Shown here in pieces: positions 1-64,000 of a stretch of DNA of 64,000 nucleotides. The number at the start of each line of letters is the position of its first letter. The stretch's first letter is position 1. This stretch comes from an uncultured Lachnospiraceae bacterium (GTDB taxonomy: Bacteria; Bacillota; Clostridia; Lachnospirales; Lachnospiraceae). The position numbers and the translations under genes are program-made. The stretch covers positions 24,288-88,287 of the forward strand of contig CACYPS010000007.1 of assembly GCA_902776305.1 (NCBI GenBank), read 5' to 3'. The notes under the pieces were generated by a model, which saw only the letters and a list, made by a program, of their open reading frames with translations, searched no databases and was not told where the DNA came from.

Positions 1-200
1 AAGAATTCCCAGCTTCCGCCGCCTTTCGTGCTGCGGTGATAGTGGCCGTTAGGGTTCTTCCAGCCTTTATGCAGCTTTTCTGTCTGCCAGATGACCTGCG
101 GGTCCGGACGAATCAGGATATAGTCGCCCCATCTCTCAAGCTTTTCTCCGTTCGCGGTATCCAGTACTTTATAATCTTTCCAGCCGTCGGCTATCCACAT
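1..200 (-). CDS. Class I SAM-dependent methyltransferase, N-terminal part only
   Basis: The gene runs off the left edge, so only about 66 N-terminal residues are visible. They read MWIADGWKDYKVLDT, then EKLERWGDYILIRPDPQ, then a glycine-rich HYHRSTKGGG stretch. I recognise this as the N-terminus of the class I SAM-dependent methyltransferases related to the RlmI/COG1092 group, which probably modify rRNA; the methyltransferase fold itself lies outside the window. The start at 200 is preferred because a GGGGG stretch lies about 8 bases upstream. In-frame ATGs at 299 and 341 exist, but that interval holds a perfect 8-bp hairpin and a short duplicated segment, so it looks like leader. Exact substrate is unknown. 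Confidence 0.7.
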   Translation of the reverse strand, partial: MWIADGWKDYKVLDTANGEKLERWGDYILIRPDPQVIWQTEKLHKGWKNPNGHYHRSTKGGGSWEF

Positions 201-244
201 ATATGTGCCCCCGTGTTCATGTATGTCTATGTCTCGATAAAGTG

Positions 245-264
245 TTTCTGCTTTCGCAGAAACT
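245..264. repeat. Short perfect hairpin in the methyltransferase leader
   Basis: Arms GTTTCTGC and GCAGAAAC enclose a 4-base loop. It lies between the candidate starts at 200 and 299 of the left-edge minus-strand gene. Nearby, the segment containing CGTTTTCATCGGA is duplicated at about 291-303 and 333-345. Function unknown; it may shape the 5' leader. Confidence 0.5.
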
Positions 265-389
265 CTGTTTCCGGTGATAATGGGAAATCCCGTTTTCATC
301 GGATGTTTTGTTTCAGATGATAATGTAAAACCTGTTTTCATCGGATACTATACTCCCTGCGGTGCTGTGCACTTGAAAACAGTATCCTT

Positions 390-418
390 AGTATAGGAAA
401 GAAAAATGGAAGTGTCAA
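390..418 (-). promoter_or_regulatory. Sigma-A promoter for the left-edge methyltransferase
   Basis: On the minus strand TTGACA (413-418) and TATACT (390-395) are separated by exactly 17 bases, a near-perfect vegetative promoter pointing left. A TATAAT on the plus strand at 436-441 could be the -10 of the divergent beta-galactosidase gene, but it has no good -35. Confidence 0.75.
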
Positions 419-554
419 CTCTGCCTGTTTTTGTGTATAATAGTTTCATAGTTTCGATGCAGCCGGCAATGAGAGCGTAGTCGGTATGTTCGGGATATCG
501 GTAATCACAAAACGCATCTGTTAAAGGCACAGTGTGACACCAGAGGAGATCGTC

Positions 555-3500
555 ATGAAATATTATCTGGATAAGAGCAATTACAGCGATTTTGATACAA
601 TCGAGAAAAATAAGCTTCCCGGCAGGAGCTACTTTATTCCGTATCCGTCCCGGGAAGGAGCGGATCGGGTCTCGCTCAAGGAGAAGCGCTATCAATCGGA
701 AAAAGTAAAGTGTCTGAACGGTGACTGGGATTTCAGGTTCTATCCGAGACCGGCAGAACTGCCCGATGTCCTGGACACGGATAACGTGAAATTTGACACG
801 ATCGATGTTCCGTCCTGCTGGCAGTTCCGTGGCTACTATCATCCCTTCTACGTGAATATCCGCTACCAGTTCCCCTATCATCCGCCGGTCATACCCAGGG
901 AGGAAAAGGTAGGAAAGGTATTCTCTATCATGGGCGTGGACCAGAAGCTGTCCCTTCGATATAAAGACCCGGGCGAAGAATACAATTTTGTCGGCGTATA
1001 CCGCAAAAAGATCGAGATTGAGGACGATGATAAGAACTATGTCATCTCCTTCCTGGGCGTAGCGAGCTGCCTGGATCTCTATGTGAACGGATCCTTTGTC
1101 GGCTACTCCGAGGGCGCTCACAACACTGCGGAATTCGATCTGACAGGGTATCTCGAAAAGGGTGAGAATGAGCTCGTGGCAGTGGTACACCGCTGGTGCA
1201 CAGGCACCTATCTGGAGTGTCAGGATATGTTCCGCAATAACGGAATTTTCAGAGATGTTCTGCTCAGAATCTCCGAGCCGTCCGATTTCTGGGATCTTGA
1301 TGCGGTGACGAAGAAAAATGCGGGCAAATACAGCCTGAAGCTCTCCGCCAAGACTCTGTCCGATACGGACGTGACATTTATCCTCGAGGGCAATGGGATA
1401 ACCAGAAGAGAGACTGTCCGGACAAATGAGAAGAGCGCTGCGGTCACATTTGAAGACCTCGATGTGACTGAATGGAGCGCCGAAGATCCGGTCCTCTACA
1501 ATGTATATTTTGAGACATCGACATCCTGCGTTAAGGAGAGAATCGGCTTTAAGTCGGTGAAGATCCATAAGGATGTATTCTATCTGAACGGTCATAAGAT
1601 CAAGTTCAAGGGCGTAAATCACCATGACACGAGTCCGACCGACGGATACACCCTGACGCCGGATGAGATTGAGCGCGATGTGAGATTGTGCAGGGAATTC
1701 AATATTGATACGATCCGGACATCGCACTATCCGCCGGACCCGCTCCTTCTGGAGATGGCTGACGAGATGGGTGTATATATTGTGGATGAAAATGATCTGG
1801 AGACCCATGGAACGGTCGTCATGCAGCTTCCTTCCACCTACAATTCCATAAGCGACGATCCGAAGTGGGAGCCCCGTTACGTGGACCGCATTCAGCGTCT
1901 GTATCAGCGCGATAAGCTCCACGCCAATACTTCCATAATTATGTGGTCCCTTGGCAACGAGGCGGGCGGTTATCACAATACGGATGCAATGTACGACTAC
2001 CTGAGAGCGCAGTCGGATATTCCGGTCCACTACGAGAGCGCGGTCCACTGTAAGCGGCAGGCGTACGATGTGGGAAGCGAGATGTATCCGAGCGTGGATA
2101 TGGTGCACAGGACCGGTGAGCACAGAAGAAAGATGAAGCGCCTGAATGACCGGCCGTACTTTATGTGTGAGTATGCCCACGCGATGGGAGTCGGTCCCGG
2201 CAATACGGAAGCGTACTGGAAGGAAATCTATAACTATGACAATCTGATGGGCGGATGTGTCTGGGAGATGGTGGATCACGCCATACTCCATGAGGACGGA
2301 AGCTATACCTACGGAGGCGACCACGGCGAGTGGGAGCATGACGGAAACTTCTGTGTGGACGGTATGTTCTATCCGGACCGTACGCCTTCGGTCGGAGCAA
2401 AAATCATCCGCTTCATCTACAGACCGATTCGCGTGACTTATGTGGAAGGGGATATCTTTGAATTCTTTAATACCACCGCGTTCTCCGAGGGCAGGAGATA
2501 TCATCTGAATTTCCTGTGGAACGACGGGACGGAGACCAATATGCGGGTGAAGGTCGCGCCTCTTACGAGAATAAAGAGCCGTGTACCGCTCGGCAGCACG
2601 GTGGACGGAAACCTTTCCGCAATCGTTACGGTCGTGGATACGAAGACCGGGGAGACCGTCTCGGAAGAGCAGATCGTGATCTCTGAGAAGGTTCCGGAGG
2701 CTCCGGTCACGAAGCATATCACGGAGGACTGCGTGGTGGCAAACGGAACATTTGCCTTATCACTGCCCGGAGGCCGGACTTTGATTTCAGCTGAACAGTC
2801 TACGCTGCTGTATCGCGCTGCGACAGACAATGATACGGATCTGAAGTTCAGAAACTCGATGTTGCCGTATTTCGCGCAGACCGAGACGGTAAAATCCAGC
2901 GAGCGCACTCCGAACGGTTACAAGGTGGTAACGGAGGTCACCAATGAGAAAGCCTCGTTCCTGGTGACCGACACGTATGAGGGAACATCAGAGGGAATCC
3001 TTGTGACCAGCACCCTCCACTGCACAAAGGGCGGTGGAATTGTGCCTCGTTTCGGCAAGTGCTTCCGCCTCGACGATATCTTTGATCAGGTGAAATATAT
3101 CGGCAGAACGGGTGAGAGCTATTGTGATATGAAAGAACAGTTCCCGATCCGGGAGGTCTCCTGTACTGTGGCAGATATGACTGAGCCGAATATCCGGCCG
3201 CAGGAGAGCGGCAACAGATGCGACTGCACACTGGCCTCCGTTTCAGACGGACGGACAACAGTGACCTTCAAAGCTGTCGATAAGCCTTTTGAACTTGCAA
3301 TCAAGCCATATACGGATAAGGCGCTCTTTACGATGCGGCATCGCAGCGATGAGATCCGTACCGGAACGTATGTGACGATTCAGGCTTTCCAGCAGGGAAT
3401 CGGCACGGGAGCCTGCGGTCCGGGCGTCATGCCGGAGTATCAGTACTCCGCGAAGGAAGACTATGAGCTCAGGTTCATAATAAGTTTTACAGAAGAATAA
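555..3500 (+). CDS. lacZ: Beta-galactosidase, GH2 (LacZ type)
   Basis: Hydrolyses terminal beta-galactosides such as lactose or plant and host glycans; no signal peptide, so cytoplasmic. It has about 981 residues, near the usual LacZ length. The N-terminal GH2 sugar-binding region carries NIRYQFPYHPP, followed by the immunoglobulin-like domain and the TIM barrel. The acid/base glutamate is E469 in WSLGNEAGG and the nucleophile is E539 in MCEYAHAMGVGPGN. The C-terminal part matches the Bgal_small_N type domain (RAATDNDTD). ATG at 555 is preferred over GTG at 534 because AGAGGAG lies 6 bases upstream. It stands alone, divergent from the methyltransferase, with no permease or repressor beside it, so lactose is not a certain substrate. 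Confidence 0.95.
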   Translation: MKYYLDKSNYSDFDTIEKNKLPGRSYFIPYPSREGADRVSLKEKRYQSEKVKCLNGDWDFRFYPRPAELPDVLDTDNVKFDTIDVPSCWQFRGYYHPFYVNIRYQFPYHPPVIPREEKVGKVFSIMGVDQKLSLRYKDPGEEYNFVGVYRKKIEIEDDDKNYVISFLGVASCLDLYVNGSFVGYSEGAHNTAEFDLTGYLEKGENELVAVVHRWCTGTYLECQDMFRNNGIFRDVLLRISEPSDFWDLDAVTKKNAGKYSLKLSAKTLSDTDVTFILEGNGITRRETVRTNEKSAAVTFEDLDVTEWSAEDPVLYNVYFETSTSCVKERIGFKSVKIHKDVFYLNGHKIKFKGVNHHDTSPTDGYTLTPDEIERDVRLCREFNIDTIRTSHYPPDPLLLEMADEMGVYIVDENDLETHGTVVMQLPSTYNSISDDPKWEPRYVDRIQRLYQRDKLHANTSIIMWSLGNEAGGYHNTDAMYDYLRAQSDIPVHYESAVHCKRQAYDVGSEMYPSVDMVHRTGEHRRKMKRLNDRPYFMCEYAHAMGVGPGNTEAYWKEIYNYDNLMGGCVWEMVDHAILHEDGSYTYGGDHGEWEHDGNFCVDGMFYPDRTPSVGAKIIRFIYRPIRVTYVEGDIFEFFNTTAFSEGRRYHLNFLWNDGTETNMRVKVAPLTRIKSRVPLGSTVDGNLSAIVTVVDTKTGETVSEEQIVISEKVPEAPVTKHITEDCVVANGTFALSLPGGRTLISAEQSTLLYRAATDNDTDLKFRNSMLPYFAQTETVKSSERTPNGYKVVTEVTNEKASFLVTDTYEGTSEGILVTSTLHCTKGGGIVPRFGKCFRLDDIFDQVKYIGRTGESYCDMKEQFPIREVSCTVADMTEPNIRPQESGNRCDCTLASVSDGRTTVTFKAVDKPFELAIKPYTDKALFTMRHRSDEIRTGTYVTIQAFQQGIGTGACGPGVMPEYQYSAKEDYELRFIISFTEE

Positions 3501-3509
3501 TATGATTAA

Positions 3510-3550
3510 CTCCTTCCAAACAGACTTAGGTCTTTTGGGAGGAGCAATTT
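3510..3550 (+). terminator. Probable terminator after lacZ
   Basis: A stem pairs CTCCT/CCAAA (from 3510) with TTTGG/AGGAG (to 3544), followed by a short T-rich stretch. It separates lacZ from the polysaccharide cluster. The T-run is weak, so termination may be partial. Confidence 0.5.
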
Positions 3551-3627
3551 TGTTGTATATTATATAAAGAATGGATTAGTGTCGCCAAAAGAACAGCACT
3601 ATTCACGGCAGTGATGAGGATGTAGCT

Positions 3628-5751
3628 ATGATTAAACAAAATCAGGATTATCTGAATAGAGTGAATGCCGCAGTGGATTTTCTGCTGGTCTTTTTTTCGT
3701 ACCTTTTTTCGGCGTGGTTCCGGTTAAGGGTACTGAACGGATGGTGGCATAACAAAGGTCTGAGCCGACCGATGATCATCGCATCGGCTTTTTACGCTGC
3801 AGGTCTGTGCCTGATGCTCGCCTGTCTCGGATTTTATAATACGACGAGGGTCAGAAGACTGACATGGAAGCTGGAAGTTCTGTTTGTCGGAACCACCGTC
3901 TCAATATTTATTGTGACGGCTCTGATTTTCATTTTCCAGATCGAAGATGTGTCCCGCGGTATCATTTTGATATTCTATATGCTGACACTGTTCCTGCTTG
4001 GCTTTAAGCAGATATTCACCCGCATGATTCTGAATCATCTGCGGAGCAGCGGATATAATATTAAGCATGAGGTACTGGTGGGATCCGGCGGGCTGGCGGC
4101 TCAGTATCGAAAAGATGTGGCGGATGAACCGGAACTGGGAATTCAGATCGATGAGATCCTGGACCCTGCCGATGATCTGGGAGCATATCTCAAGGATCAC
4201 GATGTGACCGAAGTGGTCATTGCTCTCGAGGCGGATGAGTACAAGCTTATTGCCGACCACATCAGGGCATGTGAGAAATACGGCGTGAAGTTTTTTGTCA
4301 TTCCTTTTTACAATGACATGATTCCCGCCCACCCTGAATTTGAAAATATCGGCCGCAGCAAATTGATCAATATGCGGGCGAACCGCCTGGAACAGCTCGG
4401 ATGGGCTACCGTCAAGCGGGCTGCAGACATTATCATAAGCCTTCTCGGTATAATTATAACCAGCCCGATCATGCTGATTCTGGCGATCGCAATCAAAATC
4501 TCTTCCCCGGGACCGATTCTGTTTAAGCAGGTGCGCGTCGGATACCAGCAGCGGGAGTTTGAGATGCTGAAATTCAGGTCTATGGTGGTAAATGACCGGG
4601 CTGATACGACCTGGACTAAAGCGGGGGACAACCGGAGAACGAAATTGGGCGTCTTCATGAGGCGTACATCCCTCGATGAACTTCCGCAGCTTTTCAATGT
4701 TCTGAAAGGCGAGATGAGTATCGTGGGACCGAGACCTGAGCTTCCGCATTTTGTCAATCAGTTCCGCGAGACGATTCCGCTCTACATGGTCAAGCATCAG
4801 GTGAAGCCCGGCATGACCGGCTGGGCTCAGGTACATGGGTACAGGGGCGATACCAGCATACGAAAGCGTATAGAATTGGATCTCTGGTACATAGACAACT
4901 GGTCGCTCTGGCTCGATATGAAGATCATCTTCCAGACGGTGCCGTTCGCCATGCTCAGCGGCGACAAGGAGGAGATGGAATCCGAAGCGGACGTGAAGAT
5001 CGTCGTGGCCACCCACAAGCCGTACTGGATGCCGGATGACCCGGTCTACGTTCCGGTCCAGGTGGGTGCGGAAGGAAAAGAGGACCTCGGCTTCACGCCG
5101 GATAATACCGGGGATAATATCAGTTCCAGAAATGCCAATTACTGTGAGCTGACCGGACTTTACTGGGCATGGAAGAATCTTTCCTGCGAGTATCTGGGAC
5201 TTGCTCATTACAGAAGGCACTTTACAATCCTGAAAGGTACGGGTGACCGTCGTGACGCGCTGACCCTTGACCAGGCAAGAGCACTCTTTGCCGAGACGGA
5301 TGTTGTCTTACCGGTAAAGAGGAACTATTGGATCGAAACGAATTATCAGCAGTATGTTCACGCGCACCATCGGGAAGATCTGGATACTACGAGGCAGATA
5401 CTCAGTGAGAGATATCCGGACTATCTTCCGTGTTATGATAAGGTGATGAATATGACGACCGGACACCGGTTCAATATGTTCATCATGAAATGGGACCTTG
5501 CGGACGCTTACTGCACGTGGCTGTTCGATATCCTGTTTGAGCTGGAGCGAAGACTCGATATCAGTGAATACAATGATGTGGACAGACGAGTCTTCGGATA
5601 TGTTTCGGAACGGCTCCTGGATGTATGGCTCATGAGGAACGAGATTTCGTATAAGGATATTCCTTATATTTTCCTTGAGAAACAGAACTGGGTCGTGAAG
5701 ATAGCGAATTTCCTGAAAAGGAAGCTGGGAGGAACTAATAAAGGATCCTGA
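3628..5751 (+). CDS. Polyprenyl glycosylphosphotransferase fused to DUF4422 glycosyltransferase domain
   Basis: Probable initiating enzyme of the polymer pathway: it would transfer a sugar-1-phosphate from a UDP-sugar to undecaprenyl phosphate at the inner leaflet. About 707 residues. The order is four to five membrane segments (to about residue 125), a Rossmann-like CoA-binding-type domain, then the bacterial sugar transferase core from about residue 261, with a membrane hairpin, FKQVRVG, KFRSM, DELPQLFNVLKGEMS and VGPRPELP. After about residue 452 a second domain starts (KIVVATHKPYWMP, VGAEG, NYCELTGLYWAWKN, GLAHYRRHF), which I recognise as DUF4422, usually a separate galactosyltransferase-like protein. 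A single enzyme may thus start the lipid-linked unit and add the second sugar; that is inference. First gene of the cluster. Confidence 0.9.
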   Translation: MIKQNQDYLNRVNAAVDFLLVFFSYLFSAWFRLRVLNGWWHNKGLSRPMIIASAFYAAGLCLMLACLGFYNTTRVRRLTWKLEVLFVGTTVSIFIVTALIFIFQIEDVSRGIILIFYMLTLFLLGFKQIFTRMILNHLRSSGYNIKHEVLVGSGGLAAQYRKDVADEPELGIQIDEILDPADDLGAYLKDHDVTEVVIALEADEYKLIADHIRACEKYGVKFFVIPFYNDMIPAHPEFENIGRSKLINMRANRLEQLGWATVKRAADIIISLLGIIITSPIMLILAIAIKISSPGPILFKQVRVGYQQREFEMLKFRSMVVNDRADTTWTKAGDNRRTKLGVFMRRTSLDELPQLFNVLKGEMSIVGPRPELPHFVNQFRETIPLYMVKHQVKPGMTGWAQVHGYRGDTSIRKRIELDLWYIDNWSLWLDMKIIFQTVPFAMLSGDKEEMESEADVKIVVATHKPYWMPDDPVYVPVQVGAEGKEDLGFTPDNTGDNISSRNANYCELTGLYWAWKNLSCEYLGLAHYRRHFTILKGTGDRRDALTLDQARALFAETDVVLPVKRNYWIETNYQQYVHAHHREDLDTTRQILSERYPDYLPCYDKVMNMTTGHRFNMFIMKWDLADAYCTWLFDILFELERRLDISEYNDVDRRVFGYVSERLLDVWLMRNEISYKDIPYIFLEKQNWVVKIANFLKRKLGGTNKGS

Positions 5752-5793
5752 ACAGGTCTTTACGTAGCAACTAAAACAGATGGAGAAAATATC

Positions 5794-6795
5794 ATGCCGA
5801 AGATCAGTATTGTGGTTCCCGCTTACAATGCAGAGAAGACTATAAAAGGTACTATGTCAGATCTTCTTGCGCAGACATTCCGGGACTATGAAATTGTACT
5901 TGTGGATGACGGGTCGACAGACACGACACCCGAGATTTGTGACAGTTACAGGGAAAAGTATGACAATGTGCGGGTTCTTCATCAGGAGAACGGCGGCTTG
6001 TCAAATGCGCGCAATAACGGCACAAAAGTAGCTGCGGGTGACTATGTTACGTATGTCGACAGCGATGACCGGGTAGGGCAATCCTTCCTTGAGCGTCTGG
6101 TATATGCCATGGATGAGACCGGAGCCGATATCGTCTCAGGAAGAATCATCAAGGTCAAGGAAGACTTTGAACCGTCGAATCAGGACGAAGAGCAGTACTT
6201 CCTGATGGAAATATTTGATAAAAAGCAGACGATCAGCGAGATGCTGACAGGAAAGAAGATCTGGGTCGGAGCCTGCTGCAGACTTATTCCGAGAAAGTGG
6301 ATGATTGAGGAACCATTTCTGGAAGGAACATATTATGAGGATCTGAGCAATACATACCGGGTCAATCTCAAGGCGGAAAAAACTGCGTTCATTGATGAAG
6401 ATCTTTATTATTATGTCATGCACGGCGGATCGATCACGGCAAGGAGAAAACCTTCCGCAAGGCAGTGTGACGATTATTACGAGGCAATCAAATTATGCGC
6501 AAAGGGATGCGCGGACGTTTTCCCGGATCTCAGGAATGATATCTGCGTCATGATTTCAAGGGATTTCATGTCGCTTCTTCTGCATATCAGGAGATGTGAG
6601 GAGAAAGACGCGTCTCTGAAGAAAATGGAGAAAAAGATTGTCCGTTGGATAAGAAGGAACTGGTGGCGCACATTCACCAATCGGAAAGCTCCTATGAATG
6701 TGAGGCTGAGATCATTACTTTGCGGGATAAACCCGTGGTTGTATGAAAAAGTTTATTACTTCGGAATACGTTTCACCGGAAAGAAAATAGAGTGA
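5794..6795 (+). CDS. Glycosyltransferase family 2
   Basis: A 333-residue GT-A enzyme without N-terminal membrane segments. The start ISIVVPAYNAEKTI, the nucleotide-binding DDGSTD, GGLSNARNNG and the metal-binding YVDSDD are all present, and ED in the YYEDLSN region is a plausible catalytic-base site. It would add a sugar from a nucleotide donor to the lipid-linked repeat unit. It starts 42 bases after the PGT-DUF4422 gene with GGAG upstream. The C-terminal third is basic and may contact the membrane. Sugar and linkage cannot be read from sequence. Confidence 0.9.
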   Translation: MPKISIVVPAYNAEKTIKGTMSDLLAQTFRDYEIVLVDDGSTDTTPEICDSYREKYDNVRVLHQENGGLSNARNNGTKVAAGDYVTYVDSDDRVGQSFLERLVYAMDETGADIVSGRIIKVKEDFEPSNQDEEQYFLMEIFDKKQTISEMLTGKKIWVGACCRLIPRKWMIEEPFLEGTYYEDLSNTYRVNLKAEKTAFIDEDLYYYVMHGGSITARRKPSARQCDDYYEAIKLCAKGCADVFPDLRNDICVMISRDFMSLLLHIRRCEEKDASLKKMEKKIVRWIRRNWWRTFTNRKAPMNVRLRSLLCGINPWLYEKVYYFGIRFTGKKIE

Positions 6796-6822
6796 TTTCG
6801 GATAGACAAACATGAGGTATGC

Positions 6823-7833
6823 ATGAGCAACATAGATTTTGTGATTACATGGGTGGACGGCCGCGACCCGGAATGGCGCAAAAGAAAAGAAGCCCTGAGC
6901 GAAAACAGTTTTGAAGATGAGCGTGAAGAACGCTACCGGGACTGGGGGCTGCTTCCCTACTGGTTCCGGGGAGTGGAGAAATATGCACCATGGGTGAGGA
7001 AAATCTGGTTCATATGTGATCAAAATCCGCCGGAATGGCTGAACCTGGATCATCCGAAACTGAACATAGTGCGCCACGAAGACTATCTGCCGGACGAATA
7101 TCGTCCTGCGTTCAGCAGTCATCCGATCGAGCTCAATCTTCACAGAATAAAAGGGTTGAGCGAGAGATTTGTCTATTTTAATGATGACATGTATCTTCTG
7201 AGACCTGTTAAGGAGAGCATGTTCTTTCGCAGGGGGCTTCCGTGTGACAGCGCCCTGCTCAATACGATTCCGACGGATGACCTCGCAGGCATTCCGGACG
7301 GAAGAATCTTTTATATGTTCCTGAATAATGCATCCTATATCAATCGGGATTACGATTTTCGCAGCTGCTTAAAGCGCAATCCGCTGAAATGGCTTCATCC
7401 GGTTTACGGCAAGGATCTTGTCCGCAACGCTATGCTCTGCATCTGGCCGCGTCTTGTGGGCACGGTGGAACTTCACCTCCCCCAGGCGTTCCTGAAAAGG
7501 ACATTCAGGGAGGCATGGGAGAAGGATTTCGACATTCTGGATATGACCTCACGGCACCATTTCCGGAATGATCTGGATGTCAACCAGTGGCTCGTCAGAC
7601 TGCACCATATTATGAAGGGCGAGTTTTCGGTAAGAAAGCCCATCCGCAATGCGGTCTTTACGCTTGGCAGAAATAACGAAGAGCTTGCGCGCACTGTGAG
7701 AGAACAGAAGATACCCATGATCTGCATCAATGACGCGTCGATGGATACGCAGACTTATACCGATTCCAAACGGGAGATACAGGCTGCTTTTGATGCTCTT
7801 TTGCCGCAGCCTTCAAAGTTTGAAAAAGGGTGA
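6823..7833 (+). CDS. Stealth family sugar-phosphate transferase
   Basis: 336 residues, starting with IDFVITWVDGRDPEW, the conserved region 1 signature of Stealth proteins; later segments (ERFVYFNDDMYLL, HRIKGL, DVNQWLVRLHHI) fit conserved regions 2 to 4. Stealth enzymes transfer hexose-1-phosphate groups and build phosphodiester-linked glycans. Its presence, with two TagF-type domains next door, says the polymer contains phosphodiester links. It begins 27 bases after the GT2 gene and is probably co-transcribed. Donor sugar unknown. Confidence 0.85.
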   Translation: MSNIDFVITWVDGRDPEWRKRKEALSENSFEDEREERYRDWGLLPYWFRGVEKYAPWVRKIWFICDQNPPEWLNLDHPKLNIVRHEDYLPDEYRPAFSSHPIELNLHRIKGLSERFVYFNDDMYLLRPVKESMFFRRGLPCDSALLNTIPTDDLAGIPDGRIFYMFLNNASYINRDYDFRSCLKRNPLKWLHPVYGKDLVRNAMLCIWPRLVGTVELHLPQAFLKRTFREAWEKDFDILDMTSRHHFRNDLDVNQWLVRLHHIMKGEFSVRKPIRNAVFTLGRNNEELARTVREQKIPMICINDASMDTQTYTDSKREIQAAFDALLPQPSKFEKG

Positions 7834-7855
7834 CAGAGACCATACTTAAGATGAA

Positions 7856-7948
7856 GACAAGCATTGCCATGCGCGCGTATGTGTGACTTACATCACAAGC
7901 ATTGCCGTGCGCGTATGTGTGACTTACATCACAAGTATTGTGCGATTA
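7856..7948 (+). repeat. Short tandem repeat, about 36-39 bp, 2.5 copies
   Basis: Two near-identical units, each holding ACAAGCATTGCC and TATGTGTGACTTACATC, are followed by a third truncated unit (ACAAGTATTGTGCGATTA). It fills most of the 170-base gap between the Stealth and GT8-TagF genes. The third unit resembles a dispersed sequence at 54443-54468 and 59091-59116. No protein-coding capacity is evident. Confidence 0.75.
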
Positions 7949-8003
7949 GGATTCAAGAACGTCACAGCAGGAATGCTAAAGACAGCTGGTCGGGGAGAAA
8001 TAA

Positions 8004-10703
8004 TTGGAAAAACAAATTAGCGAAACAAAAAAGCAGACGGAGTTCGAGAAGATCAGCCCTGCTTTTCCGGGATGCGATCATTGCATCGTCTTCTGTGCGG
8101 ACGACGGGTACATGGATCTGACTTATGTGGCCATCAAGTCTATCATAAATCACGCAGATGCCTCGGAGTATTATGATATTCTCGTCTTTCACGGCGGAAT
8201 AGATTCTGCTCATGAGGACATTTACAGGGATGATTTCGGACATTATGATAATATCCGGGTGCGTCTTGCGGATGTCTCCCATATCTTTGACGGTCAGGAC
8301 CTATATACGGAGAACCGTGAAAGCTTCAGAAGGGAAGCCTATTTTCGTCTGGTCACGCCCTGGATCCTCACAGAGGATTATAAGACAGCCCTGTATCTGG
8401 ATGGCGACATGTTGATCAGAAAAGATATCACCCCGCTGTTCGAAACAGAGCTCGGCGATAATCTTCTGGGCGCTGTAAAGGATTACTGGGGTATCTGCAA
8501 CTGCTATATGCCGCACGATCCACGCAGGGCTTACCGAATCAGCATAGGTCTTGATGACATTGACACTTATGTAATCAGTGCCACACTTCTTTTCAACCTC
8601 TCGAAATGGCGCAAGCAGTTTTCTCTTGAAGAGGTCATTCGCGTATGCGCGTCAAAAAAATGGCAGCAGCATGATCAGGATGTCGTAAATATTCTCTGTC
8701 ATGGCAGTACAGTGTTTTTGTCTGCTACGTGGGGGATGATAGAAGATTACGGCAACAATCGTTTTCTGCCGGAATATATGTATAAAGAAGTGCAGGAGAA
8801 CGGTAACGATCCCGCTATCGCTCATTTTGGCGGTGAAAGAAAGCCATACCGCAAGAAACACGTGCGATACGATATGGAGTTCTGGAAATGTGCCATGGAT
8901 ACCCCTTATATGGGAAGTCTCTTCGGACGAATAAAATCCACGGAACACAGGTATTATCTTGCACATGTCCTTGACAGGGAGGGAATAGAACATGTTCCGT
9001 CTGAGGACGGAACAGACCTTTACTATAAGGGCGTTCTCCTCGGAAAAGAGAAGTACGGGTTCCAGAAATATAAGGTGATACAGATCCGTGACAATGTTCT
9101 GCATCTCGAATGCTCTGTCGGGTATTACGGCCTCAGCGACAGGAACGCGCTATCGTTGGAGATGATCGTGGACTGTACGCGATGCGCACCGGTCAAAACA
9201 CATCCGGAAACGGTATGGAACAGAACTGTGCGAAGCGTATATACCGGAATCGTCGCCGTTTTTGAACTGCCTCTGACAGATAGCGGAAAGATGCGAAGTA
9301 TAAGGATCGCTGCGAAAGTAGACGGCGAGGAGACGCCGCTTTCCCGCATTAAGTACCAGCGGTTTGCGGAACTGTCCGGCCGGTTCAAAAATGACTACTA
9401 TGCCCATAACGGGTGGATCGTTCAGCGCGAAAAGGGAGGTCAGAGCATCATCGTCCGGAAAATATTGCCGGGGGTTATCCTCGGCAAGGAGATCTGCCTG
9501 CTCTCGGAGGTCCGGAAGTCGAAGAAGGTATTGGGAGCGCAGAAGGCATTTGTCTTACGGCTTGCATCCGATGTAGTAAGGCCGTTCGTCCGGAAGCCGA
9601 TCTGGCTTATTTCTGACCGCTTGAATCACGCGGATGATAACGGAGAGGTATTCTACAGATATCTTAAGAAATACCACAAGAAGGATGTCCGCGCATTCTT
9701 CCTGCTGCTTCCGGATTCGCCGGATTATGAGCGTATGAAGGAACTGGGAGATGTCATAGCACCGTTCGGATGGAGGCACAAGGTGCTTTCCCTTCTGGCG
9801 GAATGGAGCGTATCCTCTCAGATTGATACTGTTTATCGCGATCCGTTCCGCGATTACGGACATCCGTACAGGGATATCCTGCGGAAAACGCGGTTCGTAT
9901 TTCTTCAGCACGGCGTGATATCTGCCGACATGAGCAGACTTCTGGATAAGGATCGGCAGGAACTGGACGGGTTCATCACATCGACCCCGAAGGAGTACGC
10001 TTCCATTGTGAACGGAGACTATCACTACACGGATGAGCAGGTCTGGCTGACCGGTCTTCCGCGCTTCGACAGGATAGAAGACCACAGGGAGAAGGTCGTC
10101 ACCGTTATGCCGACATGGAGATCTTACCTGTTCATCGGTCAGAACTCCGCTACGGGAGAATGGGATGTAAAAGGCGGGTTCGAGAACTCCAGATACGCGA
10201 GATTTTATCACGATCTGATGCATCACCCGAGACTCAGGGAAGCGGCCTCACGGCTTGGCTATCGTGTACAGTTCAAGTGCCATCCGACATGTGTCGGACA
10301 CGTGGATAAATTCGGATTTGATGAAAATGTCGCTCTGGTGCCGGAAGGAACGACTTATGCGGATATTTTCAGCAAATCGGCCCTGCTTGTGACAGACTAT
10401 TCGTCATCTATTTATGATTTCGTGTATCTGCGCAAGCCGGTCGTCTATACGCACTTCGATGAAGATGAATTCTTTTCCGGTGCGCATATGTATGACAAGG
10501 GATATTTTGATTACGAAAAGGACGGATTCGGTGAGGTGGCGTACACTCTCGAAGATACGGTGGAGGCGATCGTTCGTTACATGGAAACGGATTGCGCTTT
10601 GCGGGAGCCGTATAGAACAAGGATAGAGGAGACGTTCCCGGATCGGTCGGCAAATCATTGTGAGCAGATATACAGGAAGATAAAATCGAAAGGCAGATAT
10701 TGA
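8004..10703 (+). CDS. GT8 glycosyltransferase fused to CDP-glycerol glycerophosphotransferase (TagF-like) domain
   Basis: 899 residues, two catalytic modules. The N-terminal GT8 module starts near CIVFCADDGYMDLT and has the metal-binding DGD at residues 133-135 and HDQDVVN. A middle region of about 200 residues is unassigned. From about residue 531 (KPIWLISDR) a TagF-type domain follows with the two catalytic-type histidines H636 (LQHG) and H760 (CHP) and the TDYSSSIYDF nucleotide-binding motif. It probably adds a hexose and then a polyol-phosphate unit (glycerol-P or similar) to the growing polymer. The start is TTG, supported by GGGGAG 6 bases upstream; no in-frame ATG is near. It overlaps the next gene. 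Confidence 0.88.
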   Translation: MEKQISETKKQTEFEKISPAFPGCDHCIVFCADDGYMDLTYVAIKSIINHADASEYYDILVFHGGIDSAHEDIYRDDFGHYDNIRVRLADVSHIFDGQDLYTENRESFRREAYFRLVTPWILTEDYKTALYLDGDMLIRKDITPLFETELGDNLLGAVKDYWGICNCYMPHDPRRAYRISIGLDDIDTYVISATLLFNLSKWRKQFSLEEVIRVCASKKWQQHDQDVVNILCHGSTVFLSATWGMIEDYGNNRFLPEYMYKEVQENGNDPAIAHFGGERKPYRKKHVRYDMEFWKCAMDTPYMGSLFGRIKSTEHRYYLAHVLDREGIEHVPSEDGTDLYYKGVLLGKEKYGFQKYKVIQIRDNVLHLECSVGYYGLSDRNALSLEMIVDCTRCAPVKTHPETVWNRTVRSVYTGIVAVFELPLTDSGKMRSIRIAAKVDGEETPLSRIKYQRFAELSGRFKNDYYAHNGWIVQREKGGQSIIVRKILPGVILGKEICLLSEVRKSKKVLGAQKAFVLRLASDVVRPFVRKPIWLISDRLNHADDNGEVFYRYLKKYHKKDVRAFFLLLPDSPDYERMKELGDVIAPFGWRHKVLSLLAEWSVSSQIDTVYRDPFRDYGHPYRDILRKTRFVFLQHGVISADMSRLLDKDRQELDGFITSTPKEYASIVNGDYHYTDEQVWLTGLPRFDRIEDHREKVVTVMPTWRSYLFIGQNSATGEWDVKGGFENSRYARFYHDLMHHPRLREAASRLGYRVQFKCHPTCVGHVDKFGFDENVALVPEGTTYADIFSKSALLVTDYSSSIYDFVYLRKPVVYTHFDEDEFFSGAHMYDKGYFDYEKDGFGEVAYTLEDTVEAIVRYMETDCALREPYRTRIEETFPDRSANHCEQIYRKIKSKGRY

Positions 10704-13450
10704 GTATGAATTCGTATAAATATGATTTTTCTGTCGTCATGGCAATATATGACGTGGAAGAGTTTCTGGAAGAAGCGATGCAGAGTCTGCTGAAGCAGAC
10801 AATAGGCTTTCGGAATATACAGGTCATTATGGTAGATGACGGCTCTACAGACGGCAGCGGGGATATCTGCGACAGGTATCAAAAGAAATATCCCGATCAG
10901 GTCTTCGTGATCCACAAGGAGAACGGAGGACCGGCATCAGCCCGCAATGCCGGACTTGAAATGGCAGAGGGAAAGTATGTCAGTTTCCTGGATCCCGACG
11001 ATATGCTGAGTCATGACACGATGAAACATGTGAAGGCCTTTATGGACGGAGAAGGACAGTCGGCTGACATGTGCTGTATCCCCATGTTTTTATTCGGGCT
11101 CAGAGAGATGGATCATCCGCTGAATGTAAAATTTGAGGGTGGAACGAGGGTCGTCAATCTGCTGGATGAAGCAAATGTGAATATGGTGGTGCTCAGCGCT
11201 CCGTCGTCATTCTTCAGGCTGGAAGCCGCAAAAAAGATGGAGTTCGATACCGGGCTGTACGATGCGGAAGATGCCAAAGAGACCATGAAGGTCCTGATCA
11301 ACAATCCGAATCTCGGACTTGTCGCCGGACCGAAGTACCATTACAGGCGGCACGAGAGATCGATCCTTGCCACGGTCGGTCAGAACGGAGATTCGTATCT
11401 TGCCCATATCAGGAATTTTTCCCGGTGGATCCTGAAATATGCAGAGGACAGGTATGGATATGTCCCGGCATTTGTTCAGTACGCAGTTATGTACGATCTG
11501 CAGCCAAAACTGAGAAAGGGCTCGATCCGGTCGGAGATTCTGCCGGAAGAGCAATTTGCCGAATATAAAAATGAATTGTTCCGGACGGTCTTCATGCTCG
11601 ATGATGAGGTCATAATTGAGCAGACGAATATTCCGGATGAAACGAAGGTATTTCTGCTCGGCAGGAAGTATGACCGGCTACCCAAGCTCACTGCTTTGAG
11701 GAGCAGGAAGGAAAAGTTCCGAAAAGCCGGAGATGGCAGCGGCCGGAAATATGAAAAAGGCGATATTATGATGTCGTACAGCGGCATCAATGTCCTTGCG
11801 ATGTCGGCTATGCGGACCGTGTGGCTTTTCCTCGATATCGATGAAAAAAAGAGAGAATGCACACTGGAAGGATATCATTCCCTGTGCGACCTGGGTGAAC
11901 ATGATGCGAAAGCTGTTCTGATCGTTAACGGAGAAATTTACGACTGCGATACATATGTGAGAGACGAGTGGGTCTCACACTGCATGGGTGAAGATACTAC
12001 CTATTGTATAGGATTTAAGGGGACGATCCCGCTGACGGGATCCGACAGGATTTACGCCGCAATCATGGTGAAAGATCTTGTGATCGTACGTACCTCCGTA
12101 ACAAACGGACGTTTCTTCCCTGTTACGCGCGTATACAAGAAGGCGTTTGCGTTCCGGAAAGGTTACCGGATTACTGCGGAACAGGAGAATCTGAGGATCG
12201 TAACGAAGCCGGCCCCGATCATCAATTTCTTCCGCGAGCTACTGTTCATGATGGAAGTATGGCAGAGAAACCTGCTGGGCGGAAGAAAAGCTGTCGGAGG
12301 AAGAATTCTCTATCACATCATCCGGCCGCATCTTAAGAAAAAGATATGGATCGTGTCGGACAGGATCGAGAAGGCCGATGATAACGGCGAAGCGCTGTTC
12401 TGCTATCTCCAGGAACATACTCCCGAGGGAGTAGAGACGTATTTTGCCGTCAGCAAGAATACCGCCGACTTCGAGCGTATCAGCAAGATCGGAAAATGCG
12501 TGGATGCTATGTCGTTCAAGCACAAGATGCTGCATTTGCTCTGCGATGTCAATATATCGTCCGGCGCCAATCCGGTAACGATGAATCCGTTCGACGGCTA
12601 TTCCGATGCACTCCGTGATATTCTTCTGGAGAAGAAGTTCATCTTCCTGCAGCACGGACTTCTGGAGAAGGACGGATCGAGCTGGCTGAGCCGCTATAAA
12701 AAGGATGTCACCGGTTTCGTCACGACTGCCGGAAGGGAGAGGGACGCGATCGTTTACGGAAAGTATTACTATGATCCGTCGACCATCTGGCTGACAGGCC
12801 TGCCGCGCTATGACCGTCTCTACCATGCGGAGAGCAAAAAGATCACGATCATGCCTACGTGGCGCAGGCATCTTGTCGGGAACTATGACGCGAAAGCGGG
12901 CGGTTGGCAGCCAAAGGAAGGGTTTGAGGAATCTGCATACTTCAAGTTTTATGACGGCCTGCTGAATTCACCGAGACTGCTCGAGGCTTTGGATGAATAC
13001 GGCTATACTTTGCAGTTCTTCCCGCACCCGATCATCCGGGTATACCTTGATAAATTCCACCATGATAAGAGGGTTCATTTCCTTCCGACGGAGACACTGT
13101 ACAGGGAGGTATATGCTACAAGCGAGTTGCTCGCAACAGACTACTCATCCGCTGTATTTGATTTCTCTTATCTGCGGAAACCCATCATCTACTGCCAGTT
13201 TGACAGGGAAGATTTCTTTACCGGCGGTCATACGATGACAAAAGGATATTTTGACTATGAGGATGACGGATTCGGTGAGGTCGTTTTCGAGGTGGAGGAC
13301 GCGGTCGATACGATCATTGACTATGTGAAGAACGGATGTACACTGAAGGACAAGTATCGGGAGAGGATAGAGAAGTTCTACGCGTATCATGACAGTAATA
13401 ATTGTCAGAGAGTGGTGGAGAAAATTCTCGAGGCATGTGGCGAGTCATGA
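10700..13450 (+). CDS. GT2 glycosyltransferase fused to TagF-like domain
   Basis: 916 residues with the same plan as the previous gene but a GT2 module in front: FSVVMAIYDVEEFL, DDGSTDGSG, GGPASARNAG, FLDPDD. The C-terminal TagF-type domain starts near KKIWIVSDRIEKADDNGEA, with H652 (LQHG), H776 (FPHP) and TDYSSAVFDF. The TagF halves of the two genes are clearly paralogous. TTG at 10700 lies in the TTGA overlap with the upstream stop and sits 6 bases after AAAGG; ATG at 10706 is the alternative. Tight overlap suggests translational coupling, and the pair may alternate in building a glycosyl-polyol-phosphate repeat (inference). Confidence 0.87.
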   Translation: MSMNSYKYDFSVVMAIYDVEEFLEEAMQSLLKQTIGFRNIQVIMVDDGSTDGSGDICDRYQKKYPDQVFVIHKENGGPASARNAGLEMAEGKYVSFLDPDDMLSHDTMKHVKAFMDGEGQSADMCCIPMFLFGLREMDHPLNVKFEGGTRVVNLLDEANVNMVVLSAPSSFFRLEAAKKMEFDTGLYDAEDAKETMKVLINNPNLGLVAGPKYHYRRHERSILATVGQNGDSYLAHIRNFSRWILKYAEDRYGYVPAFVQYAVMYDLQPKLRKGSIRSEILPEEQFAEYKNELFRTVFMLDDEVIIEQTNIPDETKVFLLGRKYDRLPKLTALRSRKEKFRKAGDGSGRKYEKGDIMMSYSGINVLAMSAMRTVWLFLDIDEKKRECTLEGYHSLCDLGEHDAKAVLIVNGEIYDCDTYVRDEWVSHCMGEDTTYCIGFKGTIPLTGSDRIYAAIMVKDLVIVRTSVTNGRFFPVTRVYKKAFAFRKGYRITAEQENLRIVTKPAPIINFFRELLFMMEVWQRNLLGGRKAVGGRILYHIIRPHLKKKIWIVSDRIEKADDNGEALFCYLQEHTPEGVETYFAVSKNTADFERISKIGKCVDAMSFKHKMLHLLCDVNISSGANPVTMNPFDGYSDALRDILLEKKFIFLQHGLLEKDGSSWLSRYKKDVTGFVTTAGRERDAIVYGKYYYDPSTIWLTGLPRYDRLYHAESKKITIMPTWRRHLVGNYDAKAGGWQPKEGFEESAYFKFYDGLLNSPRLLEALDEYGYTLQFFPHPIIRVYLDKFHHDKRVHFLPTETLYREVYATSELLATDYSSAVFDFSYLRKPIIYCQFDREDFFTGGHTMTKGYFDYEDDGFGEVVFEVEDAVDTIIDYVKNGCTLKDKYRERIEKFYAYHDSNNCQRVVEKILEACGES

Positions 13451-13588
13451 ATGTCAATCGAAAGTGCCCGCAGTGTGAAAATCGGATAATGTAAACTCTA
13501 CCTTTTCAAAGGTGATAATTCCGACGGTGCTTTTGCTTGCTCCGTGGGAAAAAAGAGTACATAAGTGAGATTATGAGGACTCGAAAAA

Positions 13589-14386
13589 ATGAACATTAAG
13601 GAATCTTATGTAACAAGAGTAATACGAACTTTGAGAGAGCATCAGTTCATGTTCGAGGAACTGGTAAAGCGTGATTTTAAGCAGAAGTATAAGCGGACCG
13701 TTCTCGGAATGGCGTGGAGCGTACTCAGCCCGCTTCTTACCTTGCTTGTCATGCGCGTTGTATTTACACGGTTCTTCGGACGCGATACACCGCACTACAC
13801 CACGTACCTGTTCGCCGGGAACCTGATGTTCTCGTATTTCCGTGAGTCGACGAACGGCGGCATGCAGTCTCTGATGTCCAACGCGAGTATATTTACGAAA
13901 ATTAATGTGCCGAAATATATGTTCTTGCTGAGTAAAAATGTCTCGGCTGTCATAAACTTCGGTCTCACGTTAATCGTGTTCTTTGTATTTGTAGCCATAG
14001 ACAGAGTTTCGTTCAAACCTACTATGTTTGCTATTATTTTCCCGATCATAACAATGAGTATCTTCAATATCGGGGTGGGAATGATATTGTCGGCGCTGTT
14101 CGTATTCTTCCGTGATACGCAGTATCTTTATGATGTCTTTTTAACTCTGCTGACGTATCTGTCCGCAATCTTCTATACGATAGACAGATTCCCGGCAAAG
14201 ATACAGAGGGTGTTCCTTCTGAACCCCGTATTCTGCAACATAAAGTATATAAGAGTCATTGTTATCGACGGGAATCTTCCTTCGCCTATGTTCCACTTAC
14301 TGCTGCTGGCTTATGCACTGACAGCTCTTACCATAGGTGGACTTATTTATAAGAAGTTTAATACGCAGTTTCTGTACTATGTGTAA
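13589..14386 (+). CDS. Polysaccharide/teichoic acid ABC exporter, permease
   Basis: 265 residues with six predicted membrane segments and the ABC-2 family pattern (FEELVKRDFKQKYKRTVLGMAWSVLSPLL at the N-terminus), as in TagG, Wzm and RfbA. It should form the membrane channel that moves the finished lipid-linked polymer outward, together with the ATPase encoded next. It follows a 138-base gap that may carry a secondary promoter, with AGGA about 10 bases before ATG. An ABC exporter instead of a Wzx/Wzy pair means the polymer is probably completed in the cytoplasm. Confidence 0.9.
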   Translation: MNIKESYVTRVIRTLREHQFMFEELVKRDFKQKYKRTVLGMAWSVLSPLLTLLVMRVVFTRFFGRDTPHYTTYLFAGNLMFSYFRESTNGGMQSLMSNASIFTKINVPKYMFLLSKNVSAVINFGLTLIVFFVFVAIDRVSFKPTMFAIIFPIITMSIFNIGVGMILSALFVFFRDTQYLYDVFLTLLTYLSAIFYTIDRFPAKIQRVFLLNPVFCNIKYIRVIVIDGNLPSPMFHLLLLAYALTALTIGGLIYKKFNTQFLYYV

Positions 14387-14529
14387 GGAATGTCTGCGTA
14401 AACGGCTTTTGGTCCGGAAGTGCGGTTGAACAGAAATATAGAACAGGGTTGTGGGAGTGCGCAAGCACGTGACAATCCGAATTAACTTTTGCGTCTTAAT
14501 CAGAAGATGAAACGAGGGTATAGTTCATA

Positions 14530-15480
14530 ATGACATATGCAATCAAGGCGGAGAATGTATCCATCCGCTACATGACTGGAGACTTTAAGGATATCGGTTT
14601 AAAGGAATATGTTTTGCGCCGCCTCACGCACAATTATAATGTCCACGAATTCTGGGCAGACAAGGGCGTGTCGTTCGAGCTGAAACCGGGTGATATGCTC
14701 GGCATCATCGGCGCGAACGGGGCAGGTAAGTCGACATTGCTGAAGGCTGTGTCCGGCATTATGATCCCTACTGAGGGGTGGGTCGATGTCAAGGGCAGAA
14801 TAGCAGCCCTGCTCGAACTTGCATCAGGTTTTGACAATGATCTTACGGTCCGGGAAAATGCGTATCTGCGCGGAGCGCTCCTCGGGTACACCCGCGAGTT
14901 CATGAACGAGAAATATGATGATATCATAGAGTTCGCGGAGCTTCAGGATTTCCAGGAACGAAGGTTCAAGCAGCTGTCCAGCGGTATGAAGAGTCGTCTG
15001 GCATTTTCCATAGCCTGCCTTGTTGAGCCGGATATACTGATTCTGGACGAGGTACTCAGCGTCGGAGACGGTGCATTTCGCAAGAAGAGCGAGGATAAGA
15101 TGCGCAGTATCCTCGAAAGCGGTGTCACTGCGATTCTGGTGTCACATACTATCGGACAGGTCAGGGATATGAGCAATAAAGTTCTCTGGCTCGACAAAGG
15201 AAAACAGATCTGCTTCTCCGATGAGGTGGAGCTGGTCTGTGATGCTTACGAGGAATTCCTTGCAACGAAAAAGGTCCCGCATTCCTGGGAGGACATAGAG
15301 AGTCTTGCGGAAGACTTCACGGTACGTCAGGAAAAGAAGAGGGCGGAGAAAGCGAAAACGGAGCAGCAGAAGCTGGTAGAAAAGCTCAGAAAGACCGATA
15401 CGAATGTTGCGAAGGCGGCAATCGAGGCGTATCTGAAGGAAGTAGAAGAAGAAGCAGCAGAAGAAGAAAAAACAGAATAA
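14530..15480 (+). CDS. Polysaccharide/teichoic acid ABC exporter, ATPase
   Basis: 316 residues. Walker A is GANGAGKST, the signature is LSSGMKSRL, Walker B is ILILDEVLSVGD, and the switch histidine lies in LVSHT. The opening IRYMTGDFKDIGLKEYVLRRL matches TagH/Wzt/RfbB-type proteins. The last 60 residues are highly charged (alternating E, K, A) and probably a coiled coil; it lacks the folded polymer-recognition domain of long Wzt proteins. It powers export with the permease upstream. The ribosome binding site is poor. Confidence 0.92.
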   Translation: MTYAIKAENVSIRYMTGDFKDIGLKEYVLRRLTHNYNVHEFWADKGVSFELKPGDMLGIIGANGAGKSTLLKAVSGIMIPTEGWVDVKGRIAALLELASGFDNDLTVRENAYLRGALLGYTREFMNEKYDDIIEFAELQDFQERRFKQLSSGMKSRLAFSIACLVEPDILILDEVLSVGDGAFRKKSEDKMRSILESGVTAILVSHTIGQVRDMSNKVLWLDKGKQICFSDEVELVCDAYEEFLATKKVPHSWEDIESLAEDFTVRQEKKRAEKAKTEQQKLVEKLRKTDTNVAKAAIEAYLKEVEEEAAEEEKTE

Positions 15481-15490
15481 AAAGAAAGCA

Positions 15491-15525
15491 ACGGGGCTGT
15501 CGCGTTAAGGCGAAGCCCCGTTTTA
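15491..15525. terminator. Terminator between the exporter and the convergent acyltransferase
   Basis: Arms ACGGGGCT and AGCCCCGT are followed by TTT on the plus strand; on the minus strand the hairpin lies just past the end of the acyltransferase gene, so it may serve both. Confidence 0.8.
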
Positions 15526-15535
15526 CATTGATGGC

Positions 15536-16627
15536 TCAGTCGCACAGGCTCGTAAGCTTTCCGATCAGCTTGTTATAGCGGAGCAGAGATTTTACAGCCT
15601 CGATGACTATGGAAATAGCGGTGCAGGCAATCAGCAGCACCAGACATATGAGTGCAAAATGTTTCCACGAATACGTGAAATCAGGAAGATAGTATGCCCG
15701 GATGAAAGTATGAGTAAGGAACACATTCATGGAGTGCTTCCCGAAAAATCCGAGCACTTTCCTGATGGGAGTCAGCGGCAGAACGAATTCTACTACGAAG
15801 AGTATGAAGGCGATCGGATACAGTCCTGTGTGGTATTCGCGGAATACTGACAGCGGAATGAACCGATACATCTTGTACAGCATGAACAGGATAGGCAGTT
15901 CAACGGCGAACTTTATTATCTTGATCCAAATTTTTCCGCTTCCGAAAGCACACCATTTTTCGAGATATCCGTAATTGGCAAAAATAGCGCCGAGTGTAAG
16001 CGGTATCAGGAAAGCATAGGTCGATTGGCTATCGATGATGATCGCACTGAAGTCTGTGTGAATGATACGAATGAATGCGATTTCCAGAAATAAGAACGGC
16101 CACAGATAATCTTTGAACTTATACAGAACAGGAATCATCAGTATGAAGACCGCAGCGGCGCTCATATACCACCATGTTCCGTTGAGAGTCGGCGTGTGGA
16201 ATAATTTGGCCAGACCCAGAAAATCTGTAATGATGTACATGATACTTTTATAGATATCTTCTTTGCACAATATCTTGATCAGCCTTCCGTCAACAAGCTG
16301 CGTTATAATTGCGCTTGCAACCCAGACGAACCAGAAGCCTGAAAATGTGAGGATATATCTCTTTGCGAACCACTTCGATGGATTCGTATTTGACCTCCGG
16401 CAGCTGAGGAACAGACCGTATCCGGATATGAATGCAAAGAGCGATACGCATATTTTACAGGAAGTCGCCAGATTCACGACCTGCTGCTCGTTAAAAGGGT
16501 AGAAGGATATAGTGTATTTGTCAAAAAGTGAATGAGCTCTGAAGTTATGATGAAGCATCATCATCATGATCGCGATTCCCTTCAGGGCGAGAGACGCTTC
16601 TTTGTCGAAAAATGATTTCTTTGGCAT
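15536..16627 (-). CDS. Membrane acyltransferase (acyltransferase family 3)
   Basis: About 363 residues with roughly ten hydrophobic segments. The N-terminal segment LALKGIAIMMMMLHHNF carries the family histidine pair region typical of OafA/NodX-like acyltransferase 3 proteins, which O-acetylate or otherwise acylate surface glycans at the membrane. Beside a polymer cluster it is a good candidate to decorate that polymer. ATG at 16627 is preferred (CGGAG 8 bases upstream); an in-frame ATG at 16660 has its GGGGAG only 3 bases away. It is convergent to the cluster and has its own promoter. Confidence 0.85.
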   Translation of the reverse strand: MPKKSFFDKEASLALKGIAIMMMMLHHNFRAHSLFDKYTISFYPFNEQQVVNLATSCKICVSLFAFISGYGLFLSCRRSNTNPSKWFAKRYILTFSGFWFVWVASAIITQLVDGRLIKILCKEDIYKSIMYIITDFLGLAKLFHTPTLNGTWWYMSAAAVFILMIPVLYKFKDYLWPFLFLEIAFIRIIHTDFSAIIIDSQSTYAFLIPLTLGAIFANYGYLEKWCAFGSGKIWIKIIKFAVELPILFMLYKMYRFIPLSVFREYHTGLYPIAFILFVVEFVLPLTPIRKVLGFFGKHSMNVFLTHTFIRAYYLPDFTYSWKHFALICLVLLIACTAISIVIEAVKSLLRYNKLIGKLTSLCD

Positions 16628-16750
16628 GAATATGGCTCCGATATGATCAATGAAGGACATATACTCCCCGCATAGTGCTGACGATTTCGACAGAGGTGCG
16701 TTCTGAAGCGGGAGAGATGTGTAAGAATAAAAGTAAGCAACTATAGAATT

Positions 16751-16779
16751 ATTATAATCGGAGTTTCATAGTATAACAA
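16751..16779 (-). promoter_or_regulatory. Promoter of the acyltransferase gene
   Basis: On the minus strand TTGTTA (16774-16779) and TATAAT (16751-16756) are 17 bases apart, giving a leader of roughly 115 bases before ATG 16627. Confidence 0.6.
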
Positions 16780-17097
16780 GTTAAAGCTGCCATGCAGCGG
16801 TTTTCAGAGAGATTGACACGACATGCCTGTTGACGTAAAATAAAGCTACCATGGCATATTCTTCGCACTTTCGCCCCGGCGGACCACATACTGCTTCCGC
16901 GGCACAAGCCGCATAACAGCATGTCTCCACAGGAGAAAGCAGTAGAGGATTATTGGGAACTCGTATTTATATTTCCCACTTGAAATATATGAGCAGTCTT
17001 ATCATAAAAAACTGCATCAGGTATGGAGTGAGAAGTATTTGAACTCGTATTAGTGCACAGAAAGTACAAACCGCATGTCCATGGTGAGGAGGATATT
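16780..17097. other. Intergenic stretch without a recognised gene
   Basis: About 320 bases between divergent genes. It holds a direct repeat of GAACTCGTATT at about 16959 and 17041 and a short CGATTTCGACAG motif nearby at 16682-16693 that recurs at 18403 and, with one change, at 18619. No convincing ORF, RNA gene or terminator is seen. Confidence 0.5.
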
Positions 17098-18402
17098 ATG
17101 AGAAAATACAGAGACATGAGCCGTGAGGAACTTCTTATTGAGAAAGCCTCACTGGAGAAGCAATTCGAGGCCGTCAAGGCCAGAAGACTGAAACTTGATA
17201 TGTCAAGAGGCAAGCCGTCCAGAGCGCAGCTTGAACTCTCCAACGGCATGATGAATGTTCTGAATTCCGATGCATATTTTAACGACGAGACCGGAACGGA
17301 CTGCCGAAACTACGGAATCCTCACCGGTATTCCGGAAGCCAAGCGCCTCATGGGACAAATGTCGGAAGTCGACCCCGATTCTATCATTATCTGCGGAAAC
17401 TCATCACTCAACGTTATGTTCGATACGATTGCCCACTCATTTTCACACGGCGTATGCGGGAGCAAGCCGTGGGGAAAGGTCGATCATCCGAAGTGGCTGT
17501 GCCCGGTTCCGGGTTATGACAGACATTTTAGAATCACGGAAGCATTCGGATTCGATATGATCAACATTCCGATGACGCCGGACGGCCCGGATATGGATAT
17601 GGTAGAAGAGTATGTCAACAATGATTCCTCTGTAAAGGGTATCTGGTGCGTACCGAAGTATTCCAATCCGCAGGGCTACTGCTACTCTGACGAGACAGTC
17701 CGCAGATTTGCCAATCTGAAACCTGCCGCCAGGGGCTTCCGTATCTACTGGGACAACGCTTATTCCATTCATCATCTGTACGAGGAGGAAGAAGATCAGG
17801 TACAGATTCTTGAGATTTTGGAAGAATGCCGCAAGGCCGGAAATCCGGATATTGTTTACAAGTTCATCTCTACATCCAAGGTAACATTCCCCGGATCCGG
17901 TATTGCTTCGATTGCTACATCAAAAGCCAATCTCGAAGACATCAAGAAGTATATGTCAGTCCAGACGATCGGTCATGACAAGCTGAATCAGCTGCGTCAC
18001 GTCCGTTTCTTCGGAAACTTTGCAAATATGGAAGAGCATATGATGCGCCACGCAGCCATTCTCCGTCCGAAATTCGAGCTCGTTGAGTCAACGCTGCAGA
18101 GAGAGATCGGCGGTCTGGAAATCGGAACGTGGACGTGTCCTAAGGGAGGTTATTTCATCTCCTTCGATTCCCTCGACGGATGTGCAAAGAGAATCGTGGC
18201 GAAGGCTGCAGAAGCCGGAGTACGTCTGACCGAGGCGGGCGCTACATTCCCGTATGGGGTGGATCCGAGGGACAGAAATATCCGTATCGCACCTTCTTAT
18301 CCGACTGAGAAAGAACTCAGAAAGGCGACGGAGGTCTTTGTTCTTGCGGTCAAGCTTGTGAGTGTGCAGAAGTATCTCTGGGAGAAAGAGAAAGAACAGT
18401 AA
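17098..18402 (+). CDS. Aspartate aminotransferase-like PLP enzyme (PF12897 type)
   Basis: 434 residues, fold type I aminotransferase. Visible motifs: LDMSRGKPSRAQLELS, NYGILTGIPEAKRLM, the FISTSKVTFPGSG segment with the PLP-binding lysine at K261, and RNIRIAPSYP near the C-terminus for the substrate carboxylate. This matches the Clostridial subgroup often called aspartate aminotransferase or MocR-like aminotransferase without the regulator domain, linking aspartate or alanine and 2-oxo acids. ATG 17098 is chosen because GAGGAGG precedes it by 5 bases; an upstream GTG at 17053 is in frame but unsupported. Monocistronic. Confidence 0.88.
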   Translation: MRKYRDMSREELLIEKASLEKQFEAVKARRLKLDMSRGKPSRAQLELSNGMMNVLNSDAYFNDETGTDCRNYGILTGIPEAKRLMGQMSEVDPDSIIICGNSSLNVMFDTIAHSFSHGVCGSKPWGKVDHPKWLCPVPGYDRHFRITEAFGFDMINIPMTPDGPDMDMVEEYVNNDSSVKGIWCVPKYSNPQGYCYSDETVRRFANLKPAARGFRIYWDNAYSIHHLYEEEEDQVQILEILEECRKAGNPDIVYKFISTSKVTFPGSGIASIATSKANLEDIKKYMSVQTIGHDKLNQLRHVRFFGNFANMEEHMMRHAAILRPKFELVESTLQREIGGLEIGTWTCPKGGYFISFDSLDGCAKRIVAKAAEAGVRLTEAGATFPYGVDPRDRNIRIAPSYPTEKELRKATEVFVLAVKLVSVQKYLWEKEKEQ

Positions 18403-18653
18403 CGATTTCGACAGTGATTTTTGTACCGAGAAGAAAACCTTGGTGACGAACTTATACTTTCTGTATGAAACAACTGGGCTGTCTTATCATTAAATAATGC
18501 ATCGTCGGGACGCTCTCGCTCGGTCTCGCTGGCAGCGGTACTAATAAATTATCAGCGCTTACGCTTGAAAATTTAAAGTACCGGCCGCTCGACGACGCCG
18601 CTCCGATTGCATTATTAATGATTTCGACAGCACTTTCATACCGAGAAGAAAAA
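18403..18653. repeat. Direct repeat pair flanking an imperfect palindrome
   Basis: Two related copies of about 36 bases, both with GATTTCGACAG and ACCGAGAAGAAAA, lie at 18403-18438 and 18619-18653. Between them 18493-18504 (AATAATGCATCG) pairs with 18604-18616 (CGATTGCATTATT). The stretch joins the aminotransferase and L,D-transpeptidase genes. It may be a small inserted repeat; no ORF is seen. Confidence 0.6.
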
Positions 18654-18677
18654 CTGCTTGTATTAAGGGGTAATTAT

Positions 18678-20693
18678 ATGGATAACGAAAGAAGGGGTTC
18701 GATATCCGATGGTAGCAAGTGGGGGAAAGACTACTCTTATGAGGATATCATGAGCAAGGATGAGGCATATAAGGCCGTCTATGCCGATGTGTCGGATCAG
18801 GGTAAGGCGGACGCTGACGATGCTCCCGAAAACGAGTTGAACGAGGCTGATGCAGATGAGGCGGATGCTTCCGAAGCCTCAGGCGAAGCTGATGACGATG
18901 ATATTTTCAACGACTGGGTCGAGGACTTTTCTGAGGAAGTAAACGCCGGGGAGTCGGAATTCACCGAAAAACCGGGAAGCAGCGATGAGCCGGAGCCTGC
19001 CGAAGATTCGGGAAGCGGCGATGAGCCGGAGTCTGCCGAAGATTCGGGAAGCGGCGATGAGCCGGAACCTGCCGAAGAATCGGGAAGCGGCGATGAGCCG
19101 GAGTCTGCCGAAGAATCGGGAAGCACCGATGAGCCGGAATCTGCCGAAGATTCGGGAAGCGGCGATGAGCCGGAGTCTGCCGAAGAATCGGAAAATGCCG
19201 GGGAGTCGGAGCCTGCCGAAGATTCGGGAAGCACCGATGAGCCGACACGAACCGATGAGTCGACGCCGGGAGGGGACGAGCCCGTTCCGATCGATCCGGA
19301 AAAGCAGAAAAAGCGCCGCATGCTGATCGGAGGTATCGCCGGTCTCTGTGTCGTTGCGCTGATAGCCGGTTCCCAGATCCATAAGCATTACAAGGAATTC
19401 TATACAACGCATTTCTTCAACGGAACCGTTATAAACGGCGAAGACGCCTCCAAGAAGACAGTCGAGGAAGTCAAGGACGACATCAAGAAGAATGTCTCCC
19501 ACTACAATTTGAAAATCAAAGAGTTGAACCGGGATGAAAAGATCACGGCTCAGGATGTGGGACTTGAATACGTGGATGACGGTAAGGTCGATGAACTCAT
19601 GGAGGAGCAGGAGGAAGGAAAATGGTTCCTCCACCTCGCAGGCACCACCGAATTTGATGTAAATGCGGGTACCAAATATGATGAGGGAAAATTGACAGAG
19701 ACCATTGCGGGGCTCGAGTGCTTTAAGGAAGAAAATGTCACGAAGCCTCAGAATGCGACTCTCAAAGACGAGAACAATGTCTTCTCTATCCAGGACGAAG
19801 TGGAAGGCAACGAGGTCAATCTCGAAAAATTCACGGCAGCCGTCAAGGAGGCACTTGACAAGGGCGGAACGTCTATCGACATCGTAAAGAATGACTGCTA
19901 CAATCATCCGACCATTTACAGGGATAATGAAACTCTGAAGGCCCGCATGGACAAGTGGAACGAGTACATGAGAGTCAACGTCACGTACGCTTTCGGCGAT
20001 AATATCGAGGTCGTGAACGCGGACACCGTGAAACCCAATGTCGTGGATGACGGGTCTACTGTCGATCTGCCGACAGACTGGATCCGTACGCTGGTCTATG
20101 GATGGGGGCAGAAATATGATACATTCGGTCTTGCCCGGGAGTTTACGACACATTCGGGCGAAACGATCATGGTCGAAGAAGGCGGTGACTACGGATGGTG
20201 CATCGATAAGGACGTCACGATTGCGGATGTTACTGATGCGGTTCTGACGGGTGCACAGGGCGAACGCCCGGTGACATTCCTTTACAGCGCGATGGGCTGG
20301 GACAACGGGGACCTGACAGGTACTTATGTCGAAGTCAGTATAGCCAAACAGCACCTCTGGTGTTATAAGGACTATGAACTTGTTATGGATACAGATGTTG
20401 TCACCGGTCTTCCGACAACAGAGAGAGAAACGACGCCCGGGACATTTGCGGTTGACGCAAAGAAGGAAGATGCTGTACTCGGTTCACTCGATGTACAGGG
20501 ATATGAATCGCCGGTAAGTTTCTGGGCTCCATTCAACGGAGGCCAGGGATTGCACGATGCACCGTGGAGAGGTGATTTTGGCGGTGATATCTATCTGAGC
20601 AACGGATCTCACGGCTGCGTGAATATTCCGCCGGAGAACATGGAACCTATTTACAATGCAATAGATATAGGAACAGCGGTTGTTATCTACTGA
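18678..20693 (+). CDS. Membrane-anchored L,D-transpeptidase (YkuD) with acidic repeat tail
   Basis: 671 residues. A long cytoplasmic acidic region (residues 1 to about 210) contains eight in-frame 12-residue repeats of the type GSGDEPESAEDS (18975 to about 19260). A single membrane segment at about 214-232 (MLIGGIAGLCVVALIAGS) is followed by a PG_binding_4-type region and the YkuD domain (VEVSIAKQHLWCYKD) with SHGCVNIP and the catalytic cysteine C647. It makes 3-3 peptidoglycan crosslinks or attaches proteins outside the cell. ATG 18678 has AAGGGG 7 bases upstream. The extracellular enzyme with a long acidic cytoplasmic tail is unusual. It precedes a sortase gene by 17 bases. Confidence 0.9.
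   Translation: MDNERRGSISDGSKWGKDYSYEDIMSKDEAYKAVYADVSDQGKADADDAPENELNEADADEADASEASGEADDDDIFNDWVEDFSEEVNAGESEFTEKPGSSDEPEPAEDSGSGDEPESAEDSGSGDEPEPAEESGSGDEPESAEESGSTDEPESAEDSGSGDEPESAEESENAGESEPAEDSGSTDEPTRTDESTPGGDEPVPIDPEKQKKRRMLIGGIAGLCVVALIAGSQIHKHYKEFYTTHFFNGTVINGEDASKKTVEEVKDDIKKNVSHYNLKIKELNRDEKITAQDVGLEYVDDGKVDELMEEQEEGKWFLHLAGTTEFDVNAGTKYDEGKLTETIAGLECFKEENVTKPQNATLKDENNVFSIQDEVEGNEVNLEKFTAAVKEALDKGGTSIDIVKNDCYNHPTIYRDNETLKARMDKWNEYMRVNVTYAFGDNIEVVNADTVKPNVVDDGSTVDLPTDWIRTLVYGWGQKYDTFGLAREFTTHSGETIMVEEGGDYGWCIDKDVTIADVTDAVLTGAQGERPVTFLYSAMGWDNGDLTGTYVEVSIAKQHLWCYKDYELVMDTDVVTGLPTTERETTPGTFAVDAKKEDAVLGSLDVQGYESPVSFWAPFNGGQGLHDAPWRGDFGGDIYLSNGSHGCVNIPPENMEPIYNAIDIGTAVVIY
18975..19260 (+). 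repeat. Eight in-frame 36-bp coding repeats
   Basis: Units start every 36 bases (18975, 19011, 19047, 19083 and so on) and encode a 12-residue Asp/Glu/Ser/Pro/Gly repeat inside the L,D-transpeptidase. The near-identical DNA makes length variation by slippage or recombination likely. Confidence 0.9.
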
Positions 20694-20710
20694 TATTTGC
20701 TGACACTACT

Positions 20711-21553
20711 ATGAGGGAAACAGAAAATAACACCAAAAGAGGCGGTTTGGACGTAGTAAGAACAATTATCCTGATAGCTGCATTTGCAGTCCTGATTTAC
20801 TCGGGGTATCAGCTTTTTACAATATTTCATGGCTACGCCGCCGCCGATAATGAATATGAGGATATTCAGAAGGAATTCACCAGACCGGTTGTAAAACCGG
20901 AGGGTCCGACTCCGGAACCCGAAGCAGTCGAGAGTCCGGAAGAAGGTTCTACGCGCTTGATCGAGGACGCCGAGCCTCCGCTTGAAGTTGACTGGGATGA
21001 ACTCAAAAGTGTAAATTCGGATATTGTCGGATGGATTTATGTGGAAGCGCAGAGCGGAATCAGCTACCCGATCTGCCAGACGACCGACAACGAGTATTAT
21101 CTGCACAGGACTTTTCGCAAGGAGCCGATATTTGCAGGAGCGATTTTTGAAGACTTCTGCAACTCTCCGGAGTTTTCTGACCCAAATACGATCGTCTACG
21201 GACACAACATGAAGAGCGGCAGCATGTTCGCTATGCTCAAGAGACTTAAGGAGCAGTCGAGATATGATGAAGCGCCTTATTTCTGGATCCTGACCCCTAA
21301 GGGCAACTACAGATATCATATTTACGCGGCGTTTGATACACCGGTCAACTCAGATGTCTACATGCTCTTCTCAAAGCAGGGTAAGGAATTCATGGAGTGG
21401 GAGCAAAAGATGCAGAACGCATCGGAAGTCTCCAATTCCGTGCCGCTTGCCGAAGACGATTTCACAGTGACGCTTTCCACCTGCACAAGCGACGAATCTG
21501 TCCGGTGCGTGGTTCTCGGAAAGCTGGTTTCTACTGCAAGACCCTCAAAGTAA
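20711..21553 (+). CDS. srtB: Class B sortase
   Basis: 280 residues: short cytoplasmic N-terminus, one membrane anchor (residues about 17-38), a Pro/Glu-rich linker, then the sortase domain (NSDIVGWIYVEAQSGISYPICQ). Catalytic residues are H165 (VYGHNM), C258 (LSTCTSD) and R265 (SVRCVV), all intact. Class B sortases cleave an NPxT-like signal and link a protein to peptidoglycan or assemble a surface structure. The gene follows the L,D-transpeptidase by 17 bases with no clear ribosome binding site of its own, which suggests coupling. No protein in the window has an obvious canonical sorting motif. Confidence 0.93.
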   Translation: MRETENNTKRGGLDVVRTIILIAAFAVLIYSGYQLFTIFHGYAAADNEYEDIQKEFTRPVVKPEGPTPEPEAVESPEEGSTRLIEDAEPPLEVDWDELKSVNSDIVGWIYVEAQSGISYPICQTTDNEYYLHRTFRKEPIFAGAIFEDFCNSPEFSDPNTIVYGHNMKSGSMFAMLKRLKEQSRYDEAPYFWILTPKGNYRYHIYAAFDTPVNSDVYMLFSKQGKEFMEWEQKMQNASEVSNSVPLAEDDFTVTLSTCTSDESVRCVVLGKLVSTARPSK

Positions 21554-21570
21554 TGAAACTTTGAGGGTTT
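21541..21570 (+). terminator. Terminator overlapping the sortase stop codon
   Basis: Arms ACCCTCAAAGT and ACTTTGAGGGT with a short loop, followed by TTCTTTT. The stop codon TAA (21551-21553) lies inside the hairpin. Confidence 0.9.
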
Positions 21571-21639
21571 CTTTTGTATCAGCATGCAGTGATAAGTAAA
21601 CTATGGAAAACGGTAACATCAATATAAGGAGGTACGGAA

Positions 21640-22368
21640 ATGAGTAGAGAAGTAGAGGAACTGCAGAAAATAATTGATTCACATAACAGAATTGTTTTCT
21701 TCGGCGGAGCAGGCGTTTCAACGGAGAGCGGAATCCCGGATTTCCGTTCACAGGACGGTCTTTACAACATGCAGTATAAGTATCCGCCGGAACAGATCAT
21801 CAGCCATACGTTCTTTGTGCATGACACGAAGGAATTCTATCGGTTCTACAAGGATAAGATGCTGATTACGAACGTCGAACCGAATCCGGCGCACAAAAAG
21901 CTTGCCGAACTCGAAAAAGCGGGAAAACTTCTGGCAGTCGTTACCCAGAATATTGACGGACTTCACCAGCTTGCCGGAAGCAAAACAATTTACGAACTCC
22001 ATGGCTCGATTCACAGGAACTATTGCACACGGTGCCGCAAGTTCTTCGGACCGGACTATCTCAAGGAAAGTGACGGTATCCCGAAGTGCGACGCCTGTGG
22101 CGGAGTTATAAAGCCTGATGTTGTCCTCTATGAAGAGGGACTGGACAGCGATGTCATAAACGGGGCTGTCCGTGCGATTTCTAAGGCAGACTGCCTGATT
22201 ATCGGAGGAACTTCTCTGGTCGTATATCCGGCAGCGGGACTTATTGACTATTTCAATGGGGATAAGCTTGTCCTGATCAATAAGTCGGCAACTACGAGAG
22301 ATTCGATGGCTGATCTGGTGATCAGAGAACCGATCGGACAGGTATTTTCACAGATAGAGGTGCGTTAA
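21640..22368 (+). CDS. cobB: NAD-dependent protein deacylase, sirtuin
   Basis: 242 residues, full sirtuin core: GGAGVSTESGIPDFRS for NAD binding, TQNIDGLH, the catalytic histidine in ELHGSIH, four zinc cysteines (CTRC and CDAC), KPDVVLYEEGL, and GGTSLVVYPAAGL. It removes acyl groups from lysines in the cytoplasm, releasing nicotinamide and O-acyl-ADP-ribose. AAGGAGG precedes ATG 21640. Its stop shares one base with the start of the secreted protease gene (TAATG), so the two are probably translated from one message. Confidence 0.95.
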   Translation: MSREVEELQKIIDSHNRIVFFGGAGVSTESGIPDFRSQDGLYNMQYKYPPEQIISHTFFVHDTKEFYRFYKDKMLITNVEPNPAHKKLAELEKAGKLLAVVTQNIDGLHQLAGSKTIYELHGSIHRNYCTRCRKFFGPDYLKESDGIPKCDACGGVIKPDVVLYEEGLDSDVINGAVRAISKADCLIIGGTSLVVYPAAGLIDYFNGDKLVLINKSATTRDSMADLVIREPIGQVFSQIEVR

Positions 22369-25300
22369 TGAAGAGAAATGTTTGCACGAAGCTGACGGCT
22401 GTCTTACTGGCAGCCATTCTGATTATGCCGACACAGATGATTGCCCATGCCGAGGAATATGAGGCGGTCGACATATCTCCGGAAATGCAAACGAACCTGG
22501 AAGATGGGACTTTATGGAATGAGGACAATGAACCGTCTGAGGATCCGACAGGTTCCGGTGAAACGGAAGTACAGGTAATACCCGGTGCTGAAAACCTGGA
22601 AATTGCGGAAGACGTGTCAGAGGAAGATTTCGATCTGAAAGCGGAAGAATCGCAGCCGTACGGATCGTCAGATTATTCCGCGCCTTCCGACGGTACGGTA
22701 ACGATTATTCATAATGAAGGATATTATGTTCCGGAACCGGAAATGAATGACGACGGTCTTTACGCGATAGACGCGTATGAGGATGTGGAAAATGCAAGCG
22801 GTGAAATCATACCGGTCGTCGGATACGAAATCACTGAGGATACAGCGAAGGGTGAGGAACTGTTGGGGGCAGGGTCTTATCCGGCGGAGTTTTATCCGAC
22901 AGTCAGCACAGGCATTTCTTCACAGGGCGGAAACGATACATGCTGGGCTTTTTCCGCTATGACGAGCGGGGAGCGTTCTCTTCTGACGAAAGGCCTTGCG
23001 GACAGCGTCAATCTGTCGGAAAAACATCTTCTCTACGGATATTACAACCGCAGCGGGGATGTCGGAATACCGGCCACTAACTACAAATGGTACAATACGA
23101 AAGGATCTTTTTATATGGCGGTTGCAGCGATGGCGGATCTGCTCGGAGCTGCGGATGAAAATAAGTATCCTTATACGACGGATCCTCTGTCTCCGGAAGA
23201 GTACACGGATGATATTGCTCATCTTGAGGATGCGACCTTCCTTGCAAACTTTCCGACGGCCTCCGCTTCCTGGAAGTCTGATCTGTGGAACGCCGTGATA
23301 GAACAAATCAAGGGAAACGTCATGGAAAACGGAGCTGTCTGGCTTTCCATATATTCAGTAGATAAGCATTCTACGACGGAATGGTATACGGCATGGCCGA
23401 CTAAAACTACGACAGACGATAACGGCAACACTACGGTAACTTACGAGGATAAGCCCGCGGCTGATCATGCAGTGACGGTCGTGGGATGGAATGACGAGAA
23501 AGTTATTCCCGGTGCGGAAAATCCGGGTGCCTTTTACGTGCAGAATTCCTGGGGAGCAAACTGGGGAGAAGGCGGATATTGCTGGCTTTCATACGAAGAC
23601 GCGTCCATGAATAACCCGGTCGCATACCGTATGGAGCAGTCTGAGCTCGGAAAGACGCGTGATACCGAGGTGTTCTCTCATACCGGTACAGGATTCTGCG
23701 GCAAGGTTCTTGGTTCCACAAACCTGACTTACGGCGTAAATGTTTTTGAGACCGATCATTATGTCGCCATCGACTCCATCGGCTTCTACACCAAGAATGC
23801 CAATCAATATGAGGTAGCGCTCATTACCGATATTCCCGATCCGACCGATCCGATGAGCGGAACAGTTGCGGCAAGTGCACAGGGTACAGTTTCGGACAGC
23901 GGATTTCATAGAGTGAACCTTGATCGGAGCGTGACGATCGAGAAAGGAGATACATTTGCTGTCAAGGTACAATGCAAGAACGACGCGGGAAGATACTCGG
24001 TCACATTTGAAGGACCTGTTTCTAACCTGAGAAAAACAGTCTGTGACCCGGGTACATCCTACTTCTATTACAAAGGAAATCATTACGATTGTGCGACGAC
24101 GGAGAAATTGTCAAACCAGCTGATTTCAACCGACTACCGCAACATCTGCGCTTATGCATACGGAAACAAAGTTAAAGAGCTCCGGATTTCCGGAGATGTA
24201 TCAACTGCGACAGTGGGAGATACTTTTGCGCTGGAAGCTTACATGGAGGACGAACAGGGAACAGAAATCGAAGTAGCTCCGACATGGAGCAGCGATACGG
24301 AAGGCGTCACGGTCTCTAATGAGGGTCTTGTAACCGTGACTGACAGTGCTGTGACCGGAACCGTTACGATAAAGGCCGAATATGCGGATCAGATTGGGAA
24401 ATATCGATTTGATGCGGAAGTGGACGCTTCCGCAAGTGAGGTCTCCGGCCTGCGCCTCATCGGCGTTCCGGACACATCTTTCGTCATTGGACCGGAGGAT
24501 GACACGAACATAGGAGGTTGTGGCGACGTTACCAGAAATTCGGACGGAGCTCCGGTGCTGGACTATTTAATAGAAGAAACAGAGACGGCTTATTACAAAA
24601 TCGAGAATTTCTACACCGGACTTGTCATGACGCTGGACGAGGACGACGGCATGGGAAATTACTACGTGATCCAGGATGCCTGGAACGGCAGGGACGAACA
24701 GCTCTGGAGGATTTTGAAAGCCGAAGGCGGTTATATCATAAAGAACAAGAAAAACGGAGCCTGCCTTGCGATCTTCGACTCGGAAGGTGAAGAGTATGAA
24801 TTTATTGTGGCGAACGGAACGGCAGCCGTCTGGACAATTACTGAGAAAACGGCCGACCTTACCAAAGCAAAGATGTCCGTTCCTGTCTCCGCCGCGCTGA
24901 TAAACGGGAAAGCTACGGTGGAACCGACGCTGAATTACGGATACAGGACTCTCGTAAAGGGAAAAGAGTATTCCGTCAGCTTCAGTAACAACACGAAAGC
25001 CGGGGATGCTACCGTGACTGCGAAAGGCATAGGGTATATGACCGGATCACAGAAGGGGACTTTTACGGTAGTCAATTCCGCAGCCTCAATCACTTCCGGT
25101 AAGGTATACATGATCGTTCCGGTGAGGGCGCCGAAGACGACGCTCACAGTGCAGAAGGGAAGTATGCTCCCGAATACGAATATTTATCTCAGTACTCCCG
25201 GTACTTCGGAGGCACAGAGATTCATTTTCACAAAGAACTCGAACGGCACGTATACCATCACGGACCAGAAATCCGATTTTGTGGCAGGCATACGAAACAA

Positions 25301-25967
25301 TTCAACCGCCAACGCGGCCGTGATTGAAACGCAGCTGGACAAAGGAAGCAAGTATCAGAGATGGACGCTCAAAAAACAGAGCGACGGAAGTTATTGCATC
25401 CTGAACTCGCAGACGGGTAAGGCGCTTTATCTGATCGGCGGGAAAACCGCCAACGGAACAAACGTCGGTCAGTATGGCTATTCCGGTACCCTCAATCAGA
25501 GGTTCTATCTGGTACAGTCATCGGCGACCGCTCATACGTACAGCAATACATATACAATTCGTGCGGCCGGCAAGACATCCCTCGCGCTCGACATTGTGAA
25601 TGCCTCGAAAGACGGCGGAGCCAACGCCCGCATTTACACTTACAGCGGAGGTGCTGCCCAGAAATTCCGTCTGATGTACAGCGGGAACGGCTACTACCGC
25701 ATTATGAATGTGAATTCGGGAAAAGTGCTCGGAATAAAGGGGGATACAAAGACCAACGGGGCAAATGTCCGCCAGGCTACCTGGATGGCCACTGCGGGCC
25801 AGCGTTGGAAAGTGGTTAAGAACTCGGATGGCTCGGTGACTCTGCAGAGTGCGCTCGGAACTGCCCTTGATGTCTATGCGGGGTCGATGACTCCAAATGC
25901 AAACGTTGATTCCTGGGCTGTCAATAAGACGACTGCGCAGAAGTGGAAGCTTGTGAAGGTTTCCTGA
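22368..25967 (+). CDS. Secreted papain-like (C1A) protease with lectin-like and ricin-type domains
   Basis: 1199 residues. Signal peptide 1-28 (ends AHAEE). An acidic propeptide-like stretch leads to a C1A peptidase: C192 in NDTCWAFSA, H367 in ADHAVTVVGW and N393 in VQNSWGANWGEGGY. Then come a lectin-like domain (FETDHYVAIDSIGFYTKNANQYEV), a BIG2-like segment (WSSDTEGVTVSNEGLVTV), one ricin-like unit (residues about 745-820) and, after an insert, a C-terminal ricin B-type array (about 905-1199) with repeated QRW/QKWKL motifs. It probably binds glycans and cleaves proteins at the cell surface or outside. No anchor or LPxTG motif is seen, so secretion or non-covalent wall binding is inferred. 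Confidence 0.92.
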   Translation: MKRNVCTKLTAVLLAAILIMPTQMIAHAEEYEAVDISPEMQTNLEDGTLWNEDNEPSEDPTGSGETEVQVIPGAENLEIAEDVSEEDFDLKAEESQPYGSSDYSAPSDGTVTIIHNEGYYVPEPEMNDDGLYAIDAYEDVENASGEIIPVVGYEITEDTAKGEELLGAGSYPAEFYPTVSTGISSQGGNDTCWAFSAMTSGERSLLTKGLADSVNLSEKHLLYGYYNRSGDVGIPATNYKWYNTKGSFYMAVAAMADLLGAADENKYPYTTDPLSPEEYTDDIAHLEDATFLANFPTASASWKSDLWNAVIEQIKGNVMENGAVWLSIYSVDKHSTTEWYTAWPTKTTTDDNGNTTVTYEDKPAADHAVTVVGWNDEKVIPGAENPGAFYVQNSWGANWGEGGYCWLSYEDASMNNPVAYRMEQSELGKTRDTEVFSHTGTGFCGKVLGSTNLTYGVNVFETDHYVAIDSIGFYTKNANQYEVALITDIPDPTDPMSGTVAASAQGTVSDSGFHRVNLDRSVTIEKGDTFAVKVQCKNDAGRYSVTFEGPVSNLRKTVCDPGTSYFYYKGNHYDCATTEKLSNQLISTDYRNICAYAYGNKVKELRISGDVSTATVGDTFALEAYMEDEQGTEIEVAPTWSSDTEGVTVSNEGLVTVTDSAVTGTVTIKAEYADQIGKYRFDAEVDASASEVSGLRLIGVPDTSFVIGPEDDTNIGGCGDVTRNSDGAPVLDYLIEETETAYYKIENFYTGLVMTLDEDDGMGNYYVIQDAWNGRDEQLWRILKAEGGYIIKNKKNGACLAIFDSEGEEYEFIVANGTAAVWTITEKTADLTKAKMSVPVSAALINGKATVEPTLNYGYRTLVKGKEYSVSFSNNTKAGDATVTAKGIGYMTGSQKGTFTVVNSAASITSGKVYMIVPVRAPKTTLTVQKGSMLPNTNIYLSTPGTSEAQRFIFTKNSNGTYTITDQKSDFVAGIRNNSTANAAVIETQLDKGSKYQRWTLKKQSDGSYCILNSQTGKALYLIGGKTANGTNVGQYGYSGTLNQRFYLVQSSATAHTYSNTYTIRAAGKTSLALDIVNASKDGGANARIYTYSGGAAQKFRLMYSGNGYYRIMNVNSGKVLGIKGDTKTNGANVRQATWMATAGQRWKVVKNSDGSVTLQSALGTALDVYAGSMTPNANVDSWAVNKTTAQKWKLVKVS

Positions 25968-26004
25968 AACATACAGGTATATCTGTGAACTATGAGGACA
26001 TACT

Positions 26005-27090
26005 ATGCGTGACAGAATAAGAGAAAATGTATTTCGAAATATCAACTGTGCAGCACATATCATGCTTTGTATGGTCTTAACGGCATTGCTCCTTGCGGGC
26101 AATGCCGCTTTCGTACATGCCGGAGAAGCAGAGATTGTGTGTGTGATGGAGAGGACCGGCGACGGGAAGCTCGGTATGCGCATTGACGGCGGTAAAAATT
26201 CCGGTATTGATGCGTACGACCTCGATGTTGTCTATGATCCGCAGTCTGTCCGGCCGGTCGAGGCGGAGGCGAGGGGCGGAGAGCCGACGGCATTTGCATA
26301 TCAAGATATAAACGACACAGGCGTATTCCGCATCGTGGGTCTTATGCGGGAACCTCTGACGGAAGCGGGAACATTTCTGTACATAAAGTGGGAACCGCTA
26401 TCGAAGGATGACATACAATATGTTCCTGAGCTGACCGTGCGTGACCTCGCGGACAGCGAGGGGGAAGATCTCTCTTACGGGATTTCCTACACGGGAGTCG
26501 ACGGCGGTGCCGTCGCGCCGAGTCCCGCGAAGAGGACAGAGAGTGATTCAACAAATGGCGGCAGCCCTCAGGAAACCGACCGTACAGATGAGGCAGCGCC
26601 GGCGGGCGATGCGGATGACGGAAACGGATCGGGAGCACAAGTGAACGGCGATGTGGCGGAGACTCCTGCTTCGAACGATACCACTAATACGAACGCCGTA
26701 GCCGCGGATGGCAATGCGGCCGGGCAGAACAGGAAAGACCGTGCACATCAGAATTCTGCAGAGGACCCGGACAATAGCCGGATGGGGACGGATGAGAGCA
26801 GCGGACAGAAGAAGGACGGCGCAGGCGACGCAAGCAGTGAAGATTCCTCTGCGGATGATAAGGATGCAGGCAGTACAGACCGAACGGATTCTCAAGCGGA
26901 GGACTCTTATGGATCAGAAAACAGCGCGCCTGATGCAACTCCCGAAGCACTCGCTGAAGATGCGGTTGAGCAGAAAGCAGACGGTAAACCGGCTTCCACA
27001 AACGGAGCTGCGGTGATCATCGTGCTTATTCTGGCAGCGGCTCTCGGCGGAGTCTACTATTATAATAGAAGCAAACATTCGCAGTCCTGA
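26005..27090 (+). CDS. Cohesin-like surface protein with C-terminal membrane anchor
   Basis: 361 residues. Signal peptide to about residue 36 (VHAGEA), then a domain of about 130 residues (MRIDGGKNSGIDAYDLDVVYDPQSVRPVEAE ... GVFRIVGLMREP) that resembles cohesin or cohesin-like carbohydrate-binding folds. A disordered acidic Ser/Thr/Asp linker leads to a C-terminal hydrophobic helix (VIIVLILAAALGGVYYY) and the tail NRSKHSQS. The layout resembles a sortase substrate, but the residues before the helix (KPASTNG) are not a canonical signal. The last codons and TGA lie in a repeat (27072-27090) found again at 27382. It starts 37 bases after the protease gene. Confidence 0.75.
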   Translation: MRDRIRENVFRNINCAAHIMLCMVLTALLLAGNAAFVHAGEAEIVCVMERTGDGKLGMRIDGGKNSGIDAYDLDVVYDPQSVRPVEAEARGGEPTAFAYQDINDTGVFRIVGLMREPLTEAGTFLYIKWEPLSKDDIQYVPELTVRDLADSEGEDLSYGISYTGVDGGAVAPSPAKRTESDSTNGGSPQETDRTDEAAPAGDADDGNGSGAQVNGDVAETPASNDTTNTNAVAADGNAAGQNRKDRAHQNSAEDPDNSRMGTDESSGQKKDGAGDASSEDSSADDKDAGSTDRTDSQAEDSYGSENSAPDATPEALAEDAVEQKADGKPASTNGAAVIIVLILAAALGGVYYYNRSKHSQS

Positions 27091-27422
27091 CGGGAGACAA
27101 AAAGTTACCATTCAGCTGCCTTTCCATCCAAGCAGTCCAAAGGCAAGCGGTATACTATTCAAGCGGAAAACTCTCGCAGTCTTGACGGGAGACAAAAAGT
27201 CACCATTCAGTTGCCTTTCCATTCAAGCAGTCCAAAGGCAAGCGGTATACTATTCAAGCGGAAAAGACTCTCAGTTTTGACGGGAGGCAAAAACCTAAAA
27301 AGCAGACATCTTTCGGGAACATCGAGTTACCATTCAGCTGCCTTTCCGTACAAGCAGTCTTAAGGCAAGCGGTATACTATTCAAGCGGTAAACATTCGCA
27401 GTCCTGACGAGAAACAAAAACC
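27072..27422 (+). repeat. Tandem array of about 95-bp units, three copies plus a partial fourth
   Basis: Units begin at 27081 (GCAGTCCTGACGGGAG), 27176, about 27268 and 27388. They share TACCATTCAGCTGCC-like, CAAAGGCAAGCGGTATACTA and TTCAAGCGG segments; the third unit has about 31 extra bases. The sequence corresponds to the left arm of the 257-bp palindromic element that follows, iterated outward. The first unit overlaps the 3' end of the cohesin-like gene. Confidence 0.85.
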
Positions 27423-27582
27423 ATTGCACTCTGTGTGACCAAATGTATGCTGTAAGCGACACGCGGGAACACAGAGTGCAGATATGGTTTTTTGTTTCGC
27501 AAGTCAGGACAAGAGTTTACCGATGAATACGTATACCGATGCCGCAGGATATGCATTCCATAGAAGGCAGCTGAATAGTAAC
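27326..27582 (+). repeat. 257-bp near-palindromic repeat element, copy 1
   Basis: Ends are GTTACCATTCAGCTGCC and its near complement GGCAGCTGAATAGTAAC. The arms stay complementary with interruptions up to a centre where TGCACTCTGTGT (27425-27436) pairs with ACACAGAGTGCA (27469-27480) around a 32-base loop. Copy 2 at 43436-43692 has the same length and is inverted. No ORF or transposase is inside. It sits between a surface-protein gene and the rpsF promoter. Possibly a MITE-like element or a structured RNA. Confidence 0.85.
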
Positions 27583-27622
27583 GCAGGATATGCATACAAC
27601 TGAAGGCAGCTTGAATAGTAAC
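27544..27622 (+). repeat. Duplicated right end of element copy 1
   Basis: Two tandem units of about 39-40 bases (27544-27582 and 27583-27622), each starting GCAGGATATGCAT and ending GAATAGTAAC. Confidence 0.8.
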
Positions 27623-27662
27623 AATAGAAAGCGAATACGCAAAATGATTTTCTCAAAAGAAC

Positions 27663-27691
27663 TTGTAATTTAAAAACTCGTATGATATAGT
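27663..27691 (+). promoter_or_regulatory. Promoter of the rpsF operon
   Basis: TTGTAA (27663-27668) and TATAGT (27686-27691) with a 17-base spacer, about 80 bases before the rpsF start. Confidence 0.65.
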
Positions 27692-27723
27692 ATGGATTCG
27701 TGAGAGTTTAAATCATGTTCCTT

Positions 27724-27753
27724 GTCTCCCGCATGAGACGGGAGGCCGGAGAC
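27724..27753 (+). ncRNA. rpsF leader, S6:S18-binding RNA motif
   Basis: GTCTC (27724-27728) pairs with GAGAC (27749-27753), an inner CCG/CGG stem pairs 27729-27731 with 27739-27741, and a 3'-side bulge holds CCG (27746-27748). This matches the known autoregulatory motif in rpsF 5' UTRs that binds the S6:S18 complex and represses translation. The ribosome binding site follows directly. Confidence 0.75.
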
Positions 27754-27772
27754 CAAAAGGAGGAAAAGTAAC

Positions 27773-28189
27773 ATGAATAAGTATGAATTGGCATTAGTTG
27801 TTAGCGCTAAGCTTGACAACGAAGGCGTCGCAGCTGTTGTTGACAACGCAAAGCAGCTGATCGAGCGTTTCGGCGGTCAGGTAAGCGAAGTTGAAGAGTG
27901 GGGAAAGCGCAAGCTGGCTTACGAAATCCAGAAGCAGACAGAAGCTTTCTATTTCTTCGTTCAGTTCGAAGCTGACACAACAGCACCGGCTGAGATCGAG
28001 TCCCGTATGAGAATTATGGAGAATGTACTTCGTTATCTCGTAATCCGCAAGGATGAGAACGATACCTTCAAGGTAACACCGGAGAAGGCTCCGGCCGCGG
28101 AGACAGAAGAAGCTGAAGCTGAAGAAGCAGTTGAAGAGATTCCGGAAGCCCCGGAAGCTCCGGCTGATGAGGCACCGGCAGAGGAATAA
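27773..28189 (+). CDS. rpsF: 30S ribosomal protein S6
   Basis: 138 residues. The S6 core is clear: MNKYELALVVSAKL, EEWGKRKLAYEIQKQTEAFYFFVQFEA and MRIMENVLRYLVIRKDE. S6 binds S18 on the platform of the small subunit. After about residue 100 there is an acidic Ala/Glu/Pro tail of nearly 40 residues, longer than in many Firmicutes. AAAAGGAGG precedes the start. First gene of the conserved rpsF-ssb-rpsR operon. Confidence 0.98.
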   Translation: MNKYELALVVSAKLDNEGVAAVVDNAKQLIERFGGQVSEVEEWGKRKLAYEIQKQTEAFYFFVQFEADTTAPAEIESRMRIMENVLRYLVIRKDENDTFKVTPEKAPAAETEEAEAEEAVEEIPEAPEAPADEAPAEE

Positions 28190-28236
28190 AGCTCATTTGA
28201 TGATAACAATTCAGTCAGAAAAATGAGGTACATTAT

Positions 28237-28722
28237 ATGAACGTTTTAGTAATGATGGGGCGCCTTACGCGTGACCCGGAAGTCCGTTACGGAGCAAGCG
28301 GAAACGCAGTAGCGAGATTCTCACTTGCAGTTGATCGCAGATTTAAGAGAGAGGGACAGGCTGATGCCGACTTCTTCAACTGTGTTTCATTCGGCCGTCA
28401 GGCGGAGTTCGTGGAGAAATATCTCCACAAGGGCGTAAAAGTAGTTATTCAGGGTAGTCTGCAGAACGACAATTATCAGAATCGTGAAGGTCAGACGGTT
28501 TACCGTGACCAGATCGTCATCGATAATATCGAATTTGCCGAGAGCAAGGCAGCAAGTCAGCAGAATGCGGCCGCTTACAATGCGAGACAGTCGTATTCCG
28601 CTCCGGCTTCACAGCCTGCACCGGCTCCGGCACAGCGCCGTGAGACGCCGGCAGCAGATTTCTCGGGTGACGGATTCATGAATATCCCGGACGGGATTGA
28701 TGAGGAGCTTCCGTTCAGCTAA
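28237..28722 (+). CDS. ssb: Single-stranded DNA-binding protein
   Basis: 161 residues. An OB fold with MNVLVMMGRLTRDPEVRY, FFNCVSFGRQAEFVEKYLHKGVKVVIQGSL and a Gln/Ala/Pro-rich linker, ending in the acidic interaction tip EELPFS, which recruits replication and repair proteins. It coats single-stranded DNA during replication, recombination and repair. Located between rpsF and rpsR as in most Firmicutes. Confidence 0.98.
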   Translation: MNVLVMMGRLTRDPEVRYGASGNAVARFSLAVDRRFKREGQADADFFNCVSFGRQAEFVEKYLHKGVKVVIQGSLQNDNYQNREGQTVYRDQIVIDNIEFAESKAASQQNAAAYNARQSYSAPASQPAPAPAQRRETPAADFSGDGFMNIPDGIDEELPFS

Positions 28723-28751
28723 GGCAATGACTTCTGATACGAAGCAGAGAA

Positions 28752-28828
28752 TCCTCCGAGGCGGAGGAAATGTTTAAGGACAGGTCGAACGGACCGGTAC
28801 AATGGATGAGAACCCTCCCGCAGGGAGG
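28752..28828 (+). other. Two small perfect hairpins in the ssb-rpsR spacer
   Basis: TCCTCCG (28752-28758) pairs with CGGAGGA (28762-28768), and CCTCCC (28814-28819) pairs with GGGAGG (28823-28828). Neither has a T-run, so they are more likely RNA processing or stability elements in the 132-base spacer than terminators. Confidence 0.6.
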
Positions 28829-28854
28829 CACGAAGATAGAGAGGAGAGCTGACA

Positions 28855-29124
28855 ATGGCTTATCAGAGAAATGGCGAAGGCCGTGAAGGTGGATACAGAA
28901 GAAAACCGAGTGGATTCCGCAGAAGAAAGAAAGTTTGCGTATTCTGTGGCAAGGAAGGCGAGATCAGCTACAAGGATGTAAACAAGCTGAAGAGATATAT
29001 CTCTGAGCGTGGCAAGATCCTTCCGAGAAGAATTACCGGCAATTGCTCAAAGCATCAGCGTGCTCTTACACTGGCTGTAAAGCGTGCACGCCATCTTGCT
29101 ATTCTTCCGTACGTTCAGGATTGA
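28855..29124 (+). CDS. rpsR: 30S ribosomal protein S18
   Basis: 89 residues. A basic N-terminus, the Clostridial-type [12 protein letters not shown] with a paired cysteine motif, then [49 protein letters not shown]18 binds next to S6 in the 30S platform. AGAGGAG precedes ATG 28855. Last gene of the rpsF operon, followed by a terminator. Confidence 0.98.
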
Positions 29125-29138
29125 TCCTGTGTCGGAAG

Positions 29139-29167
29139 TTGCAAACCCGGCTTCTATAGGCTATAAT
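29139..29167 (+). promoter_or_regulatory. Promoter of the gdpP-rplI-dnaB operon
   Basis: TTGCAA (29139-29144) and TATAAT (29162-29167), spacer exactly 17. Transcription would start near 29174, inside the left arm of the terminator that follows, so the new transcript cannot form the full hairpin. Confidence 0.8.
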
Positions 29168-29168
29168 A

Positions 29169-29211
29169 AAGCCGTCACTATACCTTGGGATAGTGGCGGC
29201 TTCATTTTTTC
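29169..29211 (+). terminator. Terminator of the rpsF operon
   Basis: A 13-bp stem, AAGCCGTCACTAT against ATAGTGGCGGCTT (one G-U pair), followed by CATTTTTT. Confidence 0.92.
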
Positions 29212-29225
29212 TACAGGAGACACTA

Positions 29226-31268
29226 ATGGAACAATTTGAAATCACTAACCAGGTCCGCAAGTACATACAGACGCCCATATGGCTAAGTCTTTGCCTGGTA
29301 GGCGCCATTCCGTTGCTCTATGTTATAGCAGGCAAGAAGGCTGCCTATGTCGGTATCGTACTGCTTGCGGTATATCTTGTGATTACAGCCGTTCTGTATC
29401 GCTTCCAGAGAGTGCGACTTGCCAATGAGCTTGTATCATTTGCCGCTCAGTATGGCCAGGTGCAGCATCGCCTGATTCAGGAGCTGGTCCTCCCGTACGC
29501 ACTTCTGGATCTCAGGGGCGGCGTGCTCTGGATGAACGATGAATTTGCCGGTATCGCCGGTAAGGATCTGAATTTTCACAAGAACATCGCGGCAATCTTT
29601 CCCGAGATCACGAACGCGAAACTCCCCGGAAGGGACCCGCGCACGGAAGTGACGGTCGTAAAAGGTGAGAATACCTACCGGGCGGCTATGCAGAAACTCG
29701 TCATGAAAGAGCTGATTGATATGGAGAACGGTGATCAGGATCCCGAAAAGAACTCGGTCATTGCAATCTATCTGTTCGACGAGACGGAGCTGTCAGAACT
29801 TATTGAAGACCGTGACAATAACCGTATTGTCTGCGGTATGCTCTGCCTGGACAATTACGAGGAGGCTCTTGAGAGCGTCGACGAGCTGAGAAAGTCTCTG
29901 CTCCTCGCCCTGATTGAGAGAAAAATAAACAAATATTTTACCGATGTGGACGGAATCTGCCGTAAGACAGAGAAGGATAAATACTTCTTTATAATAAGAA
30001 AGAAAGCTCTCGATGATTTGGAAGCCAAAAAGTTCTCCATTCTGGAGGACGTGAAGACCGTAAACGTCGGTAACGAAATTTCCATGACGATTTCCATCGG
30101 TATTGCTTTCGGTTCCCACTATTTCATTCAGAATGCGGAAGCGGCAAGAGGAGCAATCGAACTGGCTCTCGGCCGCGGCGGTGATCAGGTCGTCGTAAAG
30201 GAAGGCTACAATACCCGCTACTTCGGAGGCAAGACAGAGTCCGTTGAGAAGTACACCCGTGTTAAGGCCCGCGTCAAAGCCCATGCGTTAAAAGAAATCA
30301 TCTCGAGCAAAAACGAAGTTTTCATAATGGGTCACAAGATACCCGATGTCGATGCGCTCGGTGCGGCTGTCGGTATTTATCGCTGCTCGCGAACCATCGA
30401 TAAGCCGGCTGCTATCGTCATGGACAATCCGCCTGACTCCATCAGACCGATGGTCGAGGGATTTAAGAGCAATCCGGATTACGGTGAGCATATGTTCATC
30501 TCTACGCGGGAGGCTAAGGAACGAATCAACAGCGGCACTGTAGTTGTAGTAGTTGATACGAACAAGCCTAACTACACAGAATGCGAAGACCTTCTGAGAA
30601 GGACCAACGCGATCGTTGTACTTGATCACCATCGCCAGGGAAGAGAAGTCATTCAGAATGCGGTCCTCTCATATATTGAACCGTACGCGTCGAGCGCGTG
30701 TGAGATGGTCGCTGAGGTTGTTCAGTATTTTGACGAGTCACTTAAGATTCGCCCGCTCGAAGCGGACGCAATGTACGCGGGAATCATGGTCGATACGAGC
30801 AATTTCCTCACAAGGACGGGCGTCCGCACATTTGAAGCGGCAGCTTATCTGAGGAGAAACGGTGCAGACGTCACCCGCATTCGCAAGATGTTCCGCGATA
30901 ATATGGAGGACATTCAGGCCAAGTCGAGAGCGATCGCCGAGGCGGAAATATTTGCAGACTGCTTCGCAATCTCGGAGTGTAAGAGTGACGGGCTGAAAAG
31001 TCCGACTGTTGTTGCCGCACAGACGGCCAATGAGCTGCTCTCTGTGGTCGGCGTCAAAGCTTCATTTGTATTGACAGAGTATAACCAGATGATTTATATC
31101 AGTGCCCGCGCCATTGACGAGATCAATGTCCAGCTTATTATGGAAAGACTGGGCGGCGGCGGACATCTGAATATCGCAGGGGCGCAGCTTCCGGATACCA
31201 CGATGGCGGAAGCAATGGCGCTTCTTAAGAAAACAATTTTACAGATGCAGGAAGAAGGAGATATTTGA
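29226..31268 (+). CDS. gdpP: Cyclic-di-AMP phosphodiesterase GdpP
   Basis: 680 residues. Two N-terminal membrane helices (about 17-55), a PAS-like region, a degenerate GGDEF domain ([17 protein letters not shown]), then the DHH/DHHA1 phosphodiesterase: [24 protein letters not shown] at 467-469, and [12 protein letters not shown]. It hydrolyses c-di-AMP to pApA and so tunes osmotic balance and wall homeostasis. ATG 29226 has AGGAGA 5 bases upstream; an earlier in-frame start at 29193 is unsupported. Its stop overlaps the rplI start by one base. Confidence 0.96.
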
Positions 31269-31714
31269 TGAAAGTTTTATTACTTGCCGATGTTAAGAGC
31301 CTCGGAAAAAAGGATGATATTGTAAATGTTTCTGACGGATATGCACGCAATATGCTTTTCCCGAAGAAGCTCGCTGTGGCAGCTACTCCGAAGAATATGA
31401 AGGATGTAGAGCTGAAGAAGAAGAACGAGGCCCGGATCGAGGCGGAGAAGCTGAAGGAAGCGCAGGCGTTTGCGGATGACCTCTCCAAAAAGTCTGTCAC
31501 AGTCGGTATCAAGATCGGAACCGGCGGCAGGGCGTTCGGCTCTGTTTCCACCAAGGAAATTGCCGAGGCAGCCAAGGAGCAGCTCGGCGTCGAACTTGAC
31601 AGAAAGAAAATGAATCTGGAAGCTCCGCTGCGTGAGCTCGGAGAATCTACGGTGCAGGTGCGTGTACATCCGAAGGTGACAGCCAATCTGAAGGTCATTG
31701 TAAAGGAAATCTGA
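31268..31714 (+). CDS. rplI: 50S ribosomal protein L9
   Basis: 148 residues. N-terminal signature [36 protein letters not shown], a long charged connecting helix, and the C-terminal domain ending [17 protein letters not shown]9 sits near the L1 stalk and helps hold the reading frame. The ATG at 31268 shares its A with the gdpP stop (TGATG), with GAAGGAG upstream. Confidence 0.98.
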
Positions 31715-31720
31715 TAAAAT

Positions 31721-33082
31721 ATGGAAGAAGCTCTTATTAAACGCATACCGCCCCATTCACTCGAGGCGGAAAAATCGGTCATCGGTTCCATGCTGATGAG
31801 TCGCGATGCGGTGATCACTGCCTGCGAGATCCTGAACAAGGATGATTTTTATGAGCAGCAGTATGGAGTTCTCTTCGAAGCTATGAGGGAGCTGAATGAA
31901 GCGGGGAAGCCTGTCGATGTCGTGACGCTTCAGGACAGACTTCGTGAGAAGGATGTGCCGCCGGAGGTCGCGGACATGGCTTTCGTCGCCGATATTCTTT
32001 CGTCCGTTCCGACGTCGGCCAATGTCAGGTCTTATGCGGAAATCGTCAGTCAGAAAGCGACTCTCCGAAGGCTGATCAAGGTGACCGGCAATATCGAGAA
32101 CGAATGCTATCTGGGCAAGACGGACATGCAGACGATTCTCGAAAAGACCGAGAAAGACATATTTGAGGTTCTGCAGCAGAGAACGACGGATCAGGAAGTG
32201 CCGATAAAGGACGTCGTTATGGACACCCTGGAGAGAATCGAAAAAGCATCCAGAATGAAGAGCCAGGTAACGGGATTGCCGACCGGATTTTTGGATCTGG
32301 ATTACAAGACGTCCGGTTTCCAGAATTCGGATTTTATTCTGATTGCGGCGAGACCTTCAATGGGCAAGACGGCATTTGTCCTCAATATCGCGCAGTACAT
32401 GGCGTTTCGGCAGAATCTGCCGTGTGCGGTCTTTTCGCTGGAGATGTCAAGAGACCAGCTGATGAACCGTCTGTTTTCTCTGGAATCGAGGGTCGACTCG
32501 CAGGCTTTGAGAACCGGTAAGCTGAAGGACGACGAGTGGGCCAAGCTGGTAGAGAGTGCAGGCGTCATCAGCAATTCAGGGCTGATCATTGACGATACGC
32601 CGGGTATCAACCTGCAGCAGTTTCGCTCAAAAGCCAGAAAGTACAAGCTGGATCATGACATAAAAATAATATTCATCGACTACCTGCAGCTCATGGCAGG
32701 AAACGGGGGCAGGACGGATAATCGCCAGCAGGAGATTTCCGACATTTCCCGCGCGATGAAATCGCTCGCAAGAGAGCTGAATATACCGATCGTTGCCCTG
32801 TCACAGCTGAACCGCGGCGTCGAACAGCGCGAGGATCACAGACCGATGCTGTCAGACCTCCGTGAGTCGGGGGCAATCGAGCAGGATGCGGACGTTGTCA
32901 TGTTCATCTATCGTGACGACTACTACAATAAGGATACTGACGAGAAGGGTATTGCGGAGATTATTATCGCAAAACAGAGGAACGGTCCGATCGGTACCGT
33001 CAGACTGGTCTGGCTGCCGGATTATACGATGTTCGCCAACATGACCCGGGGACGGGGACAGGGGAATCCGAAGGACGACTGA
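31721..33082 (+). CDS. dnaB: Replicative DNA helicase DnaB
   Basis: 453 residues. N-terminal primase-interacting domain (PPHSLEAEKSVIGSMLMS), linker helix and RecA-like ATPase domain: GLPTGFLDLDYKTSGFQ, Walker A ARPSMGKTAF, SLEMS, Walker B IIFIDYLQLM, ALSQLNRGVE and the SDLRESGAIEQDAD motif. It is the hexameric helicase at the replication fork. No intein is present. Six bases after rplI, in the usual Firmicute order. Confidence 0.98.
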   Translation: MEEALIKRIPPHSLEAEKSVIGSMLMSRDAVITACEILNKDDFYEQQYGVLFEAMRELNEAGKPVDVVTLQDRLREKDVPPEVADMAFVADILSSVPTSANVRSYAEIVSQKATLRRLIKVTGNIENECYLGKTDMQTILEKTEKDIFEVLQQRTTDQEVPIKDVVMDTLERIEKASRMKSQVTGLPTGFLDLDYKTSGFQNSDFILIAARPSMGKTAFVLNIAQYMAFRQNLPCAVFSLEMSRDQLMNRLFSLESRVDSQALRTGKLKDDEWAKLVESAGVISNSGLIIDDTPGINLQQFRSKARKYKLDHDIKIIFIDYLQLMAGNGGRTDNRQQEISDISRAMKSLARELNIPIVALSQLNRGVEQREDHRPMLSDLRESGAIEQDADVVMFIYRDDYYNKDTDEKGIAEIIIAKQRNGPIGTVRLVWLPDYTMFANMTRGRGQGNPKDD

Positions 33083-33237
33083 TGCTGACTATTCTCGTTG
33101 AAACAGGTGCGGAAAGCGCAGGTGTCTGAAAAGAAACAAAAACTGCTATGGAAACTGACGAAATTCTATGGTAATATTGTCCACGTGCGATAAAGCATGG
33201 AATCAAAATCCCCCTAACCTGTGTAAAGGAGAAGAAA

Positions 33238-34473
33238 ATGTATACTTGGGAAGATATTCACAACGTGGATCCGGAAGTAGCGGACTTGATTCAGAAGGAA
33301 TTTAATCGTCAGAATTCACATATTGAACTGATTGCTTCGGAGAACTGGGCAAGCAAGGCTGTTATGTCTGCTATGGGATCTGTTCTCACGAACAAATATG
33401 CGGAAGGATATCCGGGACACCGCTATTACGGCGGCTGCGAGTTTGTGGATGGAATAGAAGATCTTGCAAGGAATCGTGCAATGGAGCTTTTCGGCTGCAC
33501 ATACGCCAACGTTCAGCCGCACTCGGGCGCACAGGCCAATTTCGCTGTTTTCTATGCCCTTCTTCAGCCGGGCGACACCGTCATGGGAATGAGCCTCGAC
33601 GAAGGCGGACATCTGACACACGGTTCACCTGCCAATGTATCCGGAAATTATTTCAAGTCTGTACCGTACGGCGTAGATGAGAACGGTTTTCTCGATTATG
33701 ATGCATGCGAGAGAATCGCTAAGGAGTGCAAGCCGAAGCTGATCGTAGCAGGCGCATCTGCATACTGCCGCACAATTGATTTCAAGAGAATGCGGGAAAT
33801 CGCCGATTCGGTAGGAGCTTACCTTATGGTAGATATGGCTCACATTGCAGGTCTTGTAGCAACAGGATATCATCCGAGCCCGATCCCGTATGCGCATGTT
33901 GTTACGACGACAACACACAAGACACTTCGCGGCCCGCGCGGCGGTATGATTCTGTCCAGTGCGGAATTTGCCAAAGAGCATAAACTCAACAAGGCCGTTT
34001 TCCCGGGAACACAGGGCGGTCCGCAGATGCATTCCATCGCCGGCAAGGCAGTTATGCTCAAAGAAGACCTTTCTCCTGAGTACAAGGAGTATGCAAGACG
34101 TGTCGTCGAGAATGCACAGGCTCTGTGCAGCGGTCTTATCAGCCGCGGCGTAAAGATCGTGAGCGGCGGGACAGATAACCATCTGATGTTAGTTGATCTG
34201 AAAGATTCAGAGCTGACAGGTAAGGAAATCGAGGCTCGTCTCGACAGTGCAAATATCACAGCCAACAAGAATACGGTTCCGCGCGACCCGCGCAGCCCGT
34301 TCGTCACGAGCGGTATCCGTCTCGGAACGCCGGCTGTCACGACCCGCGGAATGAACACAGAGGATATGGATCGCATTGCCGAAGCGATCGCACTGGTCAT
34401 CGAGAGCGAGAACAACATAGATAAGGCAAGAGAGATCGTCAGAGAGCTTACTGACAAGTATCCGCTGGAGTAA
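33238..34473 (+). CDS. glyA: Serine hydroxymethyltransferase
   Basis: 411 residues. PLP enzyme interconverting serine and glycine with tetrahydrofolate, feeding one-carbon metabolism. It shows [48 protein letters not shown], the PLP lysine in [16 protein letters not shown], and the C-terminal [23 protein letters not shown] lies 6 bases before the ATG. The 155-base gap after dnaB shows no clear promoter. Confidence 0.98.
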
Positions 34474-34558
34474 CCGGTAACGGATATGTCCTGCGCGGAT
34501 TGCCGGGTAGTCAGGATGCCTTACATGAACATCTCTTTCTGAAAGGAAGTGATGGTAT

Positions 34559-36301
34559 ATGATGAATAAAAATACGCAGCGAATCGTAGTCGGGATCATC
34601 GCGGTCATTCTGGCAGTTATTATGATCCTGAGCCTTGTAGCGCCTGCAATGGCTGCTGAAGGAGAAGTGGCAGAGGATGTCATTCAGGCTGAAGAGGTCG
34701 TTCAGGAAGATGAGATTGTTCAGGCGGAAGAAACAGAGCCTGAAATCGAACCTGTTATGACAGAAGACGCTGCGGACGGCGATGTGGCGGGCGAAGCTGT
34801 GCCCGCACAGGAAGCCGCGGTCACAGAACAGACAGAAGGCACTGATACTGCGGAATCCGCCGCATCTGACAGTGCCTCGGATCAGAATGCAAATGTTTCG
34901 GCAGCTGGCACAGCTTCCGAAATTTCGCTTATGGCCTCTCAGAGCCAGGTCATACCGGAAGGTGTAAAAATCGGTGCTGTAAATGTATCCGGCATGAACA
35001 GGGAGCAGGCAGAGGCCGCTGTGAATGCCCATGTCGAGGAAATGCAGAATTCTGTGCTGACTGCCAGGGCAGACGGGCAGGAGATGTATATTGCAGTTAA
35101 AGATCTCGGCTTTACGTGGACGAACCAGAATGTGGTCTCCAAAGCACTCGGACTCGGGTGCAGAGGAAATATTCTTGAGAGATACAAGGTAAAGAAGGAT
35201 CTGGAAGCCAATGGAATCGAACTTCCGATTGAAAGAGAATTCAGCTCGGAGGCAATGCATTCGTTCATCTCGCAGTGCGCGGCTACCGCTAACCGGCTGC
35301 CTGTGGAAAACGACCTGCAGCTGAACGCCGACGGGACTCTTTCCGTCATCGACGGTGTGAACGGAGTTCAGGTTGATGAAGCGTCTTCCTACAGCGCCAT
35401 GGTCCTTTATATGAATACGGGTTGGAGAGGGGGAGAACCGGAATTTTCCCTCACAACGACGACACTTCCGCCCCAGAGAGATAAGGAACAGCTTGCACTG
35501 GTGAAGGATATAATCGGAACCGGTGACACGGACTATAACGGGAGCTCCGATTCGCGAATCCAGAACATCCTGAACGGGACGAGCCTTGTTTCCGGAATCG
35601 TACTTATGCCCGGCGAGCAGTTCTCATTGCTCGAGCATGTCGTACCTTTCACAGCGGAGAACGGCTATGCGCCCGCACCTTCCTACGCCGAGGGGTCGAT
35701 TGTAGACACGTACGGCGGCGGAATCTGTCAGGTATCGACGACTATTTATCTGGCAGTCCTTCAGGCGGAGCTTCAGGTGGACGAGAGATCGTGCCACTCC
35801 ATGATGGTTCAGTATATTGAGCCGTCCAAGGATGCGGCTATTTCCGAGGAAGGCGGTAAGGACCTTAAGTTCACGAACAACACCGCCACACCGATTTATC
35901 TGTACGGAACTGCGGCAGACGGAAAACTTCATTTTTCCATCTATGGCGTGGAAACACGTCCTGCAGGCAGGACGGTCAACTATATCAGCAATGTGCTGTC
36001 ACAGACCGACGTACAGTTCATATTTGTTGCAGATGAGAATCTTCCGGTCGGTACAGTAAGCCAGAGCGGCGATCCGCATATCGGATACGAAGCTGAGCTT
36101 TGGAAAGAGATCACGGAGAACGGTGAGACGACAAGAGAATGGGTCAATGAGAGCAGCTATCGGATGACGCCCATTACGTATACGATCGGAGTGCAAACGG
36201 ATGACGCAGGCCTGAAAGCTAATCTGATGGCAGCCATCGCTTCGGAGCAGCTGGATCAGGTGAACAGTATTCTGATCGGATCCGGGTTCAGTGTCGGATA
36301 A
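34559..36301 (+). CDS. VanW family protein with PG_binding_4 domain, secreted or anchored
   Basis: 580 residues. N-terminal signal or anchor segment (IVVGIIAVILAVIMILSLVAPAMAA), a disordered Glu/Ala-rich linker to about residue 130, a PG_binding_4-like region (VKIGAVNVSGMNREQAEAAV), then the VanW domain (GIVLMPGEQFSLLEHV, GGGICQVSTTIYLAVLQAEL, RSCHSMMVQYIEPSKDAAI). VanW proteins occur in some vancomycin-resistance clusters, but most Clostridial members stand alone and their biochemical role is unknown; a wall-associated function is likely. No van genes are nearby, so resistance should not be inferred. AAAGGAAG precedes the start. Confidence 0.88.
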   Translation: MMNKNTQRIVVGIIAVILAVIMILSLVAPAMAAEGEVAEDVIQAEEVVQEDEIVQAEETEPEIEPVMTEDAADGDVAGEAVPAQEAAVTEQTEGTDTAESAASDSASDQNANVSAAGTASEISLMASQSQVIPEGVKIGAVNVSGMNREQAEAAVNAHVEEMQNSVLTARADGQEMYIAVKDLGFTWTNQNVVSKALGLGCRGNILERYKVKKDLEANGIELPIEREFSSEAMHSFISQCAATANRLPVENDLQLNADGTLSVIDGVNGVQVDEASSYSAMVLYMNTGWRGGEPEFSLTTTTLPPQRDKEQLALVKDIIGTGDTDYNGSSDSRIQNILNGTSLVSGIVLMPGEQFSLLEHVVPFTAENGYAPAPSYAEGSIVDTYGGGICQVSTTIYLAVLQAELQVDERSCHSMMVQYIEPSKDAAISEEGGKDLKFTNNTATPIYLYGTAADGKLHFSIYGVETRPAGRTVNYISNVLSQTDVQFIFVADENLPVGTVSQSGDPHIGYEAELWKEITENGETTREWVNESSYRMTPITYTIGVQTDDAGLKANLMAAIASEQLDQVNSILIGSGFSVG

Positions 36302-36318
36302 ATTATAAGGAAGAACAG

Positions 36319-36885
36319 ATGACAGGCGAGATTTATGTGTTGAACAGCATCGCGTGCGATGCGACAAAATATCTGCTGGATCTGAAGAAGGGGGAACTTG
36401 AAGAGAAGTTCCCTCCTTTTTTCATGCATCTGACGGAAGTCTCCGTGAAAGAGGGAGAGGAGACTGCAAAGAAGATAGAAGGAATTCTCTCGGAACTGAA
36501 AAGATCTTCCGTCTATTGCAAGGAGATGGGAGAGGGCGGAATCCTGAATGCACTCTGGTATATGGCGGAAGCGTGTGCGACCGGATTCGAGATCGGTCTT
36601 AAGAAGATACCGATTGATCAGCAGACTGTGGAAGTCCTTGAGACGTATGATATAAATCCTTACTATGCGAAATCGCGCGGAACGTGGCTTGCGCTCACGA
36701 ATGATCCGGCGGGATTTGAGAGTGTGCTGCGCAGGGCGCAGATTCCTTACGGGAGAATCGGAACAGCCAACGATACAAAAAAGCGCACGATCCTCAACGG
36801 GGAGAGCGTGCGCTATCTTGACAGACCTCAGAGAGAGGAGCTGGAAAAACTGAATTGTGGGGGCGAGAGACCGGATCCGGCGTGA
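36319..36885 (+). CDS. AIR synthase C-terminal-like protein (HypE-type fold), function unknown
   Basis: 188 residues. A central GEGGILNALWYMAEACATGFEIGL resembles the glycine-rich GxGGL segment of the AIRS C-terminal domain, and the second half (RGTWLALTNDPAGFESVLRRAQIPYGRIG) follows the same family pattern (residue turn, then IPxxxIG). The N-terminal ATP-binding half of AIRS proteins is missing. It starts 17 bases after the VanW gene with AAGGAAG upstream. Its TGA stop lies inside the GAACGCC palindrome. No catalytic role can be assigned. Confidence 0.65.
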   Translation: MTGEIYVLNSIACDATKYLLDLKKGELEEKFPPFFMHLTEVSVKEGEETAKKIEGILSELKRSSVYCKEMGEGGILNALWYMAEACATGFEIGLKKIPIDQQTVEVLETYDINPYYAKSRGTWLALTNDPAGFESVLRRAQIPYGRIGTANDTKKRTILNGESVRYLDRPQREELEKLNCGGERPDPA

Positions 36886-36899
36886 ACGCCGAGGCGTTC
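36884..36899. repeat. GAACGCC palindrome, copy 1
   Basis: GAACGCC-GA-GGCGTTC, followed by TTG. It contains the last two bases of the TGA stop of the AIRS-like gene and lies between that gene and the convergent histidine kinase. Other copies are at 48534, 56667 and 57469. Confidence 0.85.
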
Positions 36900-36943
36900 T
36901 TGATGCGGTACGGACGCTTTCGAGAGGTCTTGTCGAAGCCGCG

Positions 36944-38350
36944 TCACGCCAGATCCAATGTGAATGCGAATTCTGTGCCCACGTTCTCGGTACTGACCAC
37001 GGTGATGGTCTGGTCGTGAGCGGTAATGATATCTTTTACGATGGACAGTCCGAGGCCGGTCCCCTTTCGGTCACGACCGCGGGAGATATCGTCTTTAAAA
37101 AACCGGTCCCAGATCTTCGGGAGAGAATCCTTGGGGATTCCGCAGCCCTCATCCTTGACAGAAATGTGACATTTGTTGTGGCGGATCGTCGTTTCGACTT
37201 TGATCTGCGTGTTTCTCTCACTGAATTTTACCGCGTTGTCGAGCAGGTTATAGATGACCTGCTCGATTTTTTCTTTGTCGGCATGCACCTGGAGGGAGGT
37301 GCCGGTAAGAATGAGATTGATGGTGATCTTCTTCTTCCTGCAGCTGCCCTCGAACACGGAAATGATCCTTTTCAGCATCTCGTTGATATCGAAATCCGAG
37401 TAATTCAGGGAGACCTTGCCTGCGCTGAGTGTATTCAACTCCAGAATGGACTTGGTCAGTTTGTCAAGACGATCCGTTTCCTGAGAGATGATGCCCAGAT
37501 ATTTGCCGTGAAGCTCCGGCGGAATTGTCCCGTCCATCATGGCTTCGGTGAATCCCTTGATGGAAGTCAGAGGAGAGCGGAAGTCATGACTGACATTTGA
37601 TATGAAGTTTTTCTGATAGTCGTTGTTTTTGCGGAGCTCGCCTGCCATCAGGTTGAGGGTGTCGGCCAGATAGCCCATCTCATCGTGACTATGGACGTCG
37701 ATCTTGTGGTTCAGGTTGCCGCGTGCGAATTCCCCGGCACCGTAATTGATCCTGCCAAGAGGTCTGTAAACGTAGTACCAGAAGGCAAAAAGCAGAAGCA
37801 GCGAGAGAATGAAGTTGACAAAAGCGATAATTTCCATTCTGTGGACAAGTATGGAGGTAAGTCTGTTCAGATTGTCCATGGGAAGCGAGAGGGAGATGTA
37901 ACCTCTGATTTTCACTCCGCGCGTCATCGGGTAGATAACGCTCAGCATGTCTTTGTTATACTGATTGTAGAAAGTACTTACCTCGTAGAACTTGGGTCCG
38001 AAGCGAAGATAGTCGAAATTTCGGATCACATGGGGGTTTTCCGTATTGAGCTTTGTCTCTGTGTTTATGAGCTCCCGCCCTTCCGGATCGATCACGCGGA
38101 TGGAGGCCTCGTTGGCGTATGCAACCAGGGTCAGCGTGTCGTATAGGTCGTTCAGAACGGCGTCGCTTTCAAAATATCTGCCGCTCTGACTCTCCGCAAT
38201 GTTCGTAGCCTCCGAGTACAGTTCTCTGGCCTTGTGCAAAATGAGCTCGTTGAGCACGAGCTGCCGGCCTAACGTTGAGACGACGAGGAGCGACAGCACA
38301 GCGAGGATTGCATATGTGATTAAGTACTTAGTTAAAAGGGAAACTTTCAT
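36944..38350 (-). CDS. Sensor histidine kinase
   Basis: 468 residues. Two membrane helices (about 7-28 and 173-195) enclose an extracellular sensor domain; then HAMP (YRPLGRINYGAGEFARGNL), HisKA with the phosphorylated histidine H255 in SNVSHDFRSPLTSIKGF, and HATPase (N box NLLDNAVKFS, G1 DEGCGIP, G2 GTGLGLSIV). PhoR/WalK-like layout without a PAS domain. Partner of the response regulator encoded 9 bases upstream. The signal cannot be inferred. Confidence 0.93.
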   Translation of the reverse strand: MKVSLLTKYLITYAILAVLSLLVVSTLGRQLVLNELILHKARELYSEATNIAESQSGRYFESDAVLNDLYDTLTLVAYANEASIRVIDPEGRELINTETKLNTENPHVIRNFDYLRFGPKFYEVSTFYNQYNKDMLSVIYPMTRGVKIRGYISLSLPMDNLNRLTSILVHRMEIIAFVNFILSLLLLFAFWYYVYRPLGRINYGAGEFARGNLNHKIDVHSHDEMGYLADTLNLMAGELRKNNDYQKNFISNVSHDFRSPLTSIKGFTEAMMDGTIPPELHGKYLGIISQETDRLDKLTKSILELNTLSAGKVSLNYSDFDINEMLKRIISVFEGSCRKKKITINLILTGTSLQVHADKEKIEQVIYNLLDNAVKFSERNTQIKVETTIRHNKCHISVKDEGCGIPKDSLPKIWDRFFKDDISRGRDRKGTGLGLSIVKDIITAHDQTITVVSTENVGTEFAFTLDLA

Positions 38351-38359
38351 ATGCAGTCA

Positions 38360-39070
38360 TCATCCCTGTCTCACTTCGAATTTATAACCTATTCCCCAGA
38401 CGGTACGGATCGCCCAGTTATCCTGATCTTTTATCTTTTCCCTGAGACGCTTGATGTGTACGTCGACGGTCCTGGTATCGCCCACATATTCATAGCCCCA
38501 TATGTGGTCCAGAAGCTGCTCTCTTGTAAATACCTGATTCGGCTGGGAAGCCAGAAAATACAGCAGCTCCAGCTCCTTCGGAGGCATTACCAGTTCCTTT
38601 CCGTTGTAGATGACGGAATAGTTTGTCCTGTTCACAATGAGATTCGGATATTCGGCGACTTTGGCTCCGACTGCGACCGGAGTCTGAACTTCCGGTGTCG
38701 CGCGGTAACGGCGCAGCACCGCTTTTACCCTTGCTACCATTTCCTTGGAGTCAAAAGGCTTGATAATGTAATCATCCGCACCCAGTTCGAGCCCCAGGAC
38801 TTTGTCAAATGTCTCGCCCTTCGCAGACAGCATGATGATAGGGGTGTCTTTTTTGGCTCTCACTTCGCGGCATACCTGATAGCCATCCTTGCCGGGCAGC
38901 ATGAGGTCGAGCAGGATCAGATTGGGTTGGAAGGATTCAAAGAGTTCCAGCGCTTCCTCGCCGTCCTCGGCAATTTTCGTCTCAAACATTTCCTTTTCAA
39001 GATACAGCGATATAAGTTCTGCAATATAATTATCGTCGTCAACGATAAGAATTTTTTGTTTTGCAGCCAT
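38360..39070 (-). CDS. OmpR/PhoB-family response regulator
   Basis: 236 residues. Receiver domain with the acidic pocket DDD at 11-13, phosphoacceptor D55 in LILLDLMLPGKDGY and lysine in IIKPF, then a winged-helix domain (FTREQLLDHIWGYEYVGDTRTVDVHIKRLREKI). It binds DNA when phosphorylated by the kinase downstream. AAGGGA precedes the start; it lies 43 bases after mutS2, so mutS2-regulator-kinase may form one unit. Confidence 0.95.
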   Translation of the reverse strand: MAAKQKILIVDDDNYIAELISLYLEKEMFETKIAEDGEEALELFESFQPNLILLDLMLPGKDGYQVCREVRAKKDTPIIMLSAKGETFDKVLGLELGADDYIIKPFDSKEMVARVKAVLRRYRATPEVQTPVAVGAKVAEYPNLIVNRTNYSVIYNGKELVMPPKELELLYFLASQPNQVFTREQLLDHIWGYEYVGDTRTVDVHIKRLREKIKDQDNWAIRTVWGIGYKFEVRQG

Positions 39071-39113
39071 TGTTATCCCTTCTTTCTAAGCGTAGTGGTA
39101 CATGACGAAAGCA

Positions 39114-41489
39114 TTATTTCAGTTCTGCTATGGTCACGCCTGCGTCACCTTCGCCGTATTCACCAAGGCGGAATGACTTAACATGTTTGTTTTTCTTGAG
39201 ATATTTCTGAACGCCCTGTCTCAGTTTTCCGGTACCCTTGCCGTGCACGATCCGTACACTCGGAAGATGTGCGAGGGCAGCGTTGTCGATGAACTTGTCG
39301 AGTTCCATGCACGCCTCGTCGACCGTCATACCGAGGAGATTGATTTCCGTGGTCGCCGTGGAAGATTTTTCCATGCGCAGTTTTCCGGTGGAAGACTTTT
39401 TAACACCCGGAGCTTTAATGTCGGTCTCGTCGATTTTCTCCAGATCCGACAGTTTTACTTTCGTCCTCATGATTCCGAGGGTGACGAACAGATAGCCCTT
39501 TGAATCCGGGAGTGAACTGACAGTGCCTTTCAGATTCAGACTGATGACTTTGACCGCATCTCCGATCTTGATGTCTTTTGCGCTCAGTGTTCCGGATTTT
39601 GTCTCGGCATTTCCCAGATCGCCGATGTTCTTGTTCATATCACCGATGCGGTTCCTGAGGTTCTGGCGCTCTTTCTCCATCTCCTTGCCGGAGGCTATGC
39701 CGCCGTGCTTTGCGAAATAGGAGATCGTTTTGTCTGCATAGTCCTTGGCATCCTGAAGGATTTTGCGGGCTTCCATGGATGACTCGGCTATGAGCTTTTT
39801 CTTCTGCTCTTCGAGATGAGTTTTCTGATACTCGAGATCTTTTTTGAGCTTTTCGATTTCGCGGCTCGTGCGTTCGGCCTCTTCCTTCTCGCGCTCCAGA
39901 CTCATGCGCTTGGCTTCGAGATCGGAGATGACATCTTCAAATGATTCCTGTTGGTCTGTAAGCAGATTTTTGGCGTCCTCGATAATATATTCGGACAATC
40001 CTATTTTGCGTGATATTGCAAATGCATTACTCTTTCCCGGTACGCCGATCAGCAGACGATAGGTCGGGGAAAGCGTTGCGACGTCAAATTCGCAGGAGGC
40101 GTTTTCGACGCCCGGCGTTTTCAGCGCATATACTTTGATTTCACTGTAGTGCGTTGTGGCGACGGTTCGCACTCCTCTTTGGTGCAGACTGTCCAGAATA
40201 GCGACAGCGAGCGCAGCGCCTTCCGTGGGATCGGTGCCTGCTCCGAGCTCGTCGAAGAGACACAGGCAGTTCTCGTCAGCCTTATCAAGGAAATTGACGA
40301 TATTGGTCATGTGTGACGAGAAGGTCGAAAGGCTTTGTTCGATACTCTGCTCGTCACCGATGTCTGCATAGACTTCCTCGAACAGGGCAACACGGCTGCG
40401 GTCCGCAGTCGGTATATGCAGACCGGAGAGCGCCATAAGCTCCAGAAGTCCTGTTGTCTTCAGGGTGACTGTCTTTCCTCCGGTGTTCGGACCTGTGATG
40501 ACGAGAAGGTCAAAGTCTTCTCCCAGGCGTATATCGATCGGGACGACTTTTTTCTTGTCGATCAGCGGGTGCCTTGCCTTTCTAAGATCGATTATTCCTT
40601 CCGTGTTAATGATCGGCTTTGTGGCGTTCATCGAGAGTGCGAGAGAGGCGCGGGCAAATATAAAGTCGAGCTGCGTCATGATCTCATAGTCGTATCGGAT
40701 CTGCCCGCCGTATTCGGCGAGCATTTCGGATAGCTTTGCGAGTATGACTTCGATTTCCTTCTCTTCCTCGATCTCCAGCTCGCGGATGTCATTGTTCAGT
40801 TTCACGACGGAGGCAGGTTCTACAAATACCGTGTTACCGGAAGAGCTCATGTCATGAACGATGCCGGCGACATTTGCGCGGTGCTCTGACTTGACCGGGA
40901 TACAGTATCTTCCGTCTCTTGTTGTGACCAGGGCATCCTGGAGATAGTCCTTCGCGTGGGCTGCGATGATGCGGTTCAGCTCCGAATGGATCCTTTCGCC
41001 CGCTGCTTTGATATTTCTTCTGATCTGACGCAGCTTCGGTGAAGCGTTATCACTGATTTCCTCTTCGGAGAGGATGCATCTGCGGATTTCGGATGTGGCC
41101 TGCGTGAGCGGCTCCAGCCCGTTAAAGAGAGGCGTCAGAATGTCATCGGGCGTATCCTCTCTTTCTTTTCTGCCGTATGCGCGGACGAGCCCTGCATTTT
41201 CAAGAAGCTTGGCGATTTCCAGAATCTCACGTATACCAAGAGCGGAACCGAGTTCGAGTCTCAGGAGAGACGGACGAACGTCGTATGTGTTCCCGAAAGA
41301 GATGCTGCCTTTGGCAAATACACGCCCGACCGCCGCCGCTGTCTCCTCCTGCAGCGTGTTGATTTCGGATATATCCATGAGTGGCGTGAGGGCATGACAT
41401 AAGGCCTTCCCGGGAGCGGATGTCGCGCGATCCTCGAGAAGACTCACAATTTTATCGTATTCCAATGTATGTAATGCTTTTTCATTCAT
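39114..41489 (-). CDS. mutS2: Endonuclease MutS2
   Basis: 791 residues, full length. MutS-type clamp and ATPase: Walker A TGPNTGGKTVTLKT, LCLFDELGAGTDPTEGAALAVAI, TTHYSEIK; a long coiled coil (about 520-600) and the C-terminal Smr domain with LLGMTVDEACMELDKFID and VRIVHGKGTGKLR. MutS2 suppresses recombination and, in Firmicutes, helps rescue collided ribosomes. It lacks the mismatch-recognition domain of MutS. First gene of the minus-strand unit. Confidence 0.97.
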   Translation of the reverse strand: MNEKALHTLEYDKIVSLLEDRATSAPGKALCHALTPLMDISEINTLQEETAAAVGRVFAKGSISFGNTYDVRPSLLRLELGSALGIREILEIAKLLENAGLVRAYGRKEREDTPDDILTPLFNGLEPLTQATSEIRRCILSEEEISDNASPKLRQIRRNIKAAGERIHSELNRIIAAHAKDYLQDALVTTRDGRYCIPVKSEHRANVAGIVHDMSSSGNTVFVEPASVVKLNNDIRELEIEEEKEIEVILAKLSEMLAEYGGQIRYDYEIMTQLDFIFARASLALSMNATKPIINTEGIIDLRKARHPLIDKKKVVPIDIRLGEDFDLLVITGPNTGGKTVTLKTTGLLELMALSGLHIPTADRSRVALFEEVYADIGDEQSIEQSLSTFSSHMTNIVNFLDKADENCLCLFDELGAGTDPTEGAALAVAILDSLHQRGVRTVATTHYSEIKVYALKTPGVENASCEFDVATLSPTYRLLIGVPGKSNAFAISRKIGLSEYIIEDAKNLLTDQQESFEDVISDLEAKRMSLEREKEEAERTSREIEKLKKDLEYQKTHLEEQKKKLIAESSMEARKILQDAKDYADKTISYFAKHGGIASGKEMEKERQNLRNRIGDMNKNIGDLGNAETKSGTLSAKDIKIGDAVKVISLNLKGTVSSLPDSKGYLFVTLGIMRTKVKLSDLEKIDETDIKAPGVKKSSTGKLRMEKSSTATTEINLLGMTVDEACMELDKFIDNAALAHLPSVRIVHGKGTGKLRQGVQKYLKKNKHVKSFRLGEYGEGDAGVTIAELK

Positions 41490-41645
41490 ATATCTATTCT
41501 ACCTTAAAGTTTGTGCGGTGGAAAGATAACAGATTCAAAAATGATTCATAAAATGTTCATATGTAGTTGATAAAATGAGCAGGAATGCATAAGTAGTTTT
41601 GTCCGTATTAATCAACTGAAATTTGATTTTGACAAGTGTGACGCT

Positions 41646-43265
41646 ATGAATCCAGATGAAATGAAAGGCATGCGGGATGAACAAAGTGCTCAGGAAAATG
41701 AAGAGTACTCTTTTCTGAATGAGACAGTGAAAAATCCCCCAATCGATTTTCAGAAAATATTTATGAAGATAATCGCCATAGCAGGCGCAGCAATTCTCTT
41801 CGGAGTTATCGCGGCGCTTGCTTTTTATGTCGTTCTGAGCTGGAGAAACAGCACAAGTCCGAACCCTGTCACTATACCCTCAGATGAGCATCCTGTTCAG
41901 ACCGTCGTCGGCAGTATTACCGGCAATGGCGCACAGAACGGGGAGATAGGCGGATCCGGTGAAAATGCAGTCGGTGCGTCCGACACAAAAGGAGATAAGA
42001 AGAATGCCGGGGGTACGGTGCCCGGGGGAAACAGTGCAAACGGAAATGACGCCGGAAACGGTCAGTTGACAGGTAACGGCGCGGATCCGGAAGCAAATAT
42101 ACCGGACAGTCAGGAAGCAGGAACGGAAGGCAACAATGCGGCAGGTGCCGCTCCCGCCACTCCGACCCCCACGCCGACAGAAGAAGAGCTTGACCGGGAA
42201 GCGCTCGCTGCATACGCGCGGGTACAGTCGAAACTTCGCGGAATAGCGGATGAGGCAATGAAATCTGTCGTGACAGTCACCGGCGTTACTGCCGATGACG
42301 AGTGGTTCGATATTACCAATGTGGGCAGCAATGCTGCCAGCGGTCTCATAGTGGCGGATAACAGTGTGAGTTATCTTGTACTGACTGATATAGATGTCAT
42401 CGAGTCTGCCGAGAAGATTGCCGTAACTTTGCCGGACGGATCGGTCGTAGAGGCTTCTTTCCAGAAAAAGGATCCTGTCACAGGTCTCTGCGTGATAAGC
42501 ATTCCCAGAGACAAGATTGCGAGACAGGCAAGGAACAGCCTCAGCGTGGCAACACTTGGGAATTCTTATAATGTGAATACCGGCGATACCGTCTTGGCGG
42601 TGGGAGCACCGATGGGAGCGGCAGGGACATTTGCATGCGGAGGAGTTGTCTCCCTCACGGGTTCCGTTGAAATCGTAGACGGTGAATACAGACTTATTAC
42701 GACAGATATGTACGGCGGAAAGTCCGGCAGCGGCATCCTCATTAACATGGACGGTGAGGTAGTCGGGATTATTGAGCAGGAGTATGCGAGTGACGATCAT
42801 CACTCGATCACTGCTATCCCGATTTCTCCGCTTAAGAGTCTGATTGAGAAACTTTCCAACAATTCCGCACTTTCCTATATCGGGATCCACGGTCTTGATA
42901 TTTCCGAGAAGGCAGCGGAGGCGCAGGATATTCCGTCAGGTGTTTACGTGAGTTCTGTGGAGGAGGATTCGCCGGCTCTGCAGGCAGGCTTACAGCCGGG
43001 GGATATCATCACATCGGTGGGGCTCGGATCTTCTGTCACGCTCCGGTCGCTTCATGAGAATATCATGAACCGCTCGCCGGGCGACAATGTTGAGGTGACA
43101 GTGATGCGGCAGGGATCGTCGAAGTATGCCGAGTTCGATTTTGTGATCACGATTGGGGAGCTGCCTGAGGTGACGGAGAGTGAGAGCGCTGCTTCGGAGG
43201 AGAGGGAGGCAGAGGATGCTTCAAAGTCGGATGAGAGTGGGGAGACGGAGAGTAGTGCGGCGTGA
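41646..43265 (+). CDS. HtrA/DegP-like membrane protein with degenerate protease site
   Basis: 539 residues. Cytoplasmic N-terminus, one membrane helix (about 40-65), a Gly/Asn-rich linker, a trypsin-like domain from about 195, a PDZ domain (VYVSSVEEDSPALQAGLQPGDIITSVG) and an acidic Ser/Glu tail. By alignment to the family pattern, the catalytic histidine of TNxHVV is D250 (LTDIDV), the aspartate of DLAVL is replaced by G280 (TGLCVI), and the serine is kept at S360 (GKSGSG). It is therefore probably a pseudoprotease that binds rather than cleaves unfolded or wall proteins. The start is weakly supported. The repeat region begins 1 base after its stop. Confidence 0.88.
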   Translation: MNPDEMKGMRDEQSAQENEEYSFLNETVKNPPIDFQKIFMKIIAIAGAAILFGVIAALAFYVVLSWRNSTSPNPVTIPSDEHPVQTVVGSITGNGAQNGEIGGSGENAVGASDTKGDKKNAGGTVPGGNSANGNDAGNGQLTGNGADPEANIPDSQEAGTEGNNAAGAAPATPTPTPTEEELDREALAAYARVQSKLRGIADEAMKSVVTVTGVTADDEWFDITNVGSNAASGLIVADNSVSYLVLTDIDVIESAEKIAVTLPDGSVVEASFQKKDPVTGLCVISIPRDKIARQARNSLSVATLGNSYNVNTGDTVLAVGAPMGAAGTFACGGVVSLTGSVEIVDGEYRLITTDMYGGKSGSGILINMDGEVVGIIEQEYASDDHHSITAIPISPLKSLIEKLSNNSALSYIGIHGLDISEKAAEAQDIPSGVYVSSVEEDSPALQAGLQPGDIITSVGLGSSVTLRSLHENIMNRSPGDNVEVTVMRQGSSKYAEFDFVITIGELPEVTESESAASEEREAEDASKSDESGETESSAA

Positions 43266-43266
43266 T

Positions 43267-43425
43267 GTTACTATTCAGCTGAGTTTCAGAAAATACATGA
43301 CCTACGGCAGCGGTATACATATTCATCGGTAAACTCTTGTCCTGCCTTGCGAAATCAAAAATCATATCTGCACTCTGTGTTCCCGCGTGTCGCTGATGCA
43401 TACAATTGGTCGGACAGAGCGCAAT
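43267..43425 (-). repeat. Truncated copy of the 257-bp element
   Basis: Begins GTTACTATTCAGCTG one base after the stop of the HtrA-like gene, runs through one arm and the centre (GCACTCTGTGTTCCCGCG), and ends in a decayed version of the inner repeat (GGACAGAGCGCAAT). The second arm is missing. Confidence 0.8.
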
Positions 43426-43435
43426 GAGAAAAGAT

Positions 43436-43692
43436 GTTACTATTCAGCCGGCTTTTATGATATGCATGACCTACGGCAGCGGTATACATATTCATCGGTA
43501 AACTCTTGTCCTGCCATGCGAAACGAAAAACTATAACTGCACTCTGTGTTCCCGCGTGTCGCTTACAGCATACACTTGGTCACACAGAGTGCAATAGTTT
43601 TTGTTTCTCGGCAGGACTGCGAATGTTTACCGCTTGAATAGTATACCGCTTGCCTTAGTTCTGGCTATTAAATGAAGCAGCTGGATAGTAAC
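43436..43692 (-). repeat. 257-bp near-palindromic repeat element, copy 2
   Basis: Same length as copy 1 and inverted relative to it, as shown by the central loop (CCCGCGTGTCGCTTACAGCA here, its complement in copy 1). Inner arms TGCACTCTGTGT and ACACAGAGTGCA are perfect; outer ends are GTTACTATTCAGCCGG and CAGCTGGATAGTAAC. No ORF or obvious target-site duplication. Confidence 0.85.
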
Positions 43693-43815
43693 ATGAGGTG
43701 AAGAGAGAGCAGCCGAATGGTAGGATGAGGCGAGAGAGCAGTCGAATAGCAACAGGGGGTGAAAGAAGAACGCCGAATAGTAGGATGAAGCGAGAGAAGA
43801 ACACCGAATGCTAAG
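43677..43815 (-). repeat. Degenerate ~30-bp tandem repeats after element copy 2
   Basis: Units start at 43677, 43709, 43738, 43768 and 43799. Each has a form of GCAGCCGAATGGTA followed by a GATGAGGCGAGAGA-like stretch. They look like the element's outer end iterated and diverged. Confidence 0.7.
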
Positions 43816-43823
43816 AATGGCTC

Positions 43824-43852
43824 TTGACAGAATTGGGATTGATGTAGATACT
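43824..43852 (+). promoter_or_regulatory. Promoter upstream of yhaM
   Basis: TTGACA (43824-43829) and GATACT (43847-43852), spacer 17. It gives a leader of about 200 bases before the yhaM start. Confidence 0.7.
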
Positions 43853-43922
43853 GTGTTAGGAAATATTCAGTTTATCTTATAAATCAGATACAAGTGAGCA
43901 GAGCGGAAGATTCCTTGCACTC

Positions 43923-44002
43923 TGCGCGGCAAGGCAAGAACGCCGGAGGCGGATAGGGAGACGTCGGCTTACGCTGACTTGGATTCCGTGCCGGGCCGCG
44001 CA
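43923..44002 (+). ncRNA. Structured 5' leader of yhaM
   Basis: Nested pairing is visible: TGCGCGGC (43923-43930) with GCCGCGCA (43995-44002), CCGG (43943-43946) with CCGG (43991-43994), CGGA (43950-43953) with TCCG (43985-43988), and a terminal hairpin GTCGGC-TTAC-GCTGAC (43963-43978). I do not recognise it as a known riboswitch class. It contains a half copy of the GAACGCC palindrome (CAAGAACGCC). Confidence 0.55.
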
Positions 44003-44060
44003 AGCGGTACTTGAATGATATTATTCACTGTGCAAAATATGCACTTAGAAATGGAGAATT

Positions 44061-45005
44061 ATGCGCTATATCAGCGAACTTAGAGAAGGCAGCCGCATTC
44101 AGGATGTTTACCTGTGCAAACATAAGCAGTCAGCTGTCACAAAGAACGGCAAGAATTATGAAAATGTTGTCCTGCAGGATCGGACAGGTGTCCTGGATGC
44201 AAAGATTTGGGATCCGAATTCGGATGCGATTCATGAGTTTGATGCGCTCGACTATATTTATGTTGCGGGCAGCGTGAGCAATTTTAACGGATCACTTCAG
44301 GCATCCCTGAAGCAGGTCCGCAAGGCGGATCCGAGCGAGTACATTCCTGCAGATTATCTGCCTGTCACCAAGAAGAACCGGAAGGTCATGTACAATGAAC
44401 TGCTTTCCTATGCAGGCTCTGTAAAGCAGCCGTATCTGAGCGCCCTGCTGAAGAGCTTTTTTGTTGAGGACAAGGAGTTCCTGAAGGTTTTTGCCGGGCA
44501 TTCGGCAGCTAAGACAGTCCACCACAGTTTTGTGGGCGGTCTTCTGGAGCACACGCTTTCCGTCACAAAGATCTGTGATTACATCGCACGTAATTATCCG
44601 GCGGTCAATCGTGACCTTTTGATCACGGTCGCTATGCTCCACGATATCGGGAAGACGAAGGAGCTCTCCGACTTTCCGGTGAATGAGTACACGGATGACG
44701 GTCAGCTTCTGGGGCACATCCTGATCGGTGCCGAGATGGTTCACGATCATATTAAGGACATCGCCGGCTTCCCCGAGAAACTGGAGACAGAAATCAAGCA
44801 CTGTATTCTTGCCCATCACGGAGAGTATGAGTACGGTTCTCCGAAAAAACCGGCTATTATTGAAGCCATGGCACTCAATCTTGCTGATAATATGGATGCA
44901 AAGCTTGAAACGATGACGGAGGTCCTCGAATCCGGTCCGGTAAATGATGAATGGCTCGGGTTCAACCGCTTCTTTGATTCAAATCTGAGAAGAACGAGTC
45001 AGTGA
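44061..45005 (+). CDS. yhaM: 3'-5' exoribonuclease YhaM (HD domain)
   Basis: 314 residues. N-terminal OB fold (KNGKNYENVVLQDRTGVLDAKIWD) and HD phosphohydrolase domain: HHSFVGGLLEHTLSVTKIC, the metal pair in MLHDIGKTKEL, and HHGEYEYGSPKKPAIIEA. YhaM trims single-stranded RNA (and DNA) 3' ends in Firmicutes. ATG 44061 has TGGAG 5 bases upstream. It has its own promoter and a long structured leader, which is notable for an RNase. Confidence 0.93.
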   Translation: MRYISELREGSRIQDVYLCKHKQSAVTKNGKNYENVVLQDRTGVLDAKIWDPNSDAIHEFDALDYIYVAGSVSNFNGSLQASLKQVRKADPSEYIPADYLPVTKKNRKVMYNELLSYAGSVKQPYLSALLKSFFVEDKEFLKVFAGHSAAKTVHHSFVGGLLEHTLSVTKICDYIARNYPAVNRDLLITVAMLHDIGKTKELSDFPVNEYTDDGQLLGHILIGAEMVHDHIKDIAGFPEKLETEIKHCILAHHGEYEYGSPKKPAIIEAMALNLADNMDAKLETMTEVLESGPVNDEWLGFNRFFDSNLRRTSQ

Positions 45006-45183
45006 TACTTTGTTTACAGAATATGTTCTCTGCATTTAATATGTGGCTCGGCATGACGGTTTCAGCATAGCAGGTTCAATGCAATGTATTCAATATGATG
45101 GCTGATTTGACGGGTTTATTACGATTGACTCAATATGATGGGGTTAAGAATATAGTTTTTACTCATATAGAAAATCCGAAAAA

Positions 45184-46599
45184 ATGACAACAGATATGTT
45201 TAAAAAGAACGATATGGTGGAAATCACCATAGAGGATATGACAAACGAAGGTGAGGGTATCGGCCATGCAGATGGCTATACCCTCTTTGTTAAGGATGCG
45301 GTCATTGGTGACCGCATCCTTGCGCGTATAACAAAAACGAAGAAAAGTTACGGCTACGCACGGGTTGAGAAGATTCTGGAAGCCTCGAGTGACCGGGTCA
45401 CGGCAAAGTGTCCGGAAGCAAGGAGATGCGGCGGCTGCAGACTGCAGGAGCTGTCCTACGAAAAGCAGCTTGCTTTTAAGGAAGAAATTGTCAGGAAGAA
45501 TCTTGAGCGGATCGGCGGCTTTCGTGATATTCCCATGGAGCCCATCATGGGGATGGAGGATCCATGGAGATACCGCAACAAGGCACAGTATCCGATCGGG
45601 TTCTCAAAGAAGGACGGAAAGATCGTAGCCGGCTACTATGCGGGCAGGACACATTCGATTATCGATGTGCGGGACTGCCTGCTGTCCCCGGAGCATAATG
45701 CGGACATATTGAGAGCGGTTGTTGCATTTGCAGAAACATACCATATCGAGCCGTATGATGAGACGACAGGGCAGGGGCTGCTTCGGCATCTGCTGGTACG
45801 GGAGGGCTTTGCTTCCGGCCAGGTGTTGGTCTGTCTTGTGATCAACGGGAAGAAGCTGCCGCATGCCGCAGAGCTCGTTGAAAGGCTGCTCGAAGTATCG
45901 GAAATGATGCAGGCAGATATAAAGAGTATATGTCTGAATGTGAACAGGCAGAGGACGAATGTCATTCTCGGGGACAAGGTCGTTCCTCTTTATGGTGATC
46001 CCTGGATCACGGATTACCTTGGCGAATTCTCTTTCCGTATTTCACCGCTCTCGTTTTACCAGGTCAATCCGGTTCAGACTGTGAAGCTTTATAATACAGC
46101 GATCGAATTTGCCCAGCTGACAGGTCGGGAGACAGCCTTTGATTTATTCTGCGGAATCGGGACAATTTCGCATTTCCTTGCGCGCTCGGCAAAAGAGGTT
46201 TATGGCGTTGAGATCGTGCCCCAGGCAATTGAGGATGCGAAGGCAAATGCAGTGCGAAACGGCGTTACAAATGCAAAGTTTTTCGCGGCGGCTGCAGAAG
46301 ATGTGGCGGAGCGGGGCTATTTTGATGAGGAAAATCCGCTTGTCAGGCCGGATGTGGTCGTGGTCGACCCTCCGCGCAAGGGGTGTGAGGAGAGTCTGCT
46401 CCGAACGATAAGGAAGCTGGGACCCGACAGAGTCGTGTATGTGAGTTGCGACAGTGCGACGCTTGCCAGAGACCTGAAGATTCTATGTGAGCCGGGATCG
46501 GAGATTGAGAGCGGCTATAGTATGGAGAGGGTGAGGGCGTGCGACATGTTTCCGCATGCGACACACATAGAGACCGTCTGTCTACTAACACATTCTTGA
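45184..46599 (+). CDS. rlmD: 23S rRNA (uracil-5-)-methyltransferase, RumA/RlmCD type
   Basis: 471 residues. TRAM domain (ITIEDMTNEGEGIGHADGYTLFVKDAVIGD), an Fe-S cysteine cluster CPEARRCGGC, and the SAM domain: AFDLFCGIGTIS, VVVDPPRKGC, and the catalytic cysteine in VYVSCDSATLARDL. It makes 5-methyluridine in 23S rRNA; which position (747, 1939 or both) cannot be told. The start has no good ribosome binding site; ATG 45196 is an alternative. A C-terminal relic of a related gene lies at 48473. The 178-base gap upstream has a repeated CAATATGATGG. Confidence 0.93.
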   Translation: MTTDMFKKNDMVEITIEDMTNEGEGIGHADGYTLFVKDAVIGDRILARITKTKKSYGYARVEKILEASSDRVTAKCPEARRCGGCRLQELSYEKQLAFKEEIVRKNLERIGGFRDIPMEPIMGMEDPWRYRNKAQYPIGFSKKDGKIVAGYYAGRTHSIIDVRDCLLSPEHNADILRAVVAFAETYHIEPYDETTGQGLLRHLLVREGFASGQVLVCLVINGKKLPHAAELVERLLEVSEMMQADIKSICLNVNRQRTNVILGDKVVPLYGDPWITDYLGEFSFRISPLSFYQVNPVQTVKLYNTAIEFAQLTGRETAFDLFCGIGTISHFLARSAKEVYGVEIVPQAIEDAKANAVRNGVTNAKFFAAAAEDVAERGYFDEENPLVRPDVVVVDPPRKGCEESLLRTIRKLGPDRVVYVSCDSATLARDLKILCEPGSEIESGYSMERVRACDMFPHATHIETVCLLTHS

Positions 46600-46630
46600 A
46601 CTTAGGGGCCTGAAAAAGCCTGAAATACTG

Positions 46631-46678
46631 GGGTTTCCGTCACCGGGGGCAGATCGTGCCCGGCGTGATTGGAAACCC
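46631..46678. repeat. Long hairpin beyond rlmD
   Basis: GGGTTTCC pairs with GGAAACCC, with inner GTCAC/GTGAT and GGGCA/TGCCC pairs. No T-run. It stands at the start of the mobile-element debris and could be a recombination site or an insertion-sequence end. Confidence 0.5.
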
Positions 46679-46723
46679 TCGTTAATCCTCTGCGGGAACT
46701 TGTCAAAAAGCAGGGTCGTGGCT

Positions 46724-46830
46724 ACGATTTTACTATTTTTGAGAACGAGTCAATGATTTTACCATTTTAGGCAAAACGAGAAAACGATTTTACTATTTTG
46801 GGTAGGTCGAGGAAATGATTTTACTGACGG
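46724..46830. repeat. Four GATTTTACYATTTT repeats, about 30-bp period
   Basis: GATTTTAC occurs at 46728, 46755, 46788 and 46818 (approximate), each within about 31 bases of the next, three followed by YATTTT. The pattern is like the multiple end repeats bound by IS21-type transposases. The last copy overlaps the start of the recombinase fragment. No transposase gene remains. Confidence 0.55.
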
Positions 46831-47534
46831 AAGCAGGCATCCCGCGTGACCTTTTCCTGCAGGTGCAGGAGGAGATGGTGCGCAGGGCCCGGTTGGAGAC
46901 CGGCACCGGAAAGCGGCGGGTCTATAGTGGAAAGTACGCTCTTTCCCACCTTGTTTATTGCGCTCACTGCGGAGACATTTACCGCAGGACTCAGTGGTGG
47001 ATTCGCGGCGAGAAGATCCCGGTCTGGCGTTGCATCAGTCGGATCGAGAAAAGAAAAGCGAATGTGGACTGCCCATCACGGACCATTTACGAGAAGGATA
47101 TGCACGCGGCTGTTGTGACTACCTTCAACCAGCTGATCGCTCAGAAGGATGAGTTTCTGCCGGGGATGAAGCTGGCAATGGAACGGGCAATGCAGACCAG
47201 CAACAGCCCGAGGGTGACGGAGATCGATGAGCGGCTGGAGGCCCTGCAGAAAGAGCTCCTGAAGAAGGCCAACGCCAAGCAGGGCTTCGAGGAACTGGCC
47301 GACGAGATCGACTCGCTCCGGGAAGAGAAGCAGGATCTACTGGTCGAAGAAGCCAACCGCGCAGGCATGAAGCAGCGGATGGATGAGCTCGAAGCCTTAC
47401 TGGCCGAGAAGACCACCGAGGTGACGGAGTACGACGAAGGGCTGGTCCGGCAGCTGATCGAGAAAATCACAGTCTATGATGACCACCTTGCCTTTGAGTT
47501 CAAATCCGGCCTTGAGACAGAAGTACAGATGTAA
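46815..47534 (+). pseudogene. Serine recombinase, C-terminal fragment
   Basis: 239 codons matching the second half of large serine recombinases: VQEEMVRRAR, GKYALSHLVYCAHCGDIYRRTQ (zinc ribbon with C-X2-C), CPSRTIYEKDMHAAVV, then a long coiled coil rich in Glu and Lys. The N-terminal resolvase domain with the catalytic serine is absent; the ORF begins after the 30-bp repeats. An ATG and weak GAGG precede it, so a fragment may be made, but it cannot recombine DNA. It is evidence of a former integrative element. Confidence 0.85.
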
Positions 47535-47549
47535 ACGTAGCCATCACGC

Positions 47550-47577
47550 AGGCGCTCCTTCGGGGGCGTCTTTTTTT
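47550..47577 (+). terminator. Terminator after the recombinase fragment
   Basis: GGCGCTCC-TTCG-GGGGCGTC with a UUCG tetraloop followed by seven Ts. Confidence 0.85.
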
Positions 47578-47654
47578 GTCTGCGAGGTAGAAAAGTTCAC
47601 AGGGGCGTGCTATACTTATAAAGTCATAGGTTGATATTTGAAAGAGGTAAACGG

Positions 47655-47812
47655 ATGCTCCAAAATAACATAGAACTGGATCTGAAAACAAAGCTGATCG
47701 AGAGCGGCACAACCCAGACGGAGGTCGCGGAGAAGGTCGGAGTATCCCTTGCCTATGTGAAGAGCTCGGCTACGATGTGGAGCTGACATATAAGAAGAAG
47801 GCAGCCGAATGA
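47655..47812 (+). pseudogene. XRE-type helix-turn-helix gene with internal deletion
   Basis: ATG 47655 (GAAAGAGG upstream) opens LKTKLIESGTTQTEVAEKVG and VSLAYV, a typical HTH start. The end of such proteins, ELGYDVELTYKKKAAE and TGA (47810-47812), follows directly but in a different frame. The middle of the gene is gone and the reading frame is broken, leaving a 43-codon ORF that stops at 47786. Confidence 0.75.
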
Positions 47813-47847
47813 GGCTGCGGCAAATCGGAATTTGAAGGGAGAATCAC

Positions 47848-48294
47848 ATGCTCAGATATGTCAAACTGCGGGAAGTGCCGGAATTGAAAGAGCCCGCTGC
47901 AGAGTGGTTTCACCAGAAGTGGGGAGTACCCAAAGAAGCCTATCTTGAATGTATGAACGCCTACCTGGATGAAAAGACAGAATACGGTTGGTATCTCTGC
48001 CTGGATGATGATCAGATCGTTGGTGGCACAGGTGTGATCGAAAACGATTTTCACGACAGGAAAGACTTGTTTCCAAATGTCTGCGCAGTATACACCGAGC
48101 AGTCATACCGAAAAAAAGGCATTGCCGGAAACTTACTGAACCTGACAGTAGACGATCTGCGATCAAAGGGAATTACACCGGTGTATCTCGTTACAGATCA
48201 TACGGGATTCTATGAGCGCTACGGCTGGGAATTCCTGTGCATGGTTCAGGGCGACGATGAGCCTGATATGACACGCATGTATATTCACAGATAA
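47848..48294 (+). CDS. GNAT-family N-acetyltransferase
   Basis: 148 residues. GNAT fold with the acetyl-CoA loop AVYTEQSYRKKGIAGNLLN (motif A, R/Q-x-x-G-x-G/A variant), then VYLVTDHTGFYERYGWEF (motif B, the usual FYERxGF). Transfers acetyl groups to an unknown amine. GGGAG precedes the ATG. It is embedded between the recombinase/HTH relics and insertion-sequence-like ends, so it may be cargo of the lost element. Confidence 0.85.
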   Translation: MLRYVKLREVPELKEPAAEWFHQKWGVPKEAYLECMNAYLDEKTEYGWYLCLDDDQIVGGTGVIENDFHDRKDLFPNVCAVYTEQSYRKKGIAGNLLNLTVDDLRSKGITPVYLVTDHTGFYERYGWEFLCMVQGDDEPDMTRMYIHR

Positions 48295-48304
48295 CTTCCA
48301 GTTA

Positions 48305-48387
48305 GTCGACATGTTCCCGATAACGGACAAGAGCCCAAAACCGGTTGATATGTTCCTGACGAACTGGCAAAACGTTGATATGTTCCT
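48305..48387. repeat. Three GTTGATATGTTCC repeats, insertion-sequence end
   Basis: GTCGACATGTTCCC (48305-48318), GTTGATATGTTCCT (48344-48357) and GTTGATATGTTCCT (48374-48387). Spaced repeats of this kind mark ends of IS21-like elements; no transposase ORF is beside them. Confidence 0.55.
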
Positions 48388-48472
48388 GGACACGATTTTG
48401 CGAACAGGAAGCGGTCGGTGGACAAGTTTCCGCTTACTGGCGCAGGTATGAATTAGTAGTTTCATTTCCTCG

Positions 48473-48514
48473 AGCCACATAGAGACGGTAGTTTTGCTGA
48501 CAAGAAATACATAA
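48473..48514 (+). pseudogene. C-terminal relic of an rRNA uracil methyltransferase
   Basis: The frame reads SHIETVVLLTRNT and TAA, the usual C-terminus of RumA-type methyltransferases (compare THIETVCLLTHS at the end of rlmD, 46599). Nothing of the rest of the gene is upstream. Probably the far side of an insertion or the leftover of a paralog. Confidence 0.55.
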
Positions 48515-48533
48515 CGGGAGGCTGGAAAACATG

Positions 48534-48566
48534 AAATCAAGAACGCCGAGGCGTTCTTGATTTTTC
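48534..48566 (+). terminator. GAACGCC palindrome, copy 2, as a terminator
   Basis: AATCAAGAACGCC pairs with GGCGTTCTTGATT over a GA loop, followed by TTTT. Perfect 13-bp stem. An ATG at 48531 with GGGAGG upstream would open a nine-residue ORF ending in the hairpin. Confidence 0.85.
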
Positions 48567-48570
48567 TAAC

Positions 48571-48682
48571 TGGCAGAAATAGGGAATGAGTTTCCTGCCC
48601 GGTTTTTTATATCCCCATTCCACGCCTGATCAGAACAAAATAGTGGCAGGTCTTTAAGGTCATCCGGATGGATGGCTTTTTT
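48571..48682 (+). terminator. Two further terminator-like hairpins
   Basis: GGCAGAAA/TTTCCTGCC followed by CGGTTTTTT (about 48571-48607) and GTCATCC-GGAT-GGATGGC followed by six Ts (48659-48682). The stretch 48295-48808 otherwise has only the repeats and relics listed and no intact gene. Confidence 0.6.
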
Positions 48683-48808
48683 CTTTATCAGATGATATGC
48701 CGAAAAGGAATAGTATGATATTCGTCATAACCATTAGCGAGAATCTACACAACACTATACAATAAAAAATGTAAAGACAATAAATCACATTAAACATGAG
48801 GATAGGCC

Positions 48809-49045
48809 ATGGATAAGGAACATTTGAGACAATGCCTTTTCGACGCAGGATGCCGGGATGAAATCGCAGAGTGCATTTTAAGAGAGTTTGAGTCGGGAAA
48901 TCTGAATGATACGCTGAAACTTATGAAAAAAGAAAGATGCCGGGCGATGGATGAATATCATGAAAGCGGAAGAAAAGTAGACTGCATGGACTTCGTCCTT
49001 AGAAACATTAACAATGAAATAAACAAAAATAACGGAGGGATTTAA
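48809..49045 (+). CDS. Small conserved-looking protein of unknown function
   Basis: 78 residues, charged, with three cysteines or more (FDAGCRDEIAECILREFESG, MKKERCRAMDEYHESGRKVDCMDFVL). No membrane segment or signal. Predicted mostly helical. I have no family name for it; similar small helical proteins occur beside hydrolase/flavodoxin genes in Clostridia. GAGGATAGG precedes the ATG, and its TAA shares a base with the next ATG, so it is a real translated unit of this operon. Confidence 0.75.
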   Translation: MDKEHLRQCLFDAGCRDEIAECILREFESGNLNDTLKLMKKERCRAMDEYHESGRKVDCMDFVLRNINNEINKNNGGI

Positions 49046-50049
49046 TGATGATCAGAAAAGAAGAATTGAACCTTGTAACTGAGTGGGATAAGACATTTCC
49101 TAAGAGCGAGAAGGTAGAGCACAGCAAAGTGACATTTGTAAACCGCTATGGAATCACACTTGCAGCCGATATGTACGTGCCTAAAAATGCCGAAGGAAAG
49201 CTACCTGCTATTGCAGTATCCGGGCCTTTCGGAGCAGTGAAAGAGCAGTGCTCAGGACTATACGCTCAGACAATGGCTGAAAGAGGATTTCTTACCATAG
49301 CGTTCGATCCTTCCTTTACAGGTGAGAGTGGCGGAAATGTGAGATTCATGGCTTCGCCTGATATCAATACTGAGGATTTCATGGCGGCTGTTGACTTTCT
49401 TTCCCTGAATGAGAAAGTGGATCCTGATAAAATAGGTATTATCGGAATCTGCGGATGGGGCGGAATGGCAATCAATACGGCTGCACTTGATACCAGAATC
49501 AAGGCTACAGCAGCAATGACCATGTATGACATGACAAGAGTAGGAGCTAAGGGTTACTTTGATTCAGAAGACAGCGAGGAAGCTCGTTACAAACAGAGAG
49601 CAGCTATGTGTGCGCAGAGACTTGAAGACTTAAAAGCCGGTGAATACAAACGTGCAGGCGGTGTTGTGGATCCTCTTCCTGAAGAGGCGCCTTTCTTTGT
49701 AAAGGACTACCACGACTATTACAAGACAGACCGCGGATATCATGCAAGAAGCCTCAATTCCAATGAAGGCTGGAATGTGATCGGATGCGAGTCATTCGTA
49801 AACCAACCGATCCTTAAATACAGTAACGAGATCAGAAGTGCGGTTCTTTTAGTACATGGTGAGAAGGCTCATTCATGCTATTTTTCAAAGGATGCATATG
49901 CAGATATGGTCAAGGACAGCAAATATGCAGATAATAAGGAACTCATGATCATCCCGGATGCTGTCCATACGGATCTTTATGATGGCGGAGACAAGGATTA
50001 CATTCCGTTTGACAAGCTTCAGAGTTTTTATGAGCAGTATCTGCAGTAA
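49045..50049 (+). CDS. Alpha/beta hydrolase (DLH/YcjY-like)
   Basis: 334 residues. Oxidoreductase-associated type alpha/beta hydrolase: TFVNRYGITLAADMYVP, oxyanion region VSGPFGAVKEQ, FDPSFTGESGG, and a modified nucleophile elbow GICGWGGMA, where cysteine C (G-x-C-x-G) occupies the usual serine place, as in dienelactone hydrolases. The acid and histidine would be in the LLVHGEKAHS and IPDAVHTDLYD segments. Cytoplasmic, substrate unknown. Starts ATGATG directly on the stop of the small gene; 11 bases before the flavodoxin-family gene. Confidence 0.85.
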   Translation: MMIRKEELNLVTEWDKTFPKSEKVEHSKVTFVNRYGITLAADMYVPKNAEGKLPAIAVSGPFGAVKEQCSGLYAQTMAERGFLTIAFDPSFTGESGGNVRFMASPDINTEDFMAAVDFLSLNEKVDPDKIGIIGICGWGGMAINTAALDTRIKATAAMTMYDMTRVGAKGYFDSEDSEEARYKQRAAMCAQRLEDLKAGEYKRAGGVVDPLPEEAPFFVKDYHDYYKTDRGYHARSLNSNEGWNVIGCESFVNQPILKYSNEIRSAVLLVHGEKAHSCYFSKDAYADMVKDSKYADNKELMIIPDAVHTDLYDGGDKDYIPFDKLQSFYEQYLQ

Positions 50050-50060
50050 GGGAGGATGTT

Positions 50061-50603
50061 ATGAGTAAGGTGCTCGTTATTTCGACCAGTCTTCGGACAA
50101 AGAGCAATTCTGATATCCTGGCGGATCAGCTGATTGCAGGTGCTGAGGATGCCGGGCGCGAGGTTGAGCATATCAGCCTTAAGGGAAAGAAGATCGGTTT
50201 TTGTGTCGGCTGTCTTGCCTGCCAGAGTTCGCAGCAGTGCATTCTAAGGGACGATTCCATAGAGATAGCAGAGAAGGTAAAGAATGCTGATACCCTTGTA
50301 TTTGTTACGCCAATATATTATTACGAGATGAGCGGACAGATGAAGACGCTTCTTGACAGGCTGAATCCGCTTTATCCATCAGATTATAAGTTCCGTAAGG
50401 TCTATATGCTTTCCACAGCGGCTGAGGACGAGGAGTTTGTACCGGAGAGAGCAGTACGCGGACTTCAAGGCTGGGTGGATTGCTTTGAAAAAGCGGAATT
50501 TGCCGGTTCTCTGTTCTGTGGAGGAATCTCAGATCCTGGAGAGGCAGATGGAAAGGATACAGAGAAGAATGAAGCATATCAGTTTGGAAGAGCCATGGAA
50601 TAA
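50061..50603 (+). CDS. Flavodoxin-family NAD(P)H-dependent FMN reductase
   Basis: 180 residues. FMN-binding phosphate loop STSLRTKSNSDILAD, a CVGCLACQSSQQCILRDD cysteine segment as in iron-sulfur flavoprotein-like reductases, and TPIYYYEMSGQMKTLLDRLNPLY. It probably reduces quinones, metals or nitro compounds. GGGAGG precedes the start. With the upstream hydrolase it forms a small operon often seen in Clostridia. Its 3' end overlaps the next gene by 35 bases. Confidence 0.88.
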   Translation: MSKVLVISTSLRTKSNSDILADQLIAGAEDAGREVEHISLKGKKIGFCVGCLACQSSQQCILRDDSIEIAEKVKNADTLVFVTPIYYYEMSGQMKTLLDRLNPLYPSDYKFRKVYMLSTAAEDEEFVPERAVRGLQGWVDCFEKAEFAGSLFCGGISDPGEADGKDTEKNEAYQFGRAME

Positions 50604-51192
50604 AGTAAGAAAAATAGGTGTTATCTTAGTTGCATTTGTGATGCTGATGTCTGTAACTTCGTGCGGACAGACTGAGACAGCAAAGGAATCAACGACTGAA
50701 TCGCAGGAAACAGAATCTGTTGCAATAACTGCCTCAGAGAATGCGGAAGCTGTAGATAAAGGAAGTGCAGAACCTACAGAAAATGAGAACGATGAAATGG
50801 AGAGCGTTCAGGACACACAATCAAATCAGGAGGCCGAGACGATGGTTTTAACAATCAATGGAGAACAGGTATCCGTCGAATGGGAAGATAATGAATCGGT
50901 GGAAGCACTTAAGAATCTGGTTATGACAGAGCCGCTATCTATCCGGATGTCCATGTACGGAGGCTTTGAACAGGTCGGCTCCATAGGAACGAGCCTTCCA
51001 AGGAACGATGTACAGACTACGACAGAAGCCGGAGACATAGTTCTCTATTCCGGCAATCAGATCGTTGTCTTTTACGGTTCTAATTCCTGGGCATATACAA
51101 GGCTTGGAAAGGTGACGGATAAATCGAAGAGTGAAATGACAGAGCTTCTCGGAAAAGGTGATGTGACTGCTACATTTATGATTGGTAAGTGA
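50569..51192 (+). CDS. Lipoprotein with cyclophilin-like domain
   Basis: 207 residues. Signal peptide VRKIGVILVAFVMLMSVTSCGQ with a lipobox cysteine, a Ser/Thr/Glu linker, then a cyclophilin-like domain (LTINGEQVSVEWEDNESVEALKNLV, SMYGGFEQVGSIGTSLPRND, AGDIVLYSGNQIVVFYGSNSWAYTRLGKV), as in Cyclophil_like2 proteins next to flavodoxins. Outer-surface membrane anchored. The start is uncertain: ATG 50569, or ATG 50548 with GGAGAGG close by; both lie inside the flavodoxin-family gene. Confidence 0.82.
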   Translation: MKHISLEEPWNKVRKIGVILVAFVMLMSVTSCGQTETAKESTTESQETESVAITASENAEAVDKGSAEPTENENDEMESVQDTQSNQEAETMVLTINGEQVSVEWEDNESVEALKNLVMTEPLSIRMSMYGGFEQVGSIGTSLPRNDVQTTTEAGDIVLYSGNQIVVFYGSNSWAYTRLGKVTDKSKSEMTELLGKGDVTATFMIGK

Positions 51193-51284
51193 ACCTGTGA
51201 GTGTCCGGAAGAGGCAATGAGCAGTGAAAAAATCGTTAAGAATGAAGTTAAGGCAAGCCGCAAGACGGAAAAGAAAAACGGCTA

Positions 51285-51313
51285 TTGATTAACGAACGAA
51301 CGTTAGGTAAAAT
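51285..51313 (+). promoter_or_regulatory. Promoter with TetR-type operator
   Basis: TTGATT (51285-51290) and TAAAAT (51308-51313), spacer 17; the spacer holds TAACGAACGAACGTTA (51290-51305), an imperfect palindrome like TetR/AcrR operators. No TetR gene is in the window. Confidence 0.55.
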
Positions 51314-51358
51314 AGACTGTGTAAATCATCATTACTGCTATTAATGAAGATTTAGACT

Positions 51359-51394
51359 ACCGGTCAGATCGGAGACGGCTGACCGGTTTTCTTT
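51359..51394 (+). terminator. Hairpin after the TetR-type promoter
   Basis: ACCGGTCAG and CTGACCGGT pair around 11 bases, followed by TTTCTTT. It may be a terminator or attenuator between the promoter and the next lipoprotein gene. Confidence 0.8.
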
Positions 51395-51438
51395 ACGACA
51401 TAAGACTTACGATCGGTAGGACGCTAAGGGGATCAACG

Positions 51439-51492
51439 ATGAAAAAGAAAATTGAATTGGAACTGCCGCCAGTAGCGAAAACGAAAGGATGA
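51439..51492 (+). CDS. Small leader ORF, 17 residues
   Basis: ATG 51439 with AAGGGG 7 bases upstream encodes MKKKIELELPPVAKTKG. Its stop overlaps the ribosome binding site of the following lipoprotein gene (AAAGGA). Possibly a coupling peptide or the start of a lost gene. Confidence 0.35.
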   Translation: MKKKIELELPPVAKTKG

Positions 51493-51496
51493 TTTT

Positions 51497-52762
51497 ATGG
51501 TATTTAAGAAAAACAGCCTTGTGTTGACTATGGTATTTTTAATTGGTTGTTTTTTGTGTGCTTGCGGGAATAAGGATAGTGTTACGGGCGAATCCCTTTC
51601 GGAAAGTACGGAAGAAGTATCTGTCATAGAGAAAGCAAAAACCGGTGAGAAAGAGGCTGCCAAGCAGTGGGAAAAGGGCTATGACCTTCCTGTAGATGAA
51701 CTGGAAATGGACGAAGCTGAGGATGACTGCAACGCGATGATGGATTATATTTATGAAATCTACAACGAAGCAGATAAAGGAACTTCATCCAATGTAGTTT
51801 TAAGTGATGAGGTGATTTTTAAATTACAAAAAAAGTTGATAGAGACAGGATATCCGGTTGCTACATTGGTGACATACTCAAATATGGGGAATTATGAAAG
51901 CGTGGATTCTTTCCTTGAAAATTGCTCAGCCGGGAAAAGCGGTTCTGTGGTGATGTACGTTATCCATGCTGATGGCGGTATAGGCAGAGAGAAGTTTTAT
52001 TTTGATGGCACAGATATGTATGTCATAAGTTCAAGATGTGTATGGAATAAGAATGGTAAACCGAATATTACCTATACATCGCACACAAGAATAAAGACAT
52101 GGAAATACACGGATAAAGGGTGGTTCTGCTATGAGTTATGCGTGCCGGAACCACCGGAGGTCACTGAGATTATGGATGGAAGCTGTCTGATCAGAGTGAA
52201 ACCAATGACAGAAGAACAACGAGAAATGTCTGAAAGATGTGTTCAGGGTCTTGGATATCAGGGGCAGAATCTTTTGTGTTCCAACTGGAATGCGGAAAAT
52301 ATGAGTGAGTTGGATTACAACGGAATGTTTGAATATCTGTATGAGATGAAATACGGAGAAAAGTTCCATTCTGAAGATTATCCGAATGGCATTCCGCAAG
52401 TAGAGTTCGAAAGCCTTATCATGGAGTATCTTCCTGTAACAAAAGAGCAGATACGAGAGTATGCAGCATATGATGAAGAAAACCAGACATATCGTTGGGC
52501 ACCTCTCGGATGTTTTAATTATGCACCTACTTACTTTGGAACTTCTCTGCCGGAGGTTGTCAACATCAAAGAAAATGAAGACGGGACAATCACATTAACA
52601 GTTGAGGCGGTCTGTGACATGGTCGTCTGTGATGATGCGGTCATAACCCATGAACTTACGGTGCGGTTTGCAGAAGATGGCAGTTTCAAGTATTTAGGGA
52701 ATGAAATATTAAACGACGGAATTATGCATATACCTGACTACCAATACCGTATTAAAGAATGA
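51497..52762 (+). CDS. Lipoprotein of unknown function (DUF6070-like)
   Basis: 421 residues. Signal peptide with lipobox FLCACGNK, then a soluble domain with a few cysteines (CVWNKNGKPNITYTSHTRIKTWKYTDKGWFCYEL; PLGCFNYAPTYFG). It resembles Lachnospiraceae lipoproteins that I recall as DUF6070, but this name is from memory. No enzymatic motif. Faces the outside of the cell membrane. It may be transcribed from the TetR-type promoter upstream. Confidence 0.75.
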   Translation: MVFKKNSLVLTMVFLIGCFLCACGNKDSVTGESLSESTEEVSVIEKAKTGEKEAAKQWEKGYDLPVDELEMDEAEDDCNAMMDYIYEIYNEADKGTSSNVVLSDEVIFKLQKKLIETGYPVATLVTYSNMGNYESVDSFLENCSAGKSGSVVMYVIHADGGIGREKFYFDGTDMYVISSRCVWNKNGKPNITYTSHTRIKTWKYTDKGWFCYELCVPEPPEVTEIMDGSCLIRVKPMTEEQREMSERCVQGLGYQGQNLLCSNWNAENMSELDYNGMFEYLYEMKYGEKFHSEDYPNGIPQVEFESLIMEYLPVTKEQIREYAAYDEENQTYRWAPLGCFNYAPTYFGTSLPEVVNIKENEDGTITLTVEAVCDMVVCDDAVITHELTVRFAEDGSFKYLGNEILNDGIMHIPDYQYRIKE

Positions 52763-52857
52763 TTCGATGAGTACAGGATTGTAAGATTGCGTAAGCACAG
52801 AACAATACATAATCGACTTTTGGAGTTTTAAACATTTAATGTTTCCGGATAGCAAGA

Positions 52858-52921
52858 TGTAAAGGAACCTTGACATAGGTGAGAGCATGTGATATTTTAA
52901 AAATGTAAAGGAAACTTGTCA
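52858..52921 (+). promoter_or_regulatory. Paired operators and promoter of the XRE regulator gene
   Basis: TGTAAAGGAACCTTGACA (52858-52875) and TGTAAAGGAAACTTGTCA (52904-52921) are near-palindromic 18-mers 46 bases apart. The first supplies a -35 (TTGACA, 52870-52875) with TATTTT 17 bases on (52893-52898). Repressor bound to both would cover the promoter, so autoregulation is likely. Confidence 0.7.
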
Positions 52922-52943
52922 TAAATGGGCCGGGGGTGATGAT

Positions 52944-53168
52944 TTGGAAAACCGTGTAGAAAAGCTGCGCAAAGAGCGCGGCTTGAATCAGGAGGAATTT
53001 GCCAAGGCAATTCGTGTTTCCAGACAGACGGTCAGCTCTATTGAAAACGGCAAGTATAACCCATCGCTTGAACTGGCATTCACGATAGCCGATTTCTTCG
53101 GTAAAGCGATCGAAGAGATTTTTATTTATAAAGGAGGTGCCGGAGATGAAAAAGAGTTATCTGGCTAA
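52944..53168 (+). CDS. XRE-family transcriptional regulator
   Basis: 74 residues. One HTH: RVEKLRKERGLNQEEFAKAIRVSRQTVSSIENGKYNPSLELAFTIADFFG, the YozG/YvaO-like short regulator type. TTG start at 52944 with a GGGGGTGAT stretch upstream; no ATG is available. It overlaps the membrane protein gene by 23 bases. Likely represses its own operon through the two 18-bp sites upstream. Confidence 0.9.
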   Translation: MENRVEKLRKERGLNQEEFAKAIRVSRQTVSSIENGKYNPSLELAFTIADFFGKAIEEIFIYKGGAGDEKELSG

Positions 53169-53592
53169 GGGTATCGTATCTGTGCTCGCGGGTATTGCTT
53201 TCATATTAGCTGCTTATTTCACAGAAAGTGTATTTGACGGGTTCCTGTGGGGCTTTGCCGGAGCGACTATAGCACCCGGAATCGGAATGCTTATTATGTA
53301 CTTTTACTGGTCATTGCCGGAGCATGCAGATCGTTATCGTGAAATACAGGAGCAGGAGGATATCAACACTCACGACGAACTGAATGAAAAGCTGCGCGAC
53401 CGATCCGGAAGAATAGTATATATTATCGAACAGTGGATATTCTGTGTTTCACTGATAGCATTTTCCGTTATTGGAAAAGCTGGAGTGATCACAGACCATA
53501 AGATCATCGTGATATATTTATTCGCGTTACTTCTCTTCCATATTATTATAGGTAATGCTGTGTATCTTTTGCTCCGAAAAAGATACTGCTGA
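53146..53592 (+). CDS. Four-helix membrane protein paired with the XRE regulator
   Basis: 148 residues. Hydrophobic segments at about 6-25, 30-52, 92-112 and 121-140, with a charged cytoplasmic loop (PEHADRYREIQEQEDINTHDELNEKLRDRSG). Small membrane proteins next to XRE regulators are common in Firmicutes and often affect stress or antimicrobial-peptide response; the role here is unknown. AAAGGAGG lies 8 bases before ATG 53146, inside the regulator gene. Confidence 0.8.
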   Translation: MKKSYLAKGIVSVLAGIAFILAAYFTESVFDGFLWGFAGATIAPGIGMLIMYFYWSLPEHADRYREIQEQEDINTHDELNEKLRDRSGRIVYIIEQWIFCVSLIAFSVIGKAGVITDHKIIVIYLFALLLFHIIIGNAVYLLLRKRYC

Positions 53593-54398
53593 TGGGAAGT
53601 GAGCTCGCGAAGATTGAGACAACGCAGAAGATGAGGTACAGATGCTTGAAAAAGATAAATGAATCGGTCTATAAAGAATATATAGATGCAGCGAAGGAAT
53701 GTACAGCTAACCGTGTTTATCCGCTGTCGATCACTAACGGCATTCAGACAGGAGATATATATACGGATGGCATGGGGGGTGTGCTTTTCTGGCACTATTG
53801 CGGCTTTGCGTACATTTCAGGGGCTTTGAATCCGGAATTTCTGGAAGAAATCTATCATGAGTTTCTTGTGTCTGATACGGATCGAAGATTTTTACTGATT
53901 ACGGACTCGCTTTTCATCACCGACTATTATAAGAATAGAGATCTATTACAGCTGGATAGAAGGGTTGAGTATGATCACATCCGGTTACCTGAGAAGCCGC
54001 CGGTTCTCGATGATCGGTTCATAACAGAACGAATAACGATAGATAATATTGGGAGTATACAGGGAAGAATTGTTCCGTCATTTTCCTGGCAAAGCTCCGA
54101 TGCATTTCTTAAGCGCGGGTTCGGCTTTTTAGTTAAGAAGGACAGTGAGTTTTCAGCCGTAGCATTTTCAAGTGCGGTCAGCCCTGAAGAAGTGGATATC
54201 GGCGTTGAGACCGCTGAAGCATACAGACGTAATGGACTGGCAGCATTTCTTGCAGGCAGGATGTGCGAAGAGATTATCGCGCAGGGTAAGAAACCGGTGT
54301 GGGCACATGCAGAGACAAATGAAGGCTCTCGGAAAACGGCACTCGGTGCCGGATTTAAGCCGAGCAAGGTAAACACGGTTATTCATAAAAGAAGATGA
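53592..54398 (+). CDS. GNAT-family acetyltransferase (PF12746 type)
   Basis: 268 residues. N-terminal half (LSITNGIQTGDIYTDGMGGVLFWHYCGFAYISG) matches GNAT_acetyltran proteins; the C-terminal half has the acetyl-CoA loop in VETAEAYRRNGLAAFLAGRM and the W-A-H-A-E-T-N-E-G-S-R-K-T-A-L-G-A-G-F end pattern. Substrate unknown. ATG 53592 shares one base with the stop of the membrane protein, so it belongs to the same operon. Confidence 0.85.
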   Translation: MGSELAKIETTQKMRYRCLKKINESVYKEYIDAAKECTANRVYPLSITNGIQTGDIYTDGMGGVLFWHYCGFAYISGALNPEFLEEIYHEFLVSDTDRRFLLITDSLFITDYYKNRDLLQLDRRVEYDHIRLPEKPPVLDDRFITERITIDNIGSIQGRIVPSFSWQSSDAFLKRGFGFLVKKDSEFSAVAFSSAVSPEEVDIGVETAEAYRRNGLAAFLAGRMCEEIIAQGKKPVWAHAETNEGSRKTALGAGFKPSKVNTVIHKRR

Positions 54399-54442
54399 AA
54401 GGTTTGTTCAAGGTATAACCTTGCGGCGTATCATAGACTCAC

Positions 54443-54468
54443 ATCACGAGCATTGCGCGATGAAGAAT
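54443..54468 (+). repeat. Dispersed 26-bp repeat, copy A
   Basis: ATCACGAGCATTGCGCGATG and six more bases. The reverse complement at 59091-59116 matches in 24 of 26 positions; 7924-7945 is a looser relative. Confidence 0.7.
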
Positions 54469-54614
54469 AAAGGGTTTCAGGCAAAGGAAGCCGCAATACT
54501 TGTATTTGTCGGAACGCAATGATAATGTATAGCTAAAGTCTGCAACCTGAACCGGCAGAACTGAAAAAGGAATGAAATTCAAAGGATCATTTGACTTTAA
54601 GGAGGACAATGCTT

Positions 54615-55235
54615 ATGAGAAAGAGAGTGTTTATTTTAATGACAGCTTTAGTCATGGCGTTCGGAATCAGTGCATGCGGCACGACAGAAGAAGCGGCTGT
54701 GGAGGAAGAGAATGTAACAATAGAGGATTCTGAATCCGAGCCGGAGGTCGATGGAAGGGCTTATGGGTATGCGGGATCTGATCCTGTTGAGGCTGCGGTT
54801 TACAAATATTTGGCCGAAGAAGTGAGCAAAGACTATGACGATGCGGAAGTCCACATCCCTACGGTGAATATTGTTCACATAGACTTTACTCCCAAGGATG
54901 AAATTCTGGTTTACGGAGATTTCTGGATCGAGAACTATAATGTTGAAGGTGATACGCTGAAGTGCGTCTCCGGCGGACACTATCCGGGAATGATGCAGGT
55001 AAGTAAAGACTATGTTGTGACCGATTTTAAACAGGCCGCAGACGGTGAGGACTTTGATTCAAGTGCGAAGGAAATATTCGGTGACCATTACGATGACTTC
55101 ATGAAGATATACAGCGACAGCGACCTTCGCAATGAGCTGAGAAAGGTCACTGTAACAGACTATGTTAATCTGAACGGTCTTTCGGTAACTAAATTTCAGG
55201 ATGAGGGATGGGATCCCGTAGAAATCTATCATTAA
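54615..55235 (+). CDS. Small lipoprotein of unknown function
   Basis: 206 residues. Signal peptide MRKRVFILMTALVMAFGISACG with lipobox, an acidic linker, then a domain (VEAAVYKYLAEEVSKDYDDAEVHIPTVNIVHIDFTPKDEILVYGDFWIENYNVEGDTLKCVSGGHYPG) of the kind found in small extracytoplasmic NTF2-like or DUF proteins. No catalytic motif. ATG 54615 is chosen because AAGGAGG sits 9 bases before it; ATG 54609 is only 3 bases from that site. Confidence 0.8.
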   Translation: MRKRVFILMTALVMAFGISACGTTEEAAVEEENVTIEDSESEPEVDGRAYGYAGSDPVEAAVYKYLAEEVSKDYDDAEVHIPTVNIVHIDFTPKDEILVYGDFWIENYNVEGDTLKCVSGGHYPGMMQVSKDYVVTDFKQAADGEDFDSSAKEIFGDHYDDFMKIYSDSDLRNELRKVTVTDYVNLNGLSVTKFQDEGWDPVEIYH

Positions 55236-55252
55236 GGCTCAGGTGTTTTATT

Positions 55253-55840
55253 ATGGATGAACGATTGAAAAAGCAACTGGAATTTTCTCTGGAAATCGAT
55301 AAAGAGAAGAACATTTTCAGACAGACACATCTTTCAGGGCATGGTCGCAATGAAAATGATGCCGAACACGCCTGGCACATGGCAATCATGGCGTATCTGC
55401 TTCGGGAGTATGCAAATGAAAAAGTGGATATTGCCAAAGTTATGCTTATGTGTCTGATCCACGATATTGTGGAAATTGATGCCGGCGACACTTACGCTTA
55501 TGATACGGAGGCTCTGAAGACGCAGAAGACGAGAGAAGACGCAGCTAAAGAGCGCATTTTCTCTCTGCTCCCCGAAGATCAGAAAGCAGAGTTGATTTCC
55601 CTTTTTGATGAATTCGAGGAGAATCGGTCTCCGGAATCAAAGTACGCGCATGCCATGGATAACCTTCAGCCACTGATATTGAATAACAGCAATGGCGGTG
55701 GCGATTGGAGGGAACACGGGGTGACGGCCCGCACAGTATACGGTCGGCAGGAAAAGACCCGGCTTGGCTCGGAAAAGCTTTATGAGGTCACAGACCAAAT
55801 CATACAGGATAATATAAAGAAGGGAAATCTTCCGGAGTAG
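55253..55840 (+). CDS. HD-domain hydrolase, YfbR/5'-deoxynucleotidase-like
   Basis: 195 residues. HD_3-type metal phosphohydrolase: LSGHGRNENDAEHAWHMAIMAYLL (first H), MCLIHDIVEIDAGDTYAYD (HD pair), and a later aspartate in HAMDNLQPLIL. Family members dephosphorylate deoxynucleoside monophosphates; substrate not tested. ATG 55253 gives the usual N-terminus; the ribosome binding site is weak. 17 bases after the lipoprotein gene. Confidence 0.88.
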   Translation: MDERLKKQLEFSLEIDKEKNIFRQTHLSGHGRNENDAEHAWHMAIMAYLLREYANEKVDIAKVMLMCLIHDIVEIDAGDTYAYDTEALKTQKTREDAAKERIFSLLPEDQKAELISLFDEFEENRSPESKYAHAMDNLQPLILNNSNGGGDWREHGVTARTVYGRQEKTRLGSEKLYEVTDQIIQDNIKKGNLPE

Positions 55841-55975
55841 AGTCTGTGAATAGCAGGAGAGGGAAACACATTGGTACTCCTACGCCGAATAGTGGCGGAA
55901 AATTATTGAGGAGACCGGGACAGGAAGGCGTTGCAGTCTGGACGGCATAGAAAAGACAGGCAGGAGACAGCGAAT

Positions 55976-56668
55976 ATGGCAAAATACGAAGCACAGCATA
56001 CGGTAGATGTGAACGGCGTTACTCTCCATTACGCTAAGGTCGGGGAGGGACGTCCGATTGTTCTGATTCACGGAAATGCCGAAGATCATAATCTCTTTGA
56101 GACGGAAATCGGGCAGCTCACAGAAGCGGGATATCAGGTCTATGCACCGGACTCCAGAGGACACGGCGCAAATGAGCCGCTCAGCGAGTATCATTTTCAT
56201 GACATGGCAGAAGACATGTACCGGTTCATCCGTGCGATGGGGCTGGAGAAGCCGGCTCTTTATGGACACAGCGACGGCGGTATTATCGCTCTTATGTTGG
56301 AAATCATGCATCCCGGGACGCTCGGAATTATGGCAATCAGCGGGACTAATCTCACTCCGGAAGGAATTGTCCCTTCCTTTTTGGAGGAGTATACCGAGAT
56401 TTACCGGAAGAATCCGGATCCTCTCATCAAGCTGATGTTGACCGAACCGCATATTAATCCGGAAGACCTGCGTAACATCAGGATTCCGGTGCTTGTAACG
56501 GTGGGCGAAGACGATCTTATTCTTAAAGAGGAGACAGATTGCATTGTCTCGAACCTTCCCTATGCTGAGCTTATCGTTGTTCCGGGAGCGGATCACGGCA
56601 GTTATATTGTCCGCAGTGAAATCATGGGGAATATGCTGATCCGATTTTTGAGAGAACATGATTCATGA
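55976..56668 (+). CDS. Alpha/beta hydrolase
   Basis: 230 residues. Oxyanion motif LIHGNAEDHNLF, nucleophile elbow YGHSDGGIIAL (Ser), acid region GEDDLI, and histidine in GADHGSY: a complete triad. Cytoplasmic esterase or lactonase type; substrate unknown. AGGAGA precedes ATG 55976. Its TGA stop lies inside the GAACGCC palindrome. Confidence 0.88.
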   Translation: MAKYEAQHTVDVNGVTLHYAKVGEGRPIVLIHGNAEDHNLFETEIGQLTEAGYQVYAPDSRGHGANEPLSEYHFHDMAEDMYRFIRAMGLEKPALYGHSDGGIIALMLEIMHPGTLGIMAISGTNLTPEGIVPSFLEEYTEIYRKNPDPLIKLMLTEPHINPEDLRNIRIPVLVTVGEDDLILKEETDCIVSNLPYAELIVVPGADHGSYIVRSEIMGNMLIRFLREHDS

Positions 56669-56682
56669 ACGCCTCGGCGTTC
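56667..56682. repeat. GAACGCC palindrome, copy 3
   Basis: GAACGCC-TC-GGCGTTC, with the reverse loop to copies 1, 2 and 4. It includes the last two bases of the stop of the alpha/beta hydrolase gene. Confidence 0.85.
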
Positions 56683-56859
56683 TTGCTGTGACGTGCAAGA
56701 GCATTCCAGTGCACACGTCTGTAATCCGCCGGAGGTATTCCAGGAAAGAGAAAAGTGTTTCTTATTCCGATGGAAGCCGTTCTGGCAGGGACAGTATTCC
56801 TGTGATAAAATATCTGTATGGAACTATTCAACGTGATAAGATGACAAGGAGATTATGAC

Positions 56860-57294
56860 ATGAATACAACAATCAAAGGCGAAAATTGTGGCTATTGCCA
56901 GGGTGGGGAACTGCTCGCAAAGTTCGGCATCAAGATTTGTGAACTGGATGTCAGCCAGCTGATCCTCTTTAAGGAGCAGAGCAAGCGCGGACGCTGCATC
57001 GTGGCTTACCAGGATCATGTGAGCGAGATCGTCGATATCAGTGACGAGCAGAGAAACAGGTTCTTTGCCGATGTGAACAAAGCGGCAAAGGCAATCCACA
57101 AGGTATTCCATCCGGATAAGCTCAATTACGGAGCTTACGGCGACACCGGCTGCCACCTTCATATGCATCTTGTTCCCAAGTATAAGGATGGGGATGAATG
57201 GGGAGGAGTCTTCCAGATGAATCCGGATAAAGTATATCTGACAGATGCAGAATACGAAGAGATGATACAGCAGATCAAGGATGCGCTGGAATAA
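56860..57294 (+). CDS. HIT-family nucleotide hydrolase/transferase
   Basis: 144 residues. Histidine-triad signature CHLHMHLVPKY and CGYCQGG near the N-terminus; ISDEQRNRFFADVNKAAKAI. HIT proteins split nucleoside-phosphate bonds such as AMP-lysine or dinucleoside polyphosphates. AAGGAG precedes the ATG. A 94-base hairpin with a T-run ends the unit. Confidence 0.92.
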   Translation: MNTTIKGENCGYCQGGELLAKFGIKICELDVSQLILFKEQSKRGRCIVAYQDHVSEIVDISDEQRNRFFADVNKAAKAIHKVFHPDKLNYGAYGDTGCHLHMHLVPKYKDGDEWGGVFQMNPDKVYLTDAEYEEMIQQIKDALE

Positions 57295-57314
57295 TCAGCA
57301 GTGAGAATTGGATT

Positions 57315-57419
57315 AGCGGGGCTGCCGCATAAGTCGGAGCACGGACCAAATAGGAGTGGCATATAGCACACTGTAAGGTCGGCTCCTGCCTATGCGACAG
57401 CCTCGCTTTATGATTTTTT
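57315..57419 (+). terminator. Long hairpin terminator after the HIT gene
   Basis: AGCGGGGCTG and CGCATAAG on the left pair with CTATGCG and ACAGCCTCGCT on the right (57315-57408), with a further GGAGC/GGCTCC pair inside, followed by TTATGATTTTTT. The loop side branches may form more structure. Confidence 0.75.
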
Positions 57420-57468
57420 GATGCAGATGTGCGCTGTCGAAGGCACTTACGCGCCGCGCCTGTCTTGG

Positions 57469-57490
57469 CAAGAACGCCGAGGCGTTCTTG
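57469..57490. repeat. GAACGCC palindrome, copy 4
   Basis: CAAGAACGCC-GA-GGCGTTCTTG, perfect 10-bp arms, between the HIT terminator and the convergent HAD gene. Confidence 0.9.
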
Positions 57491-57522
57491 AATATTACGC
57501 GAAAGACCAATAAGAAAATGAC

Positions 57523-58086
57523 TCAGCTCTCAGAAGGTCGACTTGTCGTCTCAGAATTGAGAACCTCCTGCATGTGGGCGAAGATTTTTTCTTTCCTGCT
57601 GATTTCCGCGGCACGCGCGAGTATCTTTTCAGCCCAGTCATCATCCTGTGCGTCCAGCTGGTAGACATTGAAACCGTAAGCCTTCCCGTAATTGACTACG
57701 ACAATTTCGTCATCGACATGCAGAGAAATACCGTAGTGGGACGGAATTTTCTGAGGCAGGGATTCTGTTCTATCGCGCTGGACCTCCGCGAGGTGGCGCT
57801 GGGCATTGATGATCCCGTCTAACTTCACGCCGTAATGTTTAAAAAGACCTTTTATGTATCCTTGGGAACGATATGAGGATGTGTAGATCCATACCTCGTA
57901 TCCTCTTTTCTGCAACTCTGAAATCAATAACGGAGTGCCGAGACGCAGACGCTCCCTGAAAATCAGGTTAAAAGGGAACCTGAGCGGCGGCTCTGTTTTG
58001 TGATCGACCGGTGACACGAAAAGTACTTCATCCAAATCGAAGGACACACGCATTTTCCATTCCGGCGGCTTTTTTTTGGTGGCCAT
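57523..58086 (-). CDS. HAD-like hydrolase
   Basis: 187 residues. HAD motif I is MRVSFDLDEVLFVSP, with LLISELQKRGYEVWIYTSSYRSQGYIK as the motif II region and SLHVDDEIVV as motif IV. Phosphatase-type; substrate unknown. AAGGAGA lies just before the ATG. It is closely related to the HAD half of the upstream ParB-HAD gene, suggesting a duplication; they lie 73 bases apart on the same strand. Confidence 0.85.
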   Translation of the reverse strand: MATKKKPPEWKMRVSFDLDEVLFVSPVDHKTEPPLRFPFNLIFRERLRLGTPLLISELQKRGYEVWIYTSSYRSQGYIKGLFKHYGVKLDGIINAQRHLAEVQRDRTESLPQKIPSHYGISLHVDDEIVVVNYGKAYGFNVYQLDAQDDDWAEKILARAAEISRKEKIFAHMQEVLNSETTSRPSES

Positions 58087-58159
58087 AAAATCTCCTTTGT
58101 TTCAAAATCTTAAGAAGCTGTCTATGAACGGATTTCTCGGTTATAAGTCGAAAACCCGG

Positions 58160-59038
58160 TTAATCATTTGTCGCTTTTCCGGATTTAATAATTTCTCTCA
58201 CATAGTCTACAGAAGCAGAGGCCCACTTTTCATCCTGCGGCAGTTCATAGCTGTCAAAGTCTTTTGTTTTGGAGTTGACCCACATCAGTCTCTCGTTATC
58301 GATATGAACCACGGTGTTATACTTTTTGCGGAAGGTATCCTTGATAGCCGGGGTGAACTGAGTGCGGTTCATACCGGTTATTACGCCGTCAATTTTAGCT
58401 TTGTGCATTTTGAACGTCATTCTGACAAATTGCGGCATGTAATAACTTCCTGTGTAGACCCATATATCAAATCCCATTTCCTGCAGGGCTGAGATCAAAA
58501 GAGCTGCATTCTTGCGGACCGGCATAGTGAAAATCTTGTTAGCCGGAAAATGGAGTCTCTCGACCTCGAAGGCGTCACCGTTTCCGACGAGAACTTCATC
58601 GAGATCGAAGGAAACACATCTGGTACTGTTCAGTTTCTTCATCGTGGTTAAGATGTCCGCCTCGTGCGTCGGATTTACGATATGGATCGGAATGTATTTC
58701 ATGTTCAGTCTCTTGACTGCGAGCCAGCGGTGATGACCGTTCAGGATCATATATCCGCCGGTGGATATCTTTTCCACGATGATTGGCTCGATTTTTGGTA
58801 CCCTGCTGTATTTGTCATAAGCCACGATGTTGTCGACGTAATTGCCGACAATCTCATAGTTGGGGCCTATTTCCGGATTGGTGAATTCGTCATCGGGGTT
58901 GGGGTACAGTTTTAAAACTGGGGCTTTCTCAATAAACATTCTTTCCAGAAAGGATGCCTTTACCGGTCGTGCCAGACTTGAATAATCCTTCATTGCATCC
59001 AGAATTTCTTTTTGAAAATCATGTGTGACAACTGCCAT
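58160..59038 (-). CDS. ParB-like domain fused to HAD-like domain
   Basis: 292 residues. The N-terminal half ends in IIVEKISTGGYMILNGHHRWLAVKRLNMKYIPIHIV, the ParB/sulfiredoxin-fold signature (xNGHHRxxAxK). The C-terminal half is a HAD-like domain: RCVSFDLDEVLVGNGD, ALLISALQEMGFDIWVYTGSYY, VVHIDNERLMWV. A ParB-type nucleotide-binding domain with a phosphatase-type domain is an unusual pairing. GGAGG precedes ATG 59038. Neither a ParA nor a partition site is seen, so plasmid partition is unlikely. Confidence 0.82.
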   Translation of the reverse strand: MAVVTHDFQKEILDAMKDYSSLARPVKASFLERMFIEKAPVLKLYPNPDDEFTNPEIGPNYEIVGNYVDNIVAYDKYSRVPKIEPIIVEKISTGGYMILNGHHRWLAVKRLNMKYIPIHIVNPTHEADILTTMKKLNSTRCVSFDLDEVLVGNGDAFEVERLHFPANKIFTMPVRKNAALLISALQEMGFDIWVYTGSYYMPQFVRMTFKMHKAKIDGVITGMNRTQFTPAIKDTFRKKYNTVVHIDNERLMWVNSKTKDFDSYELPQDEKWASASVDYVREIIKSGKATND

Positions 59039-59090
59039 TTAAATACCTCCGGTTTTTTTACGATGTATTTGCCTTCTCAGGAGGGCGCTC

Positions 59091-59163
59091 ATTCTTCATC
59101 GCGCAACACTCGTGATTTCAATCGTGAGATATGCGCGCAAGGTGACACTCGTCTTCATCGCGC
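59091..59163 (-). repeat. Dispersed 26-bp repeat, copy B, with a second partial copy
   Basis: 59091-59116 is the complement of 54443-54468 with two changes; a half copy (ACACTCGTCTTCATCGCGC) lies at 59145-59163. The 181-base gap upstream of the ParB-HAD gene has no ORF. Confidence 0.65.
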
Positions 59164-59219
59164 TTATTTTCTACGCAAGCCTGATGCAATGAGGGGTTCA
59201 TCTGAAAAAAGCGTCATTG

Positions 59220-60071
59220 TCAGGCTCTCAGAGACGGTTCCTCATGTTCAACATTTGTCCATTTTTTGTCCCAGACCTGACGAATTTCTTTTATTTTGTC
59301 GCTGCGAAGCATGTAGATTCCGGCCACACACAGCCCGAGTGACAGAATGAAATCCACAATATTGTCAAAACTAATGCCGCCGGTAATGATTCCGTTTTCA
59401 GCAACGTCTGAAGCCATGCCGATCGCCATGATATCGTGCAGAGCATGTGCGATCATCACAGGCAATAAGGATCCGCAGCGCATGTAGTTCGCTGCCAGGA
59501 AAACGCCTAAGAATCCCGCATCAAATACCTGGAAGAGTGTTCTGAGCGGATTAGCTCCTGCGGCTGCATTTAGTGCATGGATCAAGCCGAACGCGATGCC
59601 GGATATGATGGCTGCCTGCAGGAATTTATCTTTCTTTCTCCACTGTCTGAGTAAAGTGGCGATTATCAGTCCTCGGAAACAAAATTCTTCCATCACTCCG
59701 GCGATGATAGATGTTTCGATGATGCTGCCGCTCATATGAAATGCCAGAGTGTTTCTCTTGAAAATAAAAGTATATGCTAAATTGATAGCCCAGTATGCCA
59801 CAAACGGAAGAAGCAGGAAAAACCCTTCGGATAGATTGCCGTTCAGCATTCCGGAGAATTCCGGACTGAACCATTTTTTATAGAGCAGTAAAAATATACC
59901 TGTGAAGACGAACAAACCGATCAGGCCGAAAATCCAGTCGAGTGTTGCAAGTGATCCCGCAGCAGCAAGAGGTGCCTTAAATATGAAAGGCCCTATTGGG
60001 ATCAAAGCAGTGCCCAGCAGTGACAATAATACAGATGCAAGTACAGGCTTACCGGTCACAAAACGATGCAT
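59220..60071 (-). CDS. CPBP-family intramembrane metalloprotease
   Basis: 283 residues, about eight membrane segments. CPBP (Abi) motifs: motif 1 MEEFCFRG, motif 2 FGLIHALNA, motif 3 MIAHALHD. Such proteins process prenyl-like or signal peptides, or confer bacteriocin self-immunity. ATG 60071 is preferred (AAAGGAAG 10 bases upstream); earlier in-frame ATGs at 60117 and 60188 have no ribosome binding site. Divergent from the helicase gene. Confidence 0.87.
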   Translation of the reverse strand: MHRFVTGKPVLASVLLSLLGTALIPIGPFIFKAPLAAAGSLATLDWIFGLIGLFVFTGIFLLLYKKWFSPEFSGMLNGNLSEGFFLLLPFVAYWAINLAYTFIFKRNTLAFHMSGSIIETSIIAGVMEEFCFRGLIIATLLRQWRKKDKFLQAAIISGIAFGLIHALNAAAGANPLRTLFQVFDAGFLGVFLAANYMRCGSLLPVMIAHALHDIMAIGMASDVAENGIITGGISFDNIVDFILSLGLCVAGIYMLRSDKIKEIRQVWDKKWTNVEHEEPSLRA

Positions 60072-60314
60072 TGTTCGTTTACTTCCTTTATTCTCCACGG
60101 TGTATAGGTTTCCTTTCATTGCGCTGTGTTTATAGTTTCGTACTGTGTTTCTGTGGTATTTAGTATAGTATAACACATAATATAACATGAGGAGGATAAC
60201 TCCTTTTTGTTCTTACTGTCTTTCGTAATTTATATTCTTTCGGGCGTGTGGTACAATTATTTTATTCTTCATATAATAAACACTTATCTCTGGTGGGGAA
60301 ATCCGGGACGAAAT

Positions 60315-62558
60315 ATGGAAAAACCAAATTGGAAAGAATTGAAAAAATTTCACGAACTGCTCCTGGAACTGGAACGGGTATTTTCAGCTGTTCTGACTGA
60401 TGAGACTCGACAGGAACAGGAGGTGCGAAGTGCATTTGAAATGTCTTTAAGGGCAAATGCCGGTCGTTCCCTCGCGCAGATCCCTGTCGATGAGCTGAGA
60501 AAATCGAGGGCCGGTATTCGCACGGCAGCACTCAAAGATGCCGGGTTCGTGACCCTTTCGGATTTGGCAAATGCCTCGGACGCACAAATCTGCATCGTTG
60601 ACGGCGTCGGCGAAAAACAGGTATCGTCCATACGGAATATTATTGCCGAGTTCATGAATAATATTCTGGATTATACTTCTGTGAGAATCGATCCGGATGA
60701 CGATTCCGGGGAGAATAATAATCTTATATGTGCTGTCTCACGGTACAGAATGGGACAGAAGATCCGGTCATCGGCAGCTCCTGTTTGTCAGGTTCTGCAT
60801 TCCTTTGTGGCAGATATCGGGACTGCGCTCGTTATAAAGAACGGTTTTCACTGGGTCTTCTCCGGAAGAAAAGCCAAAGAGAGCACCGTATGGGCATATA
60901 ATGAATTGAAAAGTTTCTTTCTCTCCGACCGGTATGCGGAGATAAAAGAACTTACACAGATGTACCGGCGGGCTTCCGAGATCGGAATTATCGATGCCAG
61001 GGTGGATTTTTCCCACAATGCAGCCGAGTTCTATGCCATCCTTGAAAAACTGAACGGAAGAAAGATCTCGAAGTCTTTGATTTACAGCAGTATTCCGGAG
61101 CAGCTGGCGGCGGAGATCGATGATGTAAGACTTGAACTTGGATCTTTTCGGGGAAATCTTCGCGCTTATCAGGAATTCGGAACAAAGTACATACTGCATC
61201 AGGGACGTGTTCTTCTGGGCGATGAAATGGGGCTCGGAAAGACGATTCAGGCGATCGCGGCAATGGTTCATATATCTGCAGGTTCTCCCGACGGGAGATT
61301 TCTCGTCGTTTGTCCTGCGGGGGTGCTGGTGAACTGGTGCAGAGAAATAAAGAAGTTCAGTGCGCTTCCGGTTCATCTGTTGCACGGACCTTTTCTTGAG
61401 GACTCATTCGAAAACTGGAGGCAGGGGGCTGGCTGTGCTGTCACCAATTATGAGTCGATGGGCAAGATTATAGACCGGATCGATGAGCTCATGCATCTTG
61501 ATATGTTGATTGTTGACGAGGCACACTATATTAAGAATCCTGACGCCAAGAGGACTGAGTATATTCGAAGACTTGAAAATGAAAGCACCCGAATCCTGCT
61601 CATGACCGGAACACCCGTCGAGAACCGGGTCAGTGAGATGTGCGCTCTGATTGATTTTATCAGACCGGATATGGCGAAAGAAGTGAGGGAAAAAGCATAC
61701 ATGTCAGCGGCTCCGGAATTCCGGGAGATGCTGGCGCCTGTTTATCTGCGCCGTCAGAGGGATATGGTCCTCGATGAACTGCCACCGATTGAGGAGATAC
61801 AGGAGTGGTGCAGTCTTGAACCGGCGGATCTTGCAGCCTATGCAGCCTGCGTCGCGGAAAAGAACTTTACTGCTATGCGGCGAGTGGGCTTTCACCTTGA
61901 TGACGCGTCCGTTACTTGCAAGGGAAAGAGACTCGCGGAACTCTGTGAGGAAGCGAAGGCGGAAGGCAGAAAGGTCATTGTCTATTCGTTTTTCCGTGAA
62001 ACGATCAGTAAGGTTTCCGACCTTCTGAAAGAAGAGTGTGCCGGAGTCATAACCGGGAGCACCGATACAATAGAAAGACAGAAAATCATCGACCGATTCA
62101 GCGGACAGGAAACCAAGGCAGAGTCGGTATCTATGGAAGCCGGCAGCAGTGAAAGAGCGAATGGGACAGACGGGAGGAATGTGCTCATTTGCCAGATACA
62201 GGCCGGAGGAACGGGACTTAATATTCAGGCGGCAAGTATTGTTATATTCTGTGAACCTCAGATCAAACCATCATTGACCAATCAGGCTATAGCCCGGGTG
62301 TACCGGATGGGACAGGTGAGAAATGTTCTTGTCTACCATCTTCTGTGTGAAAATACAGTTGACGAAGCTATGATCAGGCTGCTGGAAGAAAAACAAAAGG
62401 AGTTCGATATCTATGCAGACGAGTCTGCTATGGCGGATGCGACGGAAGGGCTTTTTGACAGAGAGTGGATCAGACAGTATATAGAAGAAGAAAACAGGAA
62501 GTATCTGCCGGCTGTGGCGGATCCGCTTAAGATTACATCCAAAGAAGATAAGAGTTGA
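60315..62558 (+). CDS. SNF2-family helicase
   Basis: About 747 residues. A helix-hairpin-helix-like segment (LSDLANASDAQICIVDGVGEKQVSSI) leads to the SNF2 ATPase: I DEMGLGKT, Ia CPAGVLVNWCREIKKF, II DEAH, III LMTGTPVENR, V QAGGTGLNIQ, VI AIARVYRMGQ. It probably remodels protein-DNA or RNA polymerase complexes (RapA/HepA-like). No Zn-finger SWIM domain is seen. Weak ribosome binding site; ATG 60315 is favoured over 60207 because the latter would add a leader that reads like intergenic sequence. Confidence 0.88.
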   Translation: MEKPNWKELKKFHELLLELERVFSAVLTDETRQEQEVRSAFEMSLRANAGRSLAQIPVDELRKSRAGIRTAALKDAGFVTLSDLANASDAQICIVDGVGEKQVSSIRNIIAEFMNNILDYTSVRIDPDDDSGENNNLICAVSRYRMGQKIRSSAAPVCQVLHSFVADIGTALVIKNGFHWVFSGRKAKESTVWAYNELKSFFLSDRYAEIKELTQMYRRASEIGIIDARVDFSHNAAEFYAILEKLNGRKISKSLIYSSIPEQLAAEIDDVRLELGSFRGNLRAYQEFGTKYILHQGRVLLGDEMGLGKTIQAIAAMVHISAGSPDGRFLVVCPAGVLVNWCREIKKFSALPVHLLHGPFLEDSFENWRQGAGCAVTNYESMGKIIDRIDELMHLDMLIVDEAHYIKNPDAKRTEYIRRLENESTRILLMTGTPVENRVSEMCALIDFIRPDMAKEVREKAYMSAAPEFREMLAPVYLRRQRDMVLDELPPIEEIQEWCSLEPADLAAYAACVAEKNFTAMRRVGFHLDDASVTCKGKRLAELCEEAKAEGRKVIVYSFFRETISKVSDLLKEECAGVITGSTDTIERQKIIDRFSGQETKAESVSMEAGSSERANGTDGRNVLICQIQAGGTGLNIQAASIVIFCEPQIKPSLTNQAIARVYRMGQVRNVLVYHLLCENTVDEAMIRLLEEKQKEFDIYADESAMADATEGLFDREWIRQYIEEENRKYLPAVADPLKITSKEDKS

Positions 62559-62641
62559 CACATGCCGATCCATGCAGCGACCGGCAAAAGATAGATGACG
62601 CATAAAGAGATATAGTTAAGAAAAATATAACGGAGGAAGAT

Positions 62642-63730
62642 ATGCAGGAGATTACGAAGATAGTTATTACCGGAGGACCCTGTGCCGGAAAGACAACAGC
62701 TATGAATTGGATCCGGAATTCTTTCGCCAGAAAGGGATATACTGTCCTTTTTGTGCCGGAAACAGCGACTGAATTGATCAGCGGCGGCGTAGCGCCGTGG
62801 ACTTGCGGGACAAATTATGAATATCAGGTCTGCCAGATGGCTCTTCAGCGGTTCAAGGAGGAGACGTTTCAGAAGGCAGCGCGGACCATGCCGCAGGAGA
62901 AGATCCTTATCGTCTGCGACCGTGCCGAGTTCGATAATAAAGCCTATATGACAGAGGGGGAATTTGTAAGAATCCTTGATAAGATGGGTTTTACAGAAGA
63001 ACAGATGTATGCCGAGTATGATGCTGTGTTTCATCTGGTTACAGCTGCTAACGGCGCCGAAGAGTTTTATTCGCTTGCGAACAATGCCGCCAGATATGAG
63101 ACGGTCGAGCAGGCCATCGCTCTGGACGATACTCTGATTCGATGCTGGTCGGGGCATCCTCATTTTTCTGTGATCGGCAACAATATGGGATTTGAGGAAA
63201 AGATGAGAACCCTCATAACAGAGATTTCGAATTTTCTCGGGGAAAAGGAGCCGAGAGCGACCAAGCGCAAGTTCCTGATTGCGTACCCGGATGTGCATAT
63301 TTTGGAAAATATGGAGAACTGCCACAAGGTGGATGTCGTTCGTACTTATTTGAAATCTGAAGAGAATGAGGAGATCCGTATACGCAAGAGGGGAATAGGA
63401 GATTACTATACATATTCCCTTCATGCAAAGACGATGGCACAAAACGGCGAACCCGTCGAGACGGAGAGCCAGTTGACCGAGGATGAATACGAGGTACTTC
63501 TGAAACAGGCAGACCCGCATATGCGTGAAATTCGCAAAACAAGATATTGCTTCACATATAATGAACTTTACTTTGAGCTGGATCTGTATTCGCTGTGGAG
63601 ACATCAGGCAATCGTAGAAGTGGAGACAAATAACGGAACGGGACGCATTCAGTTCCCCGACTTTGTGAAAGTTCAGCAGGAGCTGACAGGTCTCGCTGAG
63701 TACAAAAATGCGTCTCTTGCAAAAAAATAA
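62642..63730 (+). CDS. AAA ATPase fused to CYTH-like domain
   Basis: 362 residues. The N-terminal P-loop domain has Walker A TGGPCAGKTTAM and FVPETATELI, CDRAEFDNKAYM. The C-terminal half (RKFLIAYPDVHILENMENCHKVDVVRTYLKSEENEEIRIRKRG and FELDLYSLWRHQAIVEVE) is a CYTH-type triphosphate tunnel domain. This AAA_28-CYTH pair is known in Firmicutes but its substrate is unclear, maybe a nucleoside or thiamine triphosphate, or polyphosphate. GGAGGAAG precedes the ATG. It follows the helicase by 83 bases. Confidence 0.87.
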   Translation: MQEITKIVITGGPCAGKTTAMNWIRNSFARKGYTVLFVPETATELISGGVAPWTCGTNYEYQVCQMALQRFKEETFQKAARTMPQEKILIVCDRAEFDNKAYMTEGEFVRILDKMGFTEEQMYAEYDAVFHLVTAANGAEEFYSLANNAARYETVEQAIALDDTLIRCWSGHPHFSVIGNNMGFEEKMRTLITEISNFLGEKEPRATKRKFLIAYPDVHILENMENCHKVDVVRTYLKSEENEEIRIRKRGIGDYYTYSLHAKTMAQNGEPVETESQLTEDEYEVLLKQADPHMREIRKTRYCFTYNELYFELDLYSLWRHQAIVEVETNNGTGRIQFPDFVKVQQELTGLAEYKNASLAKK

Positions 63731-63749
63731 AAGAAAAATAAAATAATGC

Positions 63750-63778
63750 TTGCAAAAGGAAAGATGAGGTGGTATTAT
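63750..63778 (+). promoter_or_regulatory. Upstream promoter of the right-edge leader (P1)
   Basis: TTGCAA (63750-63755) and TATTAT (63773-63778), spacer 17. Confidence 0.7.
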
Positions 63779-63844
63779 ATTTTTCGCGCCTCAAAAGAGG
63801 ACGGCGAAACAACTTCAAAGGAAATCAAAAAGTTAAAATAATTC

Positions 63845-63873
63845 TTGACAGAATAAAGAACATTTGATATCCT
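63845..63873 (+). promoter_or_regulatory. Downstream promoter of the right-edge leader (P2)
   Basis: TTGACA (63845-63850) and TATCCT (63868-63873), spacer 17. It lies 95 bases after P1, a tandem layout typical of rRNA operons. Confidence 0.75.
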
Positions 63874-64000
63874 ATAAAAGTTGCGGCGCAAGAATAAAAA
63901 GCGCCGAAGAGAACATTGATAACTGAACAGCGTAACACATCAAGACTCGAAAATTCTTTACAGTTTCGTAAAACGGAACAAACCAAAAAACAGTAATGTA
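63874..64000 (+). other. Probable leader of an rRNA operon
   Basis: GGCGC and GCGCC form a hairpin near 63886-63906, and GAACATTGATAACTGAACAG (about 63911-63930) resembles the conserved upstream region of Clostridial 16S genes. TTCTTTACAG near 63954 may act as a boxA. The 16S gene itself would start beyond 64000. Confidence 0.55.

Follow-up and report, generated by a model that had tools for sequence, protein, structure and literature searches.

The locus examined here raises the question of what a long near-palindrome of DNA, present in two opposed copies on one contig, represents: a mobile element, a structured RNA, or both. In the window, by which we mean the whole stretch of 64,000 nucleotides from an uncultured Lachnospiraceae bacterium that was analysed, the initial annotation described two inverted full copies and a half copy of such an element, and offered a non-autonomous mobile element and a long structured RNA as readings. 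We propose, with a probability of about 0.95, that it belongs to the MITEs, short transposons that encode no transposase and depend on one supplied from elsewhere. The palindromic element itself is real: two 257-bp near-palindromes of equal length and opposed orientation are found where they had been placed, and their arms do meet at TGCACTCTGTGT/ACACAGAGTGCA, the junction that flanks a loop of 32 bases. The half copy is likewise present, as element positions 97-257, and ends at 43426 and not at 43425 as first given. The left-arm-only copies at 27073-27295 and the right-end repeat at 27582-27611 come in addition to those first described. The parts of the element in the window are as follows.

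27326-27582, plus strand: full copy 1, an imperfect palindrome of 257 bp (from sequence, repeat search, fold and alignment)
27388-27518, plus strand: conserved core of copy 1, 131 nt
27437-27468, plus strand: apical loop domain of copy 1, 32 nt, read directly and conserved across copies
27326-27344, plus strand: left terminal inverted repeat of copy 1
27564-27582, plus strand: right terminal inverted repeat of copy 1
27073-27103, plus strand: left-arm fragment (element positions 65-95), overlapping the end of the ORF at 26005-27090
27104-27198, plus strand: tandem left-arm copy (element positions 1-95)
27199-27295, plus strand: tandem left-arm copy (element positions 1-97)
27582-27611, plus strand: right-end repeat
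43436-43692, minus strand: full copy 2 (alignment over 43436-43657; remainder partly by inspection)
43500-43630, minus strand: conserved core of copy 2
43267-43426, minus strand: tandem half copy (element positions 97-257)
43712-43797, strand not given: three degenerate repeats resembling the terminal repeat, the resemblance by eye

Folding, which had been suggested as a check, gave a minimum free energy of -127.8 kcal/mol for copy 1 (z = -14.8) and of -129.6 kcal/mol for copy 2 (z = -14.3), with none of 200 dinucleotide shuffles as stable in either case. It had been stated that the element has no ORF; none of 100 amino acids or more overlaps either full copy, and 257 bp is in any case too short for one.

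The element is far from private to this contig. We denote the genome of the window G000, the compared genomes of the genus by other G numbers and the examined loci by L numbers. A BLAST search found nine full or near-full copies in G000 plus partial ones; the apical motif was counted there 16 times, and its reversed control not once. Matches by BLAST were found in six of 61 sampled genomes. Of 42 genomes of the genus, nine were matched by R1, a covariance model built on the core, and nine by R2, a model of the shorter form. The latter gave 70 matches in G003 and at least 87 in each of G018 and G025, 87 being the number of candidates scored, and one site may be scored on both strands; a hand count of distinct sites among the matches listed gave at least 61 in G025, at least 57 in G018 and at least 32 in G003. 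Across a family sample of 397 genomes, with nine candidates scored per genome so that weak copies could escape, the sole match was the window's own genome. Named records bearing the apical motif are assemblies of uncultured Lachnospiraceae, Clostridiales and Clostridia, including a goat ileum bin. Phage and plasmid collections held no match to the element, and viral contigs no match to two element patterns. The impression that this is not a recognised named family was upheld in Rfam, which gave no match at the gathering threshold over the whole window and, for the element in nine related loci at an E-value threshold, only sub-threshold matches of microRNA type. Separately, L155:4158-4237 matches the glycine riboswitch aptamer above the gathering score.

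With respect to genes, copy 1 has ribosomal protein S6 and a 361-aa ORF (26005-27090) that matches nothing in Pfam as its neighbours; beside copy 2 are an HD-domain protein and a protease of trypsin-like/PDZ type. The 361-aa ORF ends within the element fragment at 27073-27103, so that its last codons and stop derive from the element. Elsewhere in the window, the ORF at 22368-25967 carries ricin-type lectin repeats, a lectin-like domain and a papain-family protease domain. Placement was also scored in G025, where 42 forward matches were strong and 41 could be used, the other being cut by the end of its own stretch: 29 of the 41 lie outside crude ORF calls, six lie in divergent spacers, and orientation relative to the adjoining genes is mixed, with no clear preference. 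The earlier description of the copies as lying beside surface-protein genes is upheld only in part in the two neighbourhoods of the window, and neither these nor the 41 copies support it as a general rule.

The reading as a MITE rests on dispersed copies, inverted ends, duplications and an empty site. Among the 32 G025 copies measured (nine of 41 were left out), 31 are 198-212 bp long with ends GTAACAGTTCAGACAGGCTG and its complement; removal of the one overlong copy from alignment A5 leaves 31 rows. The terminal pattern outnumbers its control 54 to 0 in G025, 42 to 1 in G018 and 5 to 0 in G035, and in G000, most of whose ends deviate from the pattern, it is not enriched (5 against 3). When flank lengths of 4-12 bp were tried, nine lengths in all, flank identity in 31 G025 copies peaked at 8 bp (mean 3.03 versus 2.06, z = 4.3), the other 10 of the 41 having no recognisable ends or short flanks; a perfect 8-bp duplication is present in three of the 31 and lacking in 28. 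In a further set of 10 end pairs, one has identical flanking 8-mers and two match at seven of eight positions by eye. One copy that lies between identical 8-mers is L235, which measures 338 bp and is enlarged at the tip. Five of the 31 G025 sites were then compared with G018, G003, G011 and G005. At the first, the G018 locus is uninterrupted and holds a single GGGCAGAG, which is the one clean empty site and the kind of comparison in relatives that had been proposed. At the second, G018 is judged to run through the entire junction from the extent of its BLAST match, the printed alignment ending before that point. At the third, G011 is uninterrupted and G018 is interrupted at the identical point, and at the fourth two stretches of G018 correspond, an interrupted one on contig C258 and a similar one on contig C160 that continues free of the element. 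Terminal inverted repeats, target-site duplication and a short, multicopy form without a transposase gene are all observed, as expected of a MITE, and the suggestion of a non-autonomous mobile element is supported by copy number, inverted ends, 8-bp target duplications and the empty site. Two copies, at L146 (about 6814-7015) and L153 (about 14926-15125), appear by eye to be enclosed by outer inverted repeats of the type GGGACGGTTCTTTT / AAAAGAACCGTCCC.

Copies of the element are modular, and some are rearranged. The tip is a short loop in G025-type copies and a GACCA..CGGGA domain in G000-type copies, and two copies on contig C3 of G000 (L022) are nearly tipless. In two enlarged copies, L235:312-649 (338 bp) and L236:268-565 (298 bp), the tip bears a nested hairpin that is alike in both. 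By eye, a module of GACC(A/G)A opposite GC(A/G)GGG lies in the basal internal loop and, in some copies, recurs within the apical domain. At L245:225-425 the core is now a near-perfect palindrome from which the internal loops are gone, as would result from the copying of one arm onto the other. At one orthologous site (L186 versus L194), G022 retains no more than about 100 nt of the element, which looks like the outcome of a deletion that took one arm together with the tip.

Does the core, then, do anything beyond being carried along? AAACATT, GTCC, GAGA, TCGCA and GGAC are kept in the core across lineages, together with covarying helices, as the arms diverge, and the internal loops of the core are invariant in the aligned copies. 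RNAalifold predicted 34 core pairs in the long form, 14 of them changed on both sides, and 52 pairs in full-length G025 copies, 26 of them changed on both sides. Alignment A1 comprised 33 of 37 hits, two false hits and two tipless copies being left out, and alignment A2 comprised 22 copies, three matches being skipped. Mispairs of G-U against A-C stood at 58:4 in the core, one isolated pair (columns 24/196) being left out, and at 13:17 in the arms; 37 of the 58 core G-U pairs stem from two pair positions at which G-U is commonest, and in an earlier count 33 of 44 stemmed from one invariant pair. Because one invariant pair dominates that earlier count and RNAalifold itself favours G-U, a control was made in which both strands were folded. 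For pairs common to both strands, G-U:A-C was 9:2, 11:1 and 12:2 in the core and 7:13 and 8:6 in the arms; for the union of pairs the core alignments gave 57:42, 44:58 and 65:44, and the arm sets 25:25 and 25:37. The plus strand was the more stable in 28/31, 33/33 and 22/22 core sequences and in 17/31 and 2/11 sequences of the arm sets, counts which are not independent since two core alignments share G025 copies and the copies are related. Taken together, these strand results hint moderately, and short of proof, that selection acts on the RNA.

Substitution rates were compared in two sets of element pairs. Over nine orthologous pairs of G000 and G022, differences amount to 26/1177 (2.2%) in the core, 92/1104 (8.3%) in the arms and 149/2710 (5.5%) in the flanks, the flanks having been aligned locally in place of earlier figures inflated by misalignment; this set leaves out L193/L183, which has no tip, and L194/L186, which is truncated. 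Over ten pairs of G025 and G018, drawn from 47 and 48 elements respectively, the core (59/927, 6.4%) is slower than the arms (180/910) and is not clearly slower than the flanks (347/4334, 8.0%; p = 0.09). The core differences in this second set are uneven, with one in each of four copies and up to 15 in others, and three of the ten copies exceed 10%. The fast arms may reflect arm-to-arm correction, and a function of the core at some copies is plausible from this pattern. The earlier suggestion of a long structured RNA has indirect and partly mixed support: compensatory changes, invariant loops, the slow core, the G-U excess at pairs common to both strands and the stabler fold of the plus strand in the core speak for it, and the union strand counts, the L245 derivative and the comparison of the G025/G018 core with its flanks speak against it.

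The strongest competing explanation accepts a mobile element and has its core kept as DNA only, without a role as RNA, the palindrome staying paired through template-switch (quasi-palindrome) correction or because a DNA hairpin is recognised; we put it within reach of even odds, if somewhat below them. The near-perfect palindrome at L245 is the kind of derivative it expects, two-sided changes occur in the arms as well as in the core, correction could produce arms that change faster than flanks, and both the lack of a clear bias in gene orientation among the 41 G025 copies and a strand bias that is weak or gone in the union of pairs sit comfortably with it. Correction should, however, remove asymmetric internal loops, yet these are invariant in the aligned copies, and the excess of G-U over A-C at pairs common to both strands is confined to the core, being not clearly seen in the arms. 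An unlikely alternative is that the element is a bidirectional transcription terminator or 3′-end stabiliser which selection has placed behind genes; the strong hairpin, the A- and T-runs in its stem and the 29 of 41 copies outside crude ORF calls would suit such a role, but gene orientation is mixed, copies also occupy divergent spacers, and the duplications and the empty site indicate arrival by transposition.

If the element is a MITE, the next question is what moves it, and insertion sequences of the genus provide a candidate. One insertion sequence, in G035, has the ends GTTACTATTCACA and GTTACTGTTCACA around an ORF of 565 codons and is flanked by the 8-bp duplication CTTGGCGT; its protein matches PF03050 with E = 4.7e-17, and one from G033, where one insertion-sequence end was observed and the transposase match has one internal stop, does so with E = 1.3e-16. 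G027 has four copies of an insertion sequence with GTAACTGTTCAGAACCCC at both ends and, by eye, 8-bp duplications in three of the four, and its transposase-like protein shares 26% identity with the G035 protein. In the kind of their ends and in the 8-bp duplication these divergent members of the IS66 family (PF03050) agree with the element, which differs in having no transposase gene; the likeness is to the divergent members and not to the ordinary IS66 of G000, which was ruled out as the source of the ends since its own differ (GTAAGCGCCTAATAA). As the ends are common to the element and to insertion sequences of the genus, an IS66-like origin is likely, and we are confident, a little less so than of the MITE itself, that the element is mobile with ends of the IS66-like kind.

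The identity of the mover is less firm. A profile of four IS66-like proteins found relatives in G035 and G033, which contain both insertion sequence and element, and in G027, which contains the insertion sequence and lacks the element. At E 0.01 it found none in the element carriers G022, G025, G018, G003, G005 and G011, and its match in G000 is weak (E 0.001) and falls at ordinary IS66. Exact matches to one terminal pattern in G025 showed no two ends in inverted orientation at a spacing of 1-3 kb, as expected around an autonomous copy. As no transposase relative was found in six of nine element-bearing genomes and the match in G000 is weak, the mover is something we infer, and a transposase of the divergent IS66-like group is the probable one, on the strength of the shared ends; in the richest genomes it may have been lost, may lie in missing sequence, or may be a different transposase. 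That a Y1 transposase moves it, as a hairpin element of REP-like or IS200/IS605 type, is very improbable. Such elements, as imperfect hairpins with conserved bulges, do generally resemble this one, but the 8-bp duplications do not fit their Y1 mechanism, and Y1 matches, in 22 of 42 genus genomes (eight of nine element carriers, 14 of 33 non-carriers), do not track the element, a distribution that gives no support for placing it in REP/RAYT or IS200/IS605.

We propose a model for the MITE that most reasonably fits these observations. Its inverted ends would be recognised by a transposase, most likely a divergent IS66-like one, and insertion would duplicate 8 bp of the target. After insertion, the hairpin would change by arm duplication and by arm-to-arm correction, as the derivatives suggest. 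The core, with its bulged structure, might act as RNA, in one orientation and inside neighbouring transcripts, where it would be a hairpin that serves processing or stability; such an RNA role we hold tentatively, at odds clearly below even. Doubtful, and more so now that the union-of-pairs counts have weakened the strand signal and lowered our odds slightly, is the fuller picture of a transposon-dispersed RNA family, in which a constant bulged basal helix would be selected as a one-strand RNA bearing exchangeable apical domains (the short loop, GACCA..CGGGA or the larger nested hairpin) and a doubled GACC(A/G)A/GC(A/G)GGG module, and in which a host protein could read the transcripts at dozens of sites per genome.

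Several known systems invite comparison. Bacterial MITEs are described as short and mostly intergenic, with terminal inverted repeats, target direct repeats and transcripts predicted to form stable stem-loops (PMC10969869), and the element has these general features in common with them. The main text of that review contains neither "IS66" nor "Clostridi", and a literature search among open-licence papers returned no paper evidently on this MITE family. BOX, RUP and SPRITE of Streptococcus pneumoniae are described as dispersed repeats with extensive secondary structure, BOX being called modular (PMC3049150), and the element resembles them in dispersal, structure and modularity; it differs in its organism and in being a single long bulged hairpin with a variable tip, and the likeness is drawn from their description. 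ERIC and Correia elements are reported to alter the cleavage or level of transcripts that contain them (PMC10969869, PMC3049150); they are likened here, by description alone, as dispersed repeats to an element known from its DNA sequence. By analogy, the way of life of the element appears similar to that of BOX, RUP, ERIC and Correia as these sources present them, with ends and a core of its own.

The finding adds a MITE family with IS66-like ends, in uncultured gut bacteria, that occupies dozens of sites in each of three relatives. Its copies are natural material on the duplication, correction and tip enlargement of long palindromes. If the core is truly an RNA, this would be a transposon that spreads one regulatory or processing RNA genome-wide.
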